DNA of 64,000 nucleotides from Oscillospiraceae bacterium (GTDB taxonomy: Bacteria; Bacillota; Clostridia; Oscillospirales; Ruminococcaceae). Shown in pieces: positions 1 through 64,000 of the stretch. The stretch's first letter is position 1. Every line of letters starts with the position of its first letter. The stretch covers positions 623,548 to 687,547 of the forward strand of contig JAJQGT010000006.1 in the NCBI GenBank assembly GCA_021201135.1, given 5' to 3'. The notes under the pieces were generated by a model. It searched no databases, was not told where the DNA came from, and worked only from the letters and a program-made list of their open reading frames with translations. The translations under genes were made by a program, and so were the position numbers.

Positions 1-1105
1 CATTCAAATAGTATACAATGTAATTATCACCAGATGACGTATTGGTCCACGGATAGATAACTCCTGCCGCATCATACACGTTCCCTTCGACATCAGTATA
101 GTCCGATGAAGAACTAGGTTTAATTCTAATGTGTTTTCCCCTTTGAGTATACTCAAGAGAAGTAAGTGCTATCGGCACATATTCCTGATACTCCGCTATT
201 TTAGCATCGATATTGTCGCCAGTAAGACCGGAACGCTGAAGAACAAGGATAGCGGCTTCATAATCCTTGTCAGAGCCAAAGGCTTCTTCGGCTTCGTCGA
301 TGACTGCGGCTTCCCATAGGGAAGCGACCTTGGTCACTTCGGCATCATAGAGGTCTACGCCCTCAAAGTCAAATGAGCTGTACTCATTCAGAAGAACATC
401 ATATGCTTCACTGTAATTTCTTTCTGCAACGAGAGCTTCGGCATCAGCAATCAGTGCTTCCATGCATGAGTTGTCAATGAAATCGAGCTCAGCCCAGTAC
501 TCATCACTGCCAATATAGATGGTCAAATAACTGAGGAGAATAGTCTGAGCGGTTTCATACTCGCCATTTGCGACCAGCTCATCAGCCTCAGTGATGAGAC
601 TATCAAGAAGAGTTTCAAGAACTTCATCTCTTTTAGACTGAGCTGACTCATAGTTGGCGTCGTCAGATGATACTTGCTCATAAGCCTCATAGGCATCCAG
701 GTATTCCCCGCTTTCTTCAAGCGCAACAGCCTCTTCATAGTAGGACTTTGAAGTCAGCAAATTTTCTAATTCGGTATAAGAGCTTGAAAGAGATGAGTAA
801 CTATAAATATCAGCGCGGTCAATAACATCAAGGATGAGCAATGCATCATCGTAGGTCATTTCCCCATTATTGTAGCTTTCAACAGCATTGGAAATAATCT
901 CGGTAAGCTGAGTCTCAACCTCGTTTTCAAGCGAAAGATTTCCTGATATTTTCTCGTAGTAAATCTCATTGGCTGTCAAATATTCCGAGCTATTGATTGC
1001 ATCGATTACTTGTTCAACAGGGTCGGCAGCCACGCCAGAGCAGCCAGTAGACATAACAAAAATAATGACACACAAAATACCCGCAATAGTCTTTCTAAAT
1101 TTCAT
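1..1105 (-). CDS. Lipoprotein with repetitive helical (TPR-like) region, 3' end outside the window
   Basis: Own translation of the minus strand: MKFRKTIAGILCVIIFVMSTGCSGVAADPVEQVIDAINSSEYL..., lipobox TGCS; open to the window edge, so missing from the ORF track. Confidence 0.8.
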   Translation of the reverse strand, partial: MKFRKTIAGILCVIIFVMSTGCSGVAADPVEQVIDAINSSEYLTANEIYYEKISGNLSLENEVETQLTEIISNAVESYNNGEMTYDDALLILDVIDRADIYSYSSLSSSYTELENLLTSKSYYEEAVALEESGEYLDAYEAYEQVSSDDANYESAQSKRDEVLETLLDSLITEADELVANGEYETAQTILLSYLTIYIGSDEYWAELDFIDNSCMEALIADAEALVAERNYSEAYDVLLNEYSSFDFEGVDLYDAEVTKVASLWEAAVIDEAEEAFGSDKDYEAAILVLQRSGLTGDNIDAKIAEYQEYVPIALTSLEYTQRGKHIRIKPSSSSDYTDVEGNVYDAAGVIYPWTNTSSGDNYIVYYLN

Positions 1106-1316
1106 ATCACTTTTGCACGATTTATAACCATTAAACCGTGCCCTCCTTCCAGTATGTACTAAATAAGATGAAATTTAAATACAAATTTCACCTACATTAT
1201 AACACACCGTTACCCCCCCGCAAGTACAAAGCAGAACGTCTAACAAAGCAAAAATTGTTGAAAATGCACAAAATAAAAAGTCGATGCGGCGACGCATCGG
1301 CTTCTAAATCATCCAT

Positions 1317-1790
1317 TCAATCTTCAAATATGTTTCCGTTCAGCACCACTTCCACAAGCCTATCCCCTTCATACCTGAGCTTCAGCGAAAAGAACGGCTC
1401 GTCGCTGTCTAAGAGCTTGAAGAAGATTTTATCGCCTTCCCATATGGGGAGGTTTTTTATTTCCGATTTTTTCACCCATTCGAGGTCGCCCTCATTGCAA
1501 TCAAGGCTTAATTCGCCCTCGTAGTCGGTACAGGTGAATAAGTGCATCTGCTCGGTGTAAGTATCATCCGTTACGAAAGTGACGATGCCACGGTAACGGG
1601 GATTTATAAGATTGACGCCGGTTTCTTCGTAGGCTTCACGTCTGACGCAGTCATAGGGCGACTCGCCGAACTCAAAATGCCCGCCGATGCCAATCCACTT
1701 GTCGTGATTCATGTCGTTTTTCTTCTTGACGCGGTGCATCATAAGGTATGCGTCGTCTTTTTCGATGTAACAGAGAGTAGAGTTGTCCAT
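1317..1790 (-). CDS. NUDIX hydrolase (8-oxo-dGTP diphosphatase-like)
   Basis: Nudix box GGHFEFGESPYDCVRREAYEETGV; start at MDNSTLCYIEKDD. Confidence 0.9.
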   Translation of the reverse strand: MDNSTLCYIEKDDAYLMMHRVKKKNDMNHDKWIGIGGHFEFGESPYDCVRREAYEETGVNLINPRYRGIVTFVTDDTYTEQMHLFTCTDYEGELSLDCNEGDLEWVKKSEIKNLPIWEGDKIFFKLLDSDEPFFSLKLRYEGDRLVEVVLNGNIFED

Positions 1791-1821
1791 GATAGTCTCC
1801 TTTGTGGATAGTAGCGGATAT

Positions 1822-1866
1822 GCCTCCCCTGTCAAGGGGAGGTGGCACGAAGTGCCGGAGGGGTTT
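1822..1866. repeat. Intergenic hairpin repeat (GCCTCCCCTGTCAAGGGGAGGTGGCACGAAGTGCCGGAGGGG)
   Basis: Two adjacent inverted repeats; related sequence at 12.03-12.17 kb and 51.25-51.37 kb. Confidence 0.6.
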
Positions 1867-1952
1867 CCGATAGCATGTATATTTCCAAAAAAATCTGTTA
1901 ATACTTAGCTTTAAAGAACGCCCGAACGGGCAGAAAGCGAGTGCAAGTTAGT

Positions 1953-2666
1953 ATGAATGATAAAGTCAAGAAGAGTCTTAAATCGAGCGGGGTGTACATT
2001 GCTCTTTGCGTGGGGATTCTGGCGGTCGGCGTGGCGACAGCAGTCGGTTACCGGACGGCAGTGGGGTCTCTCACCGAGACGCTCATCCCCGATGTCAATG
2101 ACACTCTTGAGCTCCCCGACCTTGACGACTACGAGACGGTCGACTCGATTGTGACCGACGCCGTAAAATCGGAGGAAGCGGTAATCGAAGACGACACGGC
2201 TTCGGAAGTGACCGCCGCCGACATCACCGAAGAGTTAGAGACGCTTTTCTATGAAGAGGCGAAGATGCTACCGGTGTCGGGAGAAATCCTGACGGAATAC
2301 TCGTGGGGAGAGCTCGTGAAGATGACGGGGAGCGTCTGGAAGACCCATGACGGTATCGACATCTCTGCCCCGGAAGGGACGGCTGTCAAGTCGATGACGT
2401 CGGGAACCGTTACCGACATCTATAACGACACGCTCTGGGGCAACTGCGTCGTAGTAGATCACGGCGACACGGTTATCGGCTACTATTGCGGGCTCGGGGA
2501 TGATGTTTCTGTCAGCGTCGGCGACAAAGTAACTTCGGGCACTGTTATCGGGACGGTCGGAAATACGGCGGATATAGAATCGGATCTTGAATCGCATCTG
2601 CACTTTGCTCTCAAATACGAGGGCACATGGATTGACCCGATTTCCTATATCGAGCCTGTGAAATAA
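1953..2666 (+). CDS. M23 family metallopeptidase (LytM/SpoIIQ-like), membrane anchored
   Basis: N-terminal TM; HDGIDISAPEGTAVKS...SHLHFALKYEGTWIDP. Confidence 0.85.
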   Translation: MNDKVKKSLKSSGVYIALCVGILAVGVATAVGYRTAVGSLTETLIPDVNDTLELPDLDDYETVDSIVTDAVKSEEAVIEDDTASEVTAADITEELETLFYEEAKMLPVSGEILTEYSWGELVKMTGSVWKTHDGIDISAPEGTAVKSMTSGTVTDIYNDTLWGNCVVVDHGDTVIGYYCGLGDDVSVSVGDKVTSGTVIGTVGNTADIESDLESHLHFALKYEGTWIDPISYIEPVK

Positions 2667-2682
2667 TCGGGCTCTACAAATA

Positions 2683-2718
2683 CGCAGTGCATCTTGACCG
2701 GTGCACTGCGTTTTGATT
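2683..2718. terminator. Rho-independent terminator
   Basis: CGCAGTGCA / TGCACTGCG perfect 9-bp stem followed by TTTTGATTTT. Confidence 0.8.
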
Positions 2719-2721
2719 TTA

Positions 2722-2997
2722 TCATCCCTTCAAGCCTTTCGCCTGACGGACCATGTCCTCGACAACTATGTCGTAGATTTCTCCGAGGGTCGAGCAATAT
2801 TCGAGAACCTTCCAAGGCTCGTTTGTGTGGTAGTGAATCTTGATGGTCTCCTCGTCGCCGTATGCTAAGAGGCAGTCGCCCTTGAAATGCTCGACAAAGT
2901 AGTCGTCGATTTCGTCCTCATCAAGATTTTCACCGTCGATGAGGAGCTGGGTGTCATACCTGAATTCTATCTCTTCACTGTTAAGCTGTTCGTCCAT
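2722..2997 (-). CDS. Small protein resembling the C-terminal domain of FakA/YloV (kinase to dihydroxyacetone kinase)
   Basis: FRYDTQLLIDG...GDCLLAYGDEETIKIHYHTNEPWKVLEYCSTLGEIYDIVVEDMVRQ resembles the FakA C-terminal domain. Confidence 0.7.
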   Translation of the reverse strand: MDEQLNSEEIEFRYDTQLLIDGENLDEDEIDDYFVEHFKGDCLLAYGDEETIKIHYHTNEPWKVLEYCSTLGEIYDIVVEDMVRQAKGLKG

Positions 2998-3012
2998 TGT
3001 GAACCTCCTATT

Positions 3013-3864
3013 TTACATTACAAGATTTATTATCATTCCGCTGAATGCACCGATTGCGTACAGAAGCAGAAGGATTGCTATGTTTTCTTTGAGTCTCTTG
3101 TTGGTCTTGAAGAGAACCACGATTCCCAAGCCCGCTCCGGTCGAGAGACCCGCCACCACAGAGCCGAAAGAGAGACCTCCTGCGGCATACAAATTGGTCA
3201 GAAGTACCGATGCGGCGCAGTTCGGGATGAGCCCTATAAGAGCCGCCAGAAACGACTGGAAGATGCTGTCGGTCATTAAAATGCTTCCGAGCCTGTCCTC
3301 TCCGAGGAGCTCGATTGCGAAGCCCAAGACAAGCGACGTTATGAATAAGAATATGAAAATCTGGACAGTGTGCTTTAAGGCGGAATAGACCACTCCGTGC
3401 TCCTCACAGCCGCAACCCTCGCAGAGGTCGCGATAGGGCTCCTCTTCCTCGTTGCCTTTTCGGTGGAAGAACCGGAGTATTGTGTCTATAAGAAGCCCCG
3501 CAAGAATCGCTATTATCAGCTTTGCAAGTATAAGTCTTCCGACGTCGGCGGCGTTTCCTCCGGACAAGAGAATCGGAATTGCTTCGTCGCTCGTGGCGAT
3601 GTAGACTGCCATCAGAGTGCCGAGGCTCACGAGCCTCCCAGAGAAAAGATTCGTCACAGCAACGGAAAATCCGCACTGTGGCACACAGCCGATTATCGCT
3701 CCGCCAATCGGTCCGAACGGTCCCATCTTGCGAAGAGAATTTGCAAGCTTATCGCTCGCCTTGTGCTCTAAAAATTCTATCAGCAGGTACGCACCGAACA
3801 GAAACGGAAGCATTTTCGCCGTGTCTATAAGTGCGTCCAAAACTACATCTATAACTAAATCCAT
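3013..3864 (-). CDS. Multi-TM permease, putative manganese transporter / arsenic efflux-like family
   Basis: 283 aa, many TMs; duplicated GGAIIGCVPQCGFSVAVTNLFSGR and AALIGLIPNCAASVLLTNLYAAG. Confidence 0.8.
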   Translation of the reverse strand: MDLVIDVVLDALIDTAKMLPFLFGAYLLIEFLEHKASDKLANSLRKMGPFGPIGGAIIGCVPQCGFSVAVTNLFSGRLVSLGTLMAVYIATSDEAIPILLSGGNAADVGRLILAKLIIAILAGLLIDTILRFFHRKGNEEEEPYRDLCEGCGCEEHGVVYSALKHTVQIFIFLFITSLVLGFAIELLGEDRLGSILMTDSIFQSFLAALIGLIPNCAASVLLTNLYAAGGLSFGSVVAGLSTGAGLGIVVLFKTNKRLKENIAILLLLYAIGAFSGMIINLVM

Positions 3865-3985
3865 ATAAAACCCCTATTTTAATTTCTAACTCTTCCATTT
3901 TACATTAATTGAGTAAGGCTGTCAAGTTGATTTTCACGCTTTTTTGTGCTACAATAGACTTAGATTGTACTATGGAGGAATTTGT

Positions 3986-4561
3986 ATGGCTATAAAATAC
4001 ATATTGGCGTCAAGTTCGCCGAGAAGACATGAGCTTTTTGCATTCATCACCAAAGATTTCGAGGTTATCTCGCCCGACTGCGATGAAGTGCTTCCAAAAG
4101 AGACCGAGCCCTATTCGGTCCCGGAAATTCTGGCGGTCAGGAAGGCTATGAGCGTCGCGAAGACTCATCCCGACGAGATTGTCGTCGGTTGCGACACGGT
4201 TGTGATTCTCGACGGCGTTATCTTCGGGAAGCCTAAGGACGAAGCAGTAGCTTACGACATGCTCGGGACTCTTTCCGGAAGAACGCACACCGTTGTCAGC
4301 GGCGTCTGCATTTGCTACAAGGGCAAGACTCTTTCCTTCTCGCAGGAGACGGATGTCGAGTTCTATCCCCTCTCGGATTCCGAGATTCGGAACTATATTG
4401 CCGAATTCAAGCCTCTCGACAAAGCCGGCTCCTATGGCGTTCAGGACGGCGGAGCGCTCTTTATAAAGGGCATCAGGGGCGACTACTATAACGTCATGGG
4501 GCTTCCGATAGCACGGCTCAAGCGTGAAATAGACAAGCTCATCACGCTGGCGGGAGGCTGA
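3986..4561 (+). CDS. maf: Maf family nucleoside triphosphate pyrophosphatase
   Basis: YILASSSPRRHELF; ADTVV-like GCDTVVILDG; KPKDEAVAYDMLGTLSGRTHTVVSGV. Confidence 0.93.
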   Translation: MAIKYILASSSPRRHELFAFITKDFEVISPDCDEVLPKETEPYSVPEILAVRKAMSVAKTHPDEIVVGCDTVVILDGVIFGKPKDEAVAYDMLGTLSGRTHTVVSGVCICYKGKTLSFSQETDVEFYPLSDSEIRNYIAEFKPLDKAGSYGVQDGGALFIKGIRGDYYNVMGLPIARLKREIDKLITLAGG

Positions 4562-4564
4562 GAG

Positions 4565-4879
4565 ATGGGACTCTTCAAGAAGAAGGACAAGTATGCACTA
4601 TCTCAGAAAGATTTAGCCAAGTTCAACGGCAAGTCGATTCAGTACGCCGTCGAGAGGATTGACGGGCAGGAAAAGGTTCTCGGGAAGAACGGCGGGATTA
4701 TAATCCTCGGCGACGTTATCGTCGTCATGTGCGAGGCTCACGAGGTATTCAGATGCAGAATCAAGGACGCCACCATGGGCGAGCTCTTAAGCGGCAACGG
4801 CGTTGAAATAGTCGGCTATGACGACTACACCGGCGAGAAGCGTTTTGTCACGGCGCACTATTCCTACTACCGAAAATAG
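4565..4879 (+). CDS. Conserved hypothetical, 104 aa
   Basis: ORF packed between maf and the lipid kinase on the same strand, start 3 nt after maf ends. Confidence 0.7.
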   Translation: MGLFKKKDKYALSQKDLAKFNGKSIQYAVERIDGQEKVLGKNGGIIILGDVIVVMCEAHEVFRCRIKDATMGELLSGNGVEIVGYDDYTGEKRFVTAHYSYYRK

Positions 4880-4891
4880 GAGGCGAATCAC

Positions 4892-5794
4892 ATGAACGAG
4901 AAGCGGCTGTTACTCGTGTATAACCCCAATTCGGGGACGAAAACGATTGCGAAAAAGCTTTCGGACATCGTCGACACCTTCACGAAAGGCGGCTATGAGG
5001 TCACCGTTCACCCGACGCAGAGACGGCTCGACTGTCTTGAGACGGTCTCCGAAAATTGCAATGCAGGCTATGACAGAATCGTGATTGCCGGCGGCGACGG
5101 GACTCTGAACGAAGCCGTCAATGGGTTCATCCGTGCCGATTACCGGAACAGCTTCGGCTATATCCCCTGCGGGTCGACGAACGATTTCTCGAAATCCGTT
5201 GGAATTCCGACGAGGACGCTCGACGCGGCTAAGACGGCTATAGAAGGCGTGCCTTTCGTATGCGACGTGGGGAGCTTAAACGGCAGGTATTTCGCCTATG
5301 TTGCGGCTTTCGGAACGCTTGCCGAGGTCTCCTACAGCACGCCCCAGAATGCAAAGAATCAGCTCGGATTCAGCGCATATATCCTTGAGGGCTTGGCTTC
5401 CCTTCCGGCGATGACCTCCTATAAACTCACATTCGAATCGGAGGAAAGAAGCGGCAAGGGCGACTATCTCCTTGGGCTTATCTTAAACACCGTTCATGTC
5501 GGAGGAATGAAGATTCGGGGCGTCGACGACATCCGCCTTGACGACGGAAAATTCGAGGTTCTGCTCATCAAGAATCCCAAAAACACTGCAGAGCTCAACC
5601 ACATCATAGCTTCGGTCATGAAGCTCGATTTCGATAACGAGTATATGGACGGGTTCAAGACGTCGAAGCTCACGCTTAAGTGCAAGACACCGATTGCTTG
5701 GACGGTTGACGGCGAAAAGGGCGGAGAATACACCGAGTCGGTGATTGAGGTCAGGGAGAAGGGGCTCAAGGTTCTGGTGCAGAAGAAAAGTTGA
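4892..5794 (+). CDS. Diacylglycerol kinase family lipid kinase (YegS/BmrU type)
   Basis: LLVYNPNSG, IVIAGGDGTLNEAVNG, IPCGSTNDFSKSVG. Confidence 0.92.
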   Translation: MNEKRLLLVYNPNSGTKTIAKKLSDIVDTFTKGGYEVTVHPTQRRLDCLETVSENCNAGYDRIVIAGGDGTLNEAVNGFIRADYRNSFGYIPCGSTNDFSKSVGIPTRTLDAAKTAIEGVPFVCDVGSLNGRYFAYVAAFGTLAEVSYSTPQNAKNQLGFSAYILEGLASLPAMTSYKLTFESEERSGKGDYLLGLILNTVHVGGMKIRGVDDIRLDDGKFEVLLIKNPKNTAELNHIIASVMKLDFDNEYMDGFKTSKLTLKCKTPIAWTVDGEKGGEYTESVIEVREKGLKVLVQKKS

Positions 5795-5812
5795 TTGTGA
5801 AATAATAGAAAT

Positions 5813-5845
5813 ACCGCCTCGATGATGGATCGGGGCGGTTGTTTT
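5813..5845. terminator. Convergent terminator hairpin
   Basis: ACCGCC...GGCGGT between convergent genes, T-rich flank. Confidence 0.6.
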
Positions 5846-5860
5846 AATATTCAATTCTCT

Positions 5861-7447
5861 TTAAGCAATCAGATACTGATACAGCTCCGAAACGCTCATG
5901 TCCTGCATCATCCTCTTCAGGGATTCGAGTTCGGATGAAATCATCTCGTCGAGGACCTGCATGCCGAGGAGCTCGACCGGAGCTTTATCGTCGGTCAGGA
6001 TTAAATCGCTGGGTTCGACTTCGGTCATGCGGTTGTAAACTCTGGTCATAAAGGTATTAACCGTTCCGTCAAGGGAGTCAAGGCTTGCGCCGAGCTGGTC
6101 ATAGCAATCATAGCTGTTCGAGGCGAAAAGAACGAGGTTCGAGCCGCTTGTTGCGACGGTGTAGACGCTGTCAAAGACGGACTTTATCGTCCCGCAGAGA
6201 TAGTCGTTGATGCTGTCCTCTTCACCCGTCGAGTACATGTTCATATTGACGACCATTACCCCGCCGTCGTTAAGGTGTTCGGCGACCTCCTCGAAGAACT
6301 CAACGCTCGACATCTGGAACGGGATTGTTATGTCCTGATAGGCGTCGACCATTATTACGTCATAGGTCTCGTCGGTGAGATTGATATAGGCTCTGCCGTC
6401 CTGTGTGTAGGTCGTGACGCAGTCGGAGAGGTCGAAGTATTCATAGGCAAGGTCGATAATCTTCTGGTCAATCTCGACGCCGTCGATGTCGGTGATTCCG
6501 AAATAGTATTCGCACTGTGTGGCAAAGGTACCGGTGCCGAGTCCGAGAATCAGGACGGAGGTGTCGCTGTCTTCGGCGGCTCCCGCCATCACCGGTGCGG
6601 CGAGGGCGTAGTCGTAATACATACCAGTCAGACCGGTAGTCTTCATCTTGACCGACTGAACGCCGAAGAGGACGTTCGTCGACAGGTAAATCGAGTCCTC
6701 GTCCTCCTCAACTCTCAGGTAATTATAGATTGATTCGCCCTCATAGAGGATATCCGTCTCCCAGAAAGCGACGCCGATATTGTTCGAAAGGATTCCCAAG
6801 GCGAACACCACTACCATCGCGATTCCCTTGCCAACGAAGCGCTTCTTTTTCATAATCCAGTAGACGATGCAGACGATGTAGAGAATGCTCGCAAACAGGA
6901 CGAAGGTCATCGCAGTGCCGATATTCGGAATGGTCACGAATGTGGGCAGGAATGTGCCGATTATCGAGCCGATGGTGTTGCAGGCTTCAATACGTCCAAC
7001 AGTTCTGCCGCTCTCCTCAAGGCTCGAGGTTGCATATTTGACGAGGTTCGGGGTTACCATGCCGAGAACCAGAAGCGGGAAAACGAAGACGATTATACAG
7101 GAAACGAACGCCGCGACGATTAGGTAGTTCGTCGTCACGAACATTGCAAGCACCAAGGCGACTCCGGCGATGATGAACTTTCCGACAAGAGGGATGAGCA
7201 TCGTCCACGTTGCCGCACCGAAAAGCCAACCGAAAAGATAGTCAGGGTTGTTGTGCTTGTCCGCCATCTTTCCGCCGAGGACGTTTCCTATCGCCATCGC
7301 AATCATTATGGTGCCGATGACTATCGTCCAGACTATCTGACTCGATGAGAAATAGGGTGCCAGAAGCCTTTGTGCGCCGAGCTCTATCGCCATTACCGAC
7401 AGTCCCGAGAAGAACGCCGTGGCATAAAACAGCCATTTGTTTTTCAT
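5861..7447 (-). CDS. Fused MFS-type membrane domain / spermidine synthase-like protein
   Basis: N-terminal TMs (MAIELGAQRLLAPYFSSSQIVWT) plus C-terminal SAM-fold VLILGLGTGTFATQ..DIDGVEIDQKIIDLAYEYF. Confidence 0.88.
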   Translation of the reverse strand: MKNKWLFYATAFFSGLSVMAIELGAQRLLAPYFSSSQIVWTIVIGTIMIAMAIGNVLGGKMADKHNNPDYLFGWLFGAATWTMLIPLVGKFIIAGVALVLAMFVTTNYLIVAAFVSCIIVFVFPLLVLGMVTPNLVKYATSSLEESGRTVGRIEACNTIGSIIGTFLPTFVTIPNIGTAMTFVLFASILYIVCIVYWIMKKKRFVGKGIAMVVVFALGILSNNIGVAFWETDILYEGESIYNYLRVEEDEDSIYLSTNVLFGVQSVKMKTTGLTGMYYDYALAAPVMAGAAEDSDTSVLILGLGTGTFATQCEYYFGITDIDGVEIDQKIIDLAYEYFDLSDCVTTYTQDGRAYINLTDETYDVIMVDAYQDITIPFQMSSVEFFEEVAEHLNDGGVMVVNMNMYSTGEEDSINDYLCGTIKSVFDSVYTVATSGSNLVLFASNSYDCYDQLGASLDSLDGTVNTFMTRVYNRMTEVEPSDLILTDDKAPVELLGMQVLDEMISSELESLKRMMQDMSVSELYQYLIA

Positions 7448-7475
7448 TGTAACTCCTTTCGCAATTTGAGTGGGT

Positions 7476-9065
7476 TTACCTATAGTTTTCTACTGCCGCT
7501 CTCTCAGCGGGAAGCATGCTCTCGTATCTCTTCATGTAGCTATTAAAGCCTTCGATATCACTTTCGGAGGGCGCCTCTGTCGTGGACTTCATGTTGTCGC
7601 CGCAGAAGATGTTATTCTCGAGGTAATCGGCGAGAGCTTCGCCCTCGGACTTAAGCGCCATGTACTGCGCCAGAAGTGCCATTCCCCATGCGCCGCCTTC
7701 GCCGGCTGTCTCCATGACGGAAACGGGAGTGTTCATCGCCGCCGCAAGGAGCTTCTGTCCGACGCCCTTGGTCTTGAAGTAGCCGCCGTGACCGGTGATT
7801 CTCTCGATTTCCACTTTTTCAGCCGCCAGAATATCGAGACCGATTTTTAAAGTTGCCAAAGCCGAAAACAGATTGTTTCTGATTAAATTTGCAAGTGTGA
7901 AATTGCCGTCGGGTACTCTCACGAGGAGCGGTCTGCCCTCGTCAAGCTTTGTGATGCTTTCGCCGGAGAAATAGTTGCAGGAGCAGACGCCGCCGCAGTC
8001 AGGGTCGCCGGTCATCGCGTGAGTTAAAAGCAGGTCATAGAGATCGGGCTTTTTCATCGGGTGACCGGAAAGATTGGCGAACTCCATGAAAATCTTCATC
8101 CAAGCGTCAAGGTCGGAGGAGCAGTTGTTGCAGTGAACCATCGCAACCGGCTTGCCGTCGGGAGTGGTGACCATGTCAATCTCGGGATAATACTTCGAAA
8201 GGGGCTTGTCAAGGACCACCATTGCGAATACCGAGGTTCCCGCCGAGACGTTGCCGGTCTTCACTCTTACGCTGTTTGTCGCCGCCATGCCGGTGCCCGC
8301 GTCGCCCTCGGGAGGGCAGAGAGGAATCCCGGGCTGAAGCTTGCCGGTCGGGTCGAGGAATTTCGCACCCTCCGGAGTGAGAATTCCCGCATTTTCTCCC
8401 GCCATGAGAATGTCGGGGAAAATCTCGGAAAGCGTCCATGAGAAGCCATAGGGCTTGACAAGCTCGTCGAACTTCGCGACCATTCCGGCGTCAAACTTGC
8501 CGGTGTTCGAATCTATCGGGAACATGCCCGAAGCTTCGCCGACGCCGAGAACTCGGTTCCCTGTCAGCATGTAGTGGATATATCCGGCAAGAGTAAGGAC
8601 ATAGGAAATGTCCTTTACATGCTCCTCGCCGTTTAAGATAGCTTGGTAAAGATGCGCTATCGACCAACGCTCGGGGATATTGAAGCCGAAGAGCTCGGAA
8701 AGCTCCCCTGCCGCCTGCGCCGTGATGGTGTTGCGCCATGTTCTGAACGGAACGAGGAGCTTTCCGTCCTTGTCGAAAGCCATGTAGCCGTGCATCATCG
8801 CGCTGAAGCCCATTGCGCCCATCGTGGTGAGAGGCTCGCCGTACTTTGACTCAAAATCGCTTGCAAGCGAGGCGTAGCAATCCTGCAAACCGGTGTGGAT
8901 ATCATCAAGTGAATATGTCCAGATGCCGTTTTCGAGGCGGTTTTCCCAGTCGTGAGCGCCGGATGCAAGCACTTCGCCTTTAGTGCCGGTCAATATTGCC
9001 TTGATTCGGGTGGAGCCGAATTCTATTCCCATAAAGGTTTTCTTCTGATCTATCGCAGTTGTCAT
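7476..9065 (-). CDS. FGGY family carbohydrate kinase
   Basis: [45 protein letters not shown]. Confidence 0.88.
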
Positions 9066-9354
9066 TACACAGTCCTCCGAAAGTAAAATGTTACCTTTAA
9101 TTATACCCGTAAAAGCGCTTATTGTCAATCGTGAAGAGAAAATCTTTCGGGATTTGTTTTCGTATTTTTCTTTGTGCAATATGTACAAATCAGGGCTGAA
9201 ATTGTAACAAAATTGTAATTGTAATTTCTTCCGAAGTGTGATACAATATAATGGATTGAGAAAGCGGAACGGCTTTACAGCTTTTTTAGCCGCTCCCGAA
9301 CCCGAATTTTCAGCTTATTGCTTTAGCTTATTTGCTCTCAGGAGATAAACATAT

Positions 9355-10638
9355 ATGGAAGAAAAATTAGTTATCAACGGCGGAAAGCCCCTTAAGGGCG
9401 ACGTCTATATCAGCGGCGCAAAGAATGCCGCAGTAGCCATTGTTGCCGCAACAATCCTTTGCGACGAGCCCGTTACACTTGAGAATGTCCCCGAAATCGG
9501 CGACATCGGAATCTGCGTCAAAATCCTTTATGAGATGGGCGCAAGCATAAAAATCATCGACAAAAACACCATAAGAATAGACACAAGAGGAATCAGCGAC
9601 CCTGTCGTCCCCTATGAGCTCGCCAGATCTATCCGAGCTTCGAGCTACTTCATGGGAACCCTTCTTGGGCGTTTCAAGAAAGCCGACGTGCCGCTTCCCG
9701 GCGGATGCGACTTGGGAGATCGACCGATTGACCAGCACATCAAGGCATTCAATGCCCTCGGTGCCGAATATTCGCTTGAAGGCGGAATCGTCCGGCTTCG
9801 GGCTGACGAGCTTATCGGAAACCAGATTTACTTTGACAAGCACACCGTCGGCGGAACCATCAACGCAATTTGTGCCGCCGTTAAGGCAAAGGGCTTGACT
9901 GTCATAGAGAATGCGAATAAAGAGCCGCATATTGTCGACCTTGCCAACTTCCTGAACTCCATGGGAGCCGACATCATGGGCGCCGGCACCGACGTTATAA
10001 AGATAAGAGGCGTCGACTACCTCAAGGGTATCACCTATTCCGTAATCCCCGACCAGATTGAAGCCGGAACCTATATGGTTGCCGCCGCCGCCACAAAGGG
10101 CGACGTGTGGGTCAAGAACGTAATCCCGAAGCATCTTGAATCAATCACTGCTAAACTCAGAAAAGTCGGTGCGACGGTTGAAGAATATGACGAATGCGTG
10201 CATGTCTATGTTGACGGTCCGCTTCTCAAAACTACGCTCAAGACCCTTCCCCACCCCGGTTTCCCGACCGATATGCAACCGCAGTTCTCGACTCTTCTGA
10301 CAATCGCCGAAGGGACAAGCGTCGTAACGGACGACATCTTTGACAACCGCTTCAGATATGCAAATGAGCTGAGAAGAATGGGCGCAGACATCACCGTCGA
10401 GGGCACCACAGCCGTCATTCAGGGCGTTTCCGAGCTGAACGGAGCCGCTGTGAGAGCACCCGACCTCCGTGCAGGAATCGCGCTCGTAATCGCAGGTCTC
10501 ATGGCGAACGGAACAACAGTAGTCGAGAACATTTACCACATCGAGAGAGGCTATGAGAACATCGAGGACAAGCTCATGGGGCTCGGTGCCGACATTGTCA
10601 GAGTCAGAGAATACGACACCGTAAAGAGAACCGGCTGA
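9355..10638 (+). CDS. murA: UDP-N-acetylglucosamine 1-carboxyvinyltransferase
   Basis: LVINGGKPLKGDVYISGAKNAAVAIVAATIL; PGGCDLGDRPIDQHIKAF. Confidence 0.96.
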   Translation: MEEKLVINGGKPLKGDVYISGAKNAAVAIVAATILCDEPVTLENVPEIGDIGICVKILYEMGASIKIIDKNTIRIDTRGISDPVVPYELARSIRASSYFMGTLLGRFKKADVPLPGGCDLGDRPIDQHIKAFNALGAEYSLEGGIVRLRADELIGNQIYFDKHTVGGTINAICAAVKAKGLTVIENANKEPHIVDLANFLNSMGADIMGAGTDVIKIRGVDYLKGITYSVIPDQIEAGTYMVAAAATKGDVWVKNVIPKHLESITAKLRKVGATVEEYDECVHVYVDGPLLKTTLKTLPHPGFPTDMQPQFSTLLTIAEGTSVVTDDIFDNRFRYANELRRMGADITVEGTTAVIQGVSELNGAAVRAPDLRAGIALVIAGLMANGTTVVENIYHIERGYENIEDKLMGLGADIVRVREYDTVKRTG

Positions 10639-10731
10639 TAAAATACCACAGATAATAATTCTCCTGCGTATCTCCTTTGCGGGATTTACGCAGGGTTTGT
10701 TTTGCCCAGATTCAGAAAGGGACGTGTCAAG

Positions 10732-11517
10732 TTGTCAAGAATATATCCGCTGTTTTCGTCAAGCTCGGGGAATTCCTGCTTTATTGGAAATCCGAACGAA
10801 GGGATTCTCATAGATGCCGGCTTGAGCTGTCGGAAGCTCACTCAGGCACTGCTGCAGAACGACATCCCCGTAGAAGCGGTAAAAGCCGTCTTCATAACCC
10901 ACGACCACACCGACCACATTGCGGCTCTGAAGGTCTTCAACAAGCACTACGACATCCCCGTCTATGCCTCGGCGAAGACGATGCGCTGGCTCATCGACCG
11001 CGGACATCTGAGCCGTGGATGCTGTCAGCAGGAGGTCGGCGAGGAGATTGTCGTCGGAGATTTCGCGATTAAGTCGTTCAAGACGCCGCACGATGCCATC
11101 GAAAGCGTCGGATATAAGATTGAAATGCCGGACGGCAAGACCTGCGTCTACTGCACAGACCTCGGGCACGTCACAAAAGAGGTCGACGAAAACCTGAGGC
11201 TTGCGGATCTCGTATTCTTAGAATCAAACTACGATGAGAATCTTCTCCGGAACGGTCCCTACCCGTTCGCCTTGAAGCAGAGAATCGCCTCGCCGGACGG
11301 GCATCTTTCGAACAGCGCGAGTGCAAAAGAGCTCCACAGCCTAATAGAAAACGGGCTCACGAAGATAGTTCTGGGACACCTGAGCCGTGAAAACAACACC
11401 CCGCAGATTGCCGAAAATTCGCTTGTGAGGGAGCTCGGGGACGAGTTCACACGGAACCGGGATTACCTTCTGTACATAGCGCCTGTCGAAACAAGCGGAA
11501 TGGCGGTGACCTTCTGA
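10732..11517 (+). CDS. MBL-fold metallohydrolase (YycJ/WalJ-like)
   Basis: PLFSSSSGNSCFIG..GILIDAGLSCRKL..VFITHDHTDHIAAL; probable TTG start after AAAGGGA. Confidence 0.9.
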   Translation: MSRIYPLFSSSSGNSCFIGNPNEGILIDAGLSCRKLTQALLQNDIPVEAVKAVFITHDHTDHIAALKVFNKHYDIPVYASAKTMRWLIDRGHLSRGCCQQEVGEEIVVGDFAIKSFKTPHDAIESVGYKIEMPDGKTCVYCTDLGHVTKEVDENLRLADLVFLESNYDENLLRNGPYPFALKQRIASPDGHLSNSASAKELHSLIENGLTKIVLGHLSRENNTPQIAENSLVRELGDEFTRNRDYLLYIAPVETSGMAVTF

Positions 11518-11999
11518 TGAACATATCCATAATCGCTGTCGGAAAACTAAAGGAGAGCTACTGGCGGGAGGCTATAGCGGAATATACGAAGAGAATTTCC
11601 CGATTCGCTCATTTTGAGATTGTGGAGCTCCCCGAGTCAAGGCTTTCCGACAATCCTTCCGACGCCGAGATTTTCTCGGGACTCGAGAATAAGGCGAAAC
11701 TCATGCAACCGTACCTCGAGAAGAAGGGCGCATATAACATCGCCATGTGCGTTGAAGGCAAGCTCATATCGAGCGAGGAGCTTGCAAGCGAAATCGACTC
11801 CGCCGGAGTGAACGGATTCTCAAGCATAAACTTCTTCATCGGCAGTTCCTTCGGACTTTCGGACAGCGTCAAGAAATCCTGCAAACTGAGAATTTCGATG
11901 TCAAGGATGACTCTGCCTCATCAGCTTGCGAGAGTAGTGCTCAGTGAGCAGATTTATAGGGCGTTGACGATTAATGCTGGGATTAGGTATCATAAGTAG
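11517..11999 (+). CDS. rlmH: 23S rRNA (pseudouridine1915-N3)-methyltransferase
   Basis: MNISIIAVGKLKESYWREAIAEYTKRISRF; FFIGSSFGLSDSV; MTLPHQLARVVLSEQIYRALTI..RYHK. Confidence 0.95.
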   Translation: MNISIIAVGKLKESYWREAIAEYTKRISRFAHFEIVELPESRLSDNPSDAEIFSGLENKAKLMQPYLEKKGAYNIAMCVEGKLISSEELASEIDSAGVNGFSSINFFIGSSFGLSDSVKKSCKLRISMSRMTLPHQLARVVLSEQIYRALTINAGIRYHK

Positions 12000-12026
12000 T
12001 CGCCTTCGGCGACGCGCCACTGCGTG

Positions 12027-12175
12027 TCGCACCTCTCAGTCAGCCTTCGGCTGACAGCTCCCCTTGACAGGGGAGCCTTTTTGCTTTCTGCACAAACTTT
12101 TGTAAGAACAAAAAAAGCCTCCCCTGAAAGGGGAGGGGGACCGCCACACATAGCGTGGTGGTGGAGGGGTTATCC
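12027..12175. repeat. Intergenic hairpin repeat cluster
   Basis: CTCAGTCAGCCTTCGGCTGACAGCTCCCCTTGACAGGGGAGCC and GCCTCCCCTGAAAGGGGAGG...; related to 1.82 kb and 51.25 kb elements. Confidence 0.65.
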
Positions 12176-12679
12176 CTCCATCTCGCAACTGCGAATTATA
12201 TATCCTCTGACATCGGCAGGTTTGATGTTCAGGGCGAAGCCGAGCTCGCCGTAGAGCATATCCTCGGCAATCTTCATGTACCGAAGGTCGACAGCCGGAA
12301 CGTTCTTCTTCTCGGCGACAAGCTCCTTCTGCTTCTCGAAGACGTGCTTGATAATGCTGATGAGCTTTTCGCACTCGTGAGTCTTGACAAGGGACTTGTA
12401 GAACTCCATCGCGAGCTTCGAATCCCTTGGGACGTCAAGAACGGGGCTTATCTCGGTTATTCTTGAAATCAGTGCCTCGGCGTTTTCCTTTGATATGACC
12501 TTACGCATAAGAATGGTTGAATCGGTCGGTGTGTAAATTTTGCCCTTTCTGTAGAAGGGCACGAGAGTGTAATACTCCTTCTGCTTATCCAGCCCCGATA
12601 TCGAGGGCTTGCCGATGTCTTCAACCCTGCAAACGCCTTCGTTGCCATAAACAACGTAATCATTCACACAAAACATCAT
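12170..12679 (-). CDS. CarD family transcriptional regulator
   Basis: FCVNDYVVYGNEGVCRVEDIG...KEYYTLVPFYRKGKIYTPTDS. Confidence 0.85.
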   Translation of the reverse strand: MMFCVNDYVVYGNEGVCRVEDIGKPSISGLDKQKEYYTLVPFYRKGKIYTPTDSTILMRKVISKENAEALISRITEISPVLDVPRDSKLAMEFYKSLVKTHECEKLISIIKHVFEKQKELVAEKKNVPAVDLRYMKIAEDMLYGELGFALNIKPADVRGYIIRSCEMEG

Positions 12680-12830
12680 TACTACCTCTTTACTGTCTGT
12701 ATTTCAATTACTATGAGTTAATTATAGCACATTTCAGCCTAAAATTCCAGAGGCAATTTGCACAAAATGAAAAAAATTATTAGCTTTCCGCCGTGATTCT
12801 ACGCTGTTTGACGGCGTTTTTTATGAAGAC

Positions 12831-12858
12831 TTGACAGGCGTGTTATAATAATTATAGA
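12831..12858 (+). promoter_or_regulatory. Candidate sigma-A promoter for thyA
   Basis: TTGACA, 16-nt spacer, TATAGA just upstream of the thyA start. Confidence 0.45.
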
Positions 12859-12874
12859 ATGAGAGGTGTGTGCT

Positions 12875-13780
12875 ATGTCAAAGTGGGACGATGAATATGT
12901 CCGCCTTTTGAAGAAAATAAGACAGGACGGCATCGAGGTCGAAAACCGCACAGGCGTCAACTCGGTGAAGATTCCTTCGTGGCATTTTTCACTCGATATT
13001 GGCGAGGAGTTCCCTGTTCTTACAACGAAGCAGCTTTTTATCCGTCAGGCGGTGCTCGAAATGCTCTGGATTTATCAGGCGCAGTCGAACGACGTGAGAT
13101 GGCTTCAAGAGAGAAACGTCAACATCTGGAACGAATGGGAGATTGACGAGGACGGCTTCTGGACTGCCACTCAGATGGTTCCGGACGGAAACGGCGGGCT
13201 TGTCAGAAAAGAAATTAGAAAAGAATTCGGCAAGGAATGGGCGCACACCATCGGCACAGCCTACGGCTGGATTGTCCGAAAGTTCGGGCTCATTGACGAG
13301 CTCATAAATAAGCTCAAGTACAATAGAACCGACCGGCGGATGGTCATGTCGCTGTGGCAGAACGACTATCTCGAGACGGCGGTTCTCCCCTCCTGCGTTT
13401 GGAGCAGTGAGTGGGATGTCACGGACGGAAAACTCAACGCCTGGGTTCATCAGAGAAGCTGTGACGTGCCTTTGGGACTTCCCTTCAATGTGACTCAGTA
13501 TTCGGTGCTTCTCTGCATGCTGGCGCAGGTCGCAGGGCTCAAACCGGGAACGCTCGACTGGTCCATAAAGGATGCGCACATCTATGTCAACCAGATTTCC
13601 GGCATCGACGAGCAGATCCGGCGCTATGACGAGAACGGCGGAGGATACCCTGCCCCGAAGCTCTGGCTGAACCCCGAGGTCGACGATTTCTATAAGTTCG
13701 ACAACTCGGCGGATTGCCTTGACGTCAAGCTCGTGGATTATCGGCACATGGGGAAGATTTCCTTCCCGATTGCGCAGTGA
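12875..13780 (+). CDS. thyA: Thymidylate synthase
   Basis: LPSCVWSSEWDV...QRSCDVPLGLPFNVTQYSVLLCMLAQVAG; WSIKDAHIYVNQ. Confidence 0.93.
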   Translation: MSKWDDEYVRLLKKIRQDGIEVENRTGVNSVKIPSWHFSLDIGEEFPVLTTKQLFIRQAVLEMLWIYQAQSNDVRWLQERNVNIWNEWEIDEDGFWTATQMVPDGNGGLVRKEIRKEFGKEWAHTIGTAYGWIVRKFGLIDELINKLKYNRTDRRMVMSLWQNDYLETAVLPSCVWSSEWDVTDGKLNAWVHQRSCDVPLGLPFNVTQYSVLLCMLAQVAGLKPGTLDWSIKDAHIYVNQISGIDEQIRRYDENGGGYPAPKLWLNPEVDDFYKFDNSADCLDVKLVDYRHMGKISFPIAQ

Positions 13781-13792
13781 GGAGACAAGCGT

Positions 13793-14263
13793 ATGATTAA
13801 GATTGTTGCGGCTGTCGGGAAAAACCGGGAACTCGGGCGAAATAATTCGCTCATCTGGCACCTTCCGACGGATATGAAGCTTTTCAGAGCCGAAACCCTC
13901 GGGCAGACGGTTGTAATGGGAAGGCTTACATACCTTTCAATCGGCAGACCTCTCCCCAAGAGAAGAAATATAGTGATTACAAGAGACAAGAGCCTTAAGA
14001 TTGACGGCGTTGAAACGGCGGGCTCGCTTGAGCAAGCGTTTGAGCTCTGCAATAGTGATTGCTGTGTCATCGGCGGGGCGCAGGTGTACTCGCAGGCTTT
14101 AGAGCTCGCCGGCGAGCTTGTTCTCACCGAAATAGATGCCGAATGTCCCGAAGCGGACGCTTTCTTCCCGGAATTCGATAAGACGAAGTATCAGGCTGAG
14201 ATTGCGGCTGAGGGTGAGGATGACGGGATAGCGTTCAGGCAGGTAAGGTATAAGAAAATCTGA
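13793..14263 (+). CDS. folA: Dihydrofolate reductase
   Basis: IVAAVGKNRELGRNNSLIWHLPTDMKLFRAETLGQTVVMGRLTYLSI; CCVIGGAQVYSQAL. Confidence 0.93.
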   Translation: MIKIVAAVGKNRELGRNNSLIWHLPTDMKLFRAETLGQTVVMGRLTYLSIGRPLPKRRNIVITRDKSLKIDGVETAGSLEQAFELCNSDCCVIGGAQVYSQALELAGELVLTEIDAECPEADAFFPEFDKTKYQAEIAAEGEDDGIAFRQVRYKKI

Positions 14264-14274
14264 CACAAAAACAA

Positions 14275-14303
14275 CCCCTTCCAACAAACCGGAAGGGGCT
14301 TTA
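14275..14303. terminator. Convergent terminator
   Basis: CCCCTTCC ACAAACC GGAAGGGG followed by CTTTATT. Confidence 0.75.
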
Positions 14304-14315
14304 TTATGCTTACTG

Positions 14316-16388
14316 TCAGTCCTTCGGCAGGGTCAGGTCCATCTTTTTGATTCTGACGCTGTTGAAGAGGACGGCGACGGTGGAGACGGCGAGGCAGACA
14401 AGGCAGATGAACGCGTCTATCGTCGGGTTGGAGATTATGAACGGCGAGAACGCCATTATCGGAACCGTTACGGCGTTGAATATCATTCCGAAGAGGAAGT
14501 TCGAGGAAATAGTCTTCTTCGTCTCGGAAGAGATTCTGACGGCATTGGAGGCATCCCGGAGGTCGTTCTTGAGAAGAACTATATCGGAGGCTTCGAGCGC
14601 AACGTCCGAGCCGTCCTTCATCGAAATTCCGACATCGGCAGCGGCAAGGGCAAGAGCGTCGTTGGAGCTGTCCCCTATCATCGCGACGGTTCTTCCGCCG
14701 TAGCGGAGCTTACGGATCATCTCGGCTTTCTTTGACGGCGAAACGTTTTCGGCATGGTCATAGACTCCGATTTCCTCGGCGACCGATTTGCCGGTGCCCT
14801 GGCTGTCACCGGTGACCATTATTGTGCGGATTCCGAGCTTGGCGAGACGTTCAACCCCCGCTTTGCTCGTCGGCTTGAGCTTGTCCTGAAATGCGATTGC
14901 ACCTATCGGTGTGCCGTTCCTGGTGACGGCGGCTATCGTCTTGCCATCGTCGCTTAAATGCTGGCAGACGGCGGCGTAGCCCTCAAATTCATCGATAAAC
15001 ACCGCATCCGCTCTTCCGACGGAAACGTTATCCTCCTCGATAACGCCCTTGACTTCGAAGCCCTCAACCGATTCGAAAACGTCGCAATCAAGCGGCTCGA
15101 TGTCATTCTTCTTGGCATAGTCTAAAACCGCCGAAGCAATCGGATGGGTTGAGTGGGACTCAAGAGAAGCGGCTATCATGACGACCTCTACGGCGTCGGT
15201 GCCGAACGGGATAACGTCGGTGACAAAAGGCTTGCCGACGGTGATGACGCCGGTCTTGTCCATGACGACGGTGTTGATAGACTCAATCTTTTCGAGCGCA
15301 GAAGGGCTCTTATAAACAACGCCTTCACGCTCGCCACGGGAAACGGCGGCATTCACGGCAAACGGGATTGCGAATCCGACCGCACATGGGCAGGACGTGA
15401 GAAGCATCCTCTCAAGGACTTCAAGAGACCTTGCGAAATCGCCCGAAGCCATCAGCCAGATAAAGAAGACCAGAACCGACACTCCGACGACGCACAAAGA
15501 ATAAACCCTCTCATCTCTCTGGAGGTGAGTATAGACCTTCGAATCGGTGCTCTTGACCGCCTCAGCATTGCGGGCGGCGATTATCATCTTGCCGAGGTTC
15601 GACTCGTCACCGAGAACTTCCGCTCGGATTGTTATAAATCCGCTCCGGCAGACGGTTCCCGCAAAAATCCTGTCATCGACCGTTTTCTCAACCGGAATTG
15701 TTTCGCCGGTGAAGAGGCTTTCGTCAACGCCGGCTCTTCCCGAAAGAACCGAGCCGTCGCAAGGGAAGCTCTGCCCGGGCTGGATGAGAATCGTATCGCC
15801 CTCGGAAATCTCCGAGACGGAGACGGTATATTCAACATTGTTTCTTACAACAGTGACGTTCTTCGGGAAAAGCTCCCGGAGCTTGTCGGCAGTCGAACCC
15901 TTTGACTTGTTCAGCTTCTCCTCGAGATACTCAGCCCACATCATGAAAAGTATTATCACGGCGCAGGCCTCGAAGTGGATTCTGTCGGCGTATTCCTCGC
16001 GGCTGATTATTACCATGACGAGGGAATAGAAAGAAGTCGCCGTCGCGAGAGTTGTCGCAATCGCCGCAAGGCTGTCGATGTTCGGATTGAATTTTACGAG
16101 CCTTCCGAAACCGCGGATATAAATTTCCTTCCCCAGAAACAGAATAGGAACGAACAGCGCAAGCCGCACAAGCGACATTATCGCCACGTTTTCGTCAAGG
16201 AACGGAATCGGCAGACCGAACGCCCTCACTCCCGCAAGATAGAGAAGCAAGAGAGTGAGAACCAGAACGCCGGCTATGCCTCCGCGAGTGATTGAATGAC
16301 CGGGTTCTTTTGATTTTTTATTCGAAACAGGAACGACTTTTTTTGCCGCATCGTTACCTTCCATAGTATCACCCCTTATTGACATCAA
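14316..16388 (-). CDS. Heavy-metal P1B-type ATPase with divergent core motifs
   Basis: CPC in TM (LLTSCPCAVGFAIP), TGETIPVEK, SHSTHPIASAV; DKTGVIT, TGDS and GDSSNDALAL in place of canonical motifs. Confidence 0.88.
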   Translation of the reverse strand: MMSIRGDTMEGNDAAKKVVPVSNKKSKEPGHSITRGGIAGVLVLTLLLLYLAGVRAFGLPIPFLDENVAIMSLVRLALFVPILFLGKEIYIRGFGRLVKFNPNIDSLAAIATTLATATSFYSLVMVIISREEYADRIHFEACAVIILFMMWAEYLEEKLNKSKGSTADKLRELFPKNVTVVRNNVEYTVSVSEISEGDTILIQPGQSFPCDGSVLSGRAGVDESLFTGETIPVEKTVDDRIFAGTVCRSGFITIRAEVLGDESNLGKMIIAARNAEAVKSTDSKVYTHLQRDERVYSLCVVGVSVLVFFIWLMASGDFARSLEVLERMLLTSCPCAVGFAIPFAVNAAVSRGEREGVVYKSPSALEKIESINTVVMDKTGVITVGKPFVTDVIPFGTDAVEVVMIAASLESHSTHPIASAVLDYAKKNDIEPLDCDVFESVEGFEVKGVIEEDNVSVGRADAVFIDEFEGYAAVCQHLSDDGKTIAAVTRNGTPIGAIAFQDKLKPTSKAGVERLAKLGIRTIMVTGDSQGTGKSVAEEIGVYDHAENVSPSKKAEMIRKLRYGGRTVAMIGDSSNDALALAAADVGISMKDGSDVALEASDIVLLKNDLRDASNAVRISSETKKTISSNFLFGMIFNAVTVPIMAFSPFIISNPTIDAFICLVCLAVSTVAVLFNSVRIKKMDLTLPKD

Positions 16389-16515
16389 TTATAGCACATT
16401 ATTTGACATAAAGCAACTTATTATCGACAAAAGGTAATCTTTGTCCGTCAAATAAAAAAACTATCTTGATATAGCGCCACAAATATGCTATAATAAATGT
16501 GAAAGAGGTGATCTG

Positions 16516-16776
16516 ATGCCGACAATTTGTGCATTCAGAGGTATAAAGATAAGTATTTACTGGAATGACCATATGCCGCCGCATTTTCACGCGACCTACG
16601 GCGGTTCCGAGGTGCTAGTATCAATAGAAGAGCTTGAAGTTCTTGAAGGGACGATGCCCTCAAAACAGCTTAAAATGCTTTTGGGTTGGGCGGCATTTCA
16701 TCAGGAAGAGCTGAGAGAGAATTGGGAGCTTGCAAGACAAAAACAGGGCTTATTCTCCATCGAGCCCTTGAAGTAA
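16516..16776 (+). CDS. DUF4160 domain protein
   Basis: MPTICAFRGIKISIYWNDHMPPHFHATYGGSEVLVSIE. Confidence 0.85.
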   Translation: MPTICAFRGIKISIYWNDHMPPHFHATYGGSEVLVSIEELEVLEGTMPSKQLKMLLGWAAFHQEELRENWELARQKQGLFSIEPLK

Positions 16777-16796
16777 AGTAGATTTGAGGTGAGATT

Positions 16797-17153
16797 ATGT
16801 CCGGAAGTATTGAATACTATCTGTCCAAAGGCTTTGACAGGAAAGCCGCAGAATATTTTGCGGCTGGAAGAAGGCGGATTTCCGATGTTTCGGCAAATGA
16901 CGACTATACTTTGACCATACTCTTTGATAACGGCGAAAGACGACTTTTGGATGTAAAAACTCTGATTTTAGGTGGCAACGCATTCAGCGCGCTTTCTGAC
17001 AAAGAGACATTCAAGAGGGTCTACTTGGATGATAGTAGAAGCATTTCCTGGGATATTGACCCGAACGTCGACAGTAGCGTCGTATGGGAAAACAAAATCG
17101 ACCTTTGTCCAGACTGTTGTTATATGGATAGCGTGCCTGTCTCCGAAAATTAA
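16797..17153 (+). CDS. DUF2442 domain protein
   Basis: DYTLTILFDNGERRLLDVKTLI...FKRVYLDDSRSISWD. Confidence 0.8.
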   Translation: MSGSIEYYLSKGFDRKAAEYFAAGRRRISDVSANDDYTLTILFDNGERRLLDVKTLILGGNAFSALSDKETFKRVYLDDSRSISWDIDPNVDSSVVWENKIDLCPDCCYMDSVPVSEN

Positions 17154-17166
17154 ATCATACAAAGTA

Positions 17167-17205
17167 AACGCTCTTGATAGAACTATGAATTCTATCAAGA
17201 GCGTT
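17167..17205. terminator. Bidirectional terminator, 16-bp perfect stem
   Basis: AACGCTCTTGATAGAA / TTCTATCAAGAGCGTT with 7-nt loop between convergent genes. Confidence 0.85.
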
Positions 17206-17237
17206 TTCTCACACTACTTATGAAAAGGCTTTTGGCG

Positions 17238-18911
17238 TTACTGACTTACTTTCGGGAACTCGATTGTTATCGTGGTTCCGACGTTTTCTTTACTGTCAAG
17301 GGTGATTTTTGCGTCGTGGTAGATAGCGCCGTGCTTGACTATCGAAAGACCCAAGCCTGTGCCCGGTACTTCGCCGGAACGGCTCTTGTCGACACGGTAG
17401 AAGCGCTCAAAGACTCTGTCCGTCTCTGACTGTGGAATTCCGCAACCGGTGTCGCTTACTTTGAGAATAACGCTGTCTTGAGCATTCGTGACGCTAATCA
17501 TCGCCTTGCCGCCTTGGTGATTATACTTTATGGCGTTGTCGGCAAGGTTATATATCATCTCATCTAAGATTCTGAGAATTCCGTTGACGTGTGCACTCTC
17601 TCCCTCAACGGTGAGCTCGACACTCTTCTTTTCGGCTTCTTGCAAAAGACGCTGTCTGACGCTTTCGGAAAGGGTCAAAAGATCAACATCCTCGCGGTCG
17701 AGCCCGCCGACATTTCCCTCGTCAAGTTCACTTAGCTTGATTATGTCGCCAATAAGCGCTATCAGCCGCTGGGCTTCGTCATAGATGGACTTTGAAAAGT
17801 CCTTTGAGAGTTCTGCAGGCACATCACCCGCCATCAGCATCTCGGCAAAGCCGGAGATTGAAGTGAGCGGCGTTTTCAGCTCGTGGGAGACATTCGAGGT
17901 AAATTCGCGTCTCAGCTGTTCCCTCTCCCGGCTTTCCGTAACGTCGAGGATTATGATTACCGCGCCGATTACGGCGTTTTCTTCGTATACGGGGCTCGCT
18001 ATCAGGCTGTAGCACCGTCCGGATACCTCCATCGAGCTCTCGGCTTTCTCACCTGAAAGCGCAGACTCGATGGCGGTTCTCAACCCCTTTGTGCGGTTGT
18101 ACCGGAGAACACTTCCTGTAACGGGAGTGCTGAGCCCGAGAAGGCTCAGAGCCGCACTGTTATATGTCAGGATGCAGAGGTCCTTGTCGATGACGAGGAA
18201 GCCCTCGCTCATGTTTTCGGTTATGAGCCGGAACTCCGACTGCTGTTTTTCGGCACTCTTTATCTGCTCCGCTATCGTCCTTCTCTGAGCCGAAAGCTTG
18301 TTGAGAAGAGGCGTGAGCTCCTCATAGGTTTCGTTCTTTTCGGGAGAGTCGAGATTGAGATTATTAATCGGCTCGACTATCGACTTCGAAGCCCTGAGCG
18401 AAAGAATAAGCGAAAGTATAAGTGCTATTGCTAATACAACAAGTATCGGTCTTACAAGCCCAAGAAGAACAGTCACAACCGTATACTGCGTTGCCGCGAC
18501 ACGAAGGACGCTTCCGTCATCCAGAAGAATCGCATAGTAGATTGTCTTTTCGGTGAGGGTTTCGGAGTAACGGGTGCTCGAACCGGTTCCGGTCGCAAGA
18601 GCTTCGATTATCTCCTCACGGTCGGAGTGGTTCTCGAGGGTTTCCGCATCGGCGGCGGAATCATAGATAACCGTTCCGTCGGAGGCGATGACGCTGATTC
18701 TCGATTCCTCGTCGCCGTAGCCTTCGATAAGCCCAATTCCCTCTTGGTTGACGGCGTAAGCGATATACTCCGCCTTTTCCTGAAGCTGAGATTCAAGGCT
18801 CGTTTCGAAGTAATCGAAGAGTACGCCCATAATAAGGGCGATGCAGGCAATCAGCACCAATAGTGCCACCAAAATTACCGAATGAAATATTTTTTTACTG
18901 AGTGTGCTCAA
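17238..18911 (-). CDS. phoR: Sensor histidine kinase PhoR-like
   Basis: PAS region, FTSNVSHELKTPLTSISGFAEML, DTGCGIPQSETDRVFERFYRVDKSRSGEVPGTGLGLSIVKH; adjacent to phoB/pst. Confidence 0.9.
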   Translation of the reverse strand: MSTLSKKIFHSVILVALLVLIACIALIMGVLFDYFETSLESQLQEKAEYIAYAVNQEGIGLIEGYGDEESRISVIASDGTVIYDSAADAETLENHSDREEIIEALATGTGSSTRYSETLTEKTIYYAILLDDGSVLRVAATQYTVVTVLLGLVRPILVVLAIALILSLILSLRASKSIVEPINNLNLDSPEKNETYEELTPLLNKLSAQRRTIAEQIKSAEKQQSEFRLITENMSEGFLVIDKDLCILTYNSAALSLLGLSTPVTGSVLRYNRTKGLRTAIESALSGEKAESSMEVSGRCYSLIASPVYEENAVIGAVIIILDVTESREREQLRREFTSNVSHELKTPLTSISGFAEMLMAGDVPAELSKDFSKSIYDEAQRLIALIGDIIKLSELDEGNVGGLDREDVDLLTLSESVRQRLLQEAEKKSVELTVEGESAHVNGILRILDEMIYNLADNAIKYNHQGGKAMISVTNAQDSVILKVSDTGCGIPQSETDRVFERFYRVDKSRSGEVPGTGLGLSIVKHGAIYHDAKITLDSKENVGTTITIEFPKVSQ

Positions 18912-18914
18912 TTT

Positions 18915-19586
18915 TTATTCACCTATTCTGTAACCGACTTTTTTTACTGTCTGGATAAGGCTTCCCGACTCGCCGAGCTTCTGGCGAAGCGTCCTTATGT
19001 GGACGTCCAAGGTTCTCGACTCGCCGTAGTACTCGCCCCAAATGTGGTTAAGGAGCTCTTCCCTGCCGACGACCTTGCCGTTAGCCTGCAGGAGCATAAG
19101 AAGGATGCTGTATTCTTTGAACGAGAGGGAGACAGGCTCGTCGCCGACTCTGACAGTGTGCTTTTCCGAATCAAGATATATGTCCCCGGCGTGATATTCG
19201 GTTGACTTGTCAAGCGCCTTGCCGCTTCTGCGGAGAACAGCTCTGACACGGGAGGAAAGCTCGGTCATGCCGAAGGGCTTTGTGATGTAGTCATCGGCAC
19301 CTAAGTCTAAGCCTGTGACTTTATCGAACTCCGAGCCCTTTGCCGTAAGCATTATAACAGGCATATCAGATTCTGCTCTGACTTTCTTCAGGATAGAGAG
19401 TCCGTCCTCCTCGGGGAGCATTATGTCCAAAAGAAGAAGCTCCGGCTTCTCATGCCGATATTCATCCCAGAACTCTGTGGGAGTCGGGAATCCGACTATG
19501 TCGTGACCTTCTTTCGAAAGTGCATAGCAGATGAGCTTTCTTATATTGTCGTCATCCTCGACCAAATAAATCCTTGCCAAGACCAT
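18915..19586 (-). CDS. phoB: Response regulator, OmpR/PhoB family
   Basis: RIYLVEDDDNIRKLI..LLLLDIMLPEEDGLSIL..GADDYITKPFG; winged-helix C-terminus. Confidence 0.9.
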   Translation of the reverse strand: MVLARIYLVEDDDNIRKLICYALSKEGHDIVGFPTPTEFWDEYRHEKPELLLLDIMLPEEDGLSILKKVRAESDMPVIMLTAKGSEFDKVTGLDLGADDYITKPFGMTELSSRVRAVLRRSGKALDKSTEYHAGDIYLDSEKHTVRVGDEPVSLSFKEYSILLMLLQANGKVVGREELLNHIWGEYYGESRTLDVHIRTLRQKLGESGSLIQTVKKVGYRIGE

Positions 19587-19639
19587 CACTCCTAACATAG
19601 CTATAATTTGATTATAGCATATTTTTGACTGCTCCGCAA

Positions 19640-20284
19640 CTAGGCTTTGTGTGAGCCAGTCACCGAGTAAATAACCCATTCGGCTATGTTGACGGCGTGG
19701 TCACCGATTCTTTCGAAGTATTTTGCAATCATCAGAAGGTCGATATAGAGCTCGCCCTTGCCGCTCTTATTCTCGATTGCGGCGGTAAGCTCGTTCTTGA
19801 CGTCATCGAAAAGTCTGTCGACAACGTCATCCATGGCGATAACTGCCTTTGCGGCGGCAACATCCTTCGTTACGAACGAATTGACGCTTTCGGTTACCAT
19901 TCTGACTGTTGCTTCCGCCATGTCGTAAATCCGGATTTCTCCGCCGACCTTCAGAGGTACGATGTTCTTTGCGACATCGGAAATGTCATATGCCTGATCG
20001 CCGATTCTCTCCATGTCGGAGGTCATTCGTAATGCGGAAGAGATAACTCTTAAATCGGTTGCAACCGGCTGTTCGCGGATTATGAGCTTCATGCAGAGGT
20101 CTTCGATTTCGCGCTCCTGACGGTCAATCTGGCGTTCCGCTTCTGAGGCGTTCTCAAGTAGCTTACTGTCAGCCGTCGAAAGATATTTTACAGCGGATGC
20201 GATTGCGTCCTCGCAGAGGGCACCCATTTCTATCAGCTCGTTATTCAAAAGTTCAAGCTGTCTTGAAAGATTTTCTCTCATCAT
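19640..20284 (-). CDS. phoU: Phosphate signaling complex protein PhoU
   Basis: [43 protein letters not shown]. Confidence 0.95.
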
Positions 20285-21036
20285 CCGAACCTCCCCGTTA
20301 TATATGCTTCTGTGCGGTCGTCAGAGGGCGAAGAGAACATCTTGCTCGTGTCGCCATATTCGACCAGCTCGCCCAGAAGGAAGAACGCCGTCTTGTCGGC
20401 AATTCTCGCCGCCTGTTGCATATTGTGTGTTACTATTACGATTGTGTAATTCTTGCGGAGCTCCAATGCGAGCTCTTCTATTTTTGAAGTTGAAATCGGG
20501 TCAAGAGCCGAAGTTGGTTCGTCCATGAGTACTACCTCGGGTTCTACCGCTATTGTTCTCGCGATGCAAAGACGCTGTTGCTGTCCGCCGGAAAGTCCCA
20601 AGGCGCTCTTCTTTAATCTGTCCTTGCACTCGTCCCAGATTGCCGCCTGTCTTAAAGATCGCTCAACCGCTTCGTCGAGCTGGACTCTCGACTTGACACC
20701 CTGAATCCTCAAGCCATAGGCAACGTTGTCATAGATGCTCATTGGGAATGGATTCGGCTTCTGGAAGACCATTCCGACACGCCTTCTAAGAACCGACACG
20801 TCGATATCTTTATATATGTCTACACCGGCAAGTGTGAGCTTGCCCTCTATCTTTACGCCTTCGACTAAATCGTTCATTCGGTTGAGGGACTTAAAAAAAG
20901 TCGATTTTCCGCAACCCGACGGACCGATAAGAGCCGTGATTCTGTTCTGAGGGATTCCTATGCTGATGTCTTTGATTGCGTGATTTTCTCCGTACCAGAG
21001 ATTCATATTTTTGACGTCTATGAGAGGTTCACTCAT
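20281..21036 (-). CDS. pstB: Phosphate ABC transporter ATP-binding protein
   Basis: [56 protein letters not shown]. Confidence 0.97.
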
Positions 21037-21916
21037 TCTCCGTCCTCCTCTTTAGCTTCTTGCCGGCAATCTTTGCGGCTGTATTTATTATAAGTGTAAG
21101 AATAAGCAGTATGAACGCGATTGCAAACGCTGTTCCGGAATCGGCACGCTCCTTGGCGTAGACATAAAGTGCAACCGCAAGAGTTGAGCCGGCGTGGTTC
21201 GGGGTTATAGCCTCAAGAGGTGTATAGATGACGTCCGCCATGCCTGCGGTGAAGAGAAGTGCCGCACTTTCGCCGACGATTCTTCCTATCGAAAGGATAC
21301 AACCGGTGACGATACCGTCTATAGCCGAGGGAAGGACAACAGTACGGACCATGTGCCACTTTCCGGAGCCGAGTGCCAAGGAACCTTCACGGTAGCTGTC
21401 CGGGACGGTCTTCAAGCTCTCCTGAACTGTTCTGACTATCGTTGGAAGAGTCATGATTACGAGCGTGAGAGAACCTGCAAGAAGGCTTGTCTTCAGCTTG
21501 AAGGTCTGGACGAAGATAAGCATGCCGACCAGACCATAGATGATTGACGGGATTCCCGCAAGCGTTTCGGTCGCAAATTCGATTACCGCAACTGCTTTCT
21601 TGTTTTTTGCATATTCATTTAAGTATATCGCCGCTCCCGTTCCGACGGGGAGAACGATTACAAGCGTCATGATTACCACATAGATGGTGTTTAAGATGTT
21701 CGGGAGAATTCCCGTGATGCCCTTTAAGTAGCTGACGCCGTTCGAAAGGAATTCCCAACTGATATTCGGAAGTCCTCTTATTACTATCACCACTACCACA
21801 AACAGCACTGCGGCTATGATTAAAACCGCTGAAAGATAGACAAGTGCCTTGAGAATCGCTGTTTTTACTTTTCTGGAAGTGGATATACTGCCATTGCTCT
21901 TTTTCAAATCTTTCAT
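21029..21916 (-). CDS. pstA: Phosphate ABC transporter permease PstA
   Basis: [20 protein letters not shown]; conserved gene order. Confidence 0.95.
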
Positions 21917-21919
21917 AAG

Positions 21920-22798
21920 TTATTTGTCCTTCTTGCGTTTTACAACAAGATTCAGTATTAGATTTACTATCATGATGAATACGAAGAGAACGAGTGCTAT
22001 GCTGAACAGTGCCTGACGCTGGAGACCCGAAGAGTAAGCCATCTCGCTTACTATCGCCGTTGTCAGGAATCTGACGCTCTTGAAGAGCCCGGGCATATTT
22101 GCAACGTTTCCGGCTACCATCATTACAGCTGTTGTTTCGCCTATTGCCCTACCTGTTCCCATTACCAAGGAAGCTAATATTCCACTCTTCGCCGCGGGAA
22201 TCGTGACATTGAAGATGGTTTCGGTTTTGTTGGCGCCGAGTGCCAGAGACGCTTCTTCATATTCCTTGGGAACTGCTCTTATTGCCGTTTCGGACATCGA
22301 AATTACCGACGGGAGAATCATGATTATGAGTACTACTATTGCCGAGAATAAATTCGCTCCGTCGGGAAGATTAAACATTTCCCTGACTGCGGGAACTACA
22401 TAGATCATTCCGACAAGTCCGAACACTACAGACGGAATTTCGCTCATCAGGTCGACTATCGAGCGCATGATTCCGGAAAATCTTTTGCCGGACATTTTTG
22501 CTATGCACACCGCACACAAGAGCCCCAGAGGGAAACCTATGAGCATTGCTCCGAAGGTTCCGAAGACGCTCGTTAAGATGAATGGAAGTATTCCATAGGA
22601 CGGGTTTTCGCCTGTTGACTTCCAGACGGTTCCGAAGAGGAATTTGAAGACTCCTATTTCCTTTATTGCCGGTATGCCTGATACAACAAGATATACTGTT
22701 ATTACTACTACAAGTGCAACAGCTAAAAAGCCGCAGATTATGAATATAGCGTTCATTATCCGGTCTATCAGGTGTGCTGTTTTCTTGACTTTATCCAT
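21920..22798 (-). CDS. pstC: Phosphate ABC transporter permease PstC
   Basis: DLMSEIPSVVFGLVGMIYVVP; conserved gene order. Confidence 0.95.
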   Translation of the reverse strand: MDKVKKTAHLIDRIMNAIFIICGFLAVALVVVITVYLVVSGIPAIKEIGVFKFLFGTVWKSTGENPSYGILPFILTSVFGTFGAMLIGFPLGLLCAVCIAKMSGKRFSGIMRSIVDLMSEIPSVVFGLVGMIYVVPAVREMFNLPDGANLFSAIVVLIIMILPSVISMSETAIRAVPKEYEEASLALGANKTETIFNVTIPAAKSGILASLVMGTGRAIGETTAVMMVAGNVANMPGLFKSVRFLTTAIVSEMAYSSGLQRQALFSIALVLFVFIMIVNLILNLVVKRKKDK

Positions 22799-22826
22799 GC
22801 CTGCGGCTTCCTTTCTGTCGCTATAT

Positions 22827-23636
22827 TTAATTTACGGGGACGCAACCTGCGGCTTCTACATACTCGTTTACAGCGGAGCTGGTGCAGAAGTCATAGAATG
22901 CCTGAGCGGCATCCGAGAGAGCAGTGTCCTTCTTGGTTACAAAGATGAAGTTTCTCTGGATTGCATATGAGCCGTCAAGGACTGTAGCACTGGTCGGGAA
23001 TACTCCCTCAACGGAGATTGCACTTACGGTGTCGTTTACGGAAGCGAGTGAAACATAGCCGATTGCGTTCGGGTTCGAGGAAACTGCGCTGACAACGTCA
23101 CCGGTGGAGGTGAGCTCCTGAGAGTAGACGCAAGCATCAGCGGTTCCGGTGATGGACTCGAAGCCGTCACGGGTGCCGGAGGAAGCTTCACGCCCGATGC
23201 AGACGATTGGAAGGTCCTCGCCGCCTACTTCGCTCCAGTTGGTGATTTCGCCGGTGAAGATGGAAGCGATCTGAGCGATTGTGAGATCAGATACGGTGTT
23301 AGAGGTGTTTACGATTACTGCAATACCGTCGATTGCAACTACTGTCTGGTCGCAGGTCTCGAGCTCCTCGTCCTTCAGGTTACGGCTTGCAAGACCGATG
23401 TCGCAGATGCCGTCGATTACAGCCTGAATTCCGGAGCCGGAACCGGTGGGATTGTAAGTAACGGTGATGTTTTCGTTCTCCTCCATGAAGGCTTCCATGA
23501 AGTAACCCATGACCTTCTCCATTGAGGTGGAGCCGTCGGTGGAAACCGACTGAGCTTCGGTTTCGCCGCAAGCGGTGAAAGAGCCGAGTGCCAATACGAG
23601 GCACATAATAAGCGCAAATATTCTTGCTTTTTTCAT
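22827..23636 (-). CDS. pstS: Phosphate-binding lipoprotein PstS
   Basis: Lipobox FTACGE; VSTDGSTSMEKVMG..YNPTGSGSGIQAVIDG..IGREASSGTRDGFE. Confidence 0.93.
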   Translation of the reverse strand: MKKARIFALIMCLVLALGSFTACGETEAQSVSTDGSTSMEKVMGYFMEAFMEENENITVTYNPTGSGSGIQAVIDGICDIGLASRNLKDEELETCDQTVVAIDGIAVIVNTSNTVSDLTIAQIASIFTGEITNWSEVGGEDLPIVCIGREASSGTRDGFESITGTADACVYSQELTSTGDVVSAVSSNPNAIGYVSLASVNDTVSAISVEGVFPTSATVLDGSYAIQRNFIFVTKKDTALSDAAQAFYDFCTSSAVNEYVEAAGCVPVN

Positions 23637-23711
23637 TTCAAATAACATCCTTTCAGATAATACAAGTGAGACGGACTTTTGCCGTCCATGGCTCTAATAT
23701 AACGCAGTTAA

Positions 23712-23751
23712 TGTTAAGTCTGAAAGTACTGTTATGTTAAATCTATGTTAA
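23712..23751 (-). promoter_or_regulatory. Pho box (TTAACA repeats) upstream of pstS
   Basis: Minus-strand TTAACA at 23746-23751 and 23735-23740 (11-bp step) plus a third at 23712-23717 (23 bp further). Confidence 0.65.
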
Positions 23752-23772
23752 ATATCGCCTGAAAACGAAAAA

Positions 23773-23796
23773 AATCCGCCACGAAGGCGGATTTTT
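23773..23796. terminator. Terminator downstream of degV
   Basis: AATCCGCC ACGAA GGCGGATT with T/A tracts on both sides. Confidence 0.8.
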
Positions 23797-23809
23797 GATG
23801 CAATAATTA

Positions 23810-24670
23810 TTATTTGTGTATTCCTCTAAAGAACAGTGCTATCGTTCCCGGTCCGGCATGACCGCCGGTTACGGGCTCGTACTGTTCTATCATAGCATTT
23901 CCGGTGAAGCCGATAGCTTTGAGCTGATCGAGGAGATTCATCGCTCCTGCTTCGTTATCGGCATGGGCAATGCTTATATCGAGGGACATATCCGAACAGA
24001 GCTTCTGATATTTGTCGACGAGAGTGGCGATTGCCCTCTTCTCTCCCCTTGCGACACCGTTGAAGACGATGTGACCGGTGTTGTCGCCCATGAGAATCGG
24101 CTTGACATTGAGGAGCGAGCCGGCGAATGAAACCGCTCCCGAAACTCTTCCGCCCTTCTTGAGATACTTCATGTCGTCAACGGTGAAGTACTGGCAAAGC
24201 TTCTCACGGCGATTATAAAGCTCGTTGACGACAACGTCGATTCTTTCGCCCTTCTCGATGAGCTCGGCGGCGTCGAGGACGTGCATTCCCTCGCCCAGAG
24301 AGGCGGCATATGAGTCGAAAACGACTATCGAGCGCTCGGGGTAGGATTCCTGAAGCTCACTTGCGGCGATTTTTGCGGAAGCTATCGCTCCGCTTATTCC
24401 ACCCGCCATTCCGACATAGAGAACGTCGTCGCCGTTCTGAAGTGCGGGCTCGAAAGCCTTCATATAATCGACGATATTTACCATCGAGGTCTTTATGTCT
24501 GCGCCCTCACGCATGGCTTTATAGAACGACTTGCCGTCGAAGCCTTCGAGGGTGTTATACTCTATAACCTCGTCATTTATGCTATAGTGAAAATGTACAA
24601 TCTCAACATTATGCTCCTTAAGAACCGCGGGGCTCAGAATTGCGGAGGTATCGGTGAAAAGTCTTATCAT
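23810..24670 (-). CDS. DegV family fatty acid-binding protein
   Basis: VFDSYAASLGEGMHVLDAAELIEKG; YLKKGGRVSGAVSFAGSLLNVKPIL; GHAGPGTIALFF. Confidence 0.92.
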   Translation of the reverse strand: MIRLFTDTSAILSPAVLKEHNVEIVHFHYSINDEVIEYNTLEGFDGKSFYKAMREGADIKTSMVNIVDYMKAFEPALQNGDDVLYVGMAGGISGAIASAKIAASELQESYPERSIVVFDSYAASLGEGMHVLDAAELIEKGERIDVVVNELYNRREKLCQYFTVDDMKYLKKGGRVSGAVSFAGSLLNVKPILMGDNTGHIVFNGVARGEKRAIATLVDKYQKLCSDMSLDISIAHADNEAGAMNLLDQLKAIGFTGNAMIEQYEPVTGGHAGPGTIALFFRGIHK

Positions 24671-24823
24671 TTTTATTGTCTCCTTACAGTCTTATGGGAT
24701 TTTGCTCGCAGATTATGATACCACTTTGGCTTGAAAATTTCAACCGGTACCCGAAAAAATCGTCTCTACTCTTAAAAATAAAGCGGTAGAGTCCCAAATC
24801 AAGGAATTCTACCGCCATAATTA

Positions 24824-25426
24824 TTACTTCGATTCGTCTTTTTTATGGTTCGCATGGAACAGTCGGAAGCTCAGGACTACCAGTGCCTCCGCAGGAATCT
24901 CTATCAAGAATAACTGCCACCAGTTGTGCTTAAGGAAGACCACATACAGAGTCGTGACTATACTCAGGACCAGAAGCGAAACTATCACAAAGTTATATTT
25001 GCCATCATGCCAGATTGAGTTGAGGACCAACAGCGCCGTGAAAAGAACCGGCAGAGCATAGACGAACACCTGCCAATATATCAAGCCCCTCAACCAGAAG
25101 ATGACAAAGAGAATCGTTGCGACAGTCATAATTCCGACCGAAGTGATTGCCATTATAATCTGATATGGGATGGTGGTCTTGACGGAATCGAGGATGCTTA
25201 TCTTCTCCTCAGGGTCGTGAGGGCGAACGAGATAGTCGACCGTCACGCCGAAGATGTCGGCGATATTGCGGAGAACTATTACATCCGGCAGAGCCTCAGC
25301 CCGTTCCCACTTGGAGACGGACTTGTCGGAATAGTTGAGCTTTTCGGCAAGCTCAAGCTGGGTCATTCCTGCACGGGTTCTCAATTCTATTATATTGCTT
25401 GCTATAGTGGTCTCGATCTCTTTCAT
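24824..25426 (-). CDS. XRE-family regulator with C-terminal TM segments
   Basis: MTQLELAEKLNYSDKSVSKWERAEALPD HTH plus hydrophobic segments. Confidence 0.85.
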   Translation of the reverse strand: MKEIETTIASNIIELRTRAGMTQLELAEKLNYSDKSVSKWERAEALPDVIVLRNIADIFGVTVDYLVRPHDPEEKISILDSVKTTIPYQIIMAITSVGIMTVATILFVIFWLRGLIYWQVFVYALPVLFTALLVLNSIWHDGKYNFVIVSLLVLSIVTTLYVVFLKHNWWQLFLIEIPAEALVVLSFRLFHANHKKDESK

Positions 25427-25451
25427 GGTTACCTCACTTCTAAGAGAAAAA

Positions 25452-26299
25452 CTACTTTTCGAAGAAGACTACTCCTATTGCACCCGGACCGATATGGGTG
25501 CCGATTGTGGCGCCGATTCTCATGACGGGAAGCTCACTTGTTTCAGACTCCCAGAGGCTTCTTGAATCCTCGACATATTTGTCAAGGTACCTCTGCTGTT
25601 GCCGGTGTACGCCAACGAATAAGGCTTTGAGAAGTCGATGCCGTTGCCCTTGTTGATAAGCTCATTCAAGAGATTATTCCCCTTCTTCGAGCCTCTGGCT
25701 TTTCCGACCATCACTACTTCGCCTTCAACAACGCCGATAACCGGCTTTATCTGGAGAAGGCTTCCCGCAAACTCTACCGCCGCCGAGATTCTGCCGCCTT
25801 TTCTTAAGTACTTGAGGGTATCAAGGAGTGCTAAGATTCTTATCTTATGTCTTACTTCATTGAGGGTCTTCTCTAACTCTTCTGCACCCATACCGTCTCT
25901 GATAAGAGAATCTGCGTATCTTATAAATACTGCTTCGCCTAATGCCGCGCTCAGGCTGTCGACTACTATCGGCTTCGGGTCGAAGGACTCTGCTGCGATG
26001 CAGGCGGACTGATAGGTTCCGGAAAGCTTTGATGAAAGTGTGATGACAAATGGCGTGTCGCCATCGGCGATAACTTCTTCAAAAGCCTTTTCATAATCAG
26101 CCGGTGTAAGCTGAGAGGTGTGCGGGAGGTCGTCCGACTCGACGAGCATGTCGTAGAATCTGTCGGGAGTGATGTCAACACCGTCTCTATACTCCGTGCC
26201 GCCGATTGTGACGGTCAATGGGATGAGATACCAACCGTGTTCTTTTGCTTCGTTGACGGTTATATCTGATGCTGAGTCGATTACAAGTCTTAGTGCCAT
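25452..26299 (-). pseudogene. DegV family gene interrupted by a frameshift near 25588
   Basis: ORF ends NSRGTLTNMSRIQEASGSLKQVSFPS*; the neighbouring frame continues YLDKYVEDSRSLWESETSELPVMRIGATIGTHIGPGAIGVVFFEK*, the expected DegV C-terminus. Confidence 0.85.
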
Positions 26300-26326
26300 T
26301 GGGTTGCTCCTTTAGTTATGAAAAAT

Positions 26327-26767
26327 TTATTGCTTCTTGGCGAGATAATCCTCCAAGAACTTCACGGCTTCGATATAGCCGTTAAAGCCGAGTCCCATAT
26401 AGGTCTTTACGCATGCCTTGCCGGCGTAGGAAATCTGCCGGAAGTCCTCGCGTTCGTTGACAGCCGAGATATGAACCTCAACCGCAGGAATCGAAACAGC
26501 CTTCAAAGCGTCTAAGATTGCCACGCTTGTGTGGGTGTAAGCCGCCGGATTTATGACTATTCCGTCGAAAACTCCATAGGCATCCTGAATCCTGTCGACG
26601 ATTGCGCCTTCGTGATTCGACTGGAAGAAATCCACTTCTATTCCCCTGCTGTCGCAATATTCGAATATCAGCTTTACAAGCGAGGCATAGGTCTCGGAGC
26701 CATAGATTCCGGGCTCCCTGATTCCGAGCATGTTCAGATTCGGACCGTTTATTACAAGTATTTTCAT
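26327..26767 (-). CDS. aroQ: Type II 3-dehydroquinate dehydratase
   Basis: ILVINGPNLNMLGIREPGIYG; FFQSNHEGAIVDRIQDA; GIVINPAAYTHTSVAI. Confidence 0.96.
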   Translation of the reverse strand: MKILVINGPNLNMLGIREPGIYGSETYASLVKLIFEYCDSRGIEVDFFQSNHEGAIVDRIQDAYGVFDGIVINPAAYTHTSVAILDALKAVSIPAVEVHISAVNEREDFRQISYAGKACVKTYMGLGFNGYIEAVKFLEDYLAKKQ

Positions 26768-27996
26768 TATACCATGCCCTCGATTTCTTTTATAATCCTG
26801 TCGATGGTTTCCGCAACCGTTCCGTTGTTGTCGACCTTTATGTCTGCGAAGCGCTCGTACATAGGCTTGCGATCTTCATAAAGCTCCGATAGATCCGACT
26901 TCTGTGAAATGGGTCTGCCGTCGGTCGGGAGCTTTTGAGTGTCACGCTCGAGCCAGACGATGATGCCGTTCTGATGGAGAAGGTTATAGTTTTCCTCCCT
27001 CGTGACGACTCCGCCACCGGTGGAGATGATTCTCTCAGAAAGCTTGCCGGAGGCTTGCATTTCGGCGGTTTCAAGCCTTCGGAACTCACTTTCGCCGAAG
27101 CGCTCGAATATCTCGGAGATGCTTATCCCGGCATTCTTCACGATTTCCGCATCGGTTTCGATGACCTGCCTATGTAGCCTCTGCCCGAGAGCCTGAGCCA
27201 CGACCGATTTGCCGCTACCCGGCATCCCTATTAATATAATGTTTTCGAGCTCTTTTGTCAACGATTTTTCGATAAATGTAACCGAATCGTCACTAATTTT
27301 TTTATTCTGGAATCGCTCGGAGCTGTATTTTGCCTGCGCCACGAGCATGTGGAGCCCGCTCTTGTACTTAAGTCCGAGAGCTTCGGCTTGCAAAATCAGC
27401 GCCGTTCTCATCGGGTTGTAGATTACGTCAAGGACGCACTCGCAAGCGGGAATTCTTCTTAAATCGAGGGGCGAAACGCCGTTTTTCGGGTACATTCCAA
27501 CGGGTGTCGCGTTTACTACGAGGACAGCATCCGAATGCTTTTCGATGTTGTCGTAGTTGTCTTCGCCCGAGCGACTTATCGGGATTACTTCGGCACCCAT
27601 TTCGCTCAGGACTTTCTTGACGGTCACGCCGGTGCCGCCGGTTCCAAGAACCAAGACTTTTTTGCCGGAGACTTGGACGCCGGTTTCAAGAACCATGCTC
27701 CTGAATCCGTAATAGTCGGTGTTATAGCCATAGATTCTGCCATCGTGCTTGACAAGAGTATTGACGCTTCCAAGGCTTTTTGCAATATCCGAAAGCTCGT
27801 CGCAGAGGGATGCGGCGACCTTTTTATACGGTATCGTGACATTCAAGCCGTCCCAGTCGCCGTGAAGGATGAAGTCTTCGACTTTATCACGGGGGATTTC
27901 GTAGAGACGGTAGTCGTAGTCGCCTAAATAGGCATGAATCCGAGGAGAATAGCTGTGCCCCAAGGTCTCACCTAAGAGACCGCATTTCAACGACAC
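26767..27996 (-). CDS. aroE/aroK: Bifunctional shikimate dehydrogenase / shikimate kinase fusion
   Basis: N-term GLLGETLGHSYSPRIH, NVTIPYKK; C-term IILIGMPGSGKSVVAQAL, ISTGGGVVTR. Confidence 0.92.
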   Translation of the reverse strand: MSLKCGLLGETLGHSYSPRIHAYLGDYDYRLYEIPRDKVEDFILHGDWDGLNVTIPYKKVAASLCDELSDIAKSLGSVNTLVKHDGRIYGYNTDYYGFRSMVLETGVQVSGKKVLVLGTGGTGVTVKKVLSEMGAEVIPISRSGEDNYDNIEKHSDAVLVVNATPVGMYPKNGVSPLDLRRIPACECVLDVIYNPMRTALILQAEALGLKYKSGLHMLVAQAKYSSERFQNKKISDDSVTFIEKSLTKELENIILIGMPGSGKSVVAQALGQRLHRQVIETDAEIVKNAGISISEIFERFGESEFRRLETAEMQASGKLSERIISTGGGVVTREENYNLLHQNGIIVWLERDTQKLPTDGRPISQKSDLSELYEDRKPMYERFADIKVDNNGTVAETIDRIIKEIEGMV

Positions 27997-27997
27997 T

Positions 27998-29185
27998 TTA
28001 TATTACCTCTCTGTAGCTGCCCAAGTAGTTATATTCGCTGCAAATATCTCCGAGCTCGCTCATCAGCTGCAGGAACTGAGGAGAATAGACGGAGGTGTCG
28101 AGGTCGAAATAGAACATGAACTCGAAATCCTTGTCGGGAATCGGGCGGCTCTCAAGCTTCGAAAGGTTGATTCCGAAGGCATAGAGCCTTGAAAGAAGCT
28201 TATAGAGCGAACCGGGCTTATCCTCGAGGACGCACATAAGACTGGTTCTGTCGGCACCGGGATAGATTTCGAGATCCTTCGAGATGCAGATGAATCTTGT
28301 GTAATTGTTGTCGTTGTCCTGAACTGCTGACTTGAGGCATTCGAGACCATAGAGCTTCCGGCATTCACTCGAGGAAAGGGTTGCGATATCGTTTCTATCC
28401 GATTCAGCGACCATCTTGGCGGCAACGGCAGTGTTCTCGCAAGGAATGACTTTGACTCCCTTGAGGGTGGACAAGAATTCGGCGCACTGAGTTATCGCCT
28501 GCTGATGTGAGTAAATCTCGGTGATGTCTTCGAGCTTGGTGCCGCGCTTTGTGAGGAGATTGTGCTCAACCTTCAGGCGGATACTGCGGACGATATTGAA
28601 GCTGTGCTTGGTCATCAGGTCATAGACGGAGTTGACCGAGCCGGCGGTGCTGTTCTCAAGAGGGATTACGCCATACTTGCAGAAGCCCTTTTCGATTGCG
28701 GTAAAGACGGCATCGAAGGTTGAGAAGTACATAACGTTCGGCGACTTGAAGAGCTTCCCTGCGGCTATCGAGGAGTATGCGCCCTCAACGCCCTGACATG
28801 CGACTACGGCACGCTCGGGGAAAAGCTTGGGTGTGTTTTCTATTGCCGAGGAAATTTTTGAGCTGAGCTCGCTTCCCTGACCGATGAGACGGTTCTGATA
28901 GCCGCGGCTGAGCTCCAGGATAAACGAATAGAGAAGCTCGGTGTATTCCTTGAGCTCGTCGGGGGTCTTGTCGACAACGTCCTGAATCTTTTCGCGTTCA
29001 CGACGGATATCTAAGACCGGAAGGCTGTGCTCCTTCTTGAAGGATGCCAAGCCTGCGGCGGTCTCCATTCTCTCGCCGAAAAGCCTGACTATTTCGTTGT
29101 CAATTTCATCAATCTTGTTGCGATAGACCTTTCTGCCGTCGGCGGTGTCGGGTGTAATCTTCTCGGTTTCATCTACAATAGCCAT
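27998..29185 (-). CDS. pheA: Bifunctional chorismate mutase / prephenate dehydratase
   Basis: N-term chorismate mutase (RNKIDEIDNEIVRLFGERMETA), VACQGVEGAYSSIAAGKLF, C-term ACT LESRPIPDKDFEFMFYFDLD. Confidence 0.93.
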   Translation of the reverse strand: MAIVDETEKITPDTADGRKVYRNKIDEIDNEIVRLFGERMETAAGLASFKKEHSLPVLDIRREREKIQDVVDKTPDELKEYTELLYSFILELSRGYQNRLIGQGSELSSKISSAIENTPKLFPERAVVACQGVEGAYSSIAAGKLFKSPNVMYFSTFDAVFTAIEKGFCKYGVIPLENSTAGSVNSVYDLMTKHSFNIVRSIRLKVEHNLLTKRGTKLEDITEIYSHQQAITQCAEFLSTLKGVKVIPCENTAVAAKMVAESDRNDIATLSSSECRKLYGLECLKSAVQDNDNNYTRFICISKDLEIYPGADRTSLMCVLEDKPGSLYKLLSRLYAFGINLSKLESRPIPDKDFEFMFYFDLDTSVYSPQFLQLMSELGDICSEYNYLGSYREVI

Positions 29186-29221
29186 ATGTCATGTCCTTTC
29201 GTGTCTATTATTATAAATATA

Positions 29222-30289
29222 TTATAAGTATTTCTTATATTCGAGATAAGCGTCGTAAACGGCGATTGCGGCGGCGGCTTCGACACAGGGAACCGCACGG
29301 GGCACTATGCAGGGGTCGTGTCGACCCTTTACGACAAGCTCGCCCTCCGTCATGGAATCGAGCCTTACTGAGTGCTGTTTCTGGGAGATTGACGGTGTCG
29401 GCTTGAATGCGGCTTTGAATGTAAGCGGCATTCCGGTTGTGATGCCGCCGAGGATGCCTCCACAGTTATTGGTAGTAGTGACTATTTTGCCGTCCTTGAT
29501 TTCAAACGGGTCGTTATTCTGACTGCCACGAAGCTTTGACGCCTCAAAGCCGATTCCGAACTCTATTCCCTTCACTGCCGGGATTCCGAAGACGATGTTT
29601 GCAATCCTGTTTTCCATTCCGTCGAACATCGGGTCACCGAGCCCCATGGGAAGCCCAAGCACTTTACATTCGACCACTCCCCCGACCGAGTCGCCCTCGC
29701 TCTTGGCTGAGGCTATGCACTCCTGCATCTTAGTGGCGCTCTCGTCGCTTACCGTCGGGAAAGGCTTTCCGGCAGTCGATTCAATGAGCTCGCCGTCATC
29801 GAAAACGTCGCCTATAGAAGCGATCCGGGAAATAACGGTAATGCCCAGGCTTTCGAGAATCTGGAGTACTATTCCTCCGGCAACACACAGCGGCGCTGTC
29901 AGTCTGCCCGAGAAGTGCCCGCCGCCGGCGTAGTCCTGAAATCCGCCGTATTTGACGGATGCAGTATAGTCGGCATGCCCGGGTCTTGGTAGGATTTTAA
30001 GCTCGCTATAATCATTCGAGCGGGTGTCGGTGTTTCTTATAATCGCCGTGAGCGGTGCGCCGCAGGTGACGCCGTCGCGAAGCCCGGAAACGAATTCCGG
30101 TTTGTCGGCTTCCTTGCGGGCTGTTGAATAGGCATTCTTGCCGGGAGCACGACGTGATGTAAAAGCTTCAAGCTTGTCAAAGTCGATTTTTATTCCCGCA
30201 GGGAGCCCCTCGAGGGTCATTCCGATAGCCGCCGAGTGGGACTGTCCGAATATGGTGAGCCTGATGTTACTGCCGATACTGCTTGCCAT
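29222..30289 (-). CDS. aroC: Chorismate synthase
   Basis: IFGQSHSAAIGMTLEGLPAG; TRSNDYSELKILPRPGHADYTA. Confidence 0.96.
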   Translation of the reverse strand: MASSIGSNIRLTIFGQSHSAAIGMTLEGLPAGIKIDFDKLEAFTSRRAPGKNAYSTARKEADKPEFVSGLRDGVTCGAPLTAIIRNTDTRSNDYSELKILPRPGHADYTASVKYGGFQDYAGGGHFSGRLTAPLCVAGGIVLQILESLGITVISRIASIGDVFDDGELIESTAGKPFPTVSDESATKMQECIASAKSEGDSVGGVVECKVLGLPMGLGDPMFDGMENRIANIVFGIPAVKGIEFGIGFEASKLRGSQNNDPFEIKDGKIVTTTNNCGGILGGITTGMPLTFKAAFKPTPSISQKQHSVRLDSMTEGELVVKGRHDPCIVPRAVPCVEAAAAIAVYDAYLEYKKYL

Positions 30290-30305
30290 CTTGCACCGTC
30301 CTTAT

Positions 30306-31553
30306 CTATGATTTTATCTTTAGTGTTAAGAAGTCCTCCCAGAAGTCGGGATAAGACTTTCTTACGCACATGCTGTCAAGCACTGTTACTTTACCGGTTG
30401 ATGCACAGCTTGCGACCGCCGCACTCATTGCGATTCGGTGGTCGTTACAGCTGTCGACCGTGCCGCCGGTGAGATTTCTGACGCCTGTTATGATTATACC
30501 GTCGGGAAGCTCCCTTGCATTGCCGCCGAGATCGTTTATAAGCGCACAGGTCGAGGCGATTCTGTCCGATTCCTTGATTCTGAGGCGTTCGGCGTTGATG
30601 ACTCTTGTTTCGCCCTTGCAGACGGAGGCAACAACGCAGAGTGTCGGAATCAGGTCGGGAATCTGGGAAGCGTCAATCGTGACGCCCTTAAGATTCCCCT
30701 TCTTTACGGTCACCGAATTGCCGTCGACCGAAATATCTGCGCCCATTTCCTTGAGGACTTCGATTGCCGCCTTATCGCCCTGGGTCGAATCGGGGTTCAA
30801 GCCGGTAACCGTGACTCCCTCATCCGAAAGCGCACCCATGCAGAGATAGAACGCCGCATTGGAATAGTCGCCCTCAACGGTGAAGCTCTCGCCCAAATCA
30901 GGTTTCTGTGAGCCTTTTATACAGTAGGTGTCGCCGGTGTGATTGTATTCGATGCCCGACTTCCGAAGAAGCTCTTCGGTCATGGTGATATAGCCCTTTG
31001 ACTGGAGCACTCCCGTCACCCGAAGGGTCGAATCCCCTTCAAGAAGCGGCAACGCCAGAAGAAGCCCGGTTATGTACTGCGAGGAGACATCCCCGGGGAT
31101 TTCGTATTCGCCGGAAGCGAGCCTGCCGGAAACCCGAATTGTGGTTTCGGTCTTCGAAATGCTCATGCCGTGAGCAGTGAGTACTTCGTCCAGAGGACTC
31201 AGCGGGCGGTCGATGAGCCTGCCCTTTGGGATAAAGTCCCCTTCTACTCCCAAAGCTCCGAAAACGGGAATCAGGAACCGAAGGGTCGAGCCGCTTTCTC
31301 CGCACTCGAAAGTGTCTGAGTGCTGACTTGAAACCGGCGAGACATGTATTTTGTTGTTCTGAATCTCTATATTCGCGCCTGCTGAATTCATGCAGTCGGC
31401 AGTGGCGATGATGTCATTGGAGATGCCTTTACAGGTGATTTCGACATCATGCGACCCAAGAGCCGCCAAAATAACGGCTCTGTGCGCCTGAGATTTCGAA
31501 GCAGGTATCAGAACTGAGCCTGTTCTCTCGCCGGGGATGAGTTCTCTTGTCAT
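30306..31553 (-). CDS. aroA: 3-phosphoshikimate 1-carboxyvinyltransferase
   Basis: IPASKSQAHRAVILAAL; ESGSTLRFLIPVFGAL; LRIKESDRIASTCALI. Confidence 0.95.
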   Translation of the reverse strand: MTRELIPGERTGSVLIPASKSQAHRAVILAALGSHDVEITCKGISNDIIATADCMNSAGANIEIQNNKIHVSPVSSQHSDTFECGESGSTLRFLIPVFGALGVEGDFIPKGRLIDRPLSPLDEVLTAHGMSISKTETTIRVSGRLASGEYEIPGDVSSQYITGLLLALPLLEGDSTLRVTGVLQSKGYITMTEELLRKSGIEYNHTGDTYCIKGSQKPDLGESFTVEGDYSNAAFYLCMGALSDEGVTVTGLNPDSTQGDKAAIEVLKEMGADISVDGNSVTVKKGNLKGVTIDASQIPDLIPTLCVVASVCKGETRVINAERLRIKESDRIASTCALINDLGGNARELPDGIIITGVRNLTGGTVDSCNDHRIAMSAAVASCASTGKVTVLDSMCVRKSYPDFWEDFLTLKIKS

Positions 31554-31554
31554 A

Positions 31555-32595
31555 TCAAAGCCAATCCTTAAGCTGAGATTTCGGGAGCTTCATGAGCTCG
31601 CAATGCCCGATTCTACGGGGCACTACTATTGTAATGGTGTCGCTCGTGGCTTTCTTGTCGGAAAGTGCCAATGTGTACATGTCGTCAACTGTGTATTCGG
31701 TATCGGTCGGGAGACCGTATTTCTCTAAGAGTGCAATAATTCTCTCGCAATCAGCGTCGCTCAGATAGCCGTACTTCGCAGCGGAGCGCGAGATGGTCGC
31801 AAGACCGATGGCAACAGCCTGACCGTGAAGGGTCTGGAAGCCGCTCAAGCCCTCGACTGCGTGACCGACGGTGTGCCCGAGGTTAAGGAGCATTCTCTCG
31901 CCGGTGTCGAACTCGTCGGCTTTGACGATATCGCGCTTCATGGTGACGCAGGTGGTGATGACGTTTTCGAGCTGATTCTTGGCGGGGACCTCCTCAAGCT
32001 GGGTGAAGAACTCCTCGCTGAAAAGAACGGCATACTTTATAACTTCGGCACAGCCGCAGAGGTATTCCTCCTCGGGAAGTGTCGAAAGGGTTTTCGGGTC
32101 GCAGATTACGGCTGACGGCTGATAGAAGGAGCCGACCTGATTCTTGCCGTTTTCAAGGTTTACAGCAGTTTTTCCTCCGACAGAGGAGTCGACCATCGCA
32201 AGAAGGGTTGTCGGAATCTGGACAAACTGCACTCCGCGCTGATAGGTTGCCGCCGCAAAGCCGCAAAGATCCCCTACTACTCCGCCGCCGAGAGCGACAA
32301 GCAGGTCACTTCTCGTGACACCGCTTTCGAAGAGGAATTCGAGGAGATTGATATATGAGCTCAAGCTCTTCGAGCGCTCGCCGTGCGGGACGACGAATTC
32401 CTTCACGACGAAGCCCTCGTTCTCGAGGCTCTTCGTAACCCTCTTGCCATAGAGAGGAAAGACGTTGTCATCCGAGACGATGACGGCGGTTTTGCCCTTG
32501 ACAAGGGGCTTGCAGAACTCACCGCACCTGTCTAAAATACCGTCCGAAACGGTTACATCGTAACTTCGGGATGCCGTCACATTTACAACACTCAT
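31555..32595 (-). CDS. aroB: 3-dehydroquinate synthase
   Basis: DLLVALGGGVVGDLCGFAAATYQRGVQFVQIPTTLLAMVDSSVGGKTAVN; LNLGHTVGHAVE. Confidence 0.96.
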   Translation of the reverse strand: MSVVNVTASRSYDVTVSDGILDRCGEFCKPLVKGKTAVIVSDDNVFPLYGKRVTKSLENEGFVVKEFVVPHGERSKSLSSYINLLEFLFESGVTRSDLLVALGGGVVGDLCGFAAATYQRGVQFVQIPTTLLAMVDSSVGGKTAVNLENGKNQVGSFYQPSAVICDPKTLSTLPEEEYLCGCAEVIKYAVLFSEEFFTQLEEVPAKNQLENVITTCVTMKRDIVKADEFDTGERMLLNLGHTVGHAVEGLSGFQTLHGQAVAIGLATISRSAAKYGYLSDADCERIIALLEKYGLPTDTEYTVDDMYTLALSDKKATSDTITIVVPRRIGHCELMKLPKSQLKDWL

Positions 32596-33425
32596 CTTCC
32601 GTCTACCTCCGCTTTTATCTTTCTGCCGTCGTCTAAGAGCTTAATCAGCTCATCTTTATTGTTTTCACGAATCGCAGTTCTGTATTGGTCGAGGTTTTCA
32701 ACCAGAATATCAAGTTCTTTTATAAGATTGTCGCCGTTTTCGAGGAACAGCTCCGCCCACATTTCGGGGTTGAGCCAAGCAACTCTGGTCATGTCCTTAT
32801 AGCTTCCCGCCGAGAAGCCCTTGTGCTCGCGAGCCGTGGGGCTCTTGATATAGGCGTTCGAAACAACGTGGGCAAGCTGGGAGGTGAAAGCAATCATCTC
32901 GTCGTGCTTTTCGGCAGTCGTGACCGAGATGCTTCCGAATCCGGCAGGCTTCAAGAGCTCCTTTGTGTGGCTTAAAAGCTTGATGCTCGGCTCGCCGTTC
33001 GGGACGAGCACCATCGGTGCGCCCTTGTACATGTCGGCTCTGGCATACTTATAGCCGGAATTATGCGTTCCCGCCATAGGGTGTCCGCCGACGAAGGTGA
33101 AGCCGTATTCATCGGCAAGCCTGAAACCAACCTCGGTGACCTTTCGCTTGGTGCCGCAACAGTCGATTACAACCGGCTTTGAGCCGAAATAGGGTGCGGC
33201 TTTCTCGAGATACTCAATGCAGGCGTCGGGATAGACGGATATCAAAACTATGTCACACTCTGAGAGATTATCCATAGTCAGCTCGTCATCGACGTCGCCC
33301 GCAAGCTTGAGGTAATCAAAAGCGGATTTACTTCTGTTCCAGCCGAGGACGGTGTGCCCCGCCTCTTTATAAGCCTTGGCAAACGAGGCTCCTATAAGCC
33401 CCAAGCCCACGATTCCGGCAATCAT
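32592..33425 (-). CDS. tyrA: Prephenate dehydrogenase
   Basis: IVGLGLIGASFAKAYKEAGHTVLGWNRS; VGGHPMAGTHNSGY; QLAHVVSNAYI. Confidence 0.92.
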   Translation of the reverse strand: MIAGIVGLGLIGASFAKAYKEAGHTVLGWNRSKSAFDYLKLAGDVDDELTMDNLSECDIVLISVYPDACIEYLEKAAPYFGSKPVVIDCCGTKRKVTEVGFRLADEYGFTFVGGHPMAGTHNSGYKYARADMYKGAPMVLVPNGEPSIKLLSHTKELLKPAGFGSISVTTAEKHDEMIAFTSQLAHVVSNAYIKSPTAREHKGFSAGSYKDMTRVAWLNPEMWAELFLENGDNLIKELDILVENLDQYRTAIRENNKDELIKLLDDGRKIKAEVDGR

Positions 33426-34426
33426 CCGAGAGCAGCCTCCCTGACAGCAGTGATTTTACTGGATAATTTCTCGAACTCTTCGGGACGAAGCGACTGTGCG
33501 CCGTCGCAGAGAGCGTGCATCGGGTCGTTATGAACCTCGATGATGAGTCCGTCGGCTCCTGCCGCTGTTGCCGCCATTGCCATAGGCGGAACGAGTCTTG
33601 CCATTCCGGTTGCGTGGCTCGGGTCGGCGATTACGGGAAGGTGCGAAAGCTCGTGGAGCATCGGGATTGCCGAGATGTCCATCGTGTTTCTCGTGTAGTC
33701 GCTGTAGGTTCTGATTCCTCTTTCGCAGAGGATGACCTTCTCGTTGCCGGATGCCATGATGTACTCTGCGCTCATGAGAAGCTCCTTGAGGGTATTTGCA
33801 AGACCACGCTTGAGTAAAATCGGCTTGTCGGTCTTGCCGAGCTCCTTGAGCATTTCGAAGTTCTGCATATTTCTTGCGCCGACCTGCAAAACATCGACAT
33901 CCTCGAACAAATCAAGGTCGTTGGTGCTCATGATTTCGGTTACAATGGGAAGTCCTGTTTCCTCACGGGCTATCTTAAGAAGCTCAAGTCCTCTTGCATG
34001 GAGACCCTGGAAGTCATAGGGCGAGGTTCTCGGCTTGAATGCGCCGCCTCTTAGCATGTTTGCGCCCGCCGCCTTGACAGCCTTGGCAACCGCGACAATC
34101 TGGTCTTCGCTTTCGACAGAGCAAGGACCGGCTATCATGCAGAAGTTGCCGCCGCCGATTTTGACGCCCTTAACGTCTATGACGGTATCGTCAGGGTGGA
34201 ATTTGCGGTTACAGCACTTGAAAGCCTCGGTGACTCTGGTGACGGAATCGACTATGTCAAGGCTCTCTATCAAATCCTTGTCGACCTTGGTGGTGTCGCC
34301 GATAAGACAGAGGACCGTTGTGTACTCACCCTCGGAAATATGGACCTTGATGCCCATTCCGCCAAGCCATTCGATAAGCTGATCGCGCTTTTCTTCAGAT
34401 ACATTCTTCTTTAATGCTACTACCAT
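33422..34426 (-). CDS. aroF: 3-deoxy-7-phosphoheptulonate synthase with N-terminal ferredoxin-like regulatory domain
   Basis: MIAGPCSVESEDQIVAVAKAVKAAGANMLRGGAFKPRTSPYDFQGL; PVIADPSHATG. Confidence 0.95.
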   Translation of the reverse strand: MVVALKKNVSEEKRDQLIEWLGGMGIKVHISEGEYTTVLCLIGDTTKVDKDLIESLDIVDSVTRVTEAFKCCNRKFHPDDTVIDVKGVKIGGGNFCMIAGPCSVESEDQIVAVAKAVKAAGANMLRGGAFKPRTSPYDFQGLHARGLELLKIAREETGLPIVTEIMSTNDLDLFEDVDVLQVGARNMQNFEMLKELGKTDKPILLKRGLANTLKELLMSAEYIMASGNEKVILCERGIRTYSDYTRNTMDISAIPMLHELSHLPVIADPSHATGMARLVPPMAMAATAAGADGLIIEVHNDPMHALCDGAQSLRPEEFEKLSSKITAVREAALG

Positions 34427-34484
34427 AATAATTAGTCCTTTCTTTATTCGGAAAGAGGTCTGCCGGTCACTTTGGCAGTTTCAC

Positions 34485-34514
34485 AAAAAAGCTGCACAAG
34501 TAACCTGTGCAGCT
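34485..34514 (-). terminator. Intrinsic terminator of the aro attenuator
   Basis: Minus strand AGCTGCACA GGTTACT TGTGCAGCT TTTTTT: perfect 9-bp stem, 7-nt loop, U-tract, between leader peptide and aroF. Confidence 0.9.
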
Positions 34515-34546
34515 GATAAACAAAACTTTTTGTTGCAACACAAATC
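34502..34546 (-). promoter_or_regulatory. Candidate antiterminator pairing
   Basis: Minus-strand GAUUUGUGUUGC (34535-34546) can pair with GCUGCACAGGUU (34502-34513), 11 of 12 positions counting G-U. Confidence 0.55.
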
Positions 34547-34578
34547 ACTTTACCTTGGGGATTAGCGCATGGTAAAGT
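34547..34578 (-). promoter_or_regulatory. Leader pause hairpin (1:2-type stem) overlapping Tyr-Phe codons
   Basis: ACTTTACC (34571-34578) pairs perfectly with GGTAAAGT (34547-34554), extendable outward by U-G, U-A, A-U. Confidence 0.7.
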
Positions 34579-34633
34579 AATAATAATATGCAAAGCAGAT
34601 AACACCGGACAAACCGGCAATTCGTTTTGACAT
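34562..34633 (-). CDS. Aromatic leader peptide MSKRIAGLSGVICFAYYYYFTMR
   Basis: Own translation; GGAGAG Shine-Dalgarno upstream; run F-A-Y-Y-Y-Y-F; lies between consensus promoter and terminator of the aro operon. Confidence 0.88.
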   Translation of the reverse strand: MSKRIAGLSGVICFAYYYYFTMR

Positions 34634-34688
34634 CGTGCAACTCTCCGTAAAATACTTCATTTGAACGGTTCCACGTTCATCTTTATAG

Positions 34689-34717
34689 ATTATATACGAC
34701 CGTGTGAAGTTTGTCAA
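34689..34717 (-). promoter_or_regulatory. Sigma-A promoter of the aro operon
   Basis: Minus strand TTGACA (34712-34717), 17-nt spacer, TATAAT (34689-34694): exact consensus. Confidence 0.9.
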
Positions 34718-34945
34718 GGGCTTTTTGAAAAATTTTTATTGATTTAAATCGGCAAACCCACTTCGGAATGCCGGAGGGCTTTCGGGCGGGCAGCTAGCGA
34801 AGATAACTGTATATCTAGTTCCTACAGAATGTTGGATTGGCGAGCGTCCCTTACAATAAATCAACAATTCCCCGACTATAAATCATTGCAAACTGCCGGA
34901 AAATGGTGTATTCTAAAGGTAGTATTAATGCTTGGAGGTTTTGAT

Positions 34946-36541
34946 ATGAAGATGATACGATTATATACCCGGGAGCCGATGGATACGGCGATTTATGATG
35001 CTAAGCTGGCTTACAGTATGCATATTGCCATTTGGAATGGCGAGGAATTCAAAGGTCTCAACCACAACAGCGGAGTGTTCTTTGCTAAGGCTGTAGAAAA
35101 TCCGGATGGGTCCTTAACGGCGAAGTCGCTGAAGGAACCGAAGGCTGTCAGGATGGACGACGGGAGCTATCTTATCTCGGCGATAAGGGCTGAGGCGGAC
35201 GGATGTAGCGACGGAACAGCTCTGCTGGCGAGGACACGGGATTTTCTTTGGTACGAGGAGCTCGGGCGGGAGGATGAGCTCTACAGCCGGAGCTTCGATA
35301 TGAGTGATACAATCGAGATTCCGGACGAAATTGCCGAAAGGCTTGTCAACACACTCACGACGCCGGAAAATATCGCTATTGAATTTCCGGAGACGGTTGC
35401 TGTGTCTTCAAGAGAAGAGCTCGAAGAAATCAAGGCGAAGGCGGTATATAGCGACGGGTCGACGGATTTGAAACGGGTTGACTGGGATTTAGGCGGTGTC
35501 GACTTCTCCCTAAAAGGCGAATATGAGATTGAGGGCAGGGTTCATCAGGAGCACTTTGAGTTTCCGGTGGCTGTCAACCGTGCCGACCCGTGCGTTGCGT
35601 TCTGGGACGGGTACTATTATTATATTGCGACTAACGACGCCGACGGGAACCACACTCTTTATATAAGGAAAGCGGAGACGATTCAGGGACTGGTGACGGC
35701 GGAGGAGGTTTTACTGCTCGATTCCGAAACTTACGAAAGCATCGGAGGGCTTCTCTGGGCGCCGGAGTTTCACGAAATCAAGGGAAGGCTTTACATCTTC
35801 CACGCCTGCACGCCGGGAGAGTTCTTTAAGGAAGAAAGCCACGTGATGGAGTTACGTCTGGGCGGCGACCCGATGAACCGGGATGACTGGTCGAGACCAA
35901 AAAGAGTCATGAAAGCGGACGGAAGCGACCTTGCCGAAGCAGGAAGAACAATCACGCTTGATATGACCGAGTTCGAGTGGAAAGGAAAATACTATGTCGC
36001 ATGGTCGCAGAGGGAGTTTTTGCCGAAGGATTTGGGCGCATGGCTCTATTTTGCGGAGCTCGACCCGGATGAGCCGACAAGACTTCTTTCCGAGCCGGTG
36101 ATAATATCGAAGCCGGACTACGGCTGGGCGAATAACCACACGTTTGTCGACGAAGGACCGTTTGCCTTGAACCTGGGAGACAAGCTCTGGCTCACATTTT
36201 CGAGTGCGGCTGTCGACTCAACCTATGTCGTTTCGGCGCTGATTCTTGAGAAGGGAAAAGACCCGCTGAATCCAAAGAGCTGGCGAAAGATGAACTATCC
36301 ATTGCTGACTTCACGAAGCGTTCCGGGCGAATTCGGAACTGGGCACAATGCATACGTCAAAGATAAAGACGGGCACATCTTCAACACATATCATGCCCGA
36401 CCGGGCGTCGACGGTCCACGTTCAAGTGGAATAAGAAGAGTTCACTTCAATGTCTACGGTGAGCCGGTACTCGACATGACAGAAGAAATTGATGTGAAAC
36501 CCGACTTAATGTGTATAAAAACGAAGCTCGTTATCAAATAG
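34946..36541 (+). CDS. GH43-like glycoside hydrolase, no signal peptide
   Basis: RADPCVAFWDGYYYYIATND; LLWAPEFHEIKGRLYIFHAC; DEGPFALNLGDKLWLTFSSAAVD; SD GGAGG before ATG. Confidence 0.8.
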   Translation: MKMIRLYTREPMDTAIYDAKLAYSMHIAIWNGEEFKGLNHNSGVFFAKAVENPDGSLTAKSLKEPKAVRMDDGSYLISAIRAEADGCSDGTALLARTRDFLWYEELGREDELYSRSFDMSDTIEIPDEIAERLVNTLTTPENIAIEFPETVAVSSREELEEIKAKAVYSDGSTDLKRVDWDLGGVDFSLKGEYEIEGRVHQEHFEFPVAVNRADPCVAFWDGYYYYIATNDADGNHTLYIRKAETIQGLVTAEEVLLLDSETYESIGGLLWAPEFHEIKGRLYIFHACTPGEFFKEESHVMELRLGGDPMNRDDWSRPKRVMKADGSDLAEAGRTITLDMTEFEWKGKYYVAWSQREFLPKDLGAWLYFAELDPDEPTRLLSEPVIISKPDYGWANNHTFVDEGPFALNLGDKLWLTFSSAAVDSTYVVSALILEKGKDPLNPKSWRKMNYPLLTSRSVPGEFGTGHNAYVKDKDGHIFNTYHARPGVDGPRSSGIRRVHFNVYGEPVLDMTEEIDVKPDLMCIKTKLVIK

Positions 36542-36651
36542 GACATAATTTCTTTCTCAGACGTTTCACAAGGCTTTTCTATTGACTTAATGCAGTTTTA
36601 AAAATCCGTGAGTATAATGTGCGCATAAACTTCCTAAGGAGGAACGCAAAT

Positions 36652-37077
36652 ATGAAACTCAAAAGATTATTAGCAATACTCATGAGCCTGTCGCTGATGG
36701 TGATGCTTGTAGGATGTACTTCAGGTGATGATACTGACGACGAAGCCGAGACCACCACTTCGGCAACCACAGCTGAGACAGAAGCGGAAGAAACAGAAGA
36801 CGAGGTTACAGTCGACGACGAAGAATCAACAGATGCCGAGGCATCTGAGGAAGACGAAGAATCGGCTGATGACGGCACTGCCGAAGATACCGACGCTACC
36901 GAAGATGAAGAATCAGCGGACGCTGAGGCTACTGAGGATGAAACCACAGAAGCTGAAGAATCTGAAGATGCTGTAGCGACCGACTCGGACAGCGAAGAGG
37001 AATCAACCACTGAAGACGCTGAAGCTGAGGACACAGAAGCTGAAGAATCTGCGGATTCTGAAGAGACAGAAGAGTAA
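36652..37077 (+). CDS. Small lipoprotein, mature part almost entirely Asp/Glu/Ser/Thr/Ala
   Basis: MKLKRLLAILMSLSLMVMLVGCTSGDDTDDEAETTT...; lipobox VGCT; SD AAGGAGG. Confidence 0.8.
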   Translation: MKLKRLLAILMSLSLMVMLVGCTSGDDTDDEAETTTSATTAETEAEETEDEVTVDDEESTDAEASEEDEESADDGTAEDTDATEDEESADAEATEDETTEAEESEDAVATDSDSEEESTTEDAEAEDTEAEESADSEETEE

Positions 37078-37084
37078 ACCCCGA

Positions 37085-37140
37085 TAATTCTCCTATACTA
37101 AAAACCGCCTGCTCTTGTGAGTGGGCGGCTTTCACTTAAC
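37085..37140 (+). terminator. Terminator after the acidic lipoprotein gene
   Basis: CCGCCTGCTC TTGT GAGTGGGCGG followed by CTTTCAC. Confidence 0.6.
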
Positions 37141-37224
37141 TTTCACAAAATCCTTAAAGCTGGCTTAAGTTTCAGAGAGCAAAATAATAAAATAGAATTT
37201 ACTTTTTTGAAGAAGGGTGATATA

Positions 37225-39585
37225 ATGAAGTGCAAGAAAATTATCTCCATAGTCACATGTCTTTGCATGATACTGACGCTGGTCGGGTGCGGTAGCAGTT
37301 CAACTGAATCTACCGATGCCGAAGCAACCGAAAACACTGCAGAAACAGAGACTCAGGAAACTTCATCGGAGGCGACTGTTGTGTCGGACAAGGAATATAT
37401 TGAATACACGTTGAATCTGGCGAATAACACCGATTACACTTGGACTTATCAGACGAACTCGTGGGTTATGTCTATCGTTTCGGCGGTGGCTTATCCTGAA
37501 ATTGAGGACGAGGAAGGCGTTTCCGTCTGCGTTCCGGCGGCTTACGTCACCGGTATCGACACTGACGGCGACGGCACTGCCGACGTTACGGCTGAAAACT
37601 ATTCAGAACCGGTAAACGGCATTCTCGTCATCGACTATGATGCAGAAATTACGAGCACCAACGGACAGGTATATACGGCAAGCACTGCTCCGGTTATCTT
37701 AAACACCGGTGCGGCTGGATATGGCAATGCGACGAATACTCTCGCCTCTTCAACCTATGCTGAAGAGGGCTATATCAATGTCGCTTGCGGCAACAGGGGC
37801 AAGCAGGACACTGCCACCGACGAGGACGGCAACACCTACTATACCGGTGATGCTCCTTCGTGTCTTGCAGACCAGAAGGCGGCGGCAAGGTTTGTCAAGT
37901 ACAACATTCTCCTTGGCAACCTTCCCGGAAGCGTTGATTACCTCGTTTCGACCGGCGGTTCCGGCGGCGGAGCACATGCCACGATGTTTGCGGCAACCTC
38001 GAACAACCCGGACTTCTATCCTTATCAGGAAGAGGTCGGAGCAGTCGGATGCTACCTCTGTGACGATGGGACCTACACCACGACCGTCACCATTGACGGC
38101 GAAGAGGTTTCACTCTCGGACGGCGCCTGGGGCTGTATCGCCTACAGTGCTATCACCTCTCTTTACGAAGCTGATATGACTTTGGCTTTCGAGTACTATA
38201 TGGACACCACCTACGATTTCGGAAGCTCATTCCAGAAGCAACTGGCGGCTTATCTCTCGGAAGCTTATATGGAATACATCAACGAGCAGAACCTCACCGT
38301 AGAGGAAAGTGCAGTCGGCTTTGACCTCGACGGCGACGGCGAGCTCAATTCTACGATTGCTCTCACGATAGAGTGCGACCCGGACGAATATCCCGAAACA
38401 AACGGCTATCACGGAACTTATCTCGATTTGTATCTTGCGGAATTCACCGAGAATTTGCAGTGGTATCTTGAGAACTTAGACTATGCCGACGGCTGGACCT
38501 GGTTCGACGAAGACGGCAACGCCCTTTCGGACGAAGAGGTTGCAGCTATGACCACTCAAGAAAAAGCAGAGGCCTTCATCGAGGGCAGATACTCGAAATC
38601 GAGCTCGACCGGAATGGCAACCGGCAACCTTCCCAGCGGAATGAACGGAGCACTTGACTTTGACCATTCGGACGGTGAAACAGGCAGAGGCGAAATGACA
38701 GGCGGTCGAGGAGACATCACCGGAGATATCTCCGGCGACTTTGCTGGCGGTGATCTTCCCGACGGTGAAATCGGTGATATTGCGGGCGGTGACCTTCCCG
38801 ACGGAGAAATCGGCGATATCGATATCGGCACCACCGAAGTCGGCACCGAAGGCTCGGGCGATTCTATGGTCGTAGGCACTCCCGATGCGGGAACGACACA
38901 GTCTGCCTCCGGCAGTCGGGACTCGGCGAACTACTCGACTTATGACGAAATGCTCGAGGCTTACGAGACAGATATCGCATCAATCCTTGAGGGCGACGAA
39001 TACGGAAACAACATTGTTTCGCTCTATAATCCTCTTAATTATATCGGCGATGACGACACCGAAAGCCCGACTTGGGTCAGAATCCTCTGCGGTGCTTCCG
39101 AGGGCGACATCTCGATGTTCAACTCTCTTAACTTGCAGATTGCCATGCTCAACGCAGGAATCGACTGCAACATCGAATGGCAGTGGGACGGCGGACATGT
39201 TCCGTCGGAAATCCTCGGCGACTCGTTTGCGCTCTACGTCGATGAGATGTACGGCGAGTATGTAAGCGGCGTGACAACTGAAAAAGCCGAAGCCGAAACT
39301 CAGACCACTAACGGCAGTTCGACAACTGCCAGTGGCACCGACCTCAGTTCTTGGGTTACGCTTAATGACGACGGAACGGTATCATTCAGCTTGGCGGATG
39401 CTGTAGCCTACAGAACCAACGGCGCAAGCAAGGCAATGCCCGGCTTCGACGTCATCGACTACGGTCAGGAGGACTACGTCTTCGGCAACACCGAGCAGGA
39501 CGCAAGGCACTGGGACACCTACCTCCTGGAGATACTTGAAGAATACCGAGACGTACTCGAGCCACTGTTCAACAGCGGAGACTAA
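37225..39585 (+). CDS. Alpha/beta-hydrolase lipoprotein, subtype A tannase-like
   Basis: Lipobox VGCG; VACGNRGKQDT; VSTGGSGGGAHATMFAA nucleophile-like motif; Gly/Asp-rich repeat insert. Confidence 0.65.
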   Translation: MKCKKIISIVTCLCMILTLVGCGSSSTESTDAEATENTAETETQETSSEATVVSDKEYIEYTLNLANNTDYTWTYQTNSWVMSIVSAVAYPEIEDEEGVSVCVPAAYVTGIDTDGDGTADVTAENYSEPVNGILVIDYDAEITSTNGQVYTASTAPVILNTGAAGYGNATNTLASSTYAEEGYINVACGNRGKQDTATDEDGNTYYTGDAPSCLADQKAAARFVKYNILLGNLPGSVDYLVSTGGSGGGAHATMFAATSNNPDFYPYQEEVGAVGCYLCDDGTYTTTVTIDGEEVSLSDGAWGCIAYSAITSLYEADMTLAFEYYMDTTYDFGSSFQKQLAAYLSEAYMEYINEQNLTVEESAVGFDLDGDGELNSTIALTIECDPDEYPETNGYHGTYLDLYLAEFTENLQWYLENLDYADGWTWFDEDGNALSDEEVAAMTTQEKAEAFIEGRYSKSSSTGMATGNLPSGMNGALDFDHSDGETGRGEMTGGRGDITGDISGDFAGGDLPDGEIGDIAGGDLPDGEIGDIDIGTTEVGTEGSGDSMVVGTPDAGTTQSASGSRDSANYSTYDEMLEAYETDIASILEGDEYGNNIVSLYNPLNYIGDDDTESPTWVRILCGASEGDISMFNSLNLQIAMLNAGIDCNIEWQWDGGHVPSEILGDSFALYVDEMYGEYVSGVTTEKAEAETQTTNGSSTTASGTDLSSWVTLNDDGTVSFSLADAVAYRTNGASKAMPGFDVIDYGQEDYVFGNTEQDARHWDTYLLEILEEYRDVLEPLFNSGD
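38743..38820 (+). repeat. Two tandem 39-bp in-frame repeats (AGGDLPDGEIGDI x2)
   Basis: Read directly in the tannase-like CDS. Confidence 0.85.
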
Positions 39586-39752
39586 AACCGGTTTTAACCG
39601 GATTGCCATCACCTTCCCTTCCACATAAAGCAAAGCGGCATCCTCCCCGAGGGTGTCGCTTTGCTTTTAAAATTTTTTTGATTTCCATATTCCATTCTTC
39701 CGTGAAGTGTGGTATAATGCTTTTATCACACTTCGTGAAAGGAATACATATT

Positions 39753-41066
39753 ATGAAAACTTCATTCAAACGAATCCTTGCGATTGTTCTTTCGGCTTGT
39801 ATGATGCTCTCGCTTGTCTCCTGCGGAGAAGAGGCTGAGGTCGATTACCTTACGGATCTCACCGACCAATCGCTCACCTACACTCTTGACGAGCTCTATG
39901 ACATCGAGACCGAGACCCTTTATGCCGCCGACTATGAGCTTCCGGCACTTTATAAGTACTTCGAGGGGCTCTGCAACATCGGCGTGGCGTTCACATCCGA
40001 CCAGATTGTCGACCTCGAGGACGACATCACCAAGAGCATCTTAAAGCACTACAGAGTTTATACTCTCGGCAACGAGCTCAAGCCCGACCACGTCAACCCT
40101 TCCGAGGGAGAATATAACTTTGACGATGCGGACGCATTTGTCGAGTTCGGACAGCTCACCGATGCCACCCTCCGTGGACATACTCTCGTATGGCACTCGC
40201 AGGTTCCCGACTGGTGGTTCAAGGCTGACCCCTCAGACGAGAGCTCACTTGAAGATTGCCTTGCAAACGGCATTCTTGCGACAAGCGACCAGCTTATCGA
40301 AAGAATGCAGGAATACATCACGACCGTTGTAACGAGATATGCCGACACCATCGACATCTGGGACGTGTGCAACGAAGTCCTGAACGACTCGGGAACGGGC
40401 GTAAGAGGCATCAACGACAGCTCCTACTGGTCCTATATCATCGGTGACCTTGACGGCGACGGCTATTCTGACGACTATATCCAGATTGCATTTGAAGCCG
40501 CAAGAGCCGCTAACGAAGACGCAGTCCTCATGATCAACGACTACAACATGGAATGGTCTTCTGCCAAGTGCCAGCAGATGTATAACCTCGTTCTCAGAAT
40601 GTTCGAAAAGGGCGTAAGAATCGACGGCGTCGGCTTCCAGTCCCACATCGAACTCGACTGCAACGTTGAGACCTACAGACAGAATCTCGAGCTTATAGCA
40701 AGCCTTTCGGACCTCTACGACGAGTACTTCCCCGAGTATGCAGGAAACTTCCGCATCACAATTACCGAGCTTGATATGGACATGTTCATCGGTTCGAATT
40801 CCGACGGCGGATATTACGTCTGGTCGGACGAAGAGTTTGAACAGCAGGCTGAAAAGTATGCCGAGCTTATCGACATATTCCTCGACTTTGCCGACGAAGG
40901 CGTCATCGACACCATCATCTTCTGGGGCACAGACGACGAGAACTCGTGGCTCAACTCAACCCCAAAGATAAGAAGAAACGCTTCCCTGCTCTTCGACAGA
41001 GACCTCTCGGTCAAGCCCTGCTTCTACTCTATTGCGGAAGCGGCGCTGACGCATGTGTCAGGTTGA
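39753..41066 (+). CDS. GH10 endo-1,4-beta-xylanase lipoprotein
   Basis: LRGHTLVWHSQVPDWWF; IWDVCNEVLND (acid/base Glu); ITELDMDM (nucleophile Glu); lipobox VSCG. Confidence 0.93.
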   Translation: MKTSFKRILAIVLSACMMLSLVSCGEEAEVDYLTDLTDQSLTYTLDELYDIETETLYAADYELPALYKYFEGLCNIGVAFTSDQIVDLEDDITKSILKHYRVYTLGNELKPDHVNPSEGEYNFDDADAFVEFGQLTDATLRGHTLVWHSQVPDWWFKADPSDESSLEDCLANGILATSDQLIERMQEYITTVVTRYADTIDIWDVCNEVLNDSGTGVRGINDSSYWSYIIGDLDGDGYSDDYIQIAFEAARAANEDAVLMINDYNMEWSSAKCQQMYNLVLRMFEKGVRIDGVGFQSHIELDCNVETYRQNLELIASLSDLYDEYFPEYAGNFRITITELDMDMFIGSNSDGGYYVWSDEEFEQQAEKYAELIDIFLDFADEGVIDTIIFWGTDDENSWLNSTPKIRRNASLLFDRDLSVKPCFYSIAEAALTHVSG

Positions 41067-41097
41067 CGCATACGTCAGATTGACACATGTGTCAGAT
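41047..41097. repeat. Three tandem 17-bp palindromic units
   Basis: TGACGCATGTGTCA-GGT-TGACGCATACGTCA-GAT-TGACACATGTGTCA-GAT; third unit is a perfect 14-bp palindrome. Confidence 0.9.
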
Positions 41098-41125
41098 TAA
41101 AATTGCCATCTCCATCTCTCACCAT

Positions 41126-41168
41126 GGTGCGCTTTGGTTCTTTTCGGAGCCGGGCGCACCGCCTTTTT
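41126..41168 (+). terminator. Terminator downstream of GH10
   Basis: GGTGCGC...GCGCACC followed by GCCTTTTT. Confidence 0.75.
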
Positions 41169-41234
41169 CCCGAAATAAATTTTGAATCAGCATAAGATAA
41201 CTATTGACATTTTGGCACGCTCTGCTTATAATAT

Positions 41235-41475
41235 AAAAGAGGTAGAGGCGCGGTATGCCAAGAGTAGCGATGCCATGTTGACCGCCGAGGTCGGCATTTG
41301 CGAAAGGGACTACTGCCGAGGACGCTTTACGGCAAAAAAGTGATCCGGCAATGCGGTTAATATCCGTTTTGCTGTCGCACCAAAAGTGCGGAGAGCTATC
41401 GACGTTTCATACTGCGCGGCTGTACGCGCTTATAATGAATCGGCGGCAGCTGCTCTTTGCGGCTGTCTTTTTGTT
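41235..41475 (+). ncRNA. Lysine riboswitch (L-box) with expression-platform terminator
   Basis: AGAGGTAGAGGCGC...CAAGAGTAG...GCGAAAGGGACTACTGCCGAGG...GGAGAGCTATC; P1 GCGCGGTATG (41248-41257) with CATACTGCGC (41408-41417); terminator GGCAGCTGC TCTTT GCGGCTGTC TTTTTG (41445-41472); upstream of dapA. Confidence 0.93.
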
Positions 41476-41521
41476 TTGTAATCCAAATCTAACTCAAAAT
41501 AAACAATAAGAGGTTATCATC

Positions 41522-42406
41522 ATGAAGCACACTGTATTCAGGGGAGCGGCAACCGCTCTTATAACTCCGTTCAAGGACGGGGCTGTCGACTATGAAAGCT
41601 ACGAAAGAATTCTCGAACAGCAGATTTCCGGGGGCATTGAGGCTCTGGTCGTAGCGGGAACCACCGGCGAGGGCTCGACCCTTACCGACGAGGAGCACAA
41701 GAAAATAATCGAATTCACCGTCGAGAAGGTCAACCACCGCGTTCCTGTAATTGCCGGAACCGGCTCGAACGACACGGCTTATGCCGTCGAGCTTTCGAGA
41801 TTCGCAACTCAGGCGGGAGCGGACGCACTTCTCCTCGTTTCGCCCTACTACAACAAGGCGACTCAGGAAGGACTTTATCAGAGCTTCAAGCTCATTGCGG
41901 AGTCCTGCGGCGCACCCTGCATCCTCTATAACGTTCCGTCAAGAACGGGATGCAACATCAAGCCCGCAACTGCGGCAAGGCTTGCTGAGATTGACAACAT
42001 CGTCGCAATAAAAGAAGCATCGGGAGATATTTCTCAGGTAGCGGAGCTTGCGGCTCTTGCCGGCGACAAGCTTGATATCTACTCGGGCAACGACAACCAG
42101 ATTGTCCCGATTCTTTCTCTCGGCGGCTCGGGAGTTATCTCTGTTCTTTCGAACGTTCTTCCGCATGAGACCAACGAAATCTGCACAAAGTTCTTTGAGG
42201 GGGATGTTGCGGGTTCACGCGAAATGCAACTCAAGTACCTTCCGCTTATTGACGCTCTCTTCTGCGAGGTCAACCCGATTCCCGCAAAGGCGGCGATGGC
42301 GGCTATGGGGCTTTGCGAAAACGAGCTGAGGCTTCCGCTTACACCTATGGAAAAAGAGCACCTTGACAAGATGCTGGGAATTATGAAAAACGAAGGGATT
42401 ATATGA
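41522..42406 (+). CDS. dapA: 4-hydroxy-tetrahydrodipicolinate synthase
   Basis: GAATALITPFKDGAVDYESYERILEQQISGGIEALVVAGTTGEGSTL; LYNVPSRTGCNI; VAIKEASGD. Confidence 0.96.
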   Translation: MKHTVFRGAATALITPFKDGAVDYESYERILEQQISGGIEALVVAGTTGEGSTLTDEEHKKIIEFTVEKVNHRVPVIAGTGSNDTAYAVELSRFATQAGADALLLVSPYYNKATQEGLYQSFKLIAESCGAPCILYNVPSRTGCNIKPATAARLAEIDNIVAIKEASGDISQVAELAALAGDKLDIYSGNDNQIVPILSLGGSGVISVLSNVLPHETNEICTKFFEGDVAGSREMQLKYLPLIDALFCEVNPIPAKAAMAAMGLCENELRLPLTPMEKEHLDKMLGIMKNEGII

Positions 42407-42409
42407 TTT

Positions 42410-43714
42410 ATGGAGTCTGTTCTTACTGACAACGTGACTGTCCGCGACGGCGAGCTCTTCTTCTCGGAGCAAAGCGCGTCGTCGCTTGCAAAAAAATACG
42501 GCACTCCCCTTTATCTCATGGATGAAGGGAGAATCCGCCGGAACTGCCATGAATATAAATCCGCTCTTGACGAGTTCTATGGAAACGGTGCCGAGGCCAT
42601 CTATGCCGGAAAGGCGTGTTGCTTCAAGGCGATTTATAAGATTATTGACAAAGAGGGCTTGGGAGCGGATCTGGTCTCGGTCGGAGAAATCCACACAGCG
42701 AGACTTGCGGGCTTCCCTCTTGAAAAAGCCTACTTCCAGGGGAACAACAAGACCGACAGCGATATTGAATACGCAATAGACGCCGGTGTCGGCTATTTCG
42801 TCTGCGACAATGTCGAGGAAGTCGATGCGATTTCCGAAATCGCCGGCAAAAAGGGCGTCACGCAGAAGATTCTTTTGAGATTGACTCCGGGCATCGACCC
42901 TCATACATACGACGAAGTGGCGACCGGCAAGGTCGATTCGAAGTTCGGCACTGCCATCGAAACCGGTCAGGCGGAGGAGATTACGAAATACACCCTCACG
43001 AAGCCGAACATTAAGCTTTCCGGCTTCCATTGCCATGTCGGGTCGATGGTGTTCGATTCGGATACGTTCATAAGAAGTGCCGAGATTATGCTCGGTTTCT
43101 GCAAGCTGATGAACGAAAAGTACGGCTACGTCACCGAAATACTCGACCTTGGCGGAGGATATGGCGTAAGATACGTTGAATCACAGCCGGTTATCAGTAT
43201 CAGAGATAATATTAAACAGGTTTCAGAGTTTATTAAGGCTGAGTGCGAGAAGCTTGGCATTGCTCTCCCCTCTCTGAGATTGGAGCCCGGAAGAAGCATT
43301 GTCGCCGACGCGGGAATGACGCTTTACACCGTAGGCACCGTCAAGAGGATTACCGGGTACAAGAACTATGTCTCGATCGACGGCGGCATGACCGACAACC
43401 CGAGATATGCGCTTTATCACTCGGCTTACACTGTTCTCACTGCGAACAAAGCAAGCGAAGAGAAAACTTTGAAGTGTGATTTAGTAGGTAGATGCTGTGA
43501 GTCGGGAGATATCGTCCAGCCGGATGTAATGTTCCCCGAAAGCATCCAGAGGGGCGACATTGTTGCCGTTCTCACGACCGGTGCTTACAACTACTCGATG
43601 GCTTCGAACTATAATCGTATCGAAAGACCTCCGATTGTTATGGTTGACGGCGAGACGGATTATCTTGCCGTGAGACGCGAAACTCTTGAAGATCTGACGG
43701 CTTGCGACCTTTGA
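42410..43714 (+). CDS. lysA: Diaminopimelate decarboxylase
   Basis: AIYAGKACCFKAIYKI; GFHCHVGSMVFD; LDLGGGYGVRY; GRCCESGDIV. Confidence 0.95.
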   Translation: MESVLTDNVTVRDGELFFSEQSASSLAKKYGTPLYLMDEGRIRRNCHEYKSALDEFYGNGAEAIYAGKACCFKAIYKIIDKEGLGADLVSVGEIHTARLAGFPLEKAYFQGNNKTDSDIEYAIDAGVGYFVCDNVEEVDAISEIAGKKGVTQKILLRLTPGIDPHTYDEVATGKVDSKFGTAIETGQAEEITKYTLTKPNIKLSGFHCHVGSMVFDSDTFIRSAEIMLGFCKLMNEKYGYVTEILDLGGGYGVRYVESQPVISIRDNIKQVSEFIKAECEKLGIALPSLRLEPGRSIVADAGMTLYTVGTVKRITGYKNYVSIDGGMTDNPRYALYHSAYTVLTANKASEEKTLKCDLVGRCCESGDIVQPDVMFPESIQRGDIVAVLTTGAYNYSMASNYNRIERPPIVMVDGETDYLAVRRETLEDLTACDL

Positions 43715-43725
43715 AAGGACAAAGT

Positions 43726-44559
43726 ATGAAATTTACGAAGATGCACGGAGCGGGAAACGATTATATCTACTTCAACTGCTTCGAGGAAAAGATTGACGAC
43801 CCGGAGGCTCTGTCGATTAAGCTTTCCGACCGGCATTTCTCGGTCGGGGGCGACGGAATCGTGCTTATCATGCCCTCGGAGGTTGCCGATTTCAGGATGC
43901 GAATGTTCAACACCGACGGGAGCGAAGGCAAGATGTGCGGCAACGCCTCGAGGTGCATAGGAAAATATGTCTATGAAAAAGGGCTTACGGATAAGACCAC
44001 AGTCACGCTCGAAACCCTTGCCGGAATCAAGACGCTTAATCTTGACGTTAAGGACGGCAAAGTCGAAAGCGTCTGCGTTGACATGGGCAAAGCGGAGTTC
44101 AGAGCTCCCCTGATTCCCGTTGTGTCAGATAAAAACGAAGTTATCAACGAGCCGCTCGAAGTCGGCGGCAAAGAATATCGGGTTACATGTGTCTCGATGG
44201 GAAATCCGCACTGCGTCACGTTTGTGGATGAAGTGAAGAGCCTGGAGCTCACGAAAATTGGTGTGCTGTTCGAGAACAACGAAATTTTCCCAGAAAGAGT
44301 CAACACCGAGTTTATCAGAGTCATAGATTCGCACACTCTCGAGATGCGTGTCTGGGAGCGTGGAAGCGGCGAAACCCTTGCCTGCGGCACGGGAGCCTGT
44401 GCAAGCGTTGCGGCGGCTGTTAAGAACGGAATCTGCAAAGCCGGCGAAGAGATTACAGTCAAGCTCTTGGGCGGCGATTTATTCATAACCTGCTCGGAGG
44501 AATACGACATAAAAATGCGTGGCGGAGCGGAGTTTGCATTCGACGGCGAAATCAAATAG
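43726..44559 (+). CDS. dapF: Diaminopimelate epimerase
   Basis: KMHGAGNDYIYF; DGSEGKMCGNASRCIGKYVYE; ERGSGETLACGTGACA. Confidence 0.96.
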   Translation: MKFTKMHGAGNDYIYFNCFEEKIDDPEALSIKLSDRHFSVGGDGIVLIMPSEVADFRMRMFNTDGSEGKMCGNASRCIGKYVYEKGLTDKTTVTLETLAGIKTLNLDVKDGKVESVCVDMGKAEFRAPLIPVVSDKNEVINEPLEVGGKEYRVTCVSMGNPHCVTFVDEVKSLELTKIGVLFENNEIFPERVNTEFIRVIDSHTLEMRVWERGSGETLACGTGACASVAAAVKNGICKAGEEITVKLLGGDLFITCSEEYDIKMRGGAEFAFDGEIK

Positions 44560-44569
44560 GAGGATTCAG

Positions 44570-45751
44570 ATGAAAGCTAACAAGAATTTTTACAAGATAG
44601 AGCAGAATTATCTCTTTGCGGAGGTTGCCGAGAGGACTGCGAAATATTCGAAAGAGCACCCCGAGGCGAAGATTATCAAGATGGGTATCGGAGATGTTAC
44701 CCTTCCCCTCTGCGAAGCTGTTACCGACGCAATGCACAAGGCGGTTTCGGAGATGGGAGTCAAGGAGACCTTCAAGGGCTACGGCGAATACAGGGGCTAT
44801 GATTTCCTCTGCGAGAGCATTGTCGGGTATTACAAGGGCTTCGGAGTTGATTTGGAAACTGAAGAAGTATTCGTTTCCGAAGGTGCAAAAACAGATCTCG
44901 GCAATATTCTCGACCTCTTCGACAGCGACAACACTGTTCTTGTAACCGACCCTGTTTATCCCGTTTATGTCGACACGAATATACTTGCCGGCAGAAAGAT
45001 TGTTTATGCTGACGCCACGGAGGGCAACGACTTCCTTCCGATGCCGGATTATGCGGTCGAAGCGGACATAATCTATCTCTGCTCTCCGAACAATCCGACC
45101 GGTGCGGCTTACACAAGGGCTCAGCTTAAAGAATGGATTGACTATGCACTCTCGAAGAACGCCGTAATCCTCCTCGACTCGGCTTATGAGGCGTTCATCA
45201 CCGACCCGGACGTGCCGCATACGGCTTATGAGGTCGAGGGCGCAAAGAAGTGCGTTATCGAAATCTGCTCGCTCTCGAAGACTGCGGGCTTCACGGGAAC
45301 AAGATGCGGTTATACCATCGTCCCGAAGGCTCTCGAGTTTGACGAGGATATGAACAAGCTCTGGCTGAGACGCCAGTCGACAAAGTTCAACGGCGTTTCC
45401 TATATCGTTCAGTGCGGTGCGAATGCGGTCTTTACCCCCGAGGGTCAGAAGGGCGTCAAGGAGAACATCGCCTATTATCAGGAGAATGCGAAGATTATGA
45501 TGGCGGCTCTTGACGAATGCGGCATCAAGTATTTCGGCGGCAAGAATTCGCCTTATATCTGGCTGAGATGCCCCGATGGGCTCGGCTCGTGGGAGTTTTT
45601 CGACAAGCTCCTTGAAGAGGCGAACGTCGTCGGCACGCCCGGCGAAGGCTTCGGCAAGAACGGCAAGGGCTACTTGAGGCTTACATCCTTCTCGACCCAC
45701 GAGAACACCGTGGAGGCTATGAGAAGACTGAAGAAAATGCTCGGAAAATAA
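44570..45751 (+). CDS. dapL: LL-diaminopimelate aminotransferase
   Basis: IKMGIGDVTLPL; VFVSEGAKTDLGNILDLF; IYLCSPNNPTGAAY; SLSKTAGFTGTRCGYTIVP. Confidence 0.96.
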   Translation: MKANKNFYKIEQNYLFAEVAERTAKYSKEHPEAKIIKMGIGDVTLPLCEAVTDAMHKAVSEMGVKETFKGYGEYRGYDFLCESIVGYYKGFGVDLETEEVFVSEGAKTDLGNILDLFDSDNTVLVTDPVYPVYVDTNILAGRKIVYADATEGNDFLPMPDYAVEADIIYLCSPNNPTGAAYTRAQLKEWIDYALSKNAVILLDSAYEAFITDPDVPHTAYEVEGAKKCVIEICSLSKTAGFTGTRCGYTIVPKALEFDEDMNKLWLRRQSTKFNGVSYIVQCGANAVFTPEGQKGVKENIAYYQENAKIMMAALDECGIKYFGGKNSPYIWLRCPDGLGSWEFFDKLLEEANVVGTPGEGFGKNGKGYLRLTSFSTHENTVEAMRRLKKMLGK

Positions 45752-45772
45752 ACTTTATGGGAGGTTACGGCG

Positions 45773-46153
45773 ATGACGCGAAACGAGGTTTTTGACTATA
45801 TCAGGGACACCTTCGGCGTCGAGCCGGACTTCCCTTTTGATATGGATTTCGTCTCGGCGGTTGCAAGGCACCCGGACGCCAAGAAGTGGTTTGCCCTCTT
45901 GATGAGAATTCCGGCTGACAAGCTGGGTTACGACAGCACCGACGAGATTGATATCCTTACACTCAAGTGCGACCCTCTGCTCATCGATTCGCTCGTCGAA
46001 AACGACAAGGGCTTTCACAGGGCGTATCACATGAACAAACGGCAGTGGCTGACGATTGAACTGAAAGAGAACTTTGCCGACGAGGATATAAAGTATCTTC
46101 TGGGGCTCAGTTATAAATTAACGAACAGGAAGCGTAAAAATGGAAGCAGTTGA
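45773..46153 (+). CDS. MmcQ/YjbR family DNA-binding protein
   Basis: WFALLMRIPADKLG...IDILTLKCDPLLIDSL...GFHRAYHMNKRQWLTIEL. Confidence 0.85.
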   Translation: MTRNEVFDYIRDTFGVEPDFPFDMDFVSAVARHPDAKKWFALLMRIPADKLGYDSTDEIDILTLKCDPLLIDSLVENDKGFHRAYHMNKRQWLTIELKENFADEDIKYLLGLSYKLTNRKRKNGSS

Positions 46154-46661
46154 AAACATTCTTAAAAGAAGAAGCATAAGAAAGTACACTGACAAGAAAA
46201 TCGACGAAGAGACGATGCACAAGCTCCTCGAGTGCGGCATGGCGGGTCCCACATGCGTGAACGCCCGGGACTGGGCTTTTATCGTGGTTGACGACAAGGA
46301 GCTCTTAACCGAGCTTTCCCACTGCAACGGCAGAGCCGCAGGGATGCTCCCCGACGCCGCCGCGGCGATTATCGTCTGTGGAGACCTTGACAGGGCATTC
46401 TCAAGAGCCCCCGACTACTGGATTGAGGACGCATCTATCGCCACGCAGAATATAATCCTTGCCGCAAACGGTATGGGCTTGGGAGCCGTATGGCTCGGGA
46501 CCTATCCGCAGGAAGATAAGGTTGAGAACGTCAAAGAGCTTATGAAGCTCCCCGATGAGATTGTTCCCCTGTCGGTAATTGCTCTCGGTTATCCCGACGA
46601 AACGAAAGACGACGACAAGATAACTTACGAAGAAAGCAGGGTGCATTATAACAAATGGTGA
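46140..46661 (+). CDS. Nitroreductase family protein
   Basis: NILKRRSIRKYTDKKI; GPTCVNARDW; MGLGAVWLGTYP; ALGYPDE. Confidence 0.92.
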   Translation: MEAVENILKRRSIRKYTDKKIDEETMHKLLECGMAGPTCVNARDWAFIVVDDKELLTELSHCNGRAAGMLPDAAAAIIVCGDLDRAFSRAPDYWIEDASIATQNIILAANGMGLGAVWLGTYPQEDKVENVKELMKLPDEIVPLSVIALGYPDETKDDDKITYEESRVHYNKW

Positions 46662-47827
46662 AAAAAATTATTGCAATACTTCTCAGCATAGCTATGCTGA
46701 CTGTGGGGCTGACCGGTTGCGGGAGTTCTGAAAACGAAATTGAAATTGACGAGGATGTGCTTAGCGTGAACAGCTTTTTGCCAACAGAAAAATATGTGAA
46801 GAAATTGGGACGTACCGAAGAGGTCGATAGCGGTCTCTGGCTCGCCTATTCCGGCTCGGGTGCGGAGTTCTCCTTCAACGGAACCAAGGCGACCATTACC
46901 CTTCTTGGCGACGACACCATTAACAGTGAAGACTGGAACAGCGTTCCGAGAATCGCGATTTATGTGAACGACGAGCTTGTCATCGATGAAATGCTGATGG
47001 ACGAGTCAACAAGCTTCACCGTCTTTGAAAGCGAAACCGCTCAGGACTGCGTTATAAGAATAGTCAAGCTCTCGGAAACCGGGAACTCCACCTGCGTCAT
47101 TGGCTCCATTGAAGTCGAGGCTTATGGCGCGATCAAGCCCACTGAGGATAAAGAGCACACTATTGAGTTTGTCGGCGACTCTATCACTTGCGGCTACGGC
47201 GTCGATGCGGAGGACCAGAACTCTTCCTTCTCGACGAGGACAGAGAACGCTTCGAAGTCATATGCCTATCTGACGGCTCAGCTTCTTGACGCCGACTACA
47301 GCCTTGTTTCGAAGAGCGGTCACGGAATCATCTCCGGCTACACCTCCGACGGAACGATTCAGTCGTGGGGCGTTATGTCACAGTTCTACGAGTGCTTTGG
47401 CTCCGGTTCGGGCACCGTCGGCGGCGTCACTCCCGATTCGGTTGAGTGGGACTTCAAGAATAATCCCGTCGACCTCGTCGTTATAAATCTCGGGACGAAC
47501 GACTACAGCTACACCGGCACCGACGCGGACAAGCAGGCTGAATACAAGACCGCATATGTTGAATTCATCAAGACGGTTCGCGACGACAACCCCGACGCCT
47601 ACATCATCTGTGCCCTCGGAATCATGGGCAACGAGCTCTATCCGATGGTTGAGGCGGCAGTAAGTGAGTATGCTGCCGAAACCGGCGATGATAAAGTCAC
47701 GAGCTTCGAGTTTGATGTGCAGAGCGCTTCGGACGGCTACGGCGCCGACTGGCACCCGAGCGAGGTTACTCAGGAGAAATCTGCGGAAGCTCTGGCGGAG
47801 TTTATAAAAGAGTGGCTCGGGTGGTAA
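46655..47827 (+). CDS. SGNH/GDSL hydrolase lipoprotein, CE2-like carbohydrate esterase
   Basis: Lipobox TGCG; FVGDSITCGYGVDAED; VINLGTNDYSYTG; DWHPSEVTQEKSA. Confidence 0.88.
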   Translation: MVKKIIAILLSIAMLTVGLTGCGSSENEIEIDEDVLSVNSFLPTEKYVKKLGRTEEVDSGLWLAYSGSGAEFSFNGTKATITLLGDDTINSEDWNSVPRIAIYVNDELVIDEMLMDESTSFTVFESETAQDCVIRIVKLSETGNSTCVIGSIEVEAYGAIKPTEDKEHTIEFVGDSITCGYGVDAEDQNSSFSTRTENASKSYAYLTAQLLDADYSLVSKSGHGIISGYTSDGTIQSWGVMSQFYECFGSGSGTVGGVTPDSVEWDFKNNPVDLVVINLGTNDYSYTGTDADKQAEYKTAYVEFIKTVRDDNPDAYIICALGIMGNELYPMVEAAVSEYAAETGDDKVTSFEFDVQSASDGYGADWHPSEVTQEKSAEALAEFIKEWLGW

Positions 47828-47852
47828 CTAATCCCCCAAAAGTCAAAAAAAT

Positions 47853-47880
47853 AAAAGGCTCATTGCGAGCCTTTTTATTT
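47853..47880. terminator. Convergent terminator
   Basis: AAAAGGCTC ATTGC GAGCCTTTT. Confidence 0.8.
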
Positions 47881-47885
47881 TTGCA

Positions 47886-48491
47886 TTATTCCGCCAGTTG
47901 ACATCTGACCGTTACCCTCGCCTGTCCGGAGCGGGTGCAGGTGAAGAGCGTCAGGTCCCAGTCGCCGGTTATCATTTCGCTGATTGCCGTCGGCTGAAGG
48001 GTTTCGACTTCGATTACCTCGTATTCGTAGACCGTTCCCGTAACGTCAGTGAACGTGATTTCGGCGCCGATGTCGAGGTCCTTGATGTTTCCGAAGTGGC
48101 GCTCGTAGTTATGGGCGCAAATTACCAAGTTGCCCGCCGAGGCGCTACCTGTGTAGCGTGCCGGCGAGTTTTTCAGCCCGGCATAGCTCCACTCGGAAAG
48201 CACCGGGAGCTCCAAGCCGAAGGACGGGATTGAGAGCACGCCGATATAACTGTCGCCGTCGACATCGAGGCTGACGACCGAATAGCTGTTGCCGTCCTCG
48301 TCCTCTTCAACCGAGAGTGTATATTCCGAGCCGACTGCGCTTGTCATGGCGTCGGTGAGCTTTTCCTCAGCCTCAATCGAAGCCGTCGCGGCTCTTTCCG
48401 CATCGTATCTGTTATAGAGATAGAGGGACAGGGCGCCAATCATCAATAATATGCCGACGACGATTAGCAGTCGTCCGATTACTTTTTTCAA
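47886..48491 (-). CDS. Sortase (class unassigned, HNYxxHFG type)
   Basis: ICAHNYERHFGNIKDL, LTLFTCTRSGQARVTVRC; TTG start overlapping the upstream sortase by 4 nt. Confidence 0.82.
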   Translation of the reverse strand: MKKVIGRLLIVVGILLMIGALSLYLYNRYDAERAATASIEAEEKLTDAMTSAVGSEYTLSVEEDEDGNSYSVVSLDVDGDSYIGVLSIPSFGLELPVLSEWSYAGLKNSPARYTGSASAGNLVICAHNYERHFGNIKDLDIGAEITFTDVTGTVYEYEVIEVETLQPTAISEMITGDWDLTLFTCTRSGQARVTVRCQLAE

Positions 48492-49441
48492 CGGTCGTCC
48501 CTCCAGTTTTGCTTTTTCTTTTTCGGAAGTGATACAACGATGAACAGCAGGATTACGAGCGGCACCGCGACGCAGATTGACACAAGAAGTGTGTCGATTT
48601 TGTACGCCTCGGCGGTGACTCGGATGGTGTTCTTCGTCGCTTCGGTTTCGATGCGGTGTCCGCGAACAAGAAGCCTCTGCGTGTTGATGCCGTACGGCGT
48701 GCAGGTCATCAGGGTGCAATAGTCCTGCCCGTCCTCGATATAAATATTTTGCAATTCGTTCGGGTACACAATCGAAATCTGGTCTACTTCATACGTCAGG
48801 ACTTCGTTCAGCACCGTTATCGTGAACGTGTCGCCGAGCTCCATCTGGTCAAGATGCGTGAAGAGCGTCGCACTCGGGAGTCCCCTATGCGCCGAGATGA
48901 CGCAGTGGGTGCTCTCCCCGCCGACAGGGAGGCTCGAGCCCTCAAGGTGCCCCGCACCGACCTGCAGAACGCTTGACGAAGTGCCATGATAAATCGGCAG
49001 TTGCACGTTGATTTTCTCAATCGTGATATAGCCCATAACTCCGGTGCCCGAGACATTCAGGAGCTCCGAGTAGCCGTCAATCAGGTCGGGGTTCGAGATG
49101 GCAGTAGCCGACCCGAGCTTCGCAATCGCGTCGTTATACTCCTCCGCCGCCTCGAAATAGTCGGAATAATCCGTCTCCGAAAGCGTCGCCACCGCCTCGT
49201 CATAACTCGCGACCGCCCGCGTCTGCACCTTCGAGTTCCACCAGTTCGCAAACGTCGGGTACACGACAATCGCGATTCCGAGAATCAGCACGGCAAACAA
49301 AACCGGCGTCACCAACGACCGCTTCCCCGCTCGCTTTGCGATTCGCTCGCGCTTCTTCCGATGCTTCACCTCGTCGACCGTCATTACCGCAGGGGTAAAC
49401 TCGCCAGAAGCGAAGTCGCTATTCTTTTCGTTTGGCATTGA
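48488..49441 (-). CDS. Class C (pilin) sortase
   Basis: ISAHRGLPSATLFTHLDQM; CTLMTCTPYGINTQRLLVRGHR; N-terminal and C-terminal TMs. Confidence 0.9.
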   Translation of the reverse strand, partial: SMPNEKNSDFASGEFTPAVMTVDEVKHRKKRERIAKRAGKRSLVTPVLFAVLILGIAIVVYPTFANWWNSKVQTRAVASYDEAVATLSETDYSDYFEAAEEYNDAIAKLGSATAISNPDLIDGYSELLNVSGTGVMGYITIEKINVQLPIYHGTSSSVLQVGAGHLEGSSLPVGGESTHCVISAHRGLPSATLFTHLDQMELGDTFTITVLNEVLTYEVDQISIVYPNELQNIYIEDGQDYCTLMTCTPYGINTQRLLVRGHRIETEATKNTIRVTAEAYKIDTLLVSICVAVPLVILLFIVVSLPKKKKQNWRDDR

Positions 49442-49497
49442 CTTCACTCCTTGGGTTCGTCTCTATGATGCGGGCGGATAATATCCGCCCCTACATT

Positions 49498-51171
49498 TTA
49501 TTTCTTAATCTTCTTCCGATTAATCACAATCACACCCGCCGCCGCGAGAATCAAAATTCCGCCGACAACGTAGAAAATCGTCACACCAATGCCACCGGTT
49601 GCGGGGAGACCTGTGCCGGTCTCATTCTTGATGGTTATTGCAGTGTATGTCGTGCCACTAATAGTTACAGAGTCGGTTATTGAACTTGTAGTTTCAGTAG
49701 TGCTACCATAAACAGTGCCTTGTGTCTGACCGATAGTTGCAGGCTCTGAGCCGGCGATGAAGAACAAGAGGTCACTTGTCATTAGGTTATAACCTGTTGG
49801 TGCGGCAGTCTCGTGGATGTAGTAACTAGTTTCACCGTCCAGACCTGCGAGTTGGAGAAGACCTGTGCCGTCTGTAGTTAAGGTGTAGTAATAACCACTA
49901 CCATTTTCTGTAGCAGAGGCATCATTAGTATAATTCTCCCAACCGGCAAATACATAAACGCCACTTTCAAGAGTGAACTTTGCGTAATGCGTCTTATCCG
50001 AATCCAAGATAATGAAGCTTGCGTTGGAAAGGGCATTATTTTCATCAACGGTACCCTGATACTTGAAGATGTTAGCCGCATAGGTGTAGGTCTTGGTTAT
50101 GTCTCTTGCACTCTCAGAGCTTTGACCGTAGGCGACATATGTCGTATTGGTGTTGCTACCCTTATCTGTCGAATTATAAACAGTAGCATTTTCATTCAGA
50201 ACTGCTGAATAAGTAACGACTATGTAGCAAGTAGAGTCAACTTTCGATGAGTTTGTTGAACTGTCAAGCAGTTTAGCAAAGTCTATGGTAAAACTTTGTG
50301 CAGTGGTGGTAATAGTGTAGTCATCGTCTGCTGTCAAAACTTGTGGAGTAGTTGCACCAGTACCGTAATAGAGTGTAACAACTATATCTCCAGTGTTAAT
50401 GTTAAGAGTCAAGCCAGTTGACAATGTATCTATCAGCTTTAAGCTTGACTGACCGTAGACATTGGTGACAACAGACTTGTACCAAACAGTTTCGCCGATT
50501 TCAGCATCAGAGTTACCGGTTACACTTTCTTCAGCATCGGTGTCCCAGCCAGTTGTAGATGTCACGCTAGGCGCTGTATCTGTTTCCTCTCCGTCATAAA
50601 CGTACTTAGTTACAGTGGGGTCGTTGTTTTTGTCTTGGATTGTTGTGGTAGTTCCAGTCGTTGGCGTTGTTCCTGTAGATACTACCGTGCCAACAGTGGT
50701 CGTAACATAGTAGTAACCGGCATCCAAACCAGAGATTGTAGCTTCATTACTACTGTCACCATCGGCACTGTAAGTAGTAGAAATAGAATTTGCGTCAATA
50801 AGCGCCTGAATAGCCTTAACTAATTTAGCAGTGAAGTCATCACCGCTACCAGAGCCGACACTATAAGTCACATTAAACACGCCTGTCGAGCCAATCTCAG
50901 CAAAAGTTAGATAGGCTGTAATTTCAGTATTATCTTTAAGTGCATTATAAATTGCACTACCATTACTGGTATTTGTGTCAATGGAATAGGCATAATTGGT
51001 ATACGACGAATCTACAGTAGCATCAAAGATTTTATATGCGTAGTAAGTTTCGTCTTCGGTGGCATCTTCAATTTTAATCGAATACTCTCCACTCGCTCCC
51101 ACGCTGACCGCCAAGCTCATCACCATGGCAACCGTTAGGACGATTGACAAAAGTTTCTTTAACTTTTTCAT
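49498..51171 (-). CDS. LPXTG pilin subunit (isopeptide-forming, SpaA/D2-like)
   Basis: Signal peptide; GTGLPATGGIGVTIFYVVGGILILAAAGVIVINRKKIKK sorting signal; ETSYYIHETAAPTGYNL. Confidence 0.9.
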   Translation of the reverse strand: MKKLKKLLSIVLTVAMVMSLAVSVGASGEYSIKIEDATEDETYYAYKIFDATVDSSYTNYAYSIDTNTSNGSAIYNALKDNTEITAYLTFAEIGSTGVFNVTYSVGSGSGDDFTAKLVKAIQALIDANSISTTYSADGDSSNEATISGLDAGYYYVTTTVGTVVSTGTTPTTGTTTTIQDKNNDPTVTKYVYDGEETDTAPSVTSTTGWDTDAEESVTGNSDAEIGETVWYKSVVTNVYGQSSLKLIDTLSTGLTLNINTGDIVVTLYYGTGATTPQVLTADDDYTITTTAQSFTIDFAKLLDSSTNSSKVDSTCYIVVTYSAVLNENATVYNSTDKGSNTNTTYVAYGQSSESARDITKTYTYAANIFKYQGTVDENNALSNASFIILDSDKTHYAKFTLESGVYVFAGWENYTNDASATENGSGYYYTLTTDGTGLLQLAGLDGETSYYIHETAAPTGYNLMTSDLLFFIAGSEPATIGQTQGTVYGSTTETTSSITDSVTISGTTYTAITIKNETGTGLPATGGIGVTIFYVVGGILILAAAGVIVINRKKIKK

Positions 51172-51251
51172 TTTAAGAACTCCTTTTTAATTGGATTTAT
51201 TGCAGTTTTTGCCCGAAGCGGACGGGGCTACTGCTCCCTTTCGCTTCGCGG

Positions 51252-51413
51252 CCTCTCAGTCACCTGCGGTGACAGCTCCCCCAGAGGGGGAGCCAAGATT
51301 TGCTCTTGACGAGGGCTTGCTTCTTGCCTCTCCCTTTGGGAGAGGTGGCACGAAGTGCCAGAGAGGGCGGAAGTTCGCAAGCGAACTTCCGAAGTTTGAC
51401 TTTGTCAAACTTC
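51252..51413. repeat. Intergenic hairpin repeat cluster
   Basis: CAGTCACCTGCGGTGACAGCTCCCCCAGAGGGGGAGCC, CTCTCCCTTTGGGAGAGGTGGCACGAAGTGCC, GGAAGTTCGCAAGCGAACTTCC and GAAGTTTGACTTTGTCAAACTTC (last two are hairpins). Confidence 0.75.
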
Positions 51414-51414
51414 T

Positions 51415-54400
51415 TCACCCGTCATCTTCCGGTCCGGCTCGGGTGTCCCCCTTTCGTACGATTCTTGGGATTACGAATTTCCGGTTCCTCACGTCCGGTA
51501 GCCTCTCGTGGGTGCCACCCGGATCCACCCCTTCGCGCAGGGGTTCCTCCACGAGACTCTTCCGTATTCGTGAGATGTTTCTGCACGTTTTCGTGCTTGC
51601 TCCCGCTCCGACGAGCGAGACTAAAATCAGCATTGCGCCGAATTCGTACATGGTTGTGGTGCCGGCTCCGCCGGTTGAGGGGAGTTCGGTCGATTGTGTG
51701 ATTTCGCCAACTTTGTTGGTGACGGTGATGACTCTTCCCTTATCTGCATTGTCGTCTGGGTCATCACTGGTTGAAGCCGTCGTGCCGGTAACGCCGCCTT
51801 GAGTGTCATACTTGGCGGAATCAATGCCATAGGTCGAAGCGGTTTCAACGAAGTAGTAGTTGTAGTAGTAGATAACGTAGTTGCCGTTATCATCAACGTA
51901 AAGAGTGCCGTCAGGGTTGGTCTCATAGACATACTTCGGAAGGTTTTCGATTGTGTAAGACCAATCACCCGAGCCCACAGTATAAACAGCATCGCTATAA
52001 AGCACGCCAGGATTGTCGGTACTAGTAACACCGGTGAGTTGACTGTATGTGTAAGTAGTGCCACCACTCGTCCCGCCACCAGTCCCGGAAGTGAGCGTCC
52101 AAACCGACCAACCGCCTGAAACGTCAATGTTGTAATTGCTAGTGTATGTGTTGCTATTGGAATCGGTATAAGTAACGGTGATTGTTTCACCAGATTGTAC
52201 CACATAGCTAACCACATAGTAAGGGTAAGCCTCATCAGTTGTAAATGTTTCACTTATGGTAGCACTTGACGTCCATCCATTGTACCAACTCTGCTTACTA
52301 GTGTCCCAAGAGTCATTACGGGTCTCGTTAGAGTAAAAAGCATAAATCGCATAATAGCTATAACTTGAAGAACCTGTTACTTTAACCTCAACACTTGCTC
52401 CAAACGGTATACCATCAACATGCGTATAGTTGTCATTTATGTATCCTGACGAACTGCCAAAATATATTGTAGCATTATCGTCATCATCGCCTCCCGAATC
52501 TATCACCATCGCATCTCCGAGGTAATAGTAGAGTTGGAAGGAGGCGTAGGCACTGGAGGCGGGGTCGGTTTCCAAACCGGTGGTCGCATCCACCCATTTC
52601 TTCGTTACCGTTACCGAGGTCGTGGGGATCGGGGTGTTGGTGACTTCGGCGGTGACGCTGGTGGTGCCGAGGTCTATGGCAGAAGTAGCCGCCGAACCAC
52701 TATTTGAAGCCGATGCCGCCCAACCGGAGGGATATACTTCCGGATAAGTGGTCGTATCAGAAGAATATGACCACCAGAAATAGATTATGCTTTGGTCGGT
52801 GCCGGTCACTGCTTCATAGCCGTCGGGGTATGCAATCTCCACGAGGCGATAGGCTTGGTTATAGGTCAAGCCGTCGAAGGAAACGGTGAATCTGCCGTTC
52901 TTGTAGGTGGTGTAAGTAGTGCCGGTGTCTTCCCAGACGTAGGCTTCTTTTGTATCATCATAGACACACACCTGTAGCGAATATTCTGCGCCTTGAAGGC
53001 GGGTGCTTGTATCCGTCGAATCGGTCTTGAGAATGCCCAAGGTCGTAGTCGTGGATTCATAGTTCTTGGCGTATGTGGTATATGAGTACTGACTGAGTAC
53101 GGCATAAAAGTTGTCGCCGATAAGAGTTAAAAGCGTAGATGAATCAGGAAGTGTATAAGTAGTATTGGTATCATCAGCCCAATAGAAATAATAACGGGTT
53201 GAAGTATCAAGGATATAGCCCTCGGGAGCTGTTGTCTCAACAAGATAGTAAAGCATGTTGGCGTTCAAGCTCATGTTTTCCATCGTGATTGTGACAGACC
53301 CGTTTGAACCCGTAGTAACGGTCTTCTCGGTGCTTTTGAAAGTCTTCGTCGAAGTATCATAATAGTAAATCTCAAACGTTGCACCGGGGATAGTCGTGCT
53401 GAAACTGTTACCATCAACCTTAATGAGTGTCAGACTTCCCGATGAGCTCACCGAGCCGGAAGTGGTTGATTCAGTATATGATTCTTGCGGATACAATCTT
53501 CCAGAAGTATGTCCTTCAACTGTTGCCTCATTATATATTCCATTGTTGAATAAATTTTCATAGCCCTTAACTACAGAATAGCTATATTCTACATAAATAG
53601 CAGTAGAATTCGGAATAGAAGCCGAGATAGTGTGAGTGACGTGTGTCGTAGTGCCTGTGCTTTGATCATTAACTTCTTCATACGTCCAGTCAATATCCAA
53701 AAGCTTCTTATAGTAGACTGTGCCGCCATCGGCTATATAAAGGTCGGAGCTGGTATAGTCGGTCAGTTCAGTATACGAATTGGTTCCGGAAAGATAATAA
53801 TATACACCGTCATAAACATAAAGCTCTATAAGCTCATAGAACTTGACAGAACTGCTTCTTAAAGAAAGGATAAAGCCCCACCAACCGTCCTCACTAGTCA
53901 AAACATCATGATTAGCTTGTAGTTTGTCGGTGAAGTCAAGCGTTTCAGCGCCTGAAGCAAGGTCTTCCCCGTCAAGGTTTATGACGATACTGAAGTCAAG
54001 AATATTGTTGTCGCTATCGTAGGTATAGCCTTTGACAACGGTATTATCAACTGCGGTAACAGTATGGGTGATTTTCTGCGTCTGGTCGACGCCTACAGGA
54101 TTCCCAGTACCAATAGTTACTTCGGCATAGTTTTTGTATTCCTTAGCATTTAAAGCTGTATTTACATTAAAATCGGTTATGTAACATGTGTAAGTAACAA
54201 TTATATACCCGGGCTTGGTTAGCGAGGAGTAAGCATCTTCTAGAATTGTTACTGTTACATCCTGACCAGTTTGAGAAGCGGTAATTTTATCATTGCTTGA
54301 TACCCAATTAGAGCTATCACCGGTTATAGAACTTATATCCGTCGTCTCATACGAAACAGTCGCCGAATCCAATGTGATGCCATTCGGAATCGTATCAACA

Positions 54401-57400
54401 ATCGTTATATCGCCACTTGTGGTGTCATCAATGCGGACATATACCTTCCATGTAACAATACCTGTGGAAGTGGTATGGTAGGTAGTGCCGGCATTGCCGT
54501 TGCCGTCAGCTTTATAAACGGAGTTGTATTCGGTGTGGCTGTCGGAAGACGAGAGATTGCCCGTCTTGACGGTGTTCCAATAGGTACGGGAGGTTGTGAT
54601 ATTAGTGGTGTTTGCTGTGGTGGTATACCCAAGGGTGATGTCTCCGGAATACTCAACATCTTCGGTAAAAAGAATTTCAAATGCTGTGTAGAGATCATCT
54701 GATACCAGCTCAGAAGACGACACCCACTTACCGGAGGATATATCATAGGCATAGAGAGTGTAGCTTGTCGATGGAATAGCATAGGTTCCTATTGTAATGC
54801 CATCCTCAAGAGTGGCAAAGAATGCTGTAATCTGGGCATAGGTGAACCACTGATATGTCGAGCCTATGCCTTGGGTGTACGACTGATAATCGCCGCTATA
54901 GGTGCCTATGTAGTCATAGATTGCGGTACCCGCCGAGATGCCGTCCGTGGGGATGGTGATAGTTGATGTCCAATTAAGGTCAACGTAAGTGTTGGTTGTA
55001 GTGCCATTAGTTACTTGCGAAGTACTTCCAGTGCTGTCAAATGTCTTTGAAACACTGCCGTTTCCTTCCGACTTACTGCCGGAGACGGTGGTGCTGTCGG
55101 TGGTGATTTTATTATCATCCTTATCGGTGACTTCCACTTCATTTGTAACGCTCACGGTTTCACCGAGACCAACGCTAACGGAAGTTGTGTAGGTGATGGT
55201 GTAGGAATTGGTATTCTCGCCGTTAGAATCACCAAGGAACTGGATGCCGATTATTGTTTTTTCGTCAGTGTCATAGACATACTTCCAGTCGGCATTTTCG
55301 CCCGGAGTTGTTGTAGTGCTGGAAACTGTCAAATTTTCAGCATCCGCAAACATATCATCATAGAAGATATAGCCGGCAATATCCGAGTTATAGGGATTGA
55401 CCGATATCGTCCATGTGATGGTGCTATCTCTGTCATAACTACCGGTTTTGTCGACGACCGACGTGGAAACATACTTCGAGTAAGTAACAGTGTCGCTGAT
55501 ATTCTCGTCGGTAACTGTAGCCGTTGCGGTGTTCTTAAGTGTTGCAGCAATCTCGGAAGATTCCGGGTCAAAAGTGACTGTATAGGTTATCTTGTATACT
55601 ATACCGGAACTAGAGCCCGCAAGGGTTATAGTATAGCCCGTATCCGAAATAGTTGTATCAGTTGCCGAGGTATTTTGATATTCTCCATATTCAACATAAC
55701 TATAATTTCCAGTGTTGATAACTGTCACTGTAGCTTTAGTAATTCCATCAATCTTTATGCTCGTTATATCTTCGTCGGTAAGTCCCGAGCCGGAAATTGA
55801 AAGCAGGTCGGACAAAGTAATTTCCTTGCCGTCGGTGCCCTTTTCAGAATATACCGTGACAGTATAGGTAATCGAGTTGGTCGTTACATCATAGCTCCCC
55901 GCCGACTTGCTGACACTGATATCCGAATCCCAAGACTTGTTGCCATCGGTTGTTATTTTGGAAGCTTCAATTACTATTTCCTGTTGGTCTTTATACTCGA
56001 TTACTATCTGATCATTGCTATCTGTATCGCCGTAAATTGCTTCAAATGTGATGTAACCGTCATACGGTGACCCGCTTGTGTCGACATCATCTGCATCAAA
56101 TTTTAAAACAATATAGTAGTTTCCACTGTCATCCTTTACAAACATATACTCGAAGTCTATAAAACTACCAACTGAGCTCTTGTACCATGTGTCCAAGCTA
56201 GCTCCCGGAGTAACTCCGTCAGGAAGAGCAACTGCGAGGTAATAACTATTACCATCTATCGTTGCGCCTGATAAATTTGAAAAATTCAATATAAGCGGGA
56301 CATGAATATAGGAATCGGAATCTTTATAGTATGCGGTACCATTTGGGCTCCAAGTTACTGTAACGCCGCTTATTGAAGAAAGTTCAGTATATGTTCCCTC
56401 ATTATTATCAACAGTCAGAGTGACAGTGCTATCCTCCACCACCATAACCCCATACGGGTCATACCCGACGGTTTCGGCGAAGTAATAATACACTTCGTCT
56501 GTCAAGACATCTATTTTGTTATACTCCTCAGCAGTGAGGGTCAGGGTGCCGGCGTCTTCTTCGGCGTAAATCTGCTCCCAGACTGACAGAAGGGCGTTCC
56601 AGACCGACTCAGCGGTGGCGGTATCGCCTGTGCCGAGAGTCATGGCATAGTCATAAAGCTCGGTCACTTGCGTGACGTAGTCGGCGGAGGCAGTGGCGGT
56701 CAGAAGAACAGTCTCCTCTTCGGTTTCTTCAGTTTCTTCTGTTTCCTCAGTCTCGGTTTCATCGGCTTCGGTCTCATCGACGATAACCTCCTCCGCAACA
56801 TCTTCGGTTACTTCTTCGGATTCGATTTCTTCTATGGTTTCAGCGGTGTAAGTCACGGTGACATCGGTCACGTTGGCATATCCGAGTACTACGGGAGTAA
56901 TCTCGGTTTCGGAACCCGCAGAAAGAGCGACGATTTCGTTCTGGGTCGCGATTTCAGTCGCTGTGCTATAGGTCACGACGGCGACGGTGTCGGTTGAGTT
57001 GCCATCGGTGTCGGTAATGGTGCAGTTGCCCTGAATTACTGTGATAGTTTGTGCTGTTTCGTCAATAGATACGACTATTGCGATTATGTTTGCTCTGCCG
57101 TCGGCATCGGTATCGATGAAGGCTACATCGCCGGTTGAAGGGCTGTATGTGTCGACAGTCTGATAGTATCCGAGTGTTGTCAAATCGACCGACCAAGCAT
57201 AAGCTCCGGAATTGTATGTAAAGTCTTCGGCTATGCCGGCGTAATCGAGACAGAAAGCGACAAACAGCGAATCCCAGTCGGAATATTCGCTCCCGTAGTA
57301 CAGACCGCCGTACCATGCGCCATAGCGGGTGTAGCCCATTTTGGTGGTGCCGTCATCGGCGAGGGTGTAGTTGGCTGTTGATTCGGTATAGCCGAGCTGA

Positions 57401-57960
57401 GAATAAGCGATATTGATAATATCGGTTCGCAAATCTCCCATAAGCTCGGGAAGAGTCGCCTCCCAGACAGTGGCCTCTTCAACGTCGGCTTCGAGGTCAA
57501 CGAGGCAGTCGGTCGTGTGGGTGTGCTCCTCCAACTCACAAACAAGAGTTTTCTCATAACATTCGTCAGTGTGGGTATGTCCTTCTGATTCTTCAAGCTC
57601 GCAAATCAAAACTTTTTGTGTTTCATAGCAAGCTTCGGTATGAGTGTGCTCCTCGGACTCTTCCATTCCGCAGACAAGAACCTGCTGTTCTTCATAACAC
57701 TCGTCAGTATGAGTATGACCTTTCGATTCTTCCAGACCACAAATCAAAGTATATTCGTAACAATCATCAGTGTGGACATGCTCTTCATAACCGCAATATG
57801 TCTCGTTGGTTATCGCAATGCCATGCAAACGGAGTTGCCAATAGACAGTGAGAGACACAACAATCGCCAAAACAAGCAAAACAGACCCAAGCACTCTTCG
57901 ACTATGTCGATCGTGCCTGAATCTATCCATGTAGATTAGCATCGTGTTTCTCATACTCAT
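51415..57960 (-). CDS. Giant LPXTG adhesin (~2180 aa) with Cys/His repeats, CHAP/NlpC-like domain and SpaA-type repeats
   Basis: N-terminal TM; CxxEE..HTHTxxC repeats; GYTRYGAWYG domain; repeated YYLVETTAPEGYIL motifs; C-terminal TELPSTGGAGTTTMYEFGAMLILVSLVGAGAS. Confidence 0.9.
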   Translation of the reverse strand: MSMRNTMLIYMDRFRHDRHSRRVLGSVLLVLAIVVSLTVYWQLRLHGIAITNETYCGYEEHVHTDDCYEYTLICGLEESKGHTHTDECYEEQQVLVCGMEESEEHTHTEACYETQKVLICELEESEGHTHTDECYEKTLVCELEEHTHTTDCLVDLEADVEEATVWEATLPELMGDLRTDIINIAYSQLGYTESTANYTLADDGTTKMGYTRYGAWYGGLYYGSEYSDWDSLFVAFCLDYAGIAEDFTYNSGAYAWSVDLTTLGYYQTVDTYSPSTGDVAFIDTDADGRANIIAIVVSIDETAQTITVIQGNCTITDTDGNSTDTVAVVTYSTATEIATQNEIVALSAGSETEITPVVLGYANVTDVTVTYTAETIEEIESEEVTEDVAEEVIVDETEADETETEETEETEETEEETVLLTATASADYVTQVTELYDYAMTLGTGDTATAESVWNALLSVWEQIYAEEDAGTLTLTAEEYNKIDVLTDEVYYYFAETVGYDPYGVMVVEDSTVTLTVDNNEGTYTELSSISGVTVTWSPNGTAYYKDSDSYIHVPLILNFSNLSGATIDGNSYYLAVALPDGVTPGASLDTWYKSSVGSFIDFEYMFVKDDSGNYYIVLKFDADDVDTSGSPYDGYITFEAIYGDTDSNDQIVIEYKDQQEIVIEASKITTDGNKSWDSDISVSKSAGSYDVTTNSITYTVTVYSEKGTDGKEITLSDLLSISGSGLTDEDITSIKIDGITKATVTVINTGNYSYVEYGEYQNTSATDTTISDTGYTITLAGSSSGIVYKITYTVTFDPESSEIAATLKNTATATVTDENISDTVTYSKYVSTSVVDKTGSYDRDSTITWTISVNPYNSDIAGYIFYDDMFADAENLTVSSTTTTPGENADWKYVYDTDEKTIIGIQFLGDSNGENTNSYTITYTTSVSVGLGETVSVTNEVEVTDKDDNKITTDSTTVSGSKSEGNGSVSKTFDSTGSTSQVTNGTTTNTYVDLNWTSTITIPTDGISAGTAIYDYIGTYSGDYQSYTQGIGSTYQWFTYAQITAFFATLEDGITIGTYAIPSTSYTLYAYDISSGKWVSSSELVSDDLYTAFEILFTEDVEYSGDITLGYTTTANTTNITTSRTYWNTVKTGNLSSSDSHTEYNSVYKADGNGNAGTTYHTTSTGIVTWKVYVRIDDTTSGDITIVDTIPNGITLDSATVSYETTDISSITGDSSNWVSSNDKITASQTGQDVTVTILEDAYSSLTKPGYIIVTYTCYITDFNVNTALNAKEYKNYAEVTIGTGNPVGVDQTQKITHTVTAVDNTVVKGYTYDSDNNILDFSIVINLDGEDLASGAETLDFTDKLQANHDVLTSEDGWWGFILSLRSSSVKFYELIELYVYDGVYYYLSGTNSYTELTDYTSSDLYIADGGTVYYKKLLDIDWTYEEVNDQSTGTTTHVTHTISASIPNSTAIYVEYSYSVVKGYENLFNNGIYNEATVEGHTSGRLYPQESYTESTTSGSVSSSGSLTLIKVDGNSFSTTIPGATFEIYYYDTSTKTFKSTEKTVTTGSNGSVTITMENMSLNANMLYYLVETTAPEGYILDTSTRYYFYWADDTNTTYTLPDSSTLLTLIGDNFYAVLSQYSYTTYAKNYESTTTTLGILKTDSTDTSTRLQGAEYSLQVCVYDDTKEAYVWEDTGTTYTTYKNGRFTVSFDGLTYNQAYRLVEIAYPDGYEAVTGTDQSIIYFWWSYSSDTTTYPEVYPSGWAASASNSGSAATSAIDLGTTSVTAEVTNTPIPTTSVTVTKKWVDATTGLETDPASSAYASFQLYYYLGDAMVIDSGGDDDDNATIYFGSSSGYINDNYTHVDGIPFGASVEVKVTGSSSYSYYAIYAFYSNETRNDSWDTSKQSWYNGWTSSATISETFTTDEAYPYYVVSYVVQSGETITVTYTDSNSNTYTSNYNIDVSGGWSVWTLTSGTGGGTSGGTTYTYSQLTGVTSTDNPGVLYSDAVYTVGSGDWSYTIENLPKYVYETNPDGTLYVDDNGNYVIYYYNYYFVETASTYGIDSAKYDTQGGVTGTTASTSDDPDDNADKGRVITVTNKVGEITQSTELPSTGGAGTTTMYEFGAMLILVSLVGAGASTKTCRNISRIRKSLVEEPLREGVDPGGTHERLPDVRNRKFVIPRIVRKGDTRAGPEDDG
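57505..57795 (-). repeat. Five Cys/His protein repeats in the adhesin
   Basis: CGYEEHVHTDDC, CGLEESKGHTHTDEC, CGMEESEEHTHTEAC, CELEESEGHTHTDEC, CELEEHTHTTDC. Confidence 0.9.
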
Positions 57961-58150
57961 CGCGCCTTTCACACTCGATTGGTACTACCTAACCTAACGT
58001 AATAATGATGAGTCCTACATCTTCATAATATGTCACGTCAAGAAAATTTAGCCAGTTACAGCATGATTTTTTAACCTTGTGTTCATCTGTTCATATCATT
58101 ATATCACAATATGCAGATTAATGCAAGTGCAAAATGAAGGAAATCAGAGT

Positions 58151-59341
58151 TTAGTTCTTTCCCAACGACTTCGCCTCGGCAATGAGCTTATGGCGGTTGG
58201 TGATGCTTTTATAAATAAGGCGGTAGATAACGCCGACAGGCAGGAGAAATCGGTGGCGATAGAAGAACGGGTAATTATCTTTGAACACGCTCAGGTCGGG
58301 AAAAATTCGGTGCCACACATATTTTAGCTTTGTCCGGAATGTAACTTCCCTGCCCGATTCCATGGTTTGCAGTTTGCTTTGGACATTGTTTTGAACCGTC
58401 CCGTAGGTGCCTGAGCTCGAGAAGCCGAAGAGCATTTGCGATTCGCTGTCGTTGAGGGTGGTTTTAAGGAAACGCTCAGGGTCTGCAAAAATCTTTTGGC
58501 TGAGGGTGCGGGTTTCCTCCTCAAAATCAGAAATACCGAGTTTGCGGAGCTCGTCTGATATATAATCCCAATCCATGCTCTCGCCCTTTGCGTTGTTATA
58601 AACATACTTGTTGTAAACATAGCAGTCGAGCAGAGAGCGCAAGCCGGTGCCGCCTGCACGATGGTGCTTGCAGGAATGGGCGGTGAAGTAGACATAAAAA
58701 TCCTCGTCGCTGAGATGATAGCCGAAGCTGTTATCTCCGTCGGGAATTGCCCGACTCCAGATATCCTCATAATACTTCTGCCAGGAAGGGTCTTGCTGAC
58801 TGCCGAACAACGAGATGTGCATTTCGAAGTTATAAACCGGCTTTTTGTGATAGGCGTCGTGATTGCCCTGTTTGTAGCTTTCGGCACTGTAGCCGCGACT
58901 GAGAAACCAGTCGTGAACCTCGCGACGATGCGCCGAATCAAAGAGAATGTCGTTGTCCGCCATCTGGCGCATTTCGGGATTCGGGTACAAATCCTTCAGA
59001 ATAATACCCTTGAGAGGCATGTATCTGATTCCGGACTCATTTAAAAAAGAAAGAACCTGCTCGCGCTCAACGTCGAACAGGAGGTTTTTATAAATCGCAA
59101 TATCCTTTTCTTCCGCCCATTTTTTAAAAAGCTCCGTTTCGGGAAGCTTTCCGCCGTACGCGTCCTCGAGAGCCATGCAGGAAATCGCCGTCAGACTATG
59201 AAAAGAGCTCATGGAGTGAACACCTTCAAGGTTCATACTCTCCACGAGCTCGAGCTCAGGCACAATTCCGTTCACGGCACAGCCGGAAAGGTAGAGGAGA
59301 TTTTGGGCGGCGGATTGCTGAAGGTCGTTGTTCGTTGTCAT
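58151..59341 (-). CDS. Nucleotidyltransferase family protein (NTP_transf_5-like)
   Basis: IRYMPLKGIILKDLYPNPEMRQMADNDILFD; FEMHISLFG. Confidence 0.8.
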   Translation of the reverse strand: MTTNNDLQQSAAQNLLYLSGCAVNGIVPELELVESMNLEGVHSMSSFHSLTAISCMALEDAYGGKLPETELFKKWAEEKDIAIYKNLLFDVEREQVLSFLNESGIRYMPLKGIILKDLYPNPEMRQMADNDILFDSAHRREVHDWFLSRGYSAESYKQGNHDAYHKKPVYNFEMHISLFGSQQDPSWQKYYEDIWSRAIPDGDNSFGYHLSDEDFYVYFTAHSCKHHRAGGTGLRSLLDCYVYNKYVYNNAKGESMDWDYISDELRKLGISDFEEETRTLSQKIFADPERFLKTTLNDSESQMLFGFSSSGTYGTVQNNVQSKLQTMESGREVTFRTKLKYVWHRIFPDLSVFKDNYPFFYRHRFLLPVGVIYRLIYKSITNRHKLIAEAKSLGKN

Positions 59342-59431
59342 TGGAACGTCTCCTTGATTATGTTTTAATTTATTGTACCACAGAATTTGAGATAAATCAA
59401 GGGCTTATTTAAAATTTTGAGTTAAAACATG

Positions 59432-59794
59432 TCACGAACGCAGTGCAATTATAACCAAACAAATTAAAATAAACACCACAATCACATACTTTAAAACTTT
59501 ATTAAGTTTTCTGTAGCCTTTGGAATTACTGCGGTCAGTGCTATTATCGCTCTGATAAATCCGAGCTAGTCTGCTGTCATAATCTTTGGAATTACTGCGG
59601 TCAGTGCTATTATCGCTTGAAACGTTGCTGTCAGAAACATCCATGGGTGTTGAGACACTCTCAACATCGACCTGCTGGGAAGCGCCTCCAACATATTCAC
59701 TGTGTTTAACACGGTGTTGATTCATAGATTCTTCAATAGCCTTCTGAACCCTTTGCTTTATGTACTCCTCGTTTATGCCGTATGATGTCCACAA
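59432..59794 (-). pseudogene. C-terminal remnant of a DUF2726-like protein with Ser/Asn repeats and a C-terminal TM
   Basis: Frame upstream of the ORF start reads TKVKNICEEAGLPIITLWTSYGINEEYI, then an in-frame TGA; N-terminal domain absent. Confidence 0.45.
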
Positions 59795-59882
59795 CGTGAT
59801 TATAGGTAGTCCCGCTTCTTCGCAAATATTCTTGACTTTTGTATCTCAGTTCCTGCGGTCGCTTTGCAGATGCGATTTCTGC

Positions 59883-60260
59883 TTACAGGATATATTTTCT
59901 CAAAGGCTTTATCAGCGACATTACCCACGAGGCGATAAACGAACATACTACGAAAAACAGGCAGAACGCCAATGTTGCCAATGGATAAAGTGAAAAGTCC
60001 AGAGGGGTGATTTTAACTACCCTATACACAAATTGAATAAATACAGGGTGAACCAAATACACTCCAAAGCAAAGACGATCTATCTTCCATATTATTGCAG
60101 CCTTAGATTCAGTAATCCCATCTTGATCAACATTCTTGAAAGCCACAAAAATCAGTGCCGCCAAGACAGCGGTCAATGGACTGTCGTACGATGCCAACAC
60201 ACTTGAGGCTAAATCAAAGTAATCAGCAACTACAAACACTCGAGTATTAAGCCACGCCAC
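59883..60260 (-). pseudogene. C-terminal fragment of a membrane acyltransferase (Acyl_transf_3-like)
   Basis: CFGVYLVHPVFIQFVYRVV..FVVCSFIASWVMSLIKPLRKYIL; N-terminal catalytic part missing. Confidence 0.65.
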
Positions 60261-60366
60261 ACAAACGTTCGCTAAAATGCGTAGGTAGCTAACGCTTACT
60301 TAGTCTCTATTCTCATTTCTTTGTCAAGCCCCTTTTTCATATTTTTTAGTTTTCTTTTTGTACTCT

Positions 60367-60842
60367 TTAAGGTCTTTTTTCAAACGAGGAAATCATCCAC
60401 TCTATGAATTCTCTTACAGCTCCATCTCCACCATTACGTCTAGCTACGAAATCTGATACTTCTTTTACTTCCCTCACAGCATCAGCAGGGCAACCTACAA
60501 TTCCGCCTGCTTCTTTGATTGGAGTCATACACGACAAATCATTTATATCATCGCCAATGTAAGCAACCTCGGACAGGTCATCCGTCAATTCCTTTAATTT
60601 TTCTATTTTGTTACTTACACCTTGGCAAACCTCTGAAATCCCAAGTTCTTTACAACGATTTAGGACAATATCTGATTTGCGTCCCGTGATAATCACAGAA
60701 GTAATACCGGCAGGAATCAGAATGTCATGTATTCCACAACCGTCTTTTATATTAAATGCCTTGCAAAATTCCCCCGGTATCACTCATATATTTTCCCATC
60801 GGTGAGCGTCCCATCAACGTCCATTACTAAGTGTTTAATCAT
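60367..60842 (-). pseudogene. KdsC-like HAD phosphatase with frameshifted N-terminus
   Basis: Frame 0: MIKHLVMDVDGTLTDGKIYE*; other frame: GEFCKAFNIKDGCGIHDI..GITSVIITGRKSDIV..AYIGDDINDLSCM. Confidence 0.75.
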
Positions 60843-60869
60843 ATTTTGCTGCCCTTAAAATCATGTCAC

Positions 60870-61275
60870 TCAAGGCTCAGAAAAGTAATAACCTTTAATT
60901 TTTTCTGTAATGTCCATCGTATGGAAAAGTTTATGAGCGACGCCTTCAACTTTAATTCTGAAAGAACTTTTTTTCTTATCATATTCGCGGCAACAACTTC
61001 CCATCCCATCTTCAAATCGATAACACACGATATCAGGATTTATCTTCCAACAAGAATTAAATATACAATCAGGTAGCGCGCCATAACCATTAAACAAAAA
61101 AACATCATATTTTCTCGTGATAGGGGATCCTATGATTGATTTAATAGCCTTTTGCGGGCAAGCCAAAGTCCAGAGCCAAACAAAATATTTCGGAAATTTT
61201 TGTATTTCAGAATACATTTTTCCGCATCGAGTCAGTAAAGTTTCCGCTAAATAAACATTCGAAAACAGTTTTGTT
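60870..61275 (-). pseudogene. C-terminal part of a GT52/polysialyltransferase-like glycosyltransferase
   Basis: KLFSNVYLAETLLTRCGKMYSEIQ..YDVFLFNGYGALPDCIFNSCWKINPDIVCYRFEDGMGSC; N-terminus missing. Confidence 0.6.
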
Positions 61276-61972
61276 TCTTCCTCAGGAAGTGGAGAAAGTT
61301 CTTTATTTGGACTGTGATTTGTTGATAAGAGATGACTTGTTTGAACTTTATAATACCGATATAAGCAACTATTCAGCAGCCGGAGTAAGCGATTACCTGA
61401 GTACATACTACCGTACAAGCTTCGGGATGAAGAAGGATGATATATACATTAACAGCGGAGTAATGCTTATAAATCTTAAGTATTGGCGAGATGAGCAACT
61501 GTCTGATAAATTTCTGCAATTTTCAGAGAGTCAAGGGAACAAGCTTCCATATGCCGAGCAAGGCATGGTTAATGGTGTACTCACGTCTACCATAAAGCTG
61601 CTTCCTTTGCAATACAACAGTTATACTGCAATTTTTGATTTTAACTATGATGAATTGCTGAGATATAGAAAGCCGAAAAACTATTACTCCCGTGAGCAAG
61701 TCGAGGAAGCGAAAAATAGCCCAACTATAGTTCATTTCACAACTAGTTTTGCTTCTCTCAGACCGTGGGTTGAAGGCAGTAAACACCCATATGATAGTGA
61801 GTGGCTTAAGTATAAAGCTATTTCTCCGTGGGCTGATGAGCCTTTAAGGAAGGACAATCGAAGCAAGAAAAAGAAGATATTTCTTAGTATTTTCAACTTC
61901 CTTCCTCGCAGAGTAGCTGTTAATCTTGCAGGACTTCTGCATTCTGTACTTGTGTCGGTGTTGCGGAAGTGA
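61271..61972 (+). pseudogene. GT8-family glycosyltransferase lacking its N-terminus
   Basis: FLPQEVEKVLYLDCDLLIRDDLFELYN..INSGVMLINLKYWRD; ~75 N-terminal residues usual for GT8 absent. Confidence 0.75.
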
Positions 61973-62068
61973 AGGGCATTTAATGTTGATTACAAAGATG
62001 TGCTGGCTAATAGTTTTGGAAAGTGAGACAGTAAGTAACATAATTACATTAAGAAAGGCTACAACAGT

Positions 62069-63121
62069 ATGAAAATAAGCATTGATGGACGATTTGTGAC
62101 GAGGCGATTTGGCGGACAGGAACGTTTTGCATATGAGCTTTTATACGAGCTAGATAAACTGGTTCCCAAAAATAGTGTTGAATTGGTCGTCCCGCTTTCG
62201 TCAGGTAATGTTCCGGAATATAAAAATATTGAGGTAGTGAGATTTGGAAAGCACAATGGATTAGTCTGGGAACAGTTCGATTATTGGAAATACCTGCGAA
62301 AGAATGACAGAGTGTCAGTCTATCTTTGTAATACATGGCCGTTGTTCAGACCGGATATAGCCACGATTCACGATGTTGCAATGTTGGCTATGCCAAAAGC
62401 CTATCACGGCAATTTATATGGCGTTTTATCACAACTGCTACACACTGCACTATTTAAATCTGCGGCTAAAAGAGCGAAAGTAATACTCACGATATCCGAT
62501 TTTTCCAAGAAAGATATAATGAAAATCCTGCATATTCCTGCCGACAAAATCAGGCTTATCAGTTGTGGATGGCAACATTTTAGCAAGATTACGTCTGACG
62601 ACAGTATATTTGACAGGCATAAAGAGTTGGTTCGCGGTCAGTATTTCTTATCTGCCAGTAGCATCACACCGCAGAAGAATTTTAAATGGGTGAAGGAATC
62701 TGCAAAGAACAATACAGGTGAAGTTTATGCGATAGCTGGTAAGAGAGTGGGGTTGACATCAGAAAAGAACGCTGAGCTTGATAATCTGATTTACCTTGGG
62801 GAAGTAACAGATGGTGAAATGAGAGCACTAATGGAGAATTGCAAAGCTTTTATTCATCCGGCTAAGTATGAAGGATTTGGTATGACTCCAATGGAGGCAA
62901 TGTCAGTTGGTGCACCAATTATACTATCGAACGCAACTTGTTTGCCGGAAATCTATGGCGATGCTGCTCACTACATTAATCCTGATGATGCTAATATCGA
63001 TTTAAATGAATTGTTGAAGAATCCGGTTGAACCGGCTGAGAAAGTTTTAAGTAGATATAGTTGGGAAAAAGGTGCTCATGATCTTTTAGAGGCTTTTGCT
63101 ATGTATACGCACTCTAAGTGA
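62069..63121 (+). CDS. GT4-family glycosyltransferase
   Basis: ISIDGRFVTRRFGGQERFAYELL; FLSASSITPQKNFKW; IHPAKYEGFGMTPMEAMSVGAPIILSNATCLPEI. Confidence 0.92.
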   Translation: MKISIDGRFVTRRFGGQERFAYELLYELDKLVPKNSVELVVPLSSGNVPEYKNIEVVRFGKHNGLVWEQFDYWKYLRKNDRVSVYLCNTWPLFRPDIATIHDVAMLAMPKAYHGNLYGVLSQLLHTALFKSAAKRAKVILTISDFSKKDIMKILHIPADKIRLISCGWQHFSKITSDDSIFDRHKELVRGQYFLSASSITPQKNFKWVKESAKNNTGEVYAIAGKRVGLTSEKNAELDNLIYLGEVTDGEMRALMENCKAFIHPAKYEGFGMTPMEAMSVGAPIILSNATCLPEIYGDAAHYINPDDANIDLNELLKNPVEPAEKVLSRYSWEKGAHDLLEAFAMYTHSK

Positions 63122-63309
63122 TTACTGTTAAAAAGTTATTGTAGAAATTGATAAGTTGTTTGTGACTTTATGAGATGTGCTCATCCATAGTGTTGGATTG
63201 TTCATATCGCATTCGAAAAATGAATGTTAAAAAGGAAAGATGGTTCTATAAGGATTCGCCGATATGGGATCTGAAAGCATTGCTTTCAAAAAACAAAGGA
63301 GGATTGAAT

Positions 63310-63510
63310 ATGTCTACAGCTTTATTTGTAGCAGGTTCTTATTTTCAATTAATTATGTGTGCTAATTTGAGGACAAGTGTCTACAAGGATTGGGATGCTG
63401 ACATTGTAATATATCATACTACTGTGCATGGTGCTGAACATGAAACTGAGATCATAGCTGAGCGTTTGAGGAAAGTTGTGCGGCAAAAACTCTTGAAAAT
63501 GCACTTTTAG
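63310..63510 (+). pseudogene. N-terminal part of a GT52/polysialyltransferase-like protein
   Basis: MSTALFVAGSYFQLIMCANLRTSVYKDWDADIVIYHTTVHGAEHETEIIAERLRKVVRQKLLKMHF*. Confidence 0.5.
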
Positions 63511-64000
63511 TCCAACGTTCTGAAACAACGCTTTCGGGAACCTTTCCTCATTAGCACACAATATGCAATTATAACGAATACAAGCGCAACTATACCGTAT
63601 AAAAAGAGACATCGAGCGTAGGCATTGTCAACTATGTTTGAAGCAGTACCATAACTATTAGCAGTCATAGTACTCATAAATTCAATATTTTGTCCGAATA
63701 GTGTTATGCGATAATTCTTAAAGAATTTTGACATATGATAAATACGACTGGTTAGTACAGAATTCAGTGCAATGGCGATAGCATTTCCCTTATTGTACAA
63801 GTAAACCGATGTAAAACTTGCCAACGCCATAATTGGTGTTATACAAGTAAACATCAACTTCACAAAACGCGTCTTAAATACTCTCGGAAAAGCAGTGGCA
63901 AAAATATATGCTAAACAAATTGCAACAAAAGTATAAACTGAAGAACGCCTGCAAAGACGATTATCCAGTCATATACTTTCATGTTTTTGAACTTGACACA
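63507..64000 (-). CDS. Polytopic membrane protein, possible O-antigen polymerase (Wzy-like) C-terminal part, open at window edge
   Basis: Several hydrophobic segments; continues past the window end. Confidence 0.45.

Follow-up and report, generated by a model that had tools for sequence, protein, structure and literature searches.

A putative leader-peptide attenuator with Tyr and Phe codons upstream of the aroF operon in an Oscillospiraceae bacterium and its relatives among the Clostridia

The analyzed DNA, a 64,000 nt stretch from the genome of an Oscillospiraceae gut bacterium (hereafter the window, whose positions are used throughout), contains on its minus strand an operon of eight genes for aromatic amino acid biosynthesis, aroF-tyrA-aroB-aroA-aroC-pheA-aroE/K-aroQ. 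The first gene aroF (33422–34426, minus strand) codes for a DAHP synthase scoring above the cut-off of NF006421 and TIGR01361, and the remainder of the operon (26327–33425, minus strand) includes tyrA, aroB, aroA, aroC, pheA coding for a chorismate mutase/prephenate dehydratase, an aroE-aroK fusion, and aroQ. A lysine riboswitch (RF00168, 78.9 bits) was also found in the window at 41235–41406 on the plus strand. Six T-box matches were identified elsewhere in the genome, three over the curated cut-off and three below. A sub-threshold match was located directly upstream of trpE in the trp operon trpEGDCFBA (G000:C20:153513-153818; L036, L187), while the other T-boxes precede apparent cysS, valS, leuA, alaS, and thrS genes, with the downstream genes named by eye from translations and trpE alone by family search.

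The minus strand upstream of aroF begins with a sigma-70 type promoter (34689–34717) composed of TTGACA (34717–34712), a spacer of 17 nt, and TATAAT (34694–34689), which agrees with the consensus at 12 of 12 positions and is present in the same-genus relatives L001–L010. It is followed by the Shine-Dalgarno sequence GGAGAG (34641–34646, minus strand), invariant in ten same-genus loci and with an SD-like counterpart before most leaders at the other loci compared, and by a leader peptide ORF of 23 codons (34562–34633, minus strand) translated as MSKRIAGLSGVICFAYYYYFTMR and then a stop. The C-terminal part of the peptide reads CFAYYYYFTMR and its aromatic run is encoded by UUU GCA UAU UAU UAU UAC UUU at 34594–34574. 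A first-pass annotation of the window had described this promoter, the GGAGAG motif, and the 23-codon ORF with its Phe-Ala-Tyr-Tyr-Tyr-Tyr-Phe run at 34633–34562, and all were found in the sequence. The stem that it had placed with its 5' arm over the Tyr and Phe codons was likewise recovered as stem 1:2, the anti-antiterminator (34547–34578, minus strand), in which ACUUUACC (34578–34571) pairs with GGUAAAGU (34554–34547) as indicated by sequence, fold, and co-variation. The 5' arm of this stem lies inside the Tyr/Phe codons of the window leader and the leader stop codon sits between its two arms, a position that would suit classical attenuation. An alternative pairing of GAUUUGUGUUGC with GCUGCACAGGUU, claimed in the same annotation, was present and extends to the antiterminator 2:3 (34498–34550, minus strand), read from the sequence as AAGUGAUUUGUGUUGC (34550–34535) with GCUGCACAGGUUACUU (34513–34498) in 15 of 16 possible pairs. 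The antiterminator has 4 nt (AAGU) in common with the 3' arm of stem 1:2 and the two are therefore mutually exclusive; it also overlaps the 5' arm of the intrinsic terminator 3:4, and since this arm is common to both structures, 2:3 and 3:4 exclude one another as well. The terminator with its U-tract (34485–34514, minus strand; hairpin at 34514–34490) stands before aroF as annotated, but consists of 11 pairs with a 3-nt loop instead of the 9 bp first given.

Folding of the window leader yielded z = -2.5 compared to shuffles, and the minimum free energy fold of the full leader was a mixture of alternative pairing states, as expected of a switch folded without its ribosome. The attenuator element is present as a single copy in the genome, a search for a second copy having returned none. 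A candidate His leader elsewhere in the genome was rejected: its two (CAY)5 matches lay outside any leader-like ORF with a start codon, in a frame overlapping longer coding sequence. Two small hairpins accompany the leader. One within the ORF (34617–34605) has the form CCGG-UUUGU-CCGG and is replaced by GUUGGC-UCC-GCCAAC in relatives, an apparently compensatory change, and is possibly a pause hairpin; the other, GAACG..CGUUC at the transcript start (34679–34662), changes its bases in relatives with pairing kept and is possibly a 5' stabilizer. In the genus, moreover, the leader RBS region GAGUUGCAC (34643–34635) and the terminator 3' arm GUGCAGCUU (34497–34489) show a 9-nt complementarity, which might block the leader RBS once readthrough has occurred or might be due to chance.

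The element is very probably a ribosome-mediated transcription attenuator sensing charged tRNA-Tyr and tRNA-Phe, with its parts identified by sequence. The features found include a codon-enriched short ORF with its own RBS, a terminator between this ORF and the first structural gene, exclusive 1:2, 2:3, and 3:4 pairings with co-variation, and codons matching the operon products. When Tyr and Phe are plentiful, the ribosome would pass the UAU UAU UAU UAC UUU codons, reach the stop, and shield segment 2, such that the terminator 3:4 would form and transcription would end near 34485. When Tyr-tRNA or Phe-tRNA is scarce, the ribosome would stall on the aromatic run and cover segment 1, leaving segment 2 to pair with segment 3 as the antiterminator and the polymerase to continue into the aroF-aroQ operon; if translation were absent, 1:2 and 3:4 would both form and transcription would stop. 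The stalling, antiterminator, and readthrough steps, together with the premature 3' end, are inferred from classical attenuation. The attenuation mechanism advanced in the first-pass annotation has strong comparative support. A short leader ORF preceding aroF could also act on translation, either by translational attenuation or by enhancing reinitiation, yet an intrinsic terminator with a U-tract lies between leader and aroF in the window, 111 of the 119 loci compared have a strong terminator after the leader, and the aroF ATG (34426) is 135 nt from the leader stop and 63 nt from the terminator end, which makes control at translation extremely improbable. Control by translation alone would leave the terminator unexplained.

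The conservation of the leader was evaluated by searching the aroF protein in 149 relatives and 196 genomes of the class and reading the DNA upstream of the matches, where a leader was called if an SD-like motif preceded at least five F/Y in eight residues at no more than 480 nt from aroF. This rule was passed by 61 of 88 aroF upstreams (69%), nearly all from the same order, compared to 0.45% of dinucleotide-shuffled sequences and 1.1% of the reverse complements, scanned by the same rule. The detector takes the most aromatic ORF, a choice for which the shuffle control allows, although single calls may err, and about 30% of the aroF upstreams examined had no such leader by the scan. The sequence FAYYYYFTMR was unchanged in ten same-genus genomes while the N-terminal half varies, and other genera and families encode dissimilar peptides of the same aromatic character, such as MLRNYFYNAYYFYFTTIYKL, MKNFMFAYEYFYFYFYFTLKNK.., MALNCTKKYYYYFSFTSFFGKACFGSLQ, and MKNQLFAFAYFYFYFYFKVRAICAANN.. 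(the dots marking partial sequences). Across the class, dozens of other families likewise had aromatic-rich leaders before aroF, and among further families of the phylum leaders occurred in some and T-boxes in others. In a second collection with organism names, 64 of 77 loci had a leader at the level of at least five F/Y/W, with Oscillospiraceae and Ruminococcus sp. MAGs as the nearest relatives. The leader ORF, stem 1:2, antiterminator, and terminator are thus found again throughout the genus, in the order, and in a large part of the class, and the lack of conservation that the first-pass annotation had named as evidence against its reading was not observed. A same-genus group (L091–L095 in G003, G005, G010, G017, and G018) has only a more distant DAHP synthase of 52–56% identity, whose upstream region contained neither a leader nor an Rfam element. 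Tandem aroF genes were observed at L210 (G068) and L211 (G080), each gene with its own leader and terminator and the first leader Tyr-richer, a tandem arrangement of two putative attenuators within a single operon.

A T-box or riboswitch might instead control the terminator by binding tRNA or a ligand, the short ORF being a by-product of U-rich sequence. T-boxes are present at aminoacyl-tRNA synthetase genes, leuA, and the trp operon in the same genome, and one precedes aroF in three of 19 phylum-level loci from more distant families (L379, L384, L386). At the window leader, however, the T-box covariance model RF00230 gave no match, no Rfam family reached its gathering score, and relaxed thresholds returned only chance matches, while the frequency of F/Y ORFs is far above that of shuffles of equal composition; a chance U-rich ORF was ruled out by the shuffle and reverse-complement controls. 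The Rfam Phe, Trp, His, Leu, and Thr leader families also had no match at gathering score in the window or at 20 other loci, most with leaders, where no Rfam family lay over the aroF leaders and the only match was a cobalamin riboswitch 3 kb away at L199. No Rfam family was found in 20 further aroF upstreams, most without a leader, and searches of Pfam and NCBIfam with the leader peptides retrieved no family. Direct RNA sensing of this kind is accordingly highly unlikely at the window aroF, and the exchange of the leader peptide for a T-box in distant families appears to be a lineage-level swap of the sensing device. The T-box before the trp operon, together with the leader before aroF, therefore suggests one genome using a T-box for Trp and a leader peptide for Phe and Tyr. 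The earlier proposal of control over the whole aromatic amino acid operon holds for Phe, Tyr, and the common pathway. It does not extend to Trp, whose operon lies elsewhere in the genome with its own T-box-like leader.

Selection on the alternative stems was analyzed by swap tests instead of a covariance model because loop lengths and ORF ends differ much between families. At 88 loci, with the closest duplicates removed, the region from the aromatic codons to the terminator was paired with its own terminator 5' arm or those of other species. Antiterminator pairing averaged -14.6 kcal/mol for own pairs vs. -10.9 kcal/mol for swapped pairs (z = -13.7, with 0 of 20,000 permutations as extreme) and stem 1:2 yielded z = -10.8 in its swap test on the 88 loci, where some related loci remain in the set and the z-scores are therefore not exact probabilities. 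Since close relatives show no variation in the Tyr/Phe run or the stems, the pairing evidence comes mostly from distant loci, for which the pairing segments were chosen by rule. Aromatic-codon bases form part of the 5' arm of stem 1:2 at 85 of 88 loci. The 3' arm of this stem overlaps the antiterminator half at 65 loci and lies within 6 nt of it at 14, giving 79 of 88. A change of partners is exemplified by AGCUUUACC/GGUAAGGCU (L026, L028), which becomes AGCUUUGCC/GGCAAGGCU at L022. On this comparative evidence, both alternative stems are shown to co-vary with their partners, a check that the first-pass annotation had proposed, and to be under selection for pairing, while the leader is under selection for its Tyr/Phe content.

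The same stems bear on an arrest-peptide mechanism, in which the nascent leader together with free Phe/Tyr or another ligand would stall the ribosome as in TnaC, with no sensing of tRNA charging. A recurrent GxxFSAGYxxC or FFGKA motif in many class-level leaders could be taken in its favor, but the FSAGYxxC and FFGKA motifs encode arms of the co-varying 1:2 RNA stem and are missing from the window leader, and we consider this mechanism improbable for that reason. Leader N-termini and lengths also vary widely, and tandem Tyr/Phe codons in a product-matched ratio are what codon sensing predicts.

This ratio was first seen as a pattern of Tyr-rich leaders with aroF-tyrA operons and Phe-rich leaders with aroF-pheA operons. 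Paralogous operons of G077 provide an example, with the leader AYYYYGFAYDY at the tyrA operon and FTFFFSWAFFF at the pheA operon, and the leaders of paralogous operons in G142 and G063 differ in the same manner. Four new searches supplied 120 further loci on which to test this pattern. The comparison used 106 dereplicated leaders, each taken as the ORF richest in aromatic residues under a rule that treats F, Y, and W alike. Median Y/(Y+F) was 0.61 for tyrA-only operons (n = 24), 0.44 where tyrA is combined with the common pathway (n = 41), 0.31 where the common pathway lacks tyrA (n = 36), and 0.125 for pheA-only operons of the aroF-pheA type (n = 5), the operons being classed by the 1.1 to 9 kb of sequence that follows. 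The tyrA-only group differed from the pooled no-tyrA and pheA-only groups (p = 6e-10), and phylogenetic independent contrasts on the aroF tree gave t = 8.1 and p of about 1e-12 with classes coded 1, 0.5, and 0 by our own choice. Sister pairs differing in operon type all differed in the predicted direction (10 of 10), and a largely independent second sample, with leaders unlike the exploratory set and one overlapping locus (L247), gave p = 1.6e-5. Exceptions were a few tyrA-only operons with Phe-rich leaders, such as L255. Leader specificity thus follows operon content, with the balance of Tyr and Phe codons apparently tuned to the end products of the operon, and it would be difficult to account for the match of ratio to product if the codons did not act as the sensor. 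Many class-level leaders also contain a Trp codon (SWGYFF, FWGFYF), often within the 1:2 stem (L156, L168, L175, L087, L089, L154), which may respond to the pathway's third product or be kept in place by the pairing of the stem. The idea that such Trp codons signal trp genes in the operon was discarded, as none of 14 Trp-leader loci had trp genes in the aro operon itself; at L199, trpG/trpE lie ~3 kb beyond it.

Aromatic genes of Firmicutes are usually described under T-box or TRAP control, leader-peptide attenuation is best known from Proteobacteria, and to our knowledge no Tyr leader attenuator has been characterized so far. We find it reasonably probable that class-wide attenuators sensing Tyr and Phe codons, and in some lineages also Trp codons, are the standard control of aromatic pathway entry in Clostridia in replacement of T-boxes, that their specificity evolves by Tyr/Phe codon swaps when tyrA and pheA enter or leave an operon, and that they include the first Tyr-specific leader-peptide attenuators. 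A single Tyr/Phe leader family, for which Rfam, Pfam, and NCBIfam have no entry, seems to control the synthesis of aromatic amino acids in a large part of the Clostridia, common gut lineages among them. As its codon content changes with the operon products, it offers a natural specificity series, from Tyr-only through mixed to Phe-only, in which attenuator evolution can be tested; it bears on why lineages exchange tRNA-binding T-boxes for ribosome sensing and on the response of gut bacteria to Tyr and Phe supply, and leader content can aid the annotation of which aroF paralog serves which amino acid.

The element is placed with the ribosome-mediated attenuators because every testable feature of these systems was found in it, its lineage and specificity being undescribed in the literature searched. 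That literature contained no report of a leader attenuator for a Clostridia aro operon, with a mention possible in Lopatovskaya et al. (2010) or Panina et al. (2003), and as far as we found it is unpublished for the group. T-box and TRAP control of aromatic genes has been reported for low-GC Gram-positive bacteria (T-box survey PMC2494555, citing Panina et al., 2003). The T-box resembles the present system in that tRNA charging governs transcription antitermination at aromatic biosynthesis genes, and differs in binding tRNA directly, without translation, and in being absent at the window aroF. The uORFC-13-1 motif upstream of aroF in Acholeplasma, with 24 representatives from Acholeplasma and environmental sequences only, has a predicted uORF with at least one Phe codon, a promoter, and a terminator, and attenuation was proposed for it (Brewer et al., 2021; PMC8632094). 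It thus shares with the window a Phe-codon uORF, promoter, and terminator before aroF, whereas the text compared here reports neither a run of Tyr/Phe codons nor a connection to operon content. Leader-peptide attenuation in Gram-positive bacteria is also represented by the hisZ/hisS leader peptide in bacilli (Naville and Gautheret, 2010; PMC2965389) and the Leu-rich ilv leader of S. aureus (Kaiser et al., 2018; PMC5794164), which differ from the present leader in amino acids and lineage (Bacilli). The classical attenuators of Proteobacteria (pheA/pheST, trp, his, and leu; Rfam Phe_leader and Trp_leader) have, as here, a peptide rich in the controlled amino acid, alternative 1:2, 2:3, and 3:4 stems, and an intrinsic terminator before a biosynthetic operon. 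Unlike them, the Clostridia element is without an Rfam leader match, combines Tyr and Phe codons in a ratio apparently tuned to operon content, and would control entry to the chorismate pathway.
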